Assembly: GCA_949292385.1 (NCBI GenBank)
Contig: CASEZC010000026.1
Span: forward strand, 1 to 35,819
DNA length: 35,819 nt
Reading direction: 5' to 3'
Source of the DNA: an uncultured Pseudomonadota bacterium
GTDB taxonomy: Bacteria > Pseudomonadota > Alphaproteobacteria > Rs-D84
A program made the translations under genes and the position numbers. This document shows, in pieces, positions 1-35,819 of the stretch. Numbering within the stretch: position 1 is the first letter of the stretch; every line of letters starts with the position of its first letter. Below the pieces are notes generated by a model, which made no database searches, was not told where the DNA came from, and saw only the letters and a list, made by a program, of their open reading frames with translations.

Positions 1-137
1 AGTTCGTTTACAATTTTAGGATTCATATAAGCCATAGATAAATACTTATAGAGTGCGCGTTTTGTGATGTGTTCTTGGGTGTATATTGCTTTGTGTATTT
101 ATAATAATAAAGGCAGAATATAAATATGCTGAGTATG

Positions 138-166
138 TTGATTGCTTTGCATATTTTTGATATTAT
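138..166 (+). promoter_or_regulatory. Sigma70-type promoter of the lipoprotein gene
   Basis: TTGATT (138-143), a 17-nt spacer and TATTAT (161-166) make a near-consensus promoter with a start expected near 173. The inverted repeat ACACTAAAGTGT (167-178) follows the -10 directly and could be an operator. A nearly identical repeat sits at the hisS promoter (20885-20896). Confidence 0.6.
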
Positions 167-199
167 ACACTAAAGTGTAGATTGTTAGGAGATGATAAT

Positions 200-544
200 A
201 TGTTATATAAACTAAAAAAATTTTTTATCGTTTTTTCGGCTTTGTTTTTGTTTGCGTGTAGCGGGGAAAATACGAAAGTTGTTGATGGAACGCTCGTTTT
301 AGGACATGAAGTTAGGTCTTTTGTAGAAAGCGGACAAACGAAAGAATATTGGATTATTGATAAATCTGGAACGCTTTATCAGGAGTATTCAAAAATTGCG
401 CCAATTGAAATGGGAAATTACATCCCTGTACATGCAAAGCTAAAAGTCAAGAATTTGCCAAAAATGGAAGATGGGTTTGGTGCAGATTATGATGGTTGTT
501 ATGAAGTTGTTGAAATCATTTCTTTGGATAAAATGACAAATTAA
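200..544 (+). CDS. Small lipoprotein of unknown function
   Basis: A 114-residue protein whose N-terminus reads MLYKLKKFF, then a hydrophobic stretch, then the lipobox LFAC with the acylated cysteine at residue 20. It should be exported by Sec, lipidated and held in a membrane facing the periplasm. I start at the ATG at 200, not the upstream TTG at 182, because AGGAG (187-191) lies about 8 nt before it and the shorter form gives a proper lipoprotein signal. The remaining roughly 95 residues look like a small beta-rich domain and match no family I recognise. It has its own promoter and terminator, so it is monocistronic. The lipoprotein call is firm; the function is unknown. Confidence 0.8.
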   Translation: MLYKLKKFFIVFSALFLFACSGENTKVVDGTLVLGHEVRSFVESGQTKEYWIIDKSGTLYQEYSKIAPIEMGNYIPVHAKLKVKNLPKMEDGFGADYDGCYEVVEIISLDKMTN

Positions 545-577
545 TTTTTTTGTGTTTGTGTGTTAGTAGAATAATTT

Positions 578-607
578 ATCCCTCTTGATTGGAAGAGGGA
601 TTTTTAT
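578..607 (+). terminator. Intrinsic terminator of the lipoprotein gene
   Basis: Perfect 9-bp stem ATCCCTCTT (578-586) / AAGAGGGAT (593-601), 6-nt loop, followed by TTTTATT. Confidence 0.85.
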
Positions 608-728
608 TAACCGGTAAATAATCCTATGGAGCTAATTTTTTTGTGTATTAATATTATAAATGGTGGGGGGAATTTTTTGCATAACCATTTATTATGAGTA
701 TTAATTTTTGTTTAAAAAAATAAAAAAT

Positions 729-757
729 TTGCTTTTGTAATATTTGTGTTGTATGCT
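729..757 (+). promoter_or_regulatory. Promoter of the structured RNA
   Basis: TTGCTT (729-734), a 17-nt spacer and TATGCT (752-757). The predicted start near 764-765 coincides with the first base of the 5' hairpin of the candidate RNA, which supports both calls. Confidence 0.55.
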
Positions 758-763
758 TTGACT

Positions 764-978
764 TGAATCAACAAGAGAAGTTGGTTCGGGTTGTCAAAAG
801 CCCTTACTTTACGATGTGTAACAGCGAATTTTTTCGCATTGTGCACAGATATATCCCTGATATTGTTGTCGGGGAGCTGGTCGTTATATAACAGGCATAG
901 CCGAAAACACCGGAATCATTTTCGTAAAGTATGATTTTTGAACTCCCCGACCGCCAGCTTTTGTTGGTGGTTTATTGT
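764..978 (+). ncRNA. Structured RNA of unknown family, about 210 nt
   Basis: No credible protein lies between 545 and 1058, but the region is full of complementary segments. Seen directly: a 5' hairpin GAATCAAC (765-772)/GTTGGTTC (780-787); a hairpin GCGAA/TTCGC (824-828/833-837) enclosed by TGTG/CACA (815-818/844-847); a long-range 9-bp pairing ACTTTACGA (806-814)/TCGTAAAGT (922-930); a second 9-bp pairing GTCGGGGAG (868-876)/CTCCCCGAC (943-951) that interleaves with the first, giving a pseudoknot; a competing local hairpin CCCTGA/TCGGGG (855-860/869-874); and a final terminator hairpin. I compared it by eye with tmRNA, 6S, SRP RNA, RNase P RNA and common riboswitches and found no match. It may be a free sRNA, since the next gene has its own promoter, or a regulatory leader of the glycan operon. 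Confidence 0.55.
950..978 (+). terminator. Terminator of the structured RNA
   Basis: Stem ACCGCCAGC (950-958) / GTTGGTGGT (963-971), 9 pairs with two G-T wobbles, loop TTTT, then TTTATT. It ends about 80 nt before the next coding start. Confidence 0.6.
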
Positions 979-1001
979 TAGTTATTTGATGGATATTTCG
1001 T

Positions 1002-1031
1002 TTGACTTTTAAAGCGCGGATATGCTATCAT
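1002..1031 (+). promoter_or_regulatory. Promoter of the surface-glycan operon
   Basis: TTGACT (1002-1007), an 18-nt spacer and TATCAT (1026-1031), start near 1038. The ribosome binding site AAAAGGG (1044-1050) lies 8 nt before the ATG at 1059. The TTG at 1002 is therefore read as part of the -35 box and not as a start codon. Confidence 0.5.
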
Positions 1032-1058
1032 TGTTCATATTTTAAAAGGGTATATGAT

Positions 1059-2576
1059 ATGAAAATAATCATTCAAGCCGGTGGTTTGGGAACCAGAATG
1101 CAGAGCTTAACATCTGTAAAACCTAAATCTTTAATATCTGCAAATTATATGCCGATAATATTTCACTTGTTTAAAAAATATCCAAGAGACGAATTCGTTA
1201 TAATTGGGGATTATAAGTTTGATGTGCTTGACCATTATTTAGCAACTTTTGCTAAAGATGTTAATTATATTTTAGTAAGGTCGAAAGAAAAAGGAAATGC
1301 TGCTGGTATTAAAGAGGCTGTGTCTTATATACCAGAAAACGAACCTTTTATGATAATTTGGTCTGATATTATTTTATCCGAGGGATTCTCGGTAAACGAA
1401 ATAAAAGATGGATGCCAAGTTGGCGTTGTTGATTTCCCTTGTTCTTGGAGCTTGGTTGACGGAAAATTAGAAAACGTTGAAAAACCTGGTTTCGGTGTTG
1501 CTGGTTTGTATGTTTTTAACAATAAATCTTGGTTTGATGATTTCCCAAAAGAAGGTTCTTTTACAAGATGGTTGCAGAGTAAAAATATCCCTCTTAGCCC
1601 AATTTCTTTGATGGGAAGTATCGATGTAGGAACGTTAGAGGCTTATAATAAGATTAATTCTACGGCAAATCGTTGCAGACCGTATAATAAAATAGAATTC
1701 ATTGATGGAAAGGTGGTAAAAACTGGGTTAACAGAGGAAGCTAAGAAGTTAATTAATCGAGAAATTGTATGGTATAAAAAATTGGCCGAGCATGGTTTTG
1801 CCGATATGCCAAAGTTATATGGTACAGATCCTCTGACTATGGAATTTATTGATGGCACGAACGTTTTCTTGGCTGATTTAGATGAAAAACAAAAAGAACA
1901 GACTTTGGATAGAATTGTTTCTGGCTTGTCAAAAATGCATAGTTATGAAACGGCGCCAGCATCTGCGTGGGATTTGTATACAGAATATTTTAAAAAGACC
2001 ATTCATAGATTGTTGTCTATTCAATATGCGTTACCGTTCGCTTTTGACGAAACAATAAAAATAAATGGAAAAGATTGTATAAATGTTTTGGCAAAGCCTC
2101 ATAAACTTCGTAATGCGGTTTTGAAAACGTTGATGGATATAAAAAATTATTGTCCGATACATGGTGATTGTCAGTTAACAAATACTATGGTTGATAAAAA
2201 CGGAAGAATATACTTTATTGATGCCCGTGGGTATTTTGGTAAATCTCAGATTTTAGGGGATCCTAGATATGACTGGGCAAAAGTTTATTATGCGTTGGCA
2301 GGTAATTTTGATCAGTTTAATATAAAAAAGTTTGAATTGGCCATAGACGATGAAGTTAAATTCAGAATTAATAGTGGTGGTTGGGAAGGTTTAGTTGAAC
2401 ATTTCTTACATTCTATACCTTCTACTGAGGCAAATGTAAAAGAAATAAAACTTATTCATGCAATCATATGGTTGTCATTAGCGTCGCATGCATGGGAAGA
2501 CTTTGATTCTATGTGCGTGGCTTTTTATAATGGTACATTGTTGTTTAATGAATGGTTAGAGGAATATGATGAATAA
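1059..2576 (+). CDS. Bifunctional sugar nucleotidyltransferase / APH-type kinase
   Basis: A 505-residue fusion. Residues 1-210 are a nucleotidyltransferase: the start MKIIIQAGGLGTRM is the nucleotide-binding loop, KPKSL follows, and IIWSDIIL carries the metal-binding aspartate. From about residue 220 there is an aminoglycoside/choline-kinase-like domain: VVKTG (candidate ATP lysine), a downstream glutamate in REIVWYKKL, the catalytic loop HGDCQLTNTM and the metal motif IDARGYFG, followed by GDPRYDWAKV. Together these imply phosphorylation of a sugar or polyol and its activation as an NDP derivative; the substrate cannot be read from sequence. The ATG at 1059 is chosen for its ribosome binding site and because the NTP-binding loop starts there. 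The gene leads the operon and overlaps the next by 11 nt. Confidence 0.8.
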   Translation: MKIIIQAGGLGTRMQSLTSVKPKSLISANYMPIIFHLFKKYPRDEFVIIGDYKFDVLDHYLATFAKDVNYILVRSKEKGNAAGIKEAVSYIPENEPFMIIWSDIILSEGFSVNEIKDGCQVGVVDFPCSWSLVDGKLENVEKPGFGVAGLYVFNNKSWFDDFPKEGSFTRWLQSKNIPLSPISLMGSIDVGTLEAYNKINSTANRCRPYNKIEFIDGKVVKTGLTEEAKKLINREIVWYKKLAEHGFADMPKLYGTDPLTMEFIDGTNVFLADLDEKQKEQTLDRIVSGLSKMHSYETAPASAWDLYTEYFKKTIHRLLSIQYALPFAFDETIKINGKDCINVLAKPHKLRNAVLKTLMDIKNYCPIHGDCQLTNTMVDKNGRIYFIDARGYFGKSQILGDPRYDWAKVYYALAGNFDQFNIKKFELAIDDEVKFRINSGGWEGLVEHFLHSIPSTEANVKEIKLIHAIIWLSLASHAWEDFDSMCVAFYNGTLLFNEWLEEYDE

Positions 2577-2952
2577 GCAAGATTTGGTTCTTTCTCCGCT
2601 TGCGCACACGTGGATATTGGACTTTGACGGAACTTTGGTAGAACATAATGGTTATAAAACTGGGGAAGACAAATGGTTGCCTGGGGCGTTAGAGTTTTTA
2701 CGCTCTATACCGGAACAGGATTATATCATTATATTAACTGCAAGATTTGAGGATTTTGCACCCCAGAAAACTAAAGATTTTCTTGAAAAGTACGGTGTCC
2801 GATATGATCAAATTTTATTTGGTATGCCTATGGGTGAAAGAATTTTGATAAACGACAGAAAACCATCTGGTCTATGTTGTGCTTGTGCTGTATCTCCTGA
2901 TAGAAATCAGGGACTGGAAAATATAAAAATCGTTATAGACGAAAGTAAATAA
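2566..2952 (+). CDS. HAD-superfamily phosphatase of the glycan operon
   Basis: A 128-residue minimal HAD protein. Motif I is DFDGTL (nucleophile and acid-base aspartates) near residue 19, motif II is the threonine in IILTARF, and motif III/IV corresponds to the acidic stretch INDRKPSG. Small HAD phosphatases of this kind occur in capsule and LPS clusters, where they remove a phosphate from a sugar-phosphate intermediate. The start overlaps the end of the upstream kinase gene by 11 nt, which suggests translational coupling; a second ATG at 2569 is equally possible. Phosphatase chemistry is well supported; the substrate is unknown. Confidence 0.75.
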   Translation: MMNKQDLVLSPLAHTWILDFDGTLVEHNGYKTGEDKWLPGALEFLRSIPEQDYIIILTARFEDFAPQKTKDFLEKYGVRYDQILFGMPMGERILINDRKPSGLCCACAVSPDRNQGLENIKIVIDESK

Positions 2953-2963
2953 AAGGATTAATT

Positions 2964-3860
2964 ATGCAAGTAATAAAACCTATCGTTCATGAAACTATTT
3001 GGGGTGGAGCAAAATTAACACCGTTTAGCGGAAGCGATTGTCAGAAAATAGGACATTTGTATTCGGCAATTGATACGGAAGAATTTAGAAATGAAATAAT
3101 TTCTGGTAAAGATAAAGGTAAAAATTTACACGAATGGTTCTTGGAAAATCGAGAAAAGTACGGTTTGGAAAAATATGAAGAGCTGCCTATATTAATGGCA
3201 TTGGTTGAGGCTGACGATGATTTGTCTATTCAGGTTCATCCAGACGATGAAAAGGCGCAGAAATTAGAAAATAAACCTTTCGGTAAAAATGAATCTTTTT
3301 ATACTTTACAGGCTCCTACAAAGGGTTGGATGTATAATGGTTGCAAGGCGGAATCTGTTGAAGATATGCGCAAAAAAATAGAAGAAGGTAAAATTGCAGA
3401 AACTTTGGACACTATGCCTTGTGAAGAAGGGGACTATGTTTATGTCGTTGGGGGAACTTTGCATGCTGCAACTGCGGGTTCTTTGCATTTCGAAATAGAA
3501 GAAAACTGCGAAAAAACATATAGATTTTATGATTATGACCGTATTGATAAAAACGGAAACAAACGCCCATTACAATTAGAAAAAGCTTTGGCTTGTTTAG
3601 ATGTAAATAAAAAATCAAAATCTAGAAAATATGTTGATGGTGAAGCAATTGAAGAACGTATGTATTCTACACAAGTTGTAAAGAATACGGATGTTTTTGA
3701 AAATACTGGCGATATGTTTGCTTTTGCGGTTATGCTGCGTGGTGAAAAAATGGTTGACGGTATAAAAGTTATGCCAGGAACTGCGATATTACTAGAACCA
3801 GGTGAAAAATTAGATGTATCTGGCTGTGAATTTATGATTGCAAAACCAAAAAGAGCATAA
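2964..3860 (+). CDS. manA: Mannose-6-phosphate isomerase, class I
   Basis: A 298-residue cupin-fold isomerase close in length to the short Bacillus-type ManA. Visible family motifs are IVHETIWGG at the N-terminus, SIQVHPDD (zinc-binding histidine), GKNESFY (zinc-binding glutamate), the histidine in GGTLHA, and RPLQLEKAL. It interconverts fructose-6-phosphate and mannose-6-phosphate in the cytoplasm, the entry to GDP-mannose and related sugars. Ribosome binding site AAAGGA lies before the start. Placement between the phosphatase and epimerase genes suggests it feeds the glycan made by this operon and does not serve catabolism. It could act on a related sugar phosphate. Confidence 0.85.
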   Translation: MQVIKPIVHETIWGGAKLTPFSGSDCQKIGHLYSAIDTEEFRNEIISGKDKGKNLHEWFLENREKYGLEKYEELPILMALVEADDDLSIQVHPDDEKAQKLENKPFGKNESFYTLQAPTKGWMYNGCKAESVEDMRKKIEEGKIAETLDTMPCEEGDYVYVVGGTLHAATAGSLHFEIEENCEKTYRFYDYDRIDKNGNKRPLQLEKALACLDVNKKSKSRKYVDGEAIEERMYSTQVVKNTDVFENTGDMFAFAVMLRGEKMVDGIKVMPGTAILLEPGEKLDVSGCEFMIAKPKRA

Positions 3861-3862
3861 TT

Positions 3863-4516
3863 ATGGCAAAAGTTGTATTGTGTCCTTCTATTATGTGTGC
3901 AGATTTCGGTAGTTTCTTTAAAGAAATTGCCGAAATGGATGCAGCTGGTGTTGATCAATATCACATGGATATTATGGATGGTGAATTCGTTCCGAATTTT
4001 GCGTTGTCATGGGCGGACTTTGCCGCAATTCGTAAAATGACGAATAAACCTATGGACGTTCATTTAATGGTAAAAGACCCAAGCGTTCATTTACCTTATG
4101 CGTTTAAGTATGGTGCAGACATTATATATGTACATTATGAGTCTGGTAATGCCGCAAATTATTTGTATGAAATAAAAGAAAACGGTAAAAAGGCTGGATT
4201 AGCGGTAAACCCTAATACTAGTATAGAAGAAATTCAAACATTATTTCCTTTGATAGATACGTTATTGGTTATGCGGGTTCATCCTGGTTTTGCAGGTCAA
4301 GTTGCAATACCAGAAGTTGAAGAGAAGCTGGAACAACTTGTAAATATACCGAACAGGAATTTTACAATAAGAATTGATGGTTGTGTTTCACCTGAAATTA
4401 TAGCAAAATGGGCAGATAGAGGTGTCGAGGAGTTTGTTTGTGGTACTGCTAGCGGTATGTTTGGTTCAAAACGGGCAGGCCGTACATATAAAGAAATCGT
4501 AGAAAGTTTGAAATAA
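3863..4516 (+). CDS. Ribulose-phosphate 3-epimerase-like enzyme
   Basis: A 217-residue TIM barrel of the Rpe family. Motifs in order: CPSIMCADF, HMDIMDGEFVPN (metal ligands and catalytic Asp), DVHLMV, VHYES, NPNTS, LLVMRVHPGF and IDGCV (normally VDGG), then FVCGTASGMFG. The departures from housekeeping Rpe (VHPGFAGQ for VNPGFGGQ, IDGCV for VDGGI, and GTA in the phosphate-binding loop) and its place in a glycan operon suggest a specialised epimerase acting on a ketose phosphate for nucleotide-sugar synthesis. It starts 2 nt after the isomerase stop. A plain Rpe role in the pentose-phosphate pathway cannot be excluded, and tkt and rpiB are also in this window. Confidence 0.75.
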   Translation: MAKVVLCPSIMCADFGSFFKEIAEMDAAGVDQYHMDIMDGEFVPNFALSWADFAAIRKMTNKPMDVHLMVKDPSVHLPYAFKYGADIIYVHYESGNAANYLYEIKENGKKAGLAVNPNTSIEEIQTLFPLIDTLLVMRVHPGFAGQVAIPEVEEKLEQLVNIPNRNFTIRIDGCVSPEIIAKWADRGVEEFVCGTASGMFGSKRAGRTYKEIVESLK

Positions 4517-4537
4517 GGTATAGAGGTTATTTTTTTT

Positions 4538-5452
4538 ATGAAGAAATTTTTTGTAAATTGTTTGTGTGCTTTTATTCCTAATACAGATAAACGTCGTGCG
4601 TTTAGAAAAAAATTAATGTGCGATAGAATTGCTGAAATTGCATCTCAATTTGAATTTTTAGATAGGCGCATTAATGAAAATAATGAAAAAATTGCGGAGT
4701 TAAACAAAGCTGTCGCACGTTTAGACGTAGAAAAACAAAATGTTTTTCATGCACCAACAGAATACGTCTTTCATGGGGAAAATAATAAGTTGCTTGTGTG
4801 GGATAATGATAAGAATGATTATGTTGAAACAACGAAAGTTGTGAGTGGCTTGGAGGTTTTTATAACTGGAAATAATAATGTTGTGAAAATAGGTTGTCCA
4901 GAGATATTGCAGGGGCTGACAATAATTTTAGAAGGTAATAATCATAAAGTTAATATTGGTAGGCATACAGAAGATTATGAGGGTTTCATTAGAAATTCTA
5001 AAATTTTTGTTGCGGATTGGACTGGACGTGGGGGGTGCGAGTTCGTTATAGGGGATAATGTTCGTATAAATGATAATGTTCTGTTTGTATTAACGGAATC
5101 GGGACATAAAGTGTTTATTGGAAATAACTGTCGTTTTGCTGAAAACTCTGTTCTGTTTGCTGCAGATGGGCATTCTGTTGTCAATAACGAAACTGGGGAG
5201 CTTCTAAATAAGGCGAAAAGGCCAGTAGTAATAGGTAATAATTGTTGGATTGGATTGCATTCTTTCTTAGGAAAAAATACACAGTTGCCTGATTATACAA
5301 TTGTAGCGGCAATGAGTGTTGTTACGAGAAAGTTTGATGACTCTTATACGATAATCGCAGGAAATCCTGCCAAGGTTGTAAAAATGGGTGTTCGTAGAGT
5401 GGATTATGTGCCAGACGTTTATGAAGATTTAAAAAAGAATAATATGATTTAG
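4538..5452 (+). CDS. Left-handed beta-helix acyltransferase for surface glycan
   Basis: A 304-residue protein. The N-terminal 30 residues contain FIPNTDKRRAFRKKL, a basic amphipathic motif often seen in surface-glycan transferases, followed by a short coiled coil (about 30-68). From about residue 95 imperfect hexapeptide repeats run to the C-terminus, ending in the classic acetyltransferase tail VVIGNNCWIG, VAAMSVVTR and IIAGNPAKVVK. Such enzymes transfer acetyl from acetyl-CoA to a sugar hydroxyl or amino group. The histidine in the loop after residue 220 (GLHSF) may be catalytic. Ribosome binding site AGAGG lies 11 nt before the ATG. The acceptor sugar is unknown. Confidence 0.8.
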   Translation: MKKFFVNCLCAFIPNTDKRRAFRKKLMCDRIAEIASQFEFLDRRINENNEKIAELNKAVARLDVEKQNVFHAPTEYVFHGENNKLLVWDNDKNDYVETTKVVSGLEVFITGNNNVVKIGCPEILQGLTIILEGNNHKVNIGRHTEDYEGFIRNSKIFVADWTGRGGCEFVIGDNVRINDNVLFVLTESGHKVFIGNNCRFAENSVLFAADGHSVVNNETGELLNKAKRPVVIGNNCWIGLHSFLGKNTQLPDYTIVAAMSVVTRKFDDSYTIIAGNPAKVVKMGVRRVDYVPDVYEDLKKNNMI

Positions 5453-5475
5453 TTTTTTTGAAATAGGTGTATGAT

Positions 5476-7743
5476 ATGGACAGTAGTTTTTATCACGCAT
5501 GGTTAGGCGATTTTTATTCTGATATTAAAAAATTGTGTAGGAAAGATGCTTATAATTTGGTGCTGCATAAGCACCTGGGGGATGTTTTTTATGCAATTGG
5601 ATTAAAGAAAGAGTTTGAAAAGCTATATAAATCAAAGTTGCATTTTATAGTTCGACCTCAACATGAATTTTTGATGAAAATATATGGCATACGAGATTAT
5701 TCTGTTTATGACCTGGATTCTTGTGTAAGAAAAAATTTTAACTTGGTAGATTGGTATTTTAAAGGAGTTAAACCAACGTCAAATCAATTAAACGGTTTGG
5801 ACGATTTGTTCTTTCAGGCAATGTTTCCGGGAGTTCCTGTAGCTAAAGGCGAGCCTTTTATTTGTGACAATTTAATAAACGGTTTCTTAGATTATGATAA
5901 ATATTGGTGCTTTCGTTGGGCAAAAAATATAGGTATAGATGATGATTTTAAATTTCTTATACCGAAAAATAATATAACTTTGTCCGAAACCGCCAAAAAA
6001 GCATTGAAAAAAATAGCACCAATTGAAAAAATTGTTCTTTTTGCACCAGAAGCTGCTACGGCATTAGAGTTTGCTCCGGAATTTTGGAATATTATCGCAG
6101 AGCAAGTTCATAAAAAAGGTTATACAATAATAGTAAATTCTAAAAGATATGAAATAAATCATGGAATATCTGCCTTTGATTTAGGTTTGTCCTTACAAGA
6201 TGTGGTAGCTTTGGGTTTAAATTGTGCTTATGTTTTTTCTTTGCGCAGCGGCTTGTGTGACGTTTTGGTTGGGGCTGGTGAAAGATTATATGCTTTTTAT
6301 CCTGCGCAACTTAGAAGAGAATATAAATCATTAGAATTCCCTTTTGATGAAAAAACTAATATAAATGAAATACAAGTTTATAATTGGGAAATTAGTGGCT
6401 TTACATGGGAAGGTATTGATTTTACAAAAAATTTACAAAATTATGTAAATAGTCTTCATAGAAGTTATGTTAAAGAAACAATAAAGCGTATCTTTTCAAA
6501 AAAATCTAATAAGCAATTACATAGATTTTGGCAACATTTGTTTAATGATTTGGCGGGCAGGTCAAAAGCTTTTCCTGAAAATAATATACAGAACCCTAAA
6601 CCTAATTTTTATAAGAATGTTTCTGTTCTGGGATTCTCTATTTATAAGCATTTTGTAATAAACGCTAACCCAAAAAAAGATAGAAAAATTTATTTGGGTG
6701 GGCTATTGCATCATACTAAATATTTAGATGACGGCGCTAGAATAACCAGATTTTTAGGAATCCCAGTTTATCAAAGGAAATATACTAAGTATAAAATAGT
6801 TAAAATATTAGGTATACCAGTTTATATAAAAGATAGAACAAAAGAATTTTTGCAATCATTGTGTTCTAAAATACAGTGTGATTATGATGATATTTATATT
6901 AGCCGGCATAATATCGGTGAAACTTATGTTTATTTATCTCATATAAAGGATTGGATAAATTACAATAAATCAAAGAAGCCTGTTGTTGTCGTTTGGCGCA
7001 AAAAGGACATACCTTTTTATGAAATGTTTGTTAAGAATTATGCAGATGTTGTATATGTTCCAATAGAACAATATGACTTAAATTTATTTTTAACGCAGGA
7101 TGTTACGAGTTTTGAAAATCATCGTATCTTTTGTCATACGTTAGAAATCGCTGAAAATATGAAAAAAATTTATGATTCTGGAAAAGAAATAAATTTTTAT
7201 GATTTTATTGTTAAAGATTTTAAATCATACTTAACTTCACCAGAAATACCCAAAATAAGTAAGGAAAAAAAGGCCAGAGTTTCGGAATTATTGAAAAATA
7301 ATTTAACAAGCAAGAAATTTGTTTTTGTTTGTCCGGCTGCAACTTCTTTGGTACATCTTAGTGACGATTTTTGGGCTTTGTTAATAGAAAAATTAAAAGA
7401 TATGGGCTATGAAGTTATTGTAAATTCTTTTGATGAAACAATAAATATGAAAGGTGTTTTGAATATAAAACCAGATATAGAAGAAATGTTTATTCTTGCA
7501 GTAATGTCTTCGGGTTTTATTTCTTTGGCTTCTGGATTAGCTGTTCTTTTATCAACATCGGGGGTTAAAGCTGATTTAATATATACAGATTTTAAAAATA
7601 ATATTTTAAATTCTTCTGAAGTTCTAAATTTATATTCTGTAAAGAATTTACCTGCTGTAGATAAGCAATTTGTAAAGGAATATGACGTTAAAAATTATTC
7701 AGAAAAAGATTTAATAGAAAAAATCTGTAAAAGATACGAATAA
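5476..7743 (+). CDS. Duplicated GT9-like glycosyltransferase, 755 residues
   Basis: The protein holds two copies of a heptosyltransferase-like (GT9/GT-B) unit. Copy 1 begins at LVLHKHLGDVFYAIG (about residue 28) and has its nucleotide-binding half around KIVLFAPEAATALEFAPEFW; copy 2 begins near residue 470 (YISRHNIGETYVYL) and has KFVFVCPAATSLVHLSDDFW. The two halves align through matching features: FAPEAAT/VCPAATS, EFWNII/DFWALL, GYTIIVNS/GYEVIVNS and SLRSGL/SLASGL. The roughly 130-residue linker carries three short repeats, VLGFSIY, FLGIPVY and ILGIPVY. I start at the ATG at 5476 (AGG 8 nt upstream), not the GTG at 5467. As the last gene of the glycan operon it probably assembles the glycan whose precursor the upstream enzymes make. 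Two tandem activities or one decayed half are both possible. Confidence 0.65.
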   Translation: MDSSFYHAWLGDFYSDIKKLCRKDAYNLVLHKHLGDVFYAIGLKKEFEKLYKSKLHFIVRPQHEFLMKIYGIRDYSVYDLDSCVRKNFNLVDWYFKGVKPTSNQLNGLDDLFFQAMFPGVPVAKGEPFICDNLINGFLDYDKYWCFRWAKNIGIDDDFKFLIPKNNITLSETAKKALKKIAPIEKIVLFAPEAATALEFAPEFWNIIAEQVHKKGYTIIVNSKRYEINHGISAFDLGLSLQDVVALGLNCAYVFSLRSGLCDVLVGAGERLYAFYPAQLRREYKSLEFPFDEKTNINEIQVYNWEISGFTWEGIDFTKNLQNYVNSLHRSYVKETIKRIFSKKSNKQLHRFWQHLFNDLAGRSKAFPENNIQNPKPNFYKNVSVLGFSIYKHFVINANPKKDRKIYLGGLLHHTKYLDDGARITRFLGIPVYQRKYTKYKIVKILGIPVYIKDRTKEFLQSLCSKIQCDYDDIYISRHNIGETYVYLSHIKDWINYNKSKKPVVVVWRKKDIPFYEMFVKNYADVVYVPIEQYDLNLFLTQDVTSFENHRIFCHTLEIAENMKKIYDSGKEINFYDFIVKDFKSYLTSPEIPKISKEKKARVSELLKNNLTSKKFVFVCPAATSLVHLSDDFWALLIEKLKDMGYEVIVNSFDETINMKGVLNIKPDIEEMFILAVMSSGFISLASGLAVLLSTSGVKADLIYTDFKNNILNSSEVLNLYSVKNLPAVDKQFVKEYDVKNYSEKDLIEKICKRYE

Positions 7744-7768
7744 AAAAAGCCCAATTGGGCTTTTTTTA
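7742..7768. terminator. Bidirectional terminator between glycan operon and tail genes
   Basis: AGCCCAATTGGGCT is a perfect palindrome flanked by seven A and seven T, so it can end transcription from both sides. It overlaps the stop codon of the minus-strand tail chaperone gene. Confidence 0.85.
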
Positions 7769-8101
7769 TTCTGTTGTAAAATTTTCATATCTTTTTATTT
7801 CTATTTCTGGGAATTCCGCATTCTGTGGAATATCTCTTAAATATTGTCGATATTTTATAAATTTTTGCCTTTCCGATTCTGTAATTGGATAATCAGATAT
7901 CATATATTTATCTGTATTTTCTAATAAAAAATTACGCTCTTGGCGTTTTTGTAAAATTTGTTCGTTCTTGTTTAATGGCGGGATTTCTACAATTTGATAT
8001 TTCCCATTGCCAAGGTCTTTAATCGTTGTTTTTTTATTTTTTATTACAAATTTATATGCTTCATCATATTGCTCTAAAATAAATATGTCGTTTATTTGCA
8101 T
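7766..8101 (-). CDS. Phage tail assembly chaperone-like protein
   Basis: A 111-residue protein whose second half matches the pattern of phage tail fibre assembly chaperones: ERNFLLENTDKYM, then PITESERQKF, then YRQYLRDIP and a C-terminal proline/aromatic tail. These proteins help fold or attach the tail fibre encoded next to them. It lies 12 nt downstream of the tail-fibre gene with ribosome binding site AAGGA in the gap, so the two are one minus-strand transcript. No other phage gene is visible nearby. Family recognition is by motif pattern only. Confidence 0.65.
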   Translation of the reverse strand: MQINDIFILEQYDEAYKFVIKNKKTTIKDLGNGKYQIVEIPPLNKNEQILQKRQERNFLLENTDKYMISDYPITESERQKFIKYRQYLRDIPQNAEFPEIEIKRYENFTTE

Positions 8102-8113
8102 TATGTATCCTTT

Positions 8114-8617
8114 TTAAGCGCCATAACCAACAGCAGACCATACTTGATATCTTGCTGTATCATTTGTAGAAAAACCGAAACAAAAAGAATTTATAGAAGT
8201 TGTTTTATTACCATTAGCACCATATTGCATTGAAGATGGATTTGTAGTTGTATCGTTTATGCCTATTGATTTGAATGAATATGACCATGCAGTTTTAAAT
8301 GGTTTTACAAATGTTATTGTTTTTAATATATCTCTTTTGCTGGAACCAGCATCATATATGCCGCCTTGTTCAAGCCATCCGGATTTATACTTCCTATACC
8401 ATGTGTAACCGTTTTCTTCCGTAGGCATTTGGCTTTCTATTACATAGTCTGCCGATTCTAATTCTGATTCCTTGGCAAGAATTATGCCACCAGTGGTTTC
8501 GCCATCATGAACGCGCAGCGTTTTATTTGTTGTATCCATTGTGATTTCGCCAATGGCACCAGTAAAATTTTCATGCTCCGTCGCGCTGCCACGACGAATT
8601 TGTATTTGTTTTGACAT
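8114..8617 (-). CDS. Phage tail fibre / receptor-binding-like protein
   Basis: A 167-residue protein starting IQIRRGSATEHENF, followed by IGEITMDTTNKTLRVHDG, the N-terminal unit common to many phage tail fibres and tropism proteins. The middle contains TWYRKYKSGWLEQGG, a module also typical of tail fibres, and the C-terminal 80 residues should form a beta-rich tip. It is short for a tail fibre, so it may be a reduced receptor-binding protein left from a prophage or carried as an accessory gene. Ribosome binding site AAAGG lies about 7 nt upstream. Upstream lies a promoter followed at once by a terminator-like hairpin (8664-8730). Confidence 0.7.
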   Translation of the reverse strand: MSKQIQIRRGSATEHENFTGAIGEITMDTTNKTLRVHDGETTGGIILAKESELESADYVIESQMPTEENGYTWYRKYKSGWLEQGGIYDAGSSKRDILKTITFVKPFKTAWSYSFKSIGINDTTTNPSSMQYGANGNKTTSINSFCFGFSTNDTARYQVWSAVGYGA

Positions 8618-8663
8618 GTTTATGCCTTTTGGGTTGAGTTATTTTTTTGAAAGAAAAGAAATG

Positions 8664-8687
8664 AAAAAAGACGCCAAGTTGGCGTCT
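8664..8687 (-). terminator. Promoter-proximal terminator hairpin upstream of the tail genes
   Basis: Read on the minus strand: stem AGACGCC (8687-8681) / GGCGTCT (8675-8669), 5-nt loop, then a T run (8669-8664). It lies about 8 nt after the predicted start and 47 nt before the tail-fibre start codon, so most transcripts should stop after about 30 nt unless termination is suppressed. Confidence 0.7.
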
Positions 8688-8701
8688 GAAACTTCGGCAA
8701 T

Positions 8702-8730
8702 ATTATATCAAAAATTTCATAAAAAATCAA
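8702..8730 (-). promoter_or_regulatory. Strong sigma70-type promoter of the tail genes
   Basis: On the minus strand: TTGATT (8730-8725), a 17-nt spacer and a perfect TATAAT (8707-8702), start near 8695. Confidence 0.65.
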
Positions 8731-8830
8731 GTGGTGTTTATGCTTAATTCATATAGCTTTTTACATATTGGTATATTAGCCTAATGTTCATCGGACTTTT
8801 GAAAGTTTTTTATGACAACAGGAGAAAAAA

Positions 8831-9394
8831 ATGAAAAAAATATGTTTTGCCATATTTGCTTTGAGCCCGTCACTGGCACTTGCCGGTACACAAAACAATT
8901 GGAACCCTTATTTAAGAGCCGATGCAGGTTTTACTTATTCCGATGCAACAGTTATGAACTATGATATCAGTGGTTTCCAAGGTATGTTTAATTTTGCTGT
9001 TGGTGCACAGAAAGAGAAGGTACGTTTAGAACTGGCTTTGCAAGAACGTGCAACGGTTAGTGAAATGTTCAGTTCCTTGTTAAATGAAACAGTTGCCACC
9101 CTTGACCAACGTGCATTGATGATAAATGGGTATTATGATGTTTTGTCTTCAAAATATTTTGCGTGGTATCTGGGGGCAGGGGCAGGTGTAAATAATTATG
9201 AAGCGATAATTTCTTATAATAATACTAATACGGAAGCCTCTGAAAAAGGCTATTCTGCCATGTTGGGTGCTTATACAGGAATTAGTATAAACTTTGATTA
9301 TATCGGTTTCGATATAGGTGTTGATTATTATTATACTTTCAAGCCAAGTATAAACTCTTTAGTGCCAAAAGTCGGTCTAAGAGTAATGTTTTAA
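8831..9394 (+). CDS. Outer-membrane beta-barrel protein
   Basis: A 187-residue protein with a clear signal peptide (MKKICFAIFALSPSLALA, cleavage before GTQ) and alternating polar/aromatic strands such as YLRADAGFTYSD and YIGFDIGVDYYYTF. It ends VGLRVMF, and the terminal phenylalanine is the usual recognition signal for barrel assembly. The mature size of about 169 residues fits an 8-stranded barrel of the OmpA/OmpW/opacity class. AGGAG precedes the ATG, and the gene has its own terminator, so it is monocistronic. The exact function is unknown; candidates are an adhesin, a porin-like protein or a structural barrel. Confidence 0.75.
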   Translation: MKKICFAIFALSPSLALAGTQNNWNPYLRADAGFTYSDATVMNYDISGFQGMFNFAVGAQKEKVRLELALQERATVSEMFSSLLNETVATLDQRALMINGYYDVLSSKYFAWYLGAGAGVNNYEAIISYNNTNTEASEKGYSAMLGAYTGISINFDYIGFDIGVDYYYTFKPSINSLVPKVGLRVMF

Positions 9395-9424
9395 TTATTA
9401 ATTTTTAATACTTTCCTAGTCCTA

Positions 9425-9459
9425 AAACCAAGACATGACTTGAAATGTCTTGGTTTATG
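9425..9459 (+). terminator. Hairpin terminator after the barrel gene
   Basis: 12-bp stem AAACCAAGACAT (9425-9436) / ATGTCTTGGTTT (9445-9456), 8-nt loop. The T run is short because it forms part of the stem, so efficiency may be moderate. Confidence 0.6.
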
Positions 9460-9512
9460 CATTACAATAACAATTATTATGATTTTTAATATTTTTTAGA
9501 AAGGAGATAAAT

Positions 9513-10112
9513 ATGAAAAAGGCTAAAAAGTCTTATGAAGAAATTAAAAATCCAATCGCTTCGTCTATAAAACGTTTATATAATAAAAGTGCGCCATTAT
9601 TGATATGTGAAGCTTTGTTGTTTGGTATTGCTGCTGTTTTAATGTTTATAAAGCCAGTTGCATTTTTAGCGGTTTTAACACTTATAATTGGTTGTGCGTT
9701 GGTGGTATTCGGATTGTATAGAACAATAGCCGGTTTTATGACCTCAAAAGATTTTGGTGGTGGTTGGTTTGATGTCTTGTTTGGTTTGGTTAATGTTGTG
9801 CTGGGGATTTTGTTTTGTATATATCCTGTTGGTTCTATGATAAGTCTGGCATATATATTTATAATATTATTTATGTTTAAGTCCTTGCGAGCATTAATAT
9901 TTGCAATAAATATGGTAAGAGCGCGCTTCGGTCATTATTGGTTTGATTTAGTAATGGCTTTAATATTAACAGGGGTATCTATATTCTTGTTGTTTTATCC
10001 TGTTATAGGTGCGGTCGCAGTTGTATATTATTTGGCAGTTGCATTACTATTGTATGCTGCAGCCGATATTTATATGTATATAGAATTATTAAGATTAAAG
10101 AAATTAGTCTAA
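9513..10112 (+). CDS. HdeD-like (DUF308) inner-membrane protein
   Basis: A 199-residue, very hydrophobic protein with about six transmembrane helices in three hairpins after a basic cytoplasmic N-terminus (MKKAKKSYEEIKNP). The helix-pair pattern with glycine-rich turns (GGGWFDVLFGLVNVVLGI) and LFYPV-type loops is that of the HdeD/DUF308 family, linked in enterobacteria to acid resistance. A very strong ribosome binding site (AAAGGAG) lies 7 nt upstream. It is monocistronic, with a terminator directly after. Membership is likely, but the physiological role here is unknown. Confidence 0.7.
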   Translation: MKKAKKSYEEIKNPIASSIKRLYNKSAPLLICEALLFGIAAVLMFIKPVAFLAVLTLIIGCALVVFGLYRTIAGFMTSKDFGGGWFDVLFGLVNVVLGILFCIYPVGSMISLAYIFIILFMFKSLRALIFAINMVRARFGHYWFDLVMALILTGVSIFLLFYPVIGAVAVVYYLAVALLLYAAADIYMYIELLRLKKLV

Positions 10113-10115
10113 AAG

Positions 10116-10144
10116 AACCGCCAATATGGCGGTTTTAATTTTTG
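10116..10144 (+). terminator. Terminator of the HdeD-like gene
   Basis: Stem AACCGCC (10116-10122) / GGCGGTT (10128-10134), loop AATAT, followed by TTAATTTTT. Confidence 0.8.
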
Positions 10145-10176
10145 ATATTATTAATATTATGTCACGTTTTGCAGAA

Positions 10177-10304
10177 CGGTGTGCTTTCTTCCACCTTTTT
10201 ACTGCGGTTCGAACTGCTTCTTCGCAGGTTCAAATCTTGGGGCTTACACAAAAATAAAAACCGACATGAAGTCGGTTTCAATTTCTGGCGCGCCCTGCAG
10301 GATT
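10177..10304. repeat. Copy A of a 128-bp direct repeat carrying a tRNA-Arg 3' end
   Basis: About 95 percent identical to 10340-10466; I count five substitutions and one single-base indel. Its right end (10286-10304) is identical to the last 19 nt of the tRNA-Arg gene including CCA. It also contains a minus-strand terminator hairpin (10261-10275) and a degenerate tRNA T-arm-like segment on the + strand (GCAGGTTCAAATC). Offset to copy B is 162-163 bp. Confidence 0.85.
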
Positions 10305-10339
10305 ACTTTGTCACCTTGTAAAATTGCGCTTTGCGCAAT

Positions 10340-10466
10340 CGGTGTACTTTCGTCCACCTTTTTACTGCGGTTCGAACTGCTCCTTCGCAGGTTCAAATCT
10401 TGGGGCTTGCACAAAAATAAAACCGACATGAAGTCGGCTTCAATTTCTGGCGCGCCCTGCAGGATT
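10340..10466. repeat. Copy B of the direct repeat, joined to the intact tRNA-Arg
   Basis: Same unit as 10177-10304, but its right end continues into the complete tRNA-Arg gene. The 35 bp between the copies contain a short perfect hairpin (ATTGCGC/GCGCAAT). Confidence 0.85.
10412..10437 (-). terminator. Terminator of tRNA-Arg
   Basis: On the minus strand: CCGAC, loop TTCAT, GTCGG, then TTTTATTTTTG. The same hairpin is duplicated in copy A at 10251-10275. Confidence 0.75.
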
Positions 10467-10524
10467 CGAACCTGCGACCTGCGGATTAGAAATCCGATGC
10501 TCTATCCAGCTGGGCTAAGGGCGC
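10448..10524 (-). tRNA. tRNA-Arg (anticodon UCU)
   Basis: A 77-nt cloverleaf with encoded CCA. The acceptor GCGCCCT pairs with AGGGCGC; the anticodon loop TTTCTAA gives anticodon TCT; the T-arm GCAGG/CCTGC holds TTCGAAT; the discriminator is G. Two stem mismatches are visible (12-23 C/A in the D stem and 27-43 T/C at the base of the anticodon stem). The 3' end lies within the repeat unit, so this gene is the probable anchor of an integration or duplication event. Confidence 0.9.
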
Positions 10525-10619
10525 GTTACGTCTTACTTTATATCATTTTTATTTAAATTTCAAGTGCTGGTCTTGCTTTTTTTTATGAAATCGTTCCTGT
10601 CAAAGATTTTCTTTTTTTC

Positions 10620-10628
10620 TGATACAAT
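10620..10628 (+). promoter_or_regulatory. Extended -10 promoter of tspO
   Basis: TG-A-TACAAT, with start expected near 10635 and AAGGAG following before the ATG at 10654. No convincing -35. Confidence 0.5.
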
Positions 10629-10653
10629 AGCTCGTGAATCAAGGAGTTAGAAA

Positions 10654-11124
10654 ATGAAAAAGTTTTTTCAATTTATTCTCGCTATCGTTATATCATTTAT
10701 CCCTTCGTTCATAGGTATGATGTTTTCCCCTAATGGACCTTCGGATTTATGGTATAACGCTTTAAATAAGTCTATGCTTACGCCCGATGGATGGGTTTTC
10801 GCCGTTGTTTGGCCAATTCTTTATTTCTTGCTGGGTGTGGCGTTGTTCTTAATCATGATTGATAAGACTAAACAAAGTAAAGCAAAAGCTTATTGGTTGT
10901 TTGTTGCTCATATGGCTTTGAACGCTTTGTGGTCTTATTTGTTCTTCGGATTGCAAATGGCTGGTGCTGCGTTGATAGAACTTGTCGTTTTGTTCGCTAT
11001 ATCTATATGGATGGCGCGTGCTTTCTATCAAATCAGACATTCTGCTTCTTATTTGGTTTGGCCGTACATAGCATGGCAATTGTTCGCAATGTTCCTAAAC
11101 GGAATGATTGTGTATCTGAATTAA
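10654..11124 (+). CDS. tspO: TspO/MBR tryptophan-rich membrane protein
   Basis: A 156-residue protein with five transmembrane helices and the family's conserved aromatic positions: PSDLWYNALNKSMLTPDGWVF (ligand-loop region), VVWPILYFLLG, ALNALWSYLFFG, and a C-terminal helix ending in NGMIVYLN. Length and topology are typical. TspO proteins bind tetrapyrroles such as protoporphyrin IX and heme and modulate pigment or stress responses in alphaproteobacteria. AAGGAG lies before the start, and an extended -10 promoter and a downstream bidirectional terminator make it monocistronic. No tetrapyrrole genes are adjacent. Confidence 0.85.
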   Translation: MKKFFQFILAIVISFIPSFIGMMFSPNGPSDLWYNALNKSMLTPDGWVFAVVWPILYFLLGVALFLIMIDKTKQSKAKAYWLFVAHMALNALWSYLFFGLQMAGAALIELVVLFAISIWMARAFYQIRHSASYLVWPYIAWQLFAMFLNGMIVYLN

Positions 11125-11150
11125 AAATACCGCCGAAAAGGCGGTGTTTT
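11124..11150. terminator. Bidirectional terminator tspO / ftsB-like
   Basis: ACCGCC (11129-11134) / GGCGGT (11140-11145), loop GAAAA, A run on the left and TTTTT on the right; serves both convergent genes. Confidence 0.8.
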
Positions 11151-11476
11151 TATAATTTTAATATTTTTGCTTTTGGATTTCCTATGTTTAAATATTTTAA
11201 TCCAAGTTCTTCTACGTAATCTGTACTATATCCCTGCAATAATTCGATATGTCTGTTTATTGTGTTTAATTTTTCTTGTTCTTGATTTAACTGTTCTTGT
11301 TCGGCATTTAGACGCCATATGTTTATTACGAAATTTTGAACGTTTACGTCCCCCCAGAAAATTCGTACAAACATAAATGCAGCAAAAATACTCAGCGCAA
11401 CACCAATTTTGCCACGAAAACTGCCGCGCCATGCCGCACCAATGAAACTAAATAAATTTTTGATTTTTCCTTTCAT
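11150..11476 (-). CDS. FtsB/DivIC-like septum formation protein
   Basis: A 108-residue bitopic protein: a basic N-terminus (MKGKIKNLFSFIGAAWRGSFRGK), one transmembrane helix (about 26-42), a Gln/Glu/Asn-rich coiled coil (about 52-78), and a short C-terminal domain YVEELGLKYLNIGNPKAKILK. This is the architecture of the septum formation initiator family (FtsB/DivIC), small divisome coiled-coil proteins facing the periplasm. I prefer the ATG at 11476 over the one at 11485, because the latter lies inside a perfect extended -10 (TG-A-TATAAT) and the former falls 7 nt after it, as a leaderless start would. Divergent from dusB. Family assignment rests on architecture. Confidence 0.65.
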   Translation of the reverse strand: MKGKIKNLFSFIGAAWRGSFRGKIGVALSIFAAFMFVRIFWGDVNVQNFVINIWRLNAEQEQLNQEQEKLNTINRHIELLQGYSTDYVEELGLKYLNIGNPKAKILKL

Positions 11477-11479
11477 AGA

Positions 11480-11492
11480 TGGCATTATATCA
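11480..11492. promoter_or_regulatory. Overlapping divergent -10 elements, dusB and ftsB-like gene
   Basis: Minus strand: TG-A-TATAAT with TATAAT at 11489-11484. Plus strand: TG-G-CATTAT with the hexamer at 11483-11488. The two hexamers overlap almost fully, and each lies 7 nt from the ATG it serves (11476 minus, 11496 plus). Confidence 0.5.
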
Positions 11493-11495
11493 CAA

Positions 11496-12407
11496 ATGTT
11501 TACTAATAAGCAAATTTTTGGTGCCCCATTAGCAGGAATTACAGATAAACCATTTCGTAAAATGGTTCGATTGTTTTCACCTGATTCTCCGTTGTATACA
11601 GAGATGATTTCTTGTCATTCTTTGGTCGGTATGCATAAAAATTGTTTAAGAAATTTTGATAGGTATGACGAAGAAGGCAATATAGGCACGCAAATCTTTG
11701 GAGCAGAACCAGTTTTAATGGCAGAGGCTGCTAAAATATTGCAGGATAATGGTGCTGCTTGGATTGATATAAATATGGGATGTCCTGTTCCAAAAGTTGC
11801 AACTCGTAGTGGGGCAGGTGCGTATCTAATGCGCGATCATGTCTTGGCGGGAAAGATAATGACTGCTGTGGTAAAGGCTGTAAAAATACCCGTTTCTATA
11901 AAGACCAGACTCGGTTGGGATGATGCACATAAAGACTGGCAGGACTTGGTGAAAATTGCTGTTGATTGCGGGGTAAGTTTTGTCGCTTTGCATGGTAGAA
12001 CCAGAGCTCAATTATATCTTGGTAATTCGGAACTGTCACCAAAACCAGATTTTCCGATTCCTGTTATAGGAAACGGTGATATAAAAAACGTTTCAGACTT
12101 AGAAAAGGTACAGAATTTGGGTTATGATGGGGCAATGATAGGCAGGGCAATGTTGGGTAAGCCTTGGTTGCTTGGTGAATTGACCGGAAAATGTACAAAA
12201 CCAGGTAATGTAGGAAATGTTGTTTTACAGCATCTGGATAGTATGTTGGACTATTATGGAAAAAGAACTGCTGTACAAATGTTCAGAAAGCATGCTGCTT
12301 GGTATTCTTCTGGTATGCCAAATTCCGCAGAATTTCGTATAAAAGTTAATCAGTTAACAGAAGAAAAAGATTTAAAATTAGCAATTCGTGAATTTTGGAG
12401 TTGCTAA
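11496..12407 (+). CDS. dusB: tRNA-dihydrouridine synthase, DusB-type
   Basis: A 303-residue FMN enzyme reducing specific tRNA uridines to dihydrouridine. Family motifs: GAPLAGITDKPFRKM (N-terminal FMN site), TEMISCHSLVG, IGTQIFG, DINMGCPVPK with the catalytic cysteine, IKTRLGWDD, ALHGRTRAQLY, VIGNGDI and GAMIGRAMLGKPW (phosphate binding). The start at 11496 gives the canonical N-terminus; an upstream in-frame extension to 11409 would run across the divergent ftsB-like gene and has no family support. There is no ribosome binding site, and the -10 lies 7 nt upstream, so the mRNA is probably leaderless. The C-terminal helical domain is somewhat short. Confidence 0.9.
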   Translation: MFTNKQIFGAPLAGITDKPFRKMVRLFSPDSPLYTEMISCHSLVGMHKNCLRNFDRYDEEGNIGTQIFGAEPVLMAEAAKILQDNGAAWIDINMGCPVPKVATRSGAGAYLMRDHVLAGKIMTAVVKAVKIPVSIKTRLGWDDAHKDWQDLVKIAVDCGVSFVALHGRTRAQLYLGNSELSPKPDFPIPVIGNGDIKNVSDLEKVQNLGYDGAMIGRAMLGKPWLLGELTGKCTKPGNVGNVVLQHLDSMLDYYGKRTAVQMFRKHAAWYSSGMPNSAEFRIKVNQLTEEKDLKLAIREFWSC

Positions 12408-12455
12408 TTACGTATATAGATTCTATGATTGTTCTTAATTAAATAGGGGAAAATT

Positions 12456-13313
12456 ATGAATGAAAATAACGTTGAAACACCAGTAGAAATGACAGTTGGC
12501 GAAATTTTGCGTAATGCTAGAACAACTGGTCGTCGTAAGCGTGAAATAACAACAATTGCTAAGTTATTATGTATTCGTGAAGAATTTTTACAGGCTTTGG
12601 AAGATGGTAATTATAAAGAAATACCAGAAACAGTTTATATTTTGGGTTTTGCGCGTAATTACGCAATGGAATTAGGTTTGAATCCTGATGAAATAGTTAC
12701 TAAATTAAAAAGAGAAATGGGTTTGATACCTGATTGCGAAGACGAAACTGCCGGAGATAAAGGAAATACTTGTGCTGTTCCTGGGGCAGAAAATGTGGAT
12801 GTAAAAAATTTAAAGAAATCTTTGAAATCTGCTTATAAATTTGTTTTGAAGAATTGGTTATGGTTTTTGGGTGGCGTTGTCGCAGTAATTGCTTTGGTTA
12901 TGGCGTTGTTATTGTTTGTCCCTAAAGAAAGCTCAGAAGCTGTAAATAATGTTGTTGTTGAACCGGTTGTTGCAGTACAAGAACCTGAGTATAAGGTTGC
13001 GGTTCGCGAACGTTTTGGTACGGAAAACGCTGAAAATGCTGAAATTATTTTGCAGGCCAGCCAAGAATCTTGGGTAAAGGTGGAAGATGGTCGCGGAAAT
13101 ACTATTTTTAGTCGCGTTTTGGTTCCTGGTGATATTTACTATGTACCATCTGGTGATAAGTATAAAGCAACGTTCGGTAATGCCGGTGGTGTAGATATCT
13201 GGGTTGATGGCGTGTTGGCACCTAAACAAGGGGCTAATCATGTGAGAAAATCTGGAATTGTTTTGTCTGCGGATTCTTTGATTGTAAAAGAAGTTCCGAC
13301 AGTAGCAGAATAA
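12456..13313 (+). CDS. rodZ: RodZ-like cytoskeletal membrane protein
   Basis: A 285-residue protein in the RodZ order: an N-terminal helix-turn-helix of the HTH_25 type (about 13-85; VGEILRNARTT, LCIREEFLQALEDGNY, ETVYILGFARNYA), a linker, a transmembrane helix (about 133-155; WLWFLGGVVAVIALVMALLL) and a periplasmic beta domain of the DUF4115 type (about 190-275; ILQASQESWVKVEDGRGNTIF). RodZ anchors MreB filaments to the inner membrane and sets rod shape. Ribosome binding site AGGGGA precedes the ATG, and a terminator follows the gene. It complements the bactofilin and M23 shape genes further along. Confidence 0.85.
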   Translation: MNENNVETPVEMTVGEILRNARTTGRRKREITTIAKLLCIREEFLQALEDGNYKEIPETVYILGFARNYAMELGLNPDEIVTKLKREMGLIPDCEDETAGDKGNTCAVPGAENVDVKNLKKSLKSAYKFVLKNWLWFLGGVVAVIALVMALLLFVPKESSEAVNNVVVEPVVAVQEPEYKVAVRERFGTENAENAEIILQASQESWVKVEDGRGNTIFSRVLVPGDIYYVPSGDKYKATFGNAGGVDIWVDGVLAPKQGANHVRKSGIVLSADSLIVKEVPTVAE

Positions 13314-13336
13314 GTTTAGAAATATTTAAAAAACTG

Positions 13337-13360
13337 GGGCGAAAGAAATTTCGCCCTTTC
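13337..13360 (+). terminator. Terminator of rodZ
   Basis: GGGCGAAA (13337-13344) / TTTCGCCC (13349-13356), loop GAAA, then TTTC. Confidence 0.75.
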
Positions 13361-13362
13361 TA

Positions 13363-13390
13363 TTGAAATTTATATTATTTTAGCTATATT
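13363..13390 (+). promoter_or_regulatory. Promoter of uvrA, leaderless
   Basis: TTGAAA (13363-13368), a 16-nt spacer and TATATT (13385-13390). The ATG at 13398 starts 7 nt after the -10, exactly where transcription should begin. Confidence 0.65.
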
Positions 13391-13397
13391 CTTCATC

Positions 13398-16256
13398 ATG
13401 AGTGGCGTAATAAAAATTCGCGGTGCACGCGAAAATAATCTTAAAAATATTGATTTAGACATACCAAAAAATAAATTGGTGGTCTTTACTGGCGTATCCG
13501 GTTCTGGAAAGTCGTCATTGGCTTTTAATACTATTTATGCCGAAGGACAGCGCAGGTATGTAGAGTCTTTATCGTCTTATGCGCGCCAATTCTTGGATAT
13601 GCAAAAGAAACCAGACGTTGATACAATAGAAGGTTTGGCGCCGGCTATATCAATAGAACAAAAAACTACGTCTAAAAATCCTCGTTCAACGGTTGGTACG
13701 GTAACAGAAATTTATGATTATTTAAGATTGTTGTGGGCTCGTATAGGCGTCCCGCATTCGCCTGTAACTGGGTTGCCTATAAAGTCACAGACTATTGGGG
13801 AAATGGTTGATTGGACTTTGAAAATACCAGCCGGAACAAAAATATTTATAATGGCACCACTTGTTCGTGAAAGAAAAGGTGAGTATAAGAAGGAATTAGC
13901 GTTTTTGGTTAAACAGGGATATCAACGTGCAATAATAGATAATGAATTGTACGATTTATCGGCTGTTCCGCCATTAGATAAAAATAAAAAACATAGTATT
14001 TTTGTCATAGTTGACAGATTGCAAATACCAGCGCAAGATATAAAAGACTCTGATTTAGAAGATTTTAGATCCAGAATGTACTCTTCGTTTGAGGGGTCTT
14101 TGCGTTTGGTCCCTGGGTCTGTTTTGGTAAGACGCTTGGATACGAATGAGGATATTTTGTATTCTCAGAATTATGCATGTCCAGTAAGTGGCTTTACGGT
14201 ACCTAAAATAGAGCCTCGTTTATTTTCTTTTAATGCGCCTATGGGGGCATGTAGTGCTTGCGATGGATTGGGTGTGCAATTAAATATGTCGCCAGATTTG
14301 GTTATTCCTGACCCGTCAAAATCTATATTGGAAGGGGCAATTGCACCATGGTCGCGCGGTGGTATGTTGAGTCAGTTTGAACATTTGTTGGATGCTTTAC
14401 ATAAGAAATACAAAATACCTTTAACTAAACCGTGGCATACTTTAACTCCAGAACAAAAGAATTTAATTTTGTACGGCAGCGGTGACGAGCCTATAAAGAT
14501 AAATTGGAATGGTTTTGTTTACGAAAAACCTTATGAGGGCGTTATACCGAATATAGAAAGACGTTGGCGCGAATCAGATTCAGAAGCCATGCGAACAGAA
14601 CTTGCAAAGTATCAATCTGAAAAGCCATGTCCTGTTTGTCATGGAAAGCGCTTAAATATTCAAGCTTTGTGCGTAAAGATAAACGGTAAAGATATTATGG
14701 ACGTTTGTGATATGGCGGTTGATGATTCTTTGCGCTGGTTTGAAAATTTGCCGAACTGTTTGTCTAAAAAAGATAATGATATAGCCAGAATAATTCTTAA
14801 AGAAATTACAAGTCGTTTGCAGTTCTTGCAAAATGTTGGACTGGGATATTTAACCTTGTCCAGAATGTCTGGTACGTTGTCTGGTGGTGAAGCACAGCGT
14901 ATAAGATTGGCATCACAAATAGGAAGTGGCTTGTCAGGAGTTTTATACGTATTAGATGAACCATCTATAGGTTTGCATCAAAGTGATAACGATAAACTGT
15001 TAGATACTTTAAAAATGTTGCGAGATAAGGATAATACAGTAATCGTTGTCGAACACGATGAAGATGCTATGCGGGCCGCTGATTTCTTGGTAGATATTGG
15101 TCGTGGCGCCGGGGTAAATGGTGGTAATGTTGTTGCAGCAGGAAAACCAGAAGACGTTATAAAGTGTAAAGACTCTTTGACTGGTTTATATTTGTCGGGG
15201 GCCAGAAAAATAGAAGTTCCTAAAACTCGTCGTAAGGGTAATGGGAATGTAATTTCTGTTTGCGGTGCATGTGAAAATAACTTAAAAAATATTAATGTAG
15301 ATTTCCCGTTGGGCAAGTTCATTGCTTTGACTGGTGTTTCGGGGTCCGGAAAGTCAACATTGTTATTAGATACTTTATATCCTGCTTTAATGCGTGCGTT
15401 GTATAACAGTAAAATAGAAACTGGTAAGCACGATATTATTCGTGGTATGGAAAATGTTGATAAGGTCGTTGATATTGACCAGTCGCCAATAGGACGTACG
15501 CCACGCAGTAATCCTGCTACATATACCGGTGTTTTTTCTAATATAAGAGACTTCTTTGCAGGTTTGCCGGAATCCAAGGCACGTGGTTATACGTCTGGAC
15601 GCTTTTCTTTCAATGTAAAAGGTGGACGTTGCGAGGCTTGCCAAGGTGACGGTCAAATAAAGATAGAAATGAATTTCTTGGCAGACGTATATGTAGAATG
15701 TGATAAATGTCATGGTGCTAGATATAATGAAGAAACGTTGGCAGTAAAATATAAAGGTAAATCTATAGCAGACGTTTTAAATATGACTGTTGATGAGGCG
15801 TACAGATTCTTTGTTAATGTGCCGCAAATCGCAAGAAAGCTGGAACTTTTAAAACGAGTTGGTTTGGATTATATAAAACTTGGGCAGAGTTCTTTGGACT
15901 TGTCTGGTGGTGAGGCGCAAAGAATAAAGCTATCAAAAGAATTGGCTGCACGCAGCACGGGACAGACAATTTATATTCTTGATGAACCAACAACAGGTCT
16001 GCACTTTGAAGATATAAAAATGTTGTTATCTGTATTGCACGAGCTGGTTGACCAAGGAAATACTGTAATAGTAATTGAACATAATTTAGAAGTAATAAAA
16101 ACAGCGGATTGGATTATTGATTTGGGACCAACTGGTGGTGCAGGTGGCGGCAGGGTAATAGCAACAGGAACCCCAGAACAAGTTGCTGATAATCCAGAGT
16201 CTTTGACAGGAAAATATTTAAAGAAGTATCTGGACAAATCGCCAAAGAAAAAATAA
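13398..16256 (+). CDS. uvrA: UvrABC system protein A
   Basis: A 952-residue full-length excision-repair ATPase that scans DNA for damage with UvrB. Two ABC modules are visible, each with Walker A ([28 protein letters not shown]), signature (LSGGEAQRI twice) and Walker B ([22 protein letters not shown]). The C-terminal zinc module has both pairs (CEACQGDG and CDKCHGA). The first zinc module reads CPVSGF before CSACDGLG, so one of four cysteines is serine; I recall this form from alphaproteobacterial UvrA proteins. The start is leaderless. It is followed 24 nt later by the SRP54 M-domain gene, with no terminator between, so the two may be cotranscribed. Confidence 0.97.
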
Positions 16257-16280
16257 ACTGTAAGTAAAAGGAGTAAACGT

Positions 16281-16787
16281 ATGTTTGGTTTCGGAAAAAA
16301 GAAAGTCGAAAAAAATGATAATGTCGTTACAGAACCACAAATCGATGAAAAAGAATTAAAAAAGATGGAAGAAAAGTTGCCAAGTGGTATGAAAGAAACT
16401 GCACAGCGCATGATGTCTGGTCAGTTTGATATGAATGATATGTTGGTACAGTTAAAACAGATAAAGAAAATGAGCAATTTTAGTGGACTGTTGAAAATGG
16501 TTCCTGGTATGTCTGGTGCAGTGTCTGCGATGAAAGAAAAAATAAAAGATGGCAGTGTAGATGCGCAGATTAAAATACTTGAAGCTATGACTGCAGAAGA
16601 ACGTGCAGACCCAGAAAAAATCTTTGCGAATGCGAAGACTCGTATTGCAGAAACTGCAGGTTGTACGGTTCGTGATGTAGAACATATGATTAAGCAGTAT
16701 ACTAAAATGCGTCAGCAGATGGCTATGATTCAAAGAATGGGGGGGATGGAAGCCGTCATGGAAAAACTAAAAAAGTCAGGGAATTAA
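16281..16787 (+). CDS. Stand-alone SRP54/Ffh M-domain-like protein
   Basis: A 168-residue, methionine-rich protein. After a charged 40-residue lead it follows the M domain of Ffh: FDMNDMLVQLKQIKKM, LLKMVPGM, AMTAEERADPEKI, then the helix-turn-helix TRIAETAGCTVRDVEHMIKQY and a Met-rich tail. Ffh normally carries an N-terminal NG GTPase of about 300 residues; none is present, and the upstream space is filled by uvrA. The conserved RNA-binding motif (RxRRIAxGSG in Ffh) reads AKTRIAETAG, so key Arg and Gly/Ser positions are lost. It has a strong ribosome binding site (AAAGGAG) and a clean reading frame, so it is not simply debris. It could be one part of a split SRP, an M-domain paralogue with a new partner, or a signal-sequence binder. 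The next gene starts 2 nt after its stop. Confidence 0.75.
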   Translation: MFGFGKKKVEKNDNVVTEPQIDEKELKKMEEKLPSGMKETAQRMMSGQFDMNDMLVQLKQIKKMSNFSGLLKMVPGMSGAVSAMKEKIKDGSVDAQIKILEAMTAEERADPEKIFANAKTRIAETAGCTVRDVEHMIKQYTKMRQQMAMIQRMGGMEAVMEKLKKSGN

Positions 16788-16789
16788 AA

Positions 16790-17098
16790 ATGGAATGGAA
16801 AAATTTAGGTGGTATCAAAAACTTTTTTAAAAGCATTTTCGTAACTAATCCAATCGCAGTTGATGCGCCAAAAGCCGTTTATATGGATTTTAAAGATGCA
16901 GGCCGTGTATTGATGAGCTATGATGTAGAAGTAAAATATGAAGATGATGTAAAAAGAACATTTTCTTTTTCTGTAGAAGAAAGAAAGTTGGGGTTGTCAC
17001 CTCGTAGACGCGCTTTGAAAAGAGCAATAGATTTTTATAGAAAGAAAAAAACAGAAATAGAAAATAAGAAAAACTCTCTGAGACAACGCGTGATATAG
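16790..17098 (+). CDS. Small basic protein of unknown function between the M-domain gene and rlmE
   Basis: A 102-residue soluble protein not matching any family I recognise. The N-terminal half is predicted beta (AVYMDFKDAGRVLMSYDVEVKYED, a short strand pair) and the C-terminal half is a strongly basic helix (SPRRRALKRAIDFYRKKK), which would suit RNA or ribosome contact. AGGG sits about 8 nt before the ATG within the end of the upstream gene, and only two bases separate the genes, so translation is coupled to the M-domain protein. Its stop codon overlaps the -10 of rlmE. A role as partner of the M-domain protein is inference from context. Confidence 0.65.
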   Translation: MEWKNLGGIKNFFKSIFVTNPIAVDAPKAVYMDFKDAGRVLMSYDVEVKYEDDVKRTFSFSVEERKLGLSPRRRALKRAIDFYRKKKTEIENKKNSLRQRVI

Positions 17099-17099
17099 T
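17091..17099 (+). promoter_or_regulatory. Extended -10 promoter of rlmE
   Basis: TG-A-TATAGT ending 6 nt before the ATG at 17106, overlapping the stop codon of the upstream gene. No clear -35. Predicts a leaderless rlmE mRNA besides any readthrough from uvrA. Confidence 0.45.
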
Positions 17100-17105
17100 T
17101 TTTAT

Positions 17106-17765
17106 ATGAAAATATTAAATAAGAAAATCGCATCAAAAAAATCTTCGGCGGCTTGGATTCAACGTCAGGCCGCTGATCCTTATGTTGCACGGGCTCATAA
17201 AGATGGTTACCGTGCAAGAGCGGCTTATAAGCTGATAGAAATAAATGAACGTTTTAAGTTCTTGAAAAATGGACAGGTCGTTGTTGATTTAGGCGCTGCC
17301 CCTGGGTCATGGACGCAGTATGTTGTAAGAACTTTCCCACGTTCAAAGGTTTTTGCGATGGATTTATTGGAAATTGTTCCAATACCAGACGTTGAGTTCT
17401 ATCAAGGTGATTTTACGTCTGATGAAGCTTTGCAATGGTTGGTCGAAAAGCTAAACTTGCCAGATGATGCAGCGAAAAATGGTACGGTAGACGTTGTCTT
17501 GTCTGATATGGCGCCAAATACGGTTGGGCATAAGAAAACAGACCATTTACGCCAAATGGTTTTATTGGAATATGCTTTTGATTTTGCTTTGCGTGCGTTA
17601 AAACCAGGTGGAACGTTTGTTGCTAAATCTTTTACTGGTGGAACAACGGGCGATTTATTAAAGCAGATAAAAGAAAAGTTTGAAACGGTTCATCATATTA
17701 AACCGCCTGCATCGCGTAAAGATTCTGTTGAAATGTTTATAGTCGCGCTGGGGTATAAAGGATAA
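17106..17765 (+). CDS. rlmE: 23S rRNA (uridine-2'-O)-methyltransferase RlmE (FtsJ/RrmJ)
   Basis: A 219-residue SAM-dependent methyltransferase that 2'-O-methylates U2552 in the A loop of 23S rRNA. Visible: the substrate-binding stretch YRARAAYKL with the first catalytic lysine, SAM motif VVDLGAAPGSW, DLLEI, catalytic aspartate in VLSDMAPN, second lysine in FVAKSF and glutamate in DSVEMF, completing the K-D-K-E tetrad. Length is typical. The gene lies 7 nt after the small basic protein and ends at a bidirectional terminator shared with rnhA, making it the last gene of the uvrA run. Confidence 0.93.
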   Translation: MKILNKKIASKKSSAAWIQRQAADPYVARAHKDGYRARAAYKLIEINERFKFLKNGQVVVDLGAAPGSWTQYVVRTFPRSKVFAMDLLEIVPIPDVEFYQGDFTSDEALQWLVEKLNLPDDAAKNGTVDVVLSDMAPNTVGHKKTDHLRQMVLLEYAFDFALRALKPGGTFVAKSFTGGTTGDLLKQIKEKFETVHHIKPPASRKDSVEMFIVALGYKG

Positions 17766-17797
17766 TAAAAAACACCCATTTGGTGGGTGTTTTTTTA
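17764..17797. terminator. Bidirectional terminator rlmE / rnhA
   Basis: ACACCCA (17772-17778) / TGGGTGT (17784-17790), A run on the left and TTTTTT on the right; convergent genes. Confidence 0.85.
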
Positions 17798-18220
17798 AGC
17801 ATTCATTGCAGCTGTTCTGGCCAGTTCATCACACCGTTCATTCATTTCATTGCCGGCGTGTCCCTTTACCCATACCCAATGTATTTTTTTGCCCTGAGAT
17901 ACAGAGTCTAGCTGTTGCCACAATTCTTTGTTTTTTACAGGTTTATTTGCCCCTGTTTTCCAGTTGTTATTCTTCCACTGTGCAAGCCATAATTGCATTC
18001 CGTTTTTTACGTATTGGCTGTCTGTGTGAATTTCAAGTTCGTCATGATGACGGGCGGCACTTAATGCGCGAATTACGGCAGTCAATTCCATTCTGTTGTT
18101 TGTTGTGTCTTTTTCGCCGCCACTACGTTCGGCAGTTTCTTTGCCGTTTGTTGCAACAAAAGCCCATCCGCCAGGACCGGGATTCCCCAAGCAACTACCA
18201 TCTGTCCATATTTTTAACAT
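17795..18220 (-). CDS. rnhA: Ribonuclease HI
   Basis: A 141-residue RNase HI that cleaves RNA in RNA-DNA hybrids. The four catalytic carboxylates are present: D in WTDGSCLGNPG, E in NRMELTAV, D in HTDSQYV, and D in NERCDELA; the handle helix region LAQWKNNNWKT and VKGHAGNEMNE are also there. I start at 18220 (MLKIWTDGS) and not at the upstream ATG near 18277, because AAGGA lies just before it and the longer form would overlap tkt. Divergent from tkt over 36 bp. Confidence 0.95.
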   Translation of the reverse strand: MLKIWTDGSCLGNPGPGGWAFVATNGKETAERSGGEKDTTNNRMELTAVIRALSAARHHDELEIHTDSQYVKNGMQLWLAQWKNNNWKTGANKPVKNKELWQQLDSVSQGKKIHWVWVKGHAGNEMNERCDELARTAAMNA

Positions 18221-18239
18221 TTTTAATTTCCTTGTTTTA

Positions 18240-18249
18240 TGATATAATA
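18240..18249. promoter_or_regulatory. Overlapping divergent -10 elements, tkt and rnhA
   Basis: Plus: TG-A-TATAAT with the hexamer at 18243-18248, 8 nt before the tkt ATG (leaderless). Minus: TATTAT at 18249-18244, giving rnhA a leader of about 16 nt with a ribosome binding site. The core GATATAATATC is nearly palindromic. Confidence 0.5.
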
Positions 18250-18256
18250 TCACAAA

Positions 18257-20044
18257 ATGAGATTTGATGCTAAACAATTAAAAGAAATGTCCGATGCTGT
18301 TAAGGCTTTTGCTTTGACGGCAGTGCGTTCTGCTGGCTCTGGTCATGTTGGTATTGTATTAGATGCGGCAGATATAATTACTTCTATTTATGCTAATTTT
18401 TTACGTCGTGGACAGGACAAATTTGTTCTGTCTGCAGGGCATGGCAGTGCCTTGTTATATTCTGTTTTGAAATTAGCAGGTTATGATATTCTTGATTTAA
18501 ATTCGTTTAGAAAAATTGGTGGGTTGCCTGGTCATCCAGAGTTTGGAATTGATGGCATTTTCGCAACAACTGGGCCTTTGGGGCAGGGAGTAGGAAATGC
18601 AGTTGGTTTGGCGTTGGCCGCAAAAATAAAAAAATCAGATGAAATTGTATATTGTTTATGCAGTGATGGCGATTTAATGGAAGGGGTTGCGCAAGAAGCA
18701 ATCGCTTTCGCTGGCAGGTATAAGCTGGATAATCTTGTTTTGCTTTGGGATGATAATGGAATAAGTATAGATGGCGCGGCTTTGACGGATATTAATATGT
18801 CAGAACGTATGCAGGCAGCAGGGTGGTCTGTTTTAAAAATTCCTGGTAACGATTTTAATAAAATTGATAAGGCATTAAATTATGCATCGATTAATGACTG
18901 TATGCCTACGTTTATACAATGTAAAACAGTTATAGGTAAAGATTCTAGTTTGGCTGGTTCTTCCGCTGCACATGGGTATTCTTTGTCTGACGAAGAAATG
19001 GGACAGCTTATAAGTCAGTTCGATTCTTTGTCAGGACAAAAATTATGGGCTTCTGTCGCAAAAGATGCGCCTGCTAAATATATTTTAAATCGTGCAGATG
19101 TTTGTCCTAAAACTGTAAAAGCTCCGATTGTAAATAAGGATATTTCTACTCGTGAATTATCGGGGATGTTTTTAGAATCTTTGGTTGCTAGTGGTGTTAA
19201 TTTGGTCGGTGGCAGTGCTGATTTGTCCGGCAGTACCAGCGCAAAAACTAAAGCACATGTTGTTATAGGCCCGCGAAAATTTGAAGGAAATTTTGTTAAT
19301 TATGGTGTTCGTGAACACGCAATGGGCGCAATTATGAATGGTATGGCTGTTGCTGGGTTACGACCGTATGGTTCTACATTTTTGGTGTTTAGTGATTATA
19401 TGCGTCCTGCAATACGATTGGCAGCGTTGTCTAAGTTGCCTGTGATTTATTTGTTTACTCATGATAGTATTGCTGTTGGGGCGGATGGGCCGACTCATCA
19501 ACCTGTTGAACAATTGGCTTCTTTACGTTTAATGCCAGGGTTAAATGTTTTTAGACCGTGTAATGCACAGGAAATAAAGTTTGCTTGGTGTAGGGCGATT
19601 GCTGAAACAGAAAGGCCGACAGCGATAATATTATCTCGTCAAAAAATTAAGCAAATTAATACTCCAGATGATGTAGATTTGTCTTGTGGTGGATATATTA
19701 TAAAGCCTGCAGAAAAGCGTCGTGTACGTGCTACTATAATTGCAACGGGCAGTGAAGTTCCGTTGGCTGTTGCGGTTGCAGAGAAATTAGGAAATGATGT
19801 TCAAGTCGTCAGCATGCCTTCTGTAGAACTGTTCCGTATGCAAGATGAAGCGTATAAAAAGTCCGTGTTAAAAGGTTATGTTATAGCTATTGAAGCTTCT
19901 GCTAGTGCGCCTTGGTTTGAATTTGCAGATGCGGTTGTCGGAATAGATTCTTTCGGTGTGTCTGGTAGTGGCGAAGATGTTTATAAATATTTTGGATTTG
20001 ACATAGATACGATTGTGCGCGATATTTCTAAAAAATTAAAATAA
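18257..20044 (+). CDS. tkt: Transketolase
   Basis: A 595-residue thiamine-diphosphate enzyme moving two-carbon units in the non-oxidative pentose-phosphate pathway. The ThDP motif runs CSDGDLMEG to DDNGISIDG; SGHVG and TTGPLGQG are substrate/cofactor loops; the catalytic glutamate is in NYGVREHAMGA; FLVFSDYMRP and HDSIAVGADGPTHQPVEQ lie in the pyrimidine domain. It is about 60 residues shorter than E. coli TktA but keeps all three domains in one chain. No ribosome binding site: the extended -10 ends 8 nt before the ATG. Followed 5 nt later by the YgjP-like gene. Confidence 0.93.
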   Translation: MRFDAKQLKEMSDAVKAFALTAVRSAGSGHVGIVLDAADIITSIYANFLRRGQDKFVLSAGHGSALLYSVLKLAGYDILDLNSFRKIGGLPGHPEFGIDGIFATTGPLGQGVGNAVGLALAAKIKKSDEIVYCLCSDGDLMEGVAQEAIAFAGRYKLDNLVLLWDDNGISIDGAALTDINMSERMQAAGWSVLKIPGNDFNKIDKALNYASINDCMPTFIQCKTVIGKDSSLAGSSAAHGYSLSDEEMGQLISQFDSLSGQKLWASVAKDAPAKYILNRADVCPKTVKAPIVNKDISTRELSGMFLESLVASGVNLVGGSADLSGSTSAKTKAHVVIGPRKFEGNFVNYGVREHAMGAIMNGMAVAGLRPYGSTFLVFSDYMRPAIRLAALSKLPVIYLFTHDSIAVGADGPTHQPVEQLASLRLMPGLNVFRPCNAQEIKFAWCRAIAETERPTAIILSRQKIKQINTPDDVDLSCGGYIIKPAEKRRVRATIIATGSEVPLAVAVAEKLGNDVQVVSMPSVELFRMQDEAYKKSVLKGYVIAIEASASAPWFEFADAVVGIDSFGVSGSGEDVYKYFGFDIDTIVRDISKKLK

Positions 20045-20049
20045 CATTA

Positions 20050-20757
20050 ATGTCAGATTATGAATTTGTTTTATCGTCAGGGGAGGCTGTCCCTGTTGTT
20101 ATTCGTTCGCGTCGTGGACTGCGAAATATAACCTTGCGTCCGAAAACACAACCAGTACGCGAAATTGTTATTTCTAAACCTTGGTTAACGCCGAATTTAT
20201 CTGCAGTTAGATTTTTGGAACAAAAGCGTGTATGGTGCGAACGTATATTTGCAAAAGCTCCGATTAAACAAAAAATAGTTTCTGGCGATATCATAGAATT
20301 TTTAGGAAAAAAAGTAGAAATAAAACATGATGAATCGCGTCGTGGAAATGAATTCATAGAATGTGATAATGGAACTTGTGTGCTAATAGTTGGCGGTAAT
20401 GCCGATATGTTAGAGCGTAGGGTAAGAGATTTTATAAAAAGTCAGTTTTTATTGTCGGTAAAGCAAATTATAAGAACTGTGCCAAGGGAATTTTGGCCAA
20501 GCAGGGTCGCTGTTCGCGATACGTCTTCGCGTTGGGGCAGTTGTTCTAGTTCTGGAACTATGTCTTTTTCATGGAGGCTTGCATTTGCTCCGCCAGAGGT
20601 TATGAGATATGTTGTAATGCATGAATTGGCACATAAAAAACATATGGATCATTCACCGGCTTTTTGGCATCAAGTTTCCGAGTTGTATGGGTTTGGTGTA
20701 GAACGAGCAAAACGCTGGTTAAATCAATATGGAGCGCAATTACACACATATTTTTAA
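20050..20757 (+). CDS. YgjP-like zinc metalloprotein (DUF45)
   Basis: A 235-residue protein. The C-terminal half has the family hallmark: TSSRWGSCSSSGTMSFSWRL, then AFAPPEVMRYVVMHELAH (HExxH zinc motif) and HMDHSPAFW, which carries the further zinc ligand region. The N-terminal half is the usual beta domain with IVISKPW and the arginine-rich ITLRP. Proteins of this family resemble wss1/SprT-type metallopeptidases; E. coli YgjP has been described as a nucleotide pyrophosphatase, so the reaction is uncertain. Five bases separate it from tkt, so it is probably cotranscribed. Confidence 0.85.
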   Translation: MSDYEFVLSSGEAVPVVIRSRRGLRNITLRPKTQPVREIVISKPWLTPNLSAVRFLEQKRVWCERIFAKAPIKQKIVSGDIIEFLGKKVEIKHDESRRGNEFIECDNGTCVLIVGGNADMLERRVRDFIKSQFLLSVKQIIRTVPREFWPSRVAVRDTSSRWGSCSSSGTMSFSWRLAFAPPEVMRYVVMHELAHKKHMDHSPAFWHQVSELYGFGVERAKRWLNQYGAQLHTYF

Positions 20758-20831
20758 TCTTGAAATTTGAAAAATATATCGTAAAATCAAATCATGATTT
20801 CAAATTTGTTGTTTCTTTTTCATTTGCATCA

Positions 20832-20850
20832 CGCCCTGTTGGGCGACTGT
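20832..20850 (+). terminator. Possible weak terminator after the YgjP-like gene
   Basis: CGCCC (20832-20836) TGTT GGGCG (20841-20845), followed by ACTGTTTAT; only a poor T run, so it may be an mRNA end stem and not a strong terminator. Confidence 0.35.
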
Positions 20851-20876
20851 TTATAGCGTTTTATTTATTTTTGTGA

Positions 20877-20897
20877 TATAATTGACACTAATGTGTC
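20877..20897 (+). promoter_or_regulatory. hisS promoter with operator-like inverted repeat
   Basis: TATAAT (20877-20882) is followed directly by GACACTAATGTGTC (20884-20897), a 5-bp inverted repeat over the predicted start site. The core ACACTAATGTGT differs by one base from the repeat after the -10 at 167-178. Confidence 0.5.
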
Positions 20898-20935
20898 GTA
20901 GATTTTTTGATGTTATATAAAATAGGACTTAAAAA

Positions 20936-22231
20936 ATGGATTTAAAACCAACAAAAACATTATCGGGATTTATAGAATTGTTGCCTCTGCAACAGCGTTG
21001 CTTTGACGAGTGTGCAATGCGTATGCAAAAAGTTTTAAAAACCGCTGGTTTTGCACATTTGGATTTACCTGCAATAGAACGCGCAGAAGTTTTGACAGAT
21101 AAAGATAATTGGGATGAAATAGAAACACAAATGTTTTTGTTCCAAAAAGGTGATACTAAAATGGGACTTAGATATGATGGAACTGTCGGACTTTCAAGAT
21201 ATGTTGCAGGTCATATGAATGATTTAGTTTTTCCTTTCCGTGCATATCAATTTGCACGTAATTATCGTGGTGAACGCCCACAACGTGGCAGATATCGTGA
21301 ATTTTATCAGATGGATTTAGATATAATGGGTATAGATAATTTGTCTGAAAATTATGACGCAGAAATTGTGGCTACGTTGGCAGATGCTTATAAATCTGTA
21401 GAAGAATTTATAGGGCCGGTAAATGTTCGTATTGGTAACAGAAGATTTTGGAATGCTATGTTTGCGTATTTAGGTTTAAATGATGCGCAACAGCGTGCAG
21501 CGTTTGTTTTAATTGATAAAAAAGATAAAATAAAAGATTTTTATGAAGGCTTGGTTGAAGAAACCGGTGAACGTGCTGCAAAAGAAATAAATAAAGTATT
21601 TACAGATGGTTATAAGTGTTTTGCAGATGCGTCAGATGCTTTAAAATCTGCTGTTGCAGAATTAGATAAATTTATGGAATTGTTAGATTCCATGGGAATA
21701 AAAAATGCTCAGATAGATTTAGGAATAATGCGTGGACATGCTTATTACACTGGTATTGTTTTTGAATTTTTCTTAGATAATTTCCCAGAACTTGGTGCTA
21801 TTGGTGGTGGTGGAAGATATGAAGATTTAGCGTCTAAGTTTTCTAAGACTAAAATTATTGGGGTAGGGGCAGCTGTTGGCTTTTCTAGATTAATGGTTGC
21901 GCTGTTGGATGAAAATAAAATAGATTTGTCTAAGTTTGAACGTCCTGTAAAAGCTGCTGTTCTGGTTATGGGGGGCGAACAAGTTTCTTTTGCAATGTCT
22001 GTTTTGGCAGAATTACGTAAAGCCGGCATTTCTGCGGTTCCTTATTTGGATGCAGATAAGAAATTCAAAAATCAAATAGAGTTTTCTGATAAAATAAAGG
22101 CTGATTTTAGTATAATAATTGGTGAAAATGAAAGAGTTGCAAATGTTTTGACTGTAAAAGATATGAATACAGGACAACAACAAAACATAACTTTGGATGA
22201 AACGTTAAAATTGTTAAATATGGTAAAGTAA
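20936..22231 (+). CDS. hisS: Histidyl-tRNA synthetase, divergent type
   Basis: A 431-residue class II synthetase charging tRNA-His. Motif 1 region is around GFAHLDLPAIE, LRYDGTVGLSRYV replaces the common LRPEGT-type stretch, motif 2 is RNYRGERPQRGRYREFYQ, the His-specific loop reads MRGHAYYTGIVFEFF (usual form RGLDYYTG), and motif 3 is GFSRLMVALL. The C-terminal 90 residues form the anticodon-binding domain (AAVLVMGGEQVSFAMSVLAELRKAGI), so it is a synthetase and not the shorter HisZ regulatory paralogue. Ribosome binding site AGGA lies before the ATG. prfA starts 1 nt after the stop, so they form one operon. Confidence 0.88.
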   Translation: MDLKPTKTLSGFIELLPLQQRCFDECAMRMQKVLKTAGFAHLDLPAIERAEVLTDKDNWDEIETQMFLFQKGDTKMGLRYDGTVGLSRYVAGHMNDLVFPFRAYQFARNYRGERPQRGRYREFYQMDLDIMGIDNLSENYDAEIVATLADAYKSVEEFIGPVNVRIGNRRFWNAMFAYLGLNDAQQRAAFVLIDKKDKIKDFYEGLVEETGERAAKEINKVFTDGYKCFADASDALKSAVAELDKFMELLDSMGIKNAQIDLGIMRGHAYYTGIVFEFFLDNFPELGAIGGGGRYEDLASKFSKTKIIGVGAAVGFSRLMVALLDENKIDLSKFERPVKAAVLVMGGEQVSFAMSVLAELRKAGISAVPYLDADKKFKNQIEFSDKIKADFSIIIGENERVANVLTVKDMNTGQQQNITLDETLKLLNMVK

Positions 22232-22232
22232 T

Positions 22233-23297
22233 ATGGTTATCGATCAAAAATTAAAAGACATTCAGACGCGTGCAGCAGAAATTGAGTCTCAAATGAATTC
22301 TGGGACTGTTTCTGGTATGGAATTGACCAAACTTTCAAAAGAATATTCTAGATTGTCAGAAATTCTACCGTTGATAAAAGAATATTTTCAAACGAAACAA
22401 GGTATTGCTGACGCAGAAGAAATGTTACATGATGCTGAATTAAAATCAATTGCGTCGCAACAGTTATTGGAATTGAATCATGCGCTGCCAGATATAGAAA
22501 AGAAATTACAAATTGCGCTTTTACCACGAGATGAAGCTGATGATAACAGTGTAATTATGGAAATAAGAGCAGGGGTTGGTGGTGAAGAATCTGCTTTGTT
22601 TGCAGGTGATTTGTATAATCAATATAAGTCTTATGCGTTGCGTCATGGTTGGAAAGTTGAAGTAATAGAAGAAAACGCTACGTCATTGAATGGTTATAAA
22701 GAAATCATCTTTAAAATTGACGGTGTTGGTGCATATGCCAGAATGAAGTTTGAATCTGGAATTCATCGTGTTCAGCGTGTTCCTGAAACAGAAGCTGGTG
22801 GCAGAATTCATACCAGTGCCGCGTCTGTTGCTGTTATGCCAGAAGCGAAAGATATAGACGTTGTTATAGATGATAAAGATATAAGAATTGATATATTCCG
22901 TGCGTCTGGGGCAGGTGGTCAGCATGTTAACAAGACTGATAGTGCGATAAGAATTACGCACTTTCCAACGGGGATAGTTGTTACTTGTCAAAACGAACGC
23001 AGTCAGTTGCAGAATAAAATCTCGGCTATGTCAGTGTTGCGTTCAAAAATATATGAAAAGCAAAGACAAGAACAGATGAATGCAAGTAATGCTTCTAGAA
23101 AAAGTATGGTTGGGTCGGGTGATAGAAGTGAAAAAATTAGAACCTATAATTTCCCAGAACAACGCGTTACAGACCATAGAATAAAACTGACTTTATATAA
23201 ATTAGACGATATTCTTGCGGGGGGCGAGGCGTTAGATGAAATGATAGATGCTTTAATCGCAGCAGATCAATTAGAGCAACTTGCAAATATTGAATAA
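22233..23297 (+). CDS. prfA: Peptide chain release factor 1
   Basis: A 354-residue release factor reading UAA and UAG. The stop-codon recognition tripeptide PxT appears as PET in HRVQRVPETEAGGRIHTS, and the peptidyl-tRNA hydrolysis motif as GAGGQHVNKTDSAIRITH. Length and the C-terminal ERSQLQNKISAM and FPEQRVTDHRI segments are typical. It follows hisS by a single base. The methyltransferase gene prmC, often downstream of prfA, is not here; a terminator follows immediately. Confidence 0.96.
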   Translation: MVIDQKLKDIQTRAAEIESQMNSGTVSGMELTKLSKEYSRLSEILPLIKEYFQTKQGIADAEEMLHDAELKSIASQQLLELNHALPDIEKKLQIALLPRDEADDNSVIMEIRAGVGGEESALFAGDLYNQYKSYALRHGWKVEVIEENATSLNGYKEIIFKIDGVGAYARMKFESGIHRVQRVPETEAGGRIHTSAASVAVMPEAKDIDVVIDDKDIRIDIFRASGAGGQHVNKTDSAIRITHFPTGIVVTCQNERSQLQNKISAMSVLRSKIYEKQRQEQMNASNASRKSMVGSGDRSEKIRTYNFPEQRVTDHRIKLTLYKLDDILAGGEALDEMIDALIAADQLEQLANIE

Positions 23298-23327
23298 AAA
23301 AAGCCTCTTTAAAAGAGGCTTTTTTAT
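23294..23327. terminator. Bidirectional terminator prfA / fabG-like gene
   Basis: AGCCTCT (23302-23308) / AGAGGCT (23314-23320) with A run left and T run right; convergent genes. Confidence 0.85.
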
Positions 23328-23329
23328 TT

Positions 23330-24098
23330 TTATCTTAGAAGACCACCGTTTACGTTTATTATTTGACCGTTTATATACGCAGATTTTTTGCTGGCTAAAT
23401 ATGCTACAAGACTTGCTATTTCATCGGGTTTACCAAATCGGCGCATAGGAATTTGTTTTTTTATATCTTTAATATATTCGTTTGGTATTATTTTTATTGC
23501 TTCTGTTTCTATTAAACCAGGTGCAATGCAGTTTACGGTTATTCCACGTCTGCCGTATTCTGTTGCAACGGCTTTAGATGCCGAGGATAACGCGCCTTTG
23601 CTGGCAGAATACGCACTTAATCCTGCGTCTCCAGCGTTCCCCGCTATAGAAGTTATATTTATAATGCGACCGAATTTGTTTTTTAGCATGTATGGCAGCG
23701 TTTGTTGCATCAATCGGTATGGTGCAATAAAGTTTATCTGCATGATTTTTGCCAAAAATTTGTCGTCGGTCTTTAAAAACAGTTTGCCTTCAATAAGAGC
23801 AGCGTTGTTTACTAATATGTCTATTCTGTTGAATATATTGACGGCATGCTTTACTAAGGTTTCTTCTGCTTCTATTGCTGTTAAATCTAATGGTAGAAAA
23901 GTTATTCTTTTTTTTGTTTTGTTAGTGCCATCGTCAGCTTCACAAAGTTTAGCGGATAAATTTTCTAGCTTTTTTATATCGCGTCCCGTTTAAAACTAAA
24001 TTTGCGCCAGCTTTATAAAGTTCTGTTGTAATTGCAGAACCTATACCGCCTGTGACACCAGTAATTATGGCGGTTTTACCGTTTAAATTATATTCCAT
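23330..24098 (-). pseudogene. FabG-like short-chain dehydrogenase, interrupted by a single-base frameshift
   Basis: The intact reading would be a 255-residue SDR. The 5' part (from the ATG at 24098) reads MEYNLNGKTAIITG, the cofactor loop GVTGGIGSA, then ANLVLNG and goes out of frame, stopping at the TAA 15 codons later. One frame over, DIKKLENLSAKL continues without stops through DILVNNAALIEG, NITSIAGNAG, the catalytic SAYSASKGAL, VNCIAPG and the C-terminus GQIINVNGGLLR. The total of 769 nt is 256 codons plus one base: a CCC at 23985-23987 (GGG on the coding strand) where CC would keep the frame. All catalytic residues are intact, so this is a very young mutation, an assembly error or a phase-variable/recoded site. 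In life it would be an NADPH-dependent 3-oxoacyl-ACP reductase or related enzyme. Confidence 0.85.
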
Positions 24099-24179
24099 TA
24101 TAAAAACTCTTTTGTTTTATTTGTGTTCGGTGAATCCTATCACGTTTTTAAAAAATTGCTAGTTTTTTAGTGTTTTTTA

Positions 24180-24208
24180 TTGTTTATAAGCCTATTTTTT
24201 ATTATTAT
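24180..24208 (+). promoter_or_regulatory. Promoter of aroK
   Basis: TTGTTT (24180-24185), a 17-nt spacer and TATTAT (24203-24208), 9 nt before the ATG at 24218; a very short or absent leader. Confidence 0.5.
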
Positions 24209-24217
24209 TAAGAGGAT

Positions 24218-24781
24218 ATGAAAGAACGAACTTTGATTTTTGATTTAAACAAGCCGATTGTTATGGTTGGCTTGATGGGGGCAGGTAAAACAAGTGTTGG
24301 ACGTGCGTTGGCGCGTCGTCTTGGAATACCATTTGTTGATTCTGATAAAGAAATTGAATCAGCGGCAGGTTGTAGTGTTGTTGATATTTTTTCTATGTAT
24401 GGTGAAAAAGAGTTTCGTCGCGTAGAAGAAAAAGTTATAGAAAGATTGCTAGATACACCACCAGCTTTGAAAGTTATATCTACAGGGGAAGGTGCTTTTA
24501 TAACACCTGCGGTCAGGGAAATGGTGCTAAAAAGAGCGTTAACAATTTGGTTAAGGGCAGACTTGGAACTCCTTGTAAAGAGAACGAATTTTAGAAACAC
24601 ACGACCACAACTTTTGCATGCTGACAGCAGAAAAATATTGGCCCAATTGATAGATGAAAGGTATGATATTTATGCTTTGGCTGATATAACTGTCGAGACA
24701 AAAGACGAAAGTTTAAGAAAAACTTTAGAGAAGGTTTTGGACGCTATAAAAACTTATACAGAAGGAAAGAATAATGGGTGA
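24218..24781 (+). CDS. aroK: Shikimate kinase
   Basis: A 187-residue P-loop kinase phosphorylating shikimate in aromatic amino acid synthesis. Walker A GLMGAGKTSVG is at about residue 18-28, the shikimate/Mg motif DSDKEIE follows, then GEKEFRRVEE with the substrate-binding arginine, the lid arginine in TRPQLL and the adenine-binding segment DERYDIYALADI. The usual GGG shikimate-binding motif reads GEG here (STGEGAF), an odd substitution of glutamate in the substrate pocket. In many alphaproteobacteria aroB follows; here mscL does, overlapping by 8 nt. Confidence 0.88.
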   Translation: MKERTLIFDLNKPIVMVGLMGAGKTSVGRALARRLGIPFVDSDKEIESAAGCSVVDIFSMYGEKEFRRVEEKVIERLLDTPPALKVISTGEGAFITPAVREMVLKRALTIWLRADLELLVKRTNFRNTRPQLLHADSRKILAQLIDERYDIYALADITVETKDESLRKTLEKVLDAIKTYTEGKNNG

Positions 24782-25322
24782 TAGTCGCAAATTTTTTAAA
24801 GAGTTTCGCGCTTTTGTGGAACGCGGAAGTGCAATTGATATGGCTGTTGGTATAATTGTCGGCAGTGTGATGACTGGACTGGTTAATTCTTTGGTTAAAG
24901 ATATTATTTTGCCACCGATAGGGTTTATATTGGGGAATATTGATTTTTCTCAGTTTTTTATAGTTTTGTCTGGTGGACAGCCGGGTGTGCATTATAATAC
25001 TGTCGCGGAAGCGCAGGCAGCTGGGGCTTCTACTATGAATATAGGTGTTTTCCTTAATTCTGTTGTAAGTTTTCTTATAACAATGTTTGCGCTATTTCTA
25101 TTTGTCCGTATGATGAATAAAATAAGGGCAAAAAGCGCCATAACGACAAGAGTATGTCCGTATTGTAAGACTAATATAAATGCCGAGGCTTCCAAGTGCC
25201 CTAATTGTTGTTCGGTTGTTGTTCCTGAAAAAATAGTTCCACAACAACCAAGTGATCTGGAAAAACATATAAAAAAGATGACTAAAATAGCGAAAAATAA
25301 AATTAAAAAAATAAAAAAATAA
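24774..25322 (+). CDS. mscL: Large-conductance mechanosensitive channel with zinc-ribbon tail
   Basis: A 182-residue inner-membrane channel that opens on osmotic downshock. The N-terminus FFKEFRAFVERGSAIDMAVGIIVGSVMTGLVNSLVKDIILPPIG contains the amphipathic helix and pore helix TM1; TM2 is GVFLNSVVSFLITMFALFLFV followed by the RMMNKIR junction. After TM2 comes CPYCKTNINAEASKCPNC, a two-CxxC zinc ribbon, and a lysine-rich tail (KIKKIKK). Residues GQPGVHYNT form the periplasmic loop. The ATG lies inside the last codons of aroK, which means translational coupling. Confidence 0.92.
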   Translation: MGDSRKFFKEFRAFVERGSAIDMAVGIIVGSVMTGLVNSLVKDIILPPIGFILGNIDFSQFFIVLSGGQPGVHYNTVAEAQAAGASTMNIGVFLNSVVSFLITMFALFLFVRMMNKIRAKSAITTRVCPYCKTNINAEASKCPNCCSVVVPEKIVPQQPSDLEKHIKKMTKIAKNKIKKIKK

Positions 25323-25364
25323 CAAATAGTTAACTTTCTAACTTAAATTTATTAATAAATATAG

Positions 25365-25394
25365 AAAAGCAGGGCGTTCGACCTGCTTTTTTTT
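25365..25394 (+). terminator. Terminator of mscL
   Basis: AAAAGCAGG (25365-25373) / CCTGCTTTT (25382-25390), 8-nt loop, then further T. Confidence 0.85.
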
Positions 25395-26494
25395 GTTTGA
25401 TTTAATGTTTGTGGAGCGGTGTTATGTGGCGATTTATTGAATGAGAATTTGTGTCTCTTGTGCTTGTCAGGAGGTGGAGATGGGGTGGCGATTTGTTTAT
25501 CTTTGCTTTATTTTGTGGTGTTTTTATGAATTGAAGTACGTCTATTGTAATAAGTTGGGTTCGTTTTTGTGGTGGTTAGAATGAGAAGTGGGGCAAATTT
25601 GGTTGTTTGTATGGTTTTGGGGAATTTGGAGAGTTTTTGTTTGGCGGTTACTCGTTATCTAATTTTTTTAGTTTTTTAGAGAATGAGACGGTCGCTTTTA
25701 TTTTCTGTAAAAGTAGTTGTGGTTTTTTGTTTGGCACACGGGTTTGTTAGAAGTAGTAATATTTGTGATTGGTGTTGAGATTGGAGCTTTTTTAGACCGG
25801 ATAAAATGTATGTAGGGCAACGATATACAAAAGGCGTATAATGTATATTATGTATAGTTTGGTGTTGTGTGAGGGGTGTTTTGTTTGTATTTTTTATATT
25901 ATTGCGCTATTTGATTTTGTGTGTGCAATAATGCTTTTTTTGTATAAAAAATTTGATTTTTTTATTGATAAATATTATTTAATAATAAAAATATTTTTTT
26001 GTTTTTAGAAATATATTTTACTTTAATTTATTGTTTGAGTGCTTTTTTGAAATCATGTCTTTGAATATTGTTGTTTTATGTGTCTGGTAAATCTTCTTGG
26101 TGTGTAAAAAAAATGGAAATAAGCGCCCTGTCGGATTCTTGTGTTTTGTCGTATCGCAGAAAGCTTATAAAATGTATATTTTGGGCGTTTTTTGATGCTT
26201 TTTGCTGAAAAATGGCGGGTTTCTGCGGTTTTTGGCTTGGTCGTTTTGTAAATTAATAAAAAACTTTAATTTTATTACTGTATTTATATGTTTTTTGTAA
26301 TTTTTTTTATGAAAGTTTTGTGTTTATGTTTGTTTTGGTGTTGAGTCTTATATAACTTATTTTTTGCTTTCGAAAAAGTATTTTTTGTTATGATTTTACT
26401 TTATTTATTTGTTGTTATATAGTGCTTTTTGTCTGTGATTGTTTTTTTTTGTGTGTTTCCTGGGCGCGCTTTTCAGCGTTTTTGATAAATATAT
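25395..26494 (+). other. Gene-free 1.1-kb stretch with extreme T/G bias
   Basis: No coding region, tRNA or recognised RNA was found on either strand. The + strand is strikingly rich in T and G and poor in C; for example 25501-25560 has 30 T, 14 G, 12 A and only 4 C. An A/T block lies at about 25925-26035. A promoter-like GTATAATGTATATTATG (around 25840) and a distant GCGCCC/GGGCG pair (26125-26195) are visible but not convincing. It may be a decayed gene, unconstrained leading-strand DNA, or an unrecognised RNA. Confidence 0.6.
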
Positions 26495-26523
26495 TTGATT
26501 TCATTTGTTTTATTGTTTACATT
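26495..26523 (+). promoter_or_regulatory. Promoter of tlyA
   Basis: TTGATT (26495-26500), a 17-nt spacer and TACATT (26518-26523), 10 nt before the ATG at 26534, so the leader is at most a few nucleotides. Confidence 0.5.
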
Positions 26524-26533
26524 TGTATTTGTT

Positions 26534-27247
26534 ATGAGGCTTGATCAGTATTTGGTTTTGATGAAACTTTATCCTACGCGCGCAAAAGCGGTGGCTGCTA
26601 TTAAGTCTGGCTTAGTTTTTGTAAATGATAAGGTTGCGGACAAACCAAGTATGAGTGTTTCAGATTCTGATGTTGTTTCTGGAAAAGAATTACCGTATGT
26701 TTCTGGACGTGGCAGTTTGAAATTATTAAAAGCTTTAGATTTTTTTAATGTTAATCCGGCGGGCTATGTTTGTTTGGATGTTGGGGCCAGTACGGGTGGC
26801 TTTACAGAAGTTTTATTAAATTGTGGTGCAAAACGAGTTTTTGCAGTAGATGTTGGCTCTGATCAATTGGTTCAAAATTTAAAAGATGATAGCAGGGTTG
26901 TTTCTCTTGAAAAAACTGATATAAGGTCTTTGAAGCCGATAGAAAAGGTTGATTTGATTGTCATAGATGTTTCTTTTATATCTTTGACTAATATTATAGA
27001 ATTCTTGCCCCAGTGGGGGGCTGATAAAATAATTGCGCTGATAAAGCCACAATTCGAAGTTTCTAGACAGGTTGCCGCCAAGTATAATGGGGTTATAAAA
27101 TCTGATTTGGAACGTGAAAACGCCGTAAATAAAGTTAAAGATTATTTTGAACGTTACGGGTTTAAAAGTCGCGGTGTTATAGAATCTCCAATTCATGGTG
27201 GCAGCGGTAATATAGAATACCTGATATTAGTTACCAAAGATTTATAA
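26534..27247 (+). CDS. tlyA: TlyA-family rRNA 2'-O-methyltransferase (hemolysin A homologue)
   Basis: A 237-residue protein with an N-terminal S4 RNA-binding domain (MRLDQYLVLMKLYPTRAKA, SGLVFVNDKVADKP) and a FtsJ-type SAM methyltransferase domain (CLDVGASTGGFTEVLL, FAVDVGSDQL, DLIVIDVSFISL, ALIKPQFEV, and a final IHGGSGNIEYLIL). TlyA 2'-O-methylates cytidines of 16S and 23S rRNA; older annotations call it hemolysin A. The start at 26534 is used because the preceding 13 codons are non-conserved and contain the promoter. Monocistronic, with no clear terminator before leuS. Confidence 0.9.
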   Translation: MRLDQYLVLMKLYPTRAKAVAAIKSGLVFVNDKVADKPSMSVSDSDVVSGKELPYVSGRGSLKLLKALDFFNVNPAGYVCLDVGASTGGFTEVLLNCGAKRVFAVDVGSDQLVQNLKDDSRVVSLEKTDIRSLKPIEKVDLIVIDVSFISLTNIIEFLPQWGADKIIALIKPQFEVSRQVAAKYNGVIKSDLERENAVNKVKDYFERYGFKSRGVIESPIHGGSGNIEYLILVTKDL

Positions 27248-27279
27248 AATAAATTGTGGTGTTTTCCCTTTTAAAAGTC

Positions 27280-27306
27280 TTGAATTTATGCGCTTTTACG
27301 TATAAT
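27280..27306 (+). promoter_or_regulatory. Probable leuS promoter
   Basis: TATAAT (27301-27306) with TTGAAT (27280-27285) at a short 15-nt spacing; AGGA lies before the ATG at 27345. Confidence 0.4.
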
Positions 27307-27344
27307 ATTCGTTTGTTTATTATTAAAAAAACAGGATAATAAAA

Positions 27345-29741
27345 ATGGCAGAAGATACAAATAAAATCAAAGAACGTGAAGCCAAATGGCAAAAACGTTG
27401 GAAAGAAGACGCTGTCTTTACACCAAAAAATGACGGAAATAAAAAGCCTTTTTATATGTTGGCGGAATTCCCCTTCCCGTCTGGTACCGGTTTACATGGT
27501 GGGCATATGTTGAATTATACGGGCTGTGATGTTATGGCGCGTTTTCGTCGTATGCAGGGCTATGATGTTTTGTATCCATTAGGTTTTGATTCTTTGGGTA
27601 TTTCTGCTGAAGTTTACGCAACAAAAATTGGCAAGCACCCTTCTGTTGTCGTTAAAGACTTGGTTCAGAAGTTTACAAAAAATATGTTGGAAATGGGGTG
27701 GTCTATTGATTTGAACTCTCAGGTTGCAACGTCTGATCCGGAATTTATTAAGTGGACACAGTGGATGTTTATTCAATTCTTTAATGCTGGTTTGGCATAT
27801 AAGTCTATGTTGCCTATGAACTGGTGTCCTCATTGTCGCACTACCCTGACGAATGAAGAGCTAGAAGATGGTAAATGCAATCGTTGTCATGGCGAAGTCG
27901 AAATTCGAGAAAAAATGCAGTGGAATCTAGCGATTACTAAATACGCGCAGCGTTTGCTGGATGATTTAGCTTTGGTCGATTATCCTGAACGCGTAAAACG
28001 CGACCAAACAAACTGGATTGGTAAGTCGACTGGTGCAGATGTGGACTTTATGGTTGGTGACGATAAAATGACCGTTTATACAACGCGCCCAGATACTATT
28101 TTTGGAGTTACTTTCTGTGCGATTGCACCAGAACATAAATTATTAGCTAAATGGTTGGAAGAAGGTAAAATTCAAAATGCAGATGCTGTTCGTGAATATA
28201 TTAAAGAATCTGCTGCAAAATCAGAATTTGACCGTACAGACGTTACAAAAGAAAAAACGGGGGTAAAACTGGAAGGTATAATGGCGAAAAATCCTTATAC
28301 TGGTGATGAAATTCCTGTTTTTGTTGCGGACTATGTATTGGTAAATTATGCACATGGTACAATTATGGCGGTGCCTGCACATGATGGACGTGACTGGGAT
28401 TTTGCGAAAAAATTTGGATTAAAAATAATACCTGTTATCGCAGGTGGTGAAACAGATAAAGTTTGGGAAGGTGATGGCGAACATATAAATTCCGGCTTTA
28501 TGAATGGTATGAACAAAGCAGATGCGATTGCAGCGGCAATTAAAGTTGGTGAAGAAAAAGGATTCGCAAGACCGAAAACTCGTTTTAAAATGAGTGACTG
28601 GGGCTTTTCTCGCCAGATGTATTGGGGTGAACCTATTCCGCTTGTGTATTGTGAAAAGTGTGGTTGGGTACCCGTTCCAGAATCTGAACTGCCTTTGATG
28701 CAACCTTATATGGAAGATTATAAGCCAACCGAAGACGGTGAAAGCCCGCTTGCACGTGCAACGGATTGGGTTAATACCACCTGCCCTAAGTGTGGGGGAC
28801 ATGCAAAAAGAGAAACTGATACTATGCCACAATGGGCCGGTTCTTCTTGGTATTATATGCGCTATTTAGATCCACGTAATGATAAAGAATTTTGCGCTAA
28901 GAGCCAGCAAGAAAAATGGATGCCGGTTGACCACTATAACGGTGGAAATGAGCATAATACCCGCCATTTAATTTATTCTCGATTCTGGCATAAGGCGCTG
29001 TTTGATTTAGGGCTTGTCACTACACCAGAACCGTATAAGAAAAGAACAACGAATGGTTTGTTAATGGGATCGGATGGAAAGAAGATGTCTAAATCTTCTG
29101 GTAACGGCTTCCAAGTAGACGAAATGGTCGCTGCTGTTGGCGCAGACGCTGCACGTGTAACAGTGTTGTCTTTGGGGCCATGGGATTCTAATGTTAACTG
29201 GTCCGAAGGTGCGTTGGCAGGTGTTCAGCGTTTCTTGAAACGTGTTGAAAATATGTCTGATAATCTGACTGATGAAGCGTTAGACGCGGAACAGGAAAGA
29301 TTAGTTAATCAATTAATCGCAGATATGACAGAAAGATTGGAAAATATGCGTTTCAATACTTCTATTTCTGCAATGATGGAATATATGAATGCGTTTGGCA
29401 ATAAGATGCCTAGGGCTGCCTATGAAGTCCTGCTTCAAATGTTAAACCCATTTGCACCTCATTTGACAGAAGAAATGTGGGAAAAATTAGGTCATGCCGA
29501 TATGTTGGTATTTCAGAAATGGCCTGAATATGATGAAGCAAAACTTCAGAAGTCCACAGTCACTATGGTTGTTGCTGTAAATGGAAAGCGTGCAAATGAT
29601 TTTGAGGTTCCTGTTAATATTTCAGAAGAAGAATTAGTAGAAACTGCAAAAAAAATTGCTGCAAAACGTTTAGAAGGTGCGGAAATAGTTAAAACTATTG
29701 TTGTGCCGAACAGAATGGTAAACTTTGTGGTAAAAAAGTAA
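27345..29741 (+). CDS. leuS: Leucyl-tRNA synthetase, unusual core motifs
   Basis: A 798-residue class I synthetase, shorter than the usual 860. HIGH is HGGH in FPFPSGTGLHGGHMLNY, KMSKS is GKKMSKSSGN. The editing domain is present with TTRPDTIFG and GTIMAVPAHDGRDWDFA, and zinc-binding pairs occur at CPHC/CNRC and CEKC/CPKC. The Leu-specific stretch reads VDHYNGGNEHNTRHLIYSR, where common bacterial enzymes have DxYxGGxEHAxLHLLYxR. The C-terminal tRNA-binding domain (VAVNGKRANDFEV) is complete. These departures suggest a divergent or transferred lineage of LeuRS. Ribosome binding site AGGA; ends at a bidirectional terminator. Confidence 0.95.
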   Translation: MAEDTNKIKEREAKWQKRWKEDAVFTPKNDGNKKPFYMLAEFPFPSGTGLHGGHMLNYTGCDVMARFRRMQGYDVLYPLGFDSLGISAEVYATKIGKHPSVVVKDLVQKFTKNMLEMGWSIDLNSQVATSDPEFIKWTQWMFIQFFNAGLAYKSMLPMNWCPHCRTTLTNEELEDGKCNRCHGEVEIREKMQWNLAITKYAQRLLDDLALVDYPERVKRDQTNWIGKSTGADVDFMVGDDKMTVYTTRPDTIFGVTFCAIAPEHKLLAKWLEEGKIQNADAVREYIKESAAKSEFDRTDVTKEKTGVKLEGIMAKNPYTGDEIPVFVADYVLVNYAHGTIMAVPAHDGRDWDFAKKFGLKIIPVIAGGETDKVWEGDGEHINSGFMNGMNKADAIAAAIKVGEEKGFARPKTRFKMSDWGFSRQMYWGEPIPLVYCEKCGWVPVPESELPLMQPYMEDYKPTEDGESPLARATDWVNTTCPKCGGHAKRETDTMPQWAGSSWYYMRYLDPRNDKEFCAKSQQEKWMPVDHYNGGNEHNTRHLIYSRFWHKALFDLGLVTTPEPYKKRTTNGLLMGSDGKKMSKSSGNGFQVDEMVAAVGADAARVTVLSLGPWDSNVNWSEGALAGVQRFLKRVENMSDNLTDEALDAEQERLVNQLIADMTERLENMRFNTSISAMMEYMNAFGNKMPRAAYEVLLQMLNPFAPHLTEEMWEKLGHADMLVFQKWPEYDEAKLQKSTVTMVVAVNGKRANDFEVPVNISEEELVETAKKIAAKRLEGAEIVKTIVVPNRMVNFVVKK

Positions 29742-29742
29742 T

Positions 29743-29772
29743 AAAAACGCCCTTTTGTGGGCGTTTTTTTAT
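29743..29772. terminator. Bidirectional terminator leuS / rpiB
   Basis: ACGCCC (29747-29752) / GGGCGT (29759-29764), flanked by A and T runs; convergent genes. Confidence 0.85.
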
Positions 29773-30218
29773 TATGATATTTTTTCAATTCTTCTTATAC
29801 GTCTTTCTATCGCATCAAATGGGCTTTCTAGAAATGTTTGTGCGCAAATAAATGCCATTTCTATATCTATGTCATCTGCCGCTAATGCTAATACGTTTAT
29901 ATCATCGTGAAATCTGTCATCACGTGCCTGTTCTGGTCTTTCGCAACGTGATGCGCGAATGTGACGGTATCTATTTGCTGCTATCTCCATTCCGGCACCT
30001 GTTCCACAAATTAATATTCCGCGAGACTTAGAGTCAGGTTCCATTGCTTCTGCTAAGTTTTTAGCGATGTCTGGGAAATCAACAGACTTATTAGGGTCGT
30101 CTACACCAAGATTTACAACCGTATAGCCTGCAGCTGTTAACATTTCTATTATGTATAATTTTAGCCCTACTCCGCGGTGGTCTGAAGCTATGTAAACTTT
30201 AGATACTGTTTTATTCAC
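29772..30218 (-). CDS. rpiB: Ribose-5-phosphate isomerase B
   Basis: A 148-residue sugar-phosphate isomerase of the RpiB/LacAB family. Motifs: YIASDHRGVGLK (catalytic Asp-His region), GILICGTGAGMEIAANRY with the catalytic cysteine in CGTG, HIRASRC and NVLALAADDI. It interconverts ribose-5-phosphate and ribulose-5-phosphate, next to tkt in the pentose-phosphate pathway. Its start overlaps the bactofilin stop by 8 nt on the minus strand, making it the last gene of the shape operon. RPEQARDD is a slightly unusual loop, but the family is clear. Confidence 0.9.
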   Translation of the reverse strand: MNKTVSKVYIASDHRGVGLKLYIIEMLTAAGYTVVNLGVDDPNKSVDFPDIAKNLAEAMEPDSKSRGILICGTGAGMEIAANRYRHIRASRCERPEQARDDRFHDDINVLALAADDIDIEMAFICAQTFLESPFDAIERRIRRIEKIS

Positions 30219-30564
30219 TTTTTTTGTCCTTTCTTTTTGCCAGTTTGCATTCTAAACCTGTGTTGCCTGTTATATTAAGTGTGTAATATGATAAAACACC
30301 TGTCATCTGAGCATTACTGAATACATTTGCTACGTTTACAGTTGCAGGACCTTCAAGTGTTCCGTGTAAGAACAGATTTTTTGCATGAATTTTTCCGACT
30401 ACTTTACCACCACGTCCAATTACAATTGTTTCTGCAATTACGTTGCCTATGACGCGACCGTGTATTTGAACGGTATGATCTGTTTTTATGTCGCCGGTAA
30501 GCTTGCACCCTGCCCCTATTATAGTCGGTGATGTTTTTTCTTTTGCGTTTGTAAATGCTAGCAT
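30211..30564 (-). CDS. Bactofilin
   Basis: A 117-residue protein with the bactofilin (DUF583) beta-helix core, about residues 13-100: TIIGAGCKLTGDIKTDHTVQ, IHGRVIGNVIAETIVIGRGG, VVGKIHAKNLFLHGTLEGPA. Flanking tails are short and basic. Bactofilins polymerise without nucleotide into membrane-linked filaments that localise cell-wall enzymes. The gene is placed 4 nt downstream of an M23 peptidase gene, as in known shape modules such as CcmA/Csd1 of Helicobacter. It overlaps rpiB by 8 nt. Confidence 0.92.
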   Translation of the reverse strand: MLAFTNAKEKTSPTIIGAGCKLTGDIKTDHTVQIHGRVIGNVIAETIVIGRGGKVVGKIHAKNLFLHGTLEGPATVNVANVFSNAQMTGVLSYYTLNITGNTGLECKLAKRKDKKSE

Positions 30565-30568
30565 TTTA

Positions 30569-31846
30569 TCATTCCTTTACAAATTTTGATGGGTCAAAAG
30601 GTATCCCTTTATATCTTATCTCGTAGTGTAGGTGTGGTCCGGTAGATCTTCCTGATGAACCGCCAAGACCAACTACTGTACCAGGACGAACCCAATCGCC
30701 ACGGTTAACAAGTATTTGAGATAAGTGTGCATATAATGTGGTAAAACCTAATCCGTGGTCAATTTCGACAGTTGTGCCGTAACCTACGCGTTCACCAGCT
30801 GAAACAACACGACCTGGGGCAACAGCCATAAGTTCGGTTCCAATTTTTCCAGCAAAATCTATGCCACGATGGCGTTTTAGTTCGCCCGTAAAAGGATCGT
30901 TTCGCATCCCGTAGTTCGAAGTTACTCGAACTTTATCAACAGGTGCCCCAAGTGGCAATATCGTGTTTAACTTCTTTAAAGTATGCCACAGTTCTAAATT
31001 TTCGGCTAATTCTTCATATTTTGGATCTAAATCTTTGGCAAAGTCTAGTGGGCTGAATGCGGCGCCAACAAATGGGTTAGTGTATTTTTTTGCATTCTTT
31101 ATAAGCGCGTTTTGTGTAAGTCCAAGGCCTGATATTGTCGTATTTATGTTTGTCAGGCTTTTTTTCAATTCTTCTGTATTGTCTGTTGTTAATTTTGATA
31201 CGGTAGAAACGATTTGATTGTCTGCATCTGTGATTTTTTGCATAGATTCTATTAGTTGAGCATTTTTCTTCTTTAATTCTTCGTTCTCTGCACGGGTAAG
31301 CTCAAATTCTATTGATAACTCTGAAAGTTTCGTATATTCAGCAGTATAATCGTCGTTAGTAAACATTTCTGTAAGTCTGGTATGCAAGAAGTCTAATTCT
31401 CCCCAAGTTTTAATTCGGGTGTTCATTAAGTCTTCTTTTTGTTTGTCTGTCAGTTTTTTATCGTTTGATAATTTGTCGTCAATTACATTCAGACTTCTTG
31501 TTAGTGAGTTGTATTTTTCCAGATACTTCTGCAAATCCGTCATTTGACGGGCGTGTAAAGATTTGGCTTCTTCTAATTGCTGTGTTCTTTTTTGTAGCAA
31601 TGGTCTGTGATATACAAATACGTATGTAGACCATGTTGCCCATACTATTAGACCTACTTTTCCACAAAATTTTGTAAAGCGCCAAAAACTGCTTTGGTTA
31701 AAAGTATAAACATTGCCGCGTGGCGTATCCATGACTGTGAATTCACGCGGTGGGAATATTTTGCAAATAACACGCCATATCGCACGAAATGGCGATGTTA
31801 TAAATGCCCAAAGGGACGTAAAATATCTTGTTATAAAGTTAATCAT
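30569..31846 (-). CDS. M23 (LytM) peptidoglycan endopeptidase with coiled coil
   Basis: A 425-residue bitopic protein. The N-terminal 60 residues are basic and aromatic, a transmembrane helix follows (about 62-80; KVGLIVWATWSTYVFVYH), then long coiled coils (about 85-225) and a C-terminal LytM domain (about 300-420). Zinc ligands are visible in KRHRGIDFAG (His, Asp) and in GPHLHYEI (HxH), with the LYAHLS histidine. Such enzymes trim peptidoglycan cross-links; the long periplasmic stalk suits a localised shape enzyme. It is upstream of bactofilin by 4 nt and 2 nt downstream of the TrmN6-like gene, in one minus-strand operon. Confidence 0.92.
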   Translation of the reverse strand: MINFITRYFTSLWAFITSPFRAIWRVICKIFPPREFTVMDTPRGNVYTFNQSSFWRFTKFCGKVGLIVWATWSTYVFVYHRPLLQKRTQQLEEAKSLHARQMTDLQKYLEKYNSLTRSLNVIDDKLSNDKKLTDKQKEDLMNTRIKTWGELDFLHTRLTEMFTNDDYTAEYTKLSELSIEFELTRAENEELKKKNAQLIESMQKITDADNQIVSTVSKLTTDNTEELKKSLTNINTTISGLGLTQNALIKNAKKYTNPFVGAAFSPLDFAKDLDPKYEELAENLELWHTLKKLNTILPLGAPVDKVRVTSNYGMRNDPFTGELKRHRGIDFAGKIGTELMAVAPGRVVSAGERVGYGTTVEIDHGLGFTTLYAHLSQILVNRGDWVRPGTVVGLGGSSGRSTGPHLHYEIRYKGIPFDPSKFVKE

Positions 31847-31848
31847 AT

Positions 31849-32526
31849 CTAACTTAGTCTAGACAATACAGAGTCAATAGTCAAGCCATCACGTAAAACG
31901 GGCTCGTAATTCATAGAAAGACCAGAATATATTACAGAACCGCCCTTTGATGCCAGTCTTGCTTTAATTAAAACGCGTTCGGCCGTGTTTTTTGAGCCAA
32001 AAAGAAGAAGTATGGTTATATCACCGCAATGATTGTTTATCTCACTTATAATTTCGCCTACAGCAAGTGCATCCGTAATTATGCAGAAATAACCGCGAGG
32101 TTTTATGCGGGCTATGCATTTCTTTACCCACAGTTGTAAATTTACATTATGATGAGCATCATGCTTAGCAGGTGTTCCCTTGAAATAAGGAGGGTTTGTT
32201 ACGACTAAATCAAACGTTTTGTCGGTTTTCCATTTAGATATGTCTGATTCAACTAATGTTATAGTTCGTTTATTTAATTGTGCATTATTTTGGCATTCTT
32301 GCAACATGACAGGGTTTTTATCTAAACCTGTTATTTCTAATTTTGGATTATGAGCCAGCATGCATAAAGATACAGCCCCCGTCCCTATTCCTACGTCTAG
32401 AACTGTTTTTAAGTTGTTTGGTGCAAATGCTGCCAACCATACAGCGTCAGAAGTCGGATTGTATGTTCCGCGGAATATATTTACTTTCCCACCCATAAGG
32501 GTAAAAATTTCTTGTTTTTCGGCCAT
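31849..32526 (-). CDS. TrmN6-like adenine-N6 methyltransferase
   Basis: A 225-residue Rossmann methyltransferase: SAM motif VLDVGIGTGAVSLCML, acidic residue in ITGLDKNP, and the amino-methylating signature NPPY in LVVTNPPYFKG. N-terminal TLMGGKVNIFRGTY and the length fit the COG4123/TrmN6 group, which methylates A37 of a tRNA. I place the start at 32526 (MAEKQEIF), because a promoter (TTGCCT, 16 nt, TATTAT) ends 6 nt upstream; a longer reading to 32544/32547 would lie inside that promoter. The target tRNA is inference. Confidence 0.8.
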   Translation of the reverse strand: MAEKQEIFTLMGGKVNIFRGTYNPTSDAVWLAAFAPNNLKTVLDVGIGTGAVSLCMLAHNPKLEITGLDKNPVMLQECQNNAQLNKRTITLVESDISKWKTDKTFDLVVTNPPYFKGTPAKHDAHHNVNLQLWVKKCIARIKPRGYFCIITDALAVGEIISEINNHCGDITILLLFGSKNTAERVLIKARLASKGGSVIYSGLSMNYEPVLRDGLTIDSVLSRLS

Positions 32527-32560
32527 GGCTATATAATAATTCATCAAAATAAAAAGGCAA
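32509..32560. promoter_or_regulatory. Overlapping divergent promoters, TrmN6-like gene and membrane protein gene
   Basis: Plus: TTCTTG (32509-32514), 17 nt, TATAAT (32532-32537). Minus: TTGCCT (32560-32555), 16 nt, TATTAT (32538-32533). The two -10 boxes overlap by five bases. Confidence 0.55.
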
Positions 32561-32564
32561 GTTT

Positions 32565-33572
32565 ATGTTTGAAGATGTTATTGTAGTTCAAAGTGCAGTC
32601 AGTGCGTTTAATAATGCTGCTTTGCAGGGGGCAGCTTTCCTGTGGTATGCTTTTTTATCGCTGCCGCTGTTTGTGTTGGTTTATTTTTGTGGCAATTCGT
32701 TCTTGGAACGCATTGGTTGGAAAGCAAAAGATTTAAAAAAACGCTTTTCTTTTGTTTGTGTGTTATTGACGCTTGTTTGGGCGGTTTTGTTTGGTGGAAA
32801 CTATAATGTTTTACGAGATGCCGAAACTGTTTTGCCCTTTGTTATTGCTGCGATAACCTTCTTTTCTTCGTTGTATATTGGTAATTACTTAAAAACATCT
32901 AATCTTATAAAATGGCAAAATCTTCAAAATAAGCAGAAGTATTTGTTTGTGTTACTCATTATTTGCTGCTTGGTTTTAATAGCGTTGTCTGATTTGCATG
33001 CTTGGTGGGGGCCTTTGTTGCAGATTGGCAGTGTTTTGATGGGATTGTTGTTTGGGCGTGGTATTAAAAAAGAAGTTGGCCCTTTGTTTGCCCTGTTCCC
33101 TGTTATATTGCTGACAACAATCGCGTTGCTTATGCAACCGGAATTTTTCCGGTTCGGACAATTGGGAAGTTTAAGTTTCTTGCATCTGGCGGCTCTTGGT
33201 TTTGTCGGTTTTTGTGTTTCTATTACAGTTGCACTTAGTAGTGTAAATGCAAAATCTGCAATGAGGAATAGCGTTTATGTGAAATTAAAGTGGTTGGCAA
33301 GGTTTGTTACTTTATTATGCTTTGCTTTGTTCGTTTTGACAGAATCTGTGCCCGTATTTATAGGAATGCTGGTGGTTGTGTTTCTAAGTACTGCAATGTC
33401 AATTTGGCACAGTAACCTAAAAACAGATTCTTTGAAAGAAGTTATGTTGGCCGTTACTTTTATGGCTTTTGGTGTATTGATGGCTATGCCTGTTATAACT
33501 TCAATGGGAATTCTGTATTGGCTTAATTTGTCTACAAATGGGTTCTGGAAACAGCTTAAAAGCTTGTTATAA
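32565..33572 (+). CDS. Polytopic membrane protein of unknown function
   Basis: A 335-residue, highly hydrophobic protein with roughly nine to ten transmembrane helices, starting after a short N-terminus that includes FLWYAFLSLPLFVLVYFCG. Charged loops are short (WKAKDLKKR, KTSNLIKWQNLQNKQK, NAKSAMRNSVYVKLK). Tryptophan-containing motif DLHAWWGPLLQIGSVLMG and a conserved-looking PVFIGMLVVVF are visible, but no transporter or enzyme signature is recognised. Ribosome binding site AAGG lies before the ATG. It precedes lpxA on the same strand by 89 nt, which hints at an envelope role only weakly. Confidence 0.7.
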   Translation: MFEDVIVVQSAVSAFNNAALQGAAFLWYAFLSLPLFVLVYFCGNSFLERIGWKAKDLKKRFSFVCVLLTLVWAVLFGGNYNVLRDAETVLPFVIAAITFFSSLYIGNYLKTSNLIKWQNLQNKQKYLFVLLIICCLVLIALSDLHAWWGPLLQIGSVLMGLLFGRGIKKEVGPLFALFPVILLTTIALLMQPEFFRFGQLGSLSFLHLAALGFVGFCVSITVALSSVNAKSAMRNSVYVKLKWLARFVTLLCFALFVLTESVPVFIGMLVVVFLSTAMSIWHSNLKTDSLKEVMLAVTFMAFGVLMAMPVITSMGILYWLNLSTNGFWKQLKSLL

Positions 33573-33661
33573 TTGGTTATATTTATTTAATACCAATAAA
33601 TTTTCTTATGATGTATCATTCTTGGCGTTAAGTAACGTTAAAAGTAATTATAGGATTCAGA

Positions 33662-34459
33662 ATGATACATCCAACAGCAATAATTCATGAAGGTGCCGTA
33701 TTGGGCGCTGACTGTAAAATCGGACCATATTGTATTGTAGGACCAAATGTGGTTTTGGGTGATCGTGTGGAGTTAGTTTCAAACGTCGTTATTGACGGAA
33801 AAACATCTATTGGCGATGATTCTATCGTGTACCCTTTTGCTGTTCTTGGGGTGATGAGTCAAGATTTAAAATGGCAAGATGAAAATACTATGACTGGGTT
33901 ACGTATAGGAAAAAGATGTAAAATACGTGAATATGTTACTATTCACTCAGGAACCCCTGCTTCTGACGGAACCGTTATAGGTGATGATTGCCAAATTATG
34001 GTAAATGCGCACGTAGGACATGACTGTAAAATTGGTAACAGTGTTGTTATGTCTAACTTGGTTCAGGTTGCTGGGCATGTGGAAGTAGAAGATTTTGCAA
34101 TATTGTCTGGTGGGGTTATGGTGTTACAGTTTGCGCGTATCGGTAGAAACGCATTTATAGGTGGAATGTCTGGTGTTGGTAATGATGTTTTACCTTATGC
34201 TATTTATGACGGTTCTCCACGTGCTGTTTATCGCACTATTAACCGCGTTGGCTTGATGAGACATGGTTTTACGAACGAAGATATGCACGCAATCCATTCT
34301 GTGTATTCTGCTGTGTTCCGTGGTGCCGAAGGAACTGTTTCTGAACGTTTGGCAAAAGTTCGCAAAGAAGTAAAAAATAACAAATACGCAATGGATGCGA
34401 TAGATTTTATAGAAAATCGTTCAAAACGTGGAATTGGTACTTCCAAAAATGCAGAATAA
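33662..34459 (+). CDS. lpxA: UDP-N-acetylglucosamine acyltransferase
   Basis: A 265-residue left-handed beta-helix enzyme doing the first step of lipid A synthesis, transfer of a 3-hydroxyacyl chain to UDP-GlcNAc. Motifs: IHPTAIIHEGAVLG, SQDLKW, IREYVTIHSGT, the catalytic histidine in NAHVGHDCKIGN, QVAGHVEVED, GGMSGVGNDVLPY and VGLMRHGF. Ribosome binding site AGGA. lpxB starts within its last codons, so the two are coupled. lpxD, fabZ and lpxI, often adjacent in alphaproteobacteria, are not in the window. Confidence 0.95.
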   Translation: MIHPTAIIHEGAVLGADCKIGPYCIVGPNVVLGDRVELVSNVVIDGKTSIGDDSIVYPFAVLGVMSQDLKWQDENTMTGLRIGKRCKIREYVTIHSGTPASDGTVIGDDCQIMVNAHVGHDCKIGNSVVMSNLVQVAGHVEVEDFAILSGGVMVLQFARIGRNAFIGGMSGVGNDVLPYAIYDGSPRAVYRTINRVGLMRHGFTNEDMHAIHSVYSAVFRGAEGTVSERLAKVRKEVKNNKYAMDAIDFIENRSKRGIGTSKNAE

Positions 34460-35600
34460 GAAAAAATTAAAAATATTCATAATTGCTGGCGAAGTTTCTG
34501 GAGATGTCTTGGGGGCCAAGATTATGAAGGAAATGCCAGATGTTGAATTCGTCGGTATTGGCGGTCAAAATATGGTCGCAGCTGGTTTGAATTCTTTGTT
34601 CCCTATGTCTGATTTGGCGGTTATGGGTATAGTAGAAGTTCTGTTGCATGCAAGAACGCTGACAAAAAGAATTGATGAAACCGTTAAAGAAATAATAACT
34701 GAAAAACCGGACGTTGTTTTAACTATAGATTCTCCCGGATTCGCAAAGTCGGTAATTAAACAAATCAAAAAGCAGCCGGAAGGACAGACTTTAATTAAAA
34801 AGGGATTAAAGTTTTATCATGTTGTTGCCCCACAGGTTTGGGCTTGGCGCGAAGGGCGTGCAAAGAAATATGCAAAAATCTTTGACCGTTTATATGCTTT
34901 CTTTGATTTTGAAGTTCCATACTTTACCAAACATGGGTTGGACACAGTTGCTGTAGGTCACCCTATTTCTGACGGATTGGTTAACAGTACTGTAAAAAAA
35001 TCTAAAAAAAGTACAGAAAAGATAATTGCGCTGGTTCCCGGCAGCAGAATGTCAGAGGTAAAAAAACTGTTGCCTATTTTTAAGAATTTAGCAGAAAGAT
35101 TGACGTCTTGTGGGTTCGTTAATTATAAGTTTGTTATCCCGACTGTAGAAACTACGGCAGAGTATGTAAAAAAATATGTTGAAAATTGGTCTGTAAAACC
35201 AGAATTAGTGCCGTCTGATAAAAGGTATGAGTTGTATAGAAATACTTATATCGCTGTTGTTGCCAGTGGAACTGTTTCGGCAGAATTGGCTATGTTACAT
35301 ATACCTACAATAGTAGTTTATAAAATGAATCCTATTACAACTTGGATTGGGCATTTGTTGATTAAGGTAAAGTGGGTTTCTTTGGTAAATATATTATTAA
35401 ACACATCTGTTTATCCAGAATGTCTTGGTTCAGATGCTAATGTAGAAAACATTTTAGACCACTTTCAGCAGTTAACTATACCTTCTGTACGGAATAAAAT
35501 GATAGAAAAATTAAAAAGTGCCGATGCTCTATGGTTAAAACCCAATGGCGCGCCAAGTGCACTTATTGCTGATAGTATAAGAAAGTCATTCGGTAAATAA
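34449..35600 (+). CDS. lpxB: Lipid-A-disaccharide synthase
   Basis: A 383-residue GT19 enzyme condensing UDP-diacylglucosamine with lipid X to the lipid A disaccharide at the inner membrane. Family motifs: IIAGEVSGDVLGAKIM, FVGIGGQNM, LAVMGIVEVL, LTIDSPGF, YHVVAPQVWAWREGRAK, VGHPISDG, LVPGSRMSEVKKLLPIF, VVASGTVSAELAM and YPECLGSDA. I take the ATG at 34449 over the in-frame GTG at 34428, because the family begins just before the IIAGEVSGD strand. It overlaps lpxA by 11 nt. Confidence 0.95.
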   Translation: MQNKKKLKIFIIAGEVSGDVLGAKIMKEMPDVEFVGIGGQNMVAAGLNSLFPMSDLAVMGIVEVLLHARTLTKRIDETVKEIITEKPDVVLTIDSPGFAKSVIKQIKKQPEGQTLIKKGLKFYHVVAPQVWAWREGRAKKYAKIFDRLYAFFDFEVPYFTKHGLDTVAVGHPISDGLVNSTVKKSKKSTEKIIALVPGSRMSEVKKLLPIFKNLAERLTSCGFVNYKFVIPTVETTAEYVKKYVENWSVKPELVPSDKRYELYRNTYIAVVASGTVSAELAMLHIPTIVVYKMNPITTWIGHLLIKVKWVSLVNILLNTSVYPECLGSDANVENILDHFQQLTIPSVRNKMIEKLKSADALWLKPNGAPSALIADSIRKSFGK

Positions 35601-35614
35601 AGTAATCAATAGTT

Positions 35615-35691
35615 TGGTGGATGTGATTGGGTTCGAACCAACGACCTTTTCGATGTGAACGAAACGCTCTGACCTGCTGAGCTACACATCC
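35615..35691 (-). tRNA. tRNA-Val (anticodon CAC)
   Basis: A 77-nt cloverleaf with encoded CCA: acceptor GGATGTG/CACATCC, D stem GCTC/GAGC, anticodon stem TTTCG/CGAAA with loop TTCACAT (anticodon CAC), T-arm GTTGG/CCAAT holding TTCGAAC, discriminator A. All stems pair. Confidence 0.92.
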
Positions 35692-35703
35692 AAAAAGTAA
35701 TAT

Positions 35704-35730
35704 AAAAAACCGCCTTGGCGGTCTTTTTTA
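35704..35730. terminator. Bidirectional terminator near the tRNA pair
   Basis: ACCGCC/GGCGGT hairpin at 35709-35722, A run on the left and CTTTTTTA on the right. On the minus strand it would end the tRNA-Leu transcript; on the plus strand it would end transcription from lpxB running antisense through tRNA-Val. Confidence 0.7.
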
Positions 35731-35734
35731 TAGG

Positions 35735-35819
35735 TGGTGGGGATAGTGGGACTCGAACCCACACGGTTGCAATAACCAAAGGATTTTAAGTCCTCAGCGT
35801 CTACCATTCCGCCATATCC
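35735..35819 (-). tRNA. tRNA-Leu (anticodon UAA), 5' end cut by the window
   Basis: Class II tRNA: anticodon stem GAGGA/TCCTT with loop CTTAAAA (anticodon TAA), long variable arm, T-arm GTGGG/CCCAC holding TTCGAGT, acceptor 3' strand TATCCCC, discriminator A and encoded CCA (35735-35737 on the complement). The 5' acceptor strand needs GGGGATA, of which the first two G lie beyond the window edge. Confidence 0.9.

Follow-up and report, generated by a model that had tools for sequence, protein, structure and literature searches.

A stand-alone M-domain gene lies between uvrA and rlmE

The window analysed here, a stretch of 35,819 nucleotides from a 0.78 Mb genome of Candidatus Enterousia, a genus of gut Alphaproteobacteria, contains a short gene whose 168-residue product (MFGFGKKK...GN) corresponds to the M domain of the signal recognition particle (SRP) protein Ffh/SRP54. 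Sequence inspection places an AAAGGAG stretch, resembling a ribosome-binding site, just upstream of the ATG start codon. The features of the locus are as follows:

13398..16256, + strand: uvrA, the conserved upstream neighbour of the M-domain gene (Pfam; adjacent in 78 of 80 loci)
16281..16787, + strand: stand-alone SRP54/Ffh M-domain gene, 168 aa, without an NG GTPase domain (Pfam, TIGR00959)
16281..16304, + strand: conserved N-terminus MFGFG[KR]KK, resembling FtsY N-termini of sister families; possible membrane-targeting segment (22-row alignment A1)
16305..16379, + strand: variable, probably disordered linker, residues 9–33 (dN/dS 0.76; pLDDT below 50)
16422..16721, + strand: M domain proper, with signal-sequence groove, finger loop and helix-turn-helix (full-length Pfam match, dN/dS, fold match)
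16632..16661, + strand: altered RNA-binding motif AKTRIAETAG, residues 118–127 (Ffh counterpart RKxRIAxGxG)
16790..17098, + strand: 102-aa orphan ORF of a small-protein family of variable copy number (no Pfam or NCBIfam match)
17106..17765, + strand: rlmE/ftsJ, the conserved downstream neighbour (Pfam FtsJ; 79 of 80 loci)

The preliminary description of this DNA had read the gene as a complete M domain devoid of the NG part, with the usual RNA-binding motif changed to AKTRIAETAG, and both readings held. The profile search that it had proposed as a check matched Pfam SRP_SPB over the full profile (1–91) at residues 48–147, with an E-value of 9e-23 and a score of 81 bits where the cut-off is 27, and the NCBIfam ffh model (TIGR00959) was matched only at profile positions 313–427 of 428, that is, at its M-domain end. 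The closest PDB sequences were E. coli Ffh M domains, and the source genome contains no other M domain. Structure prediction of the protein alone, likewise proposed, gave an AlphaFold2 model built from 22 genus members (mean pLDDT 67, below 50 for the N-terminal 33 residues) that displays the M-domain helices; its best fold matches in the PDB were Ffh/SRP54 M domains, such as 1hq1 (target-normalised TM 0.87), with M-domain proteins of the Tetrahymena and Toxoplasma mitoribosomes matching less well. The possibility that the gene is the 3' end of a normal ffh was rejected, since the open frame comprises only 176 codons, uvrA ends 24 bases before the start codon, and the gene recurs in 147 genomes.

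The orphan ORF downstream belongs to a family of about 90–100 aa (FDWTPVAV ... GYEVxVxYxYHG) located between the M-domain gene and rlmE in the window and in loci L062-L141, with several copies in some of them. As a required partner of the M-domain protein this neighbour was discarded, being variable and having no room in 18 of 79 loci. Elsewhere in the window, a 758-aa ORF (5467-7743) has no Pfam match at 1e-5.

The M domain is conserved throughout Candidatus Enterousia

Conservation in related genomes, a further check put forward at the outset, was extensive: 147 out of the 156 Enterousia genomes have the stand-alone M domain, as do 102 of 103 when only good genomes are counted; its frame never exceeds 232 aa, and it is never fused to an NG domain. 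The domain has changed very little across more than a hundred species. The sole exception among the good genomes, G287, lacks rlmE as well, so the segment is probably absent from that bin; in another genome without the M domain (G584), 133 bases lie between rlmE and the end of the contig. The exceptions examined look like gaps. Across a sample of the phylum, 393 of 397 genomes contained an M domain, and among the matches listed all frames outside Enterousia were long enough for a full-length Ffh; stand-alone copies outside the genus are not excluded. Reduced genomes have been described for the order, Rs-D84, in a report that does not mention SRP (PMC12306168).

Within the genus, the M domain (residues 36–156) exhibits a dN/dS of 0.038, indicative of strong purifying selection, and the groove half (residues 48–104) is its best conserved part, with a value of 0.023; the corresponding figures are 0.76 for the linker and, as a comparison, 0.092 for rlmE. 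These values are rough because synonymous sites are near saturation. Since most of the genomes are metagenome bins, a decaying remnant or an assembly artefact had to be considered. This explanation is refuted for practical purposes by the agreement of 147 genomes, by the constraint on the M domain, by neighbours that are alike in about 79 of 80 loci, by a concordant single-contig assembly, and by the concurrent lack of rlmE in the one good genome without the gene.

SRP GTPases and SRP RNA are not found in the genus

The missing NG part had suggested either a split SRP or a repurposed M domain. A search with PF00448, a profile that takes in both SRP54-type GTPases (Ffh NG and FtsY), found no SRP54-family GTPase in the source genome, while all 14 control genomes were positive; SRP RNA, searched with the RF00169 model only, was not found there either (13 of 14 controls positive). 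The proposed search of the genome for a full-length or an NG-only Ffh therefore returned neither. The same holds for the genus: no SRP54-type GTPase exceeded the PF00448 cut-off in any of 59 Enterousia genomes, nor in ten named assemblies, including the single-contig, 1.0 Mb OX097180.1, which may overlap with the set of 59. In each of 18 genomes from sister families of the order, the profile detected exactly two SRP54 GTPases, as expected for Ffh plus FtsY, the weakest match being 1.3e-24. RF00169 detected SRP RNA in none of the 59 Enterousia genomes and in 15 of the 18 sister-family genomes; the absence of the RNA is less certain than that of the GTPases because the model misses three sister genomes. 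The ffs neighbourhood of the sister genomes had no comparable position among the Enterousia loci examined. Judged from these searches, the genus appears to have lost both SRP GTPases and the SRP RNA. SecY and YidC are present.

A split SRP would require a diverged NG protein, FtsY and SRP RNA that all escape the models. Although the incomplete sensitivity of RF00169 leaves some room for this, PF00448 recovers both GTPases in 18 of 18 sister genomes and none over the cut-off in Enterousia, and the RNA-binding motif is altered genus-wide. Sub-threshold PF00448 matches in Enterousia lie within a single segment of a roughly 460-aa protein, and the one that was read is Der/EngA. With no NG protein, FtsY or RNA detected in the genus, we consider a split SRP highly improbable and, to the extent that sequence alone can tell, excluded.

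Two further observations were made in the course of these searches. A single-contig 0.6 Mb genome of the same class (G093, 88% complete) yielded no M domain, no SRP54 GTPase over the cut-off and no SRP RNA, YidC being present; it is possibly another alphaproteobacterium without SRP, there without the M domain as well. In many sister families, a gene of about 217 aa lies just after secY and is missing at that position in Enterousia (loci L199-L208 compared with L209-L218); judged by its position alone, it could encode adenylate kinase.

The signal-sequence groove is retained and the RNA-binding motif is altered

The Enterousia M domains keep 24 of the 34 columns conserved in Ffh. Among the RNA-contact residues, numbered as in the E. 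coli structures, Arg398 is replaced by Ala in 81 of 81 Enterousia rows (the 31 Ffh rows used for comparison all have Arg) and Gly405 is replaced, mostly by Thr. The motif had initially been called eroded; this is qualified by Arg401 and Gly407, which are retained. The loss of the motif together with the RNA has precedents in plastid and mitochondrial SRP (PMC8321541). The retained columns, the uniform Arg398 to Ala change and the absence of detectable SRP RNA (0/59) support the second of the initial alternatives, a repurposed M domain that keeps the groove and no longer holds SRP RNA. The residues newly fixed in the genus include A118, S65 and K98; Ser65 stands throughout in place of the finger-loop Gly, and hence substrate handling may differ.

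The N-terminus resembles that of FtsY

In the 22-row alignment, the first eight residues, MFGFG[KR]KK, are invariant apart from the K/R alternation at residue 6. Among 464 ORFs in sister loci whose N-termini were scored against this motif, the best four were all FtsY, and Ffh starts ranked from position 13. The resemblance comprises eight residues only and had been noticed before it was scored; consequently, an origin from FtsY and one from the Ffh start cannot be distinguished. A second FtsY-like stretch (IDExxLxxxEE, in P0001) was dismissed as not conserved in the genus.

This conserved motif, followed by a variable linker and similar to FtsY N-termini, is what a membrane-tethered holdase might carry, i.e., a protein not bound to the ribosome whose basic N-terminus anchors it to the inner membrane, where it catches hydrophobic segments in the immediate vicinity of SecYEG/YidC. 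We regard this as possible but unlikely, given that the similarity spans just eight residues, that no membrane-binding data exist, and that the precedent, mL105, is ribosome-bound (PMC7326499).

The gene appears to derive from an ffh in the same position

The order uvrA, M-domain gene, rlmE is kept in about 79 of 80 loci, and in 18 of them the M-domain gene directly abuts rlmE. In one sister genome (G062, locus L165), a full-length ffh (5593-7038) is directly followed by rlmE (7043-7690), a pair found in only one of eight sister loci. In a tree of alphaproteobacterial Ffh, the 15 sampled Enterousia M domains formed a single clade (support 100/100), in which the stem is long (1.26) and the internal branches are very short; its exact position among sister Ffh was weakly supported. 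The M-domain gene thus appears to derive from an ffh that stood in the same place, and the shape of the tree fits a loss of the NG part in place, with one burst of change and subsequent constraint.

The long stem and the newly fixed residues A118, S65 and K98 indicate a changed role, which need not be protein targeting: the protein could be a chaperone, a regulator of transcription factors or a ribosome assembly factor, and binding of SRP to the regulator sigma32 has been reported (PMC4823717). Such a role is opposed by the fact that the groove half is the most constrained region (dN/dS 0.023, residues 48-104), and we deem it improbable.

A proposed GTPase- and RNA-free signal-sequence receptor

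That detectable SRP GTPases and SRP RNA are absent from the genus and that the M domain is retained is shown by the data above. From the mitochondrial M-domain-only relatives and from the presence of SecY and YidC in Enterousia, we therefore propose, with a probability of roughly 55%, that the protein serves as a signal-sequence receptor that dispenses with GTPase and RNA, acts near the ribosome exit or the membrane and feeds SecY/YidC. This mechanism is inferred, there being no binding, localisation or phenotype data. According to this proposal, the ancestor of Candidatus Enterousia would have lost the NG GTPase region of ffh without relocation of the gene, along with FtsY and the SRP RNA, leaving a protein composed of the MFGFGKKK anchor, a flexible linker and the M domain. 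The groove would still take hydrophobic signal or transmembrane segments leaving the ribosome, the basic N-terminus would hold the protein near the tunnel exit and/or the membrane, and substrates would be handed over to SecY/YidC by proximity and competition rather than through an SRP-receptor cycle powered by GTP, in the manner suggested for mL105/MAP67 of mitochondria. Only tentatively do we go further and suggest that a fused minimal targeting factor of about 165 residues, joining an FtsY-like membrane anchor to the signal-sequence domain of Ffh, replaces SRP, its RNA and its receptor.

Against the proposal, no new ribosome dock is visible: compensation by a long C-terminal tail of YidC was not seen in Enterousia; neither were mitochondria-like extensions of uL29 and uL24, and uL23 carries a short N-terminal addition only. 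Any docking would therefore have to rely on the membrane or on the surface that a bacterial ribosome offers. In Ffh, the NG domain makes a large share of the contacts with the ribosome, and an isolated M domain may for this reason bind the ribosome weakly. Given that laboratory bacteria can survive the loss of SRP, Enterousia need not replace every SRP function.

Universal conservation is commonly assumed for SRP and its receptor. We found no published report of such a case in bacteria, although subscription journals and preprints were mostly outside our search. A genus of more than 150 species with the substrate-binding domain alone constitutes a natural experiment that separates signal-sequence capture from the GTPase cycle and reveals what part of the M-domain surface is required when there is no RNA. 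If the fused factor exists, co-translational targeting in a whole bacterial genus would proceed without the SRP GTPase cycle. Moreover, ffh and ftsY are among the standard bacterial marker genes, and completeness estimates for Enterousia may thus be biased low.

Comparison with known systems

The Enterousia M domain is homologous to that of bacterial Ffh over its whole length and apparently derives from an ffh in the same position, but it is accompanied by no NG GTPase, receptor or RNA, has Arg398 changed to Ala, has lost Gly405 and carries a new N-terminus. Chloroplast cpSRP54 and mitochondrial mtFfh likewise combine the absence of SRP RNA with changes in the RNA-binding motif (PMC8321541), yet these systems retain the NG GTPase and FtsY. 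Streptococcus mutans and E. coli suppressor strains also live without SRP (PMC8546722, PMC8299109); those are laboratory deletions, whereas the loss in Enterousia is natural, ancient and partial, with the M domain kept.

The closest parallel in architecture, an M domain alone without the NG GTPase, is MAP67, a mitochondrial protein proposed to have originated by internal deletion of N and G, occurring mostly in mitochondria without SRP and indispensable for two apicomplexans (PMC8321541). In Tetrahymena, the family member mL105 is located at the mitoribosomal tunnel exit (PMC7326499), and mL105 of Polytomella contacts an inner-membrane insertase (PMC9576764). Tetrahymena mL105 (6z1p_AT) matched the Enterousia protein in sequence with an E-value of 4e-5, and its fold match to the model reached a probability of 0.99, but an E-value of only 0.14 and a TM of 0.44. 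In contrast to these mitochondrial, ribosome-bound proteins with insertase contact, the Enterousia gene lies on a bacterial contig at the ffh locus, in a genus that keeps SecY; its product is far less diverged, and ribosome binding has not been shown for it. The locus and the tree of alphaproteobacterial Ffh, in which MAP67 was not included, point to an origin within the order, independent of MAP67. In Enterousia, the transition from SRP to mL105/MAP67 that took place in mitochondria has a bacterial parallel with little divergence.
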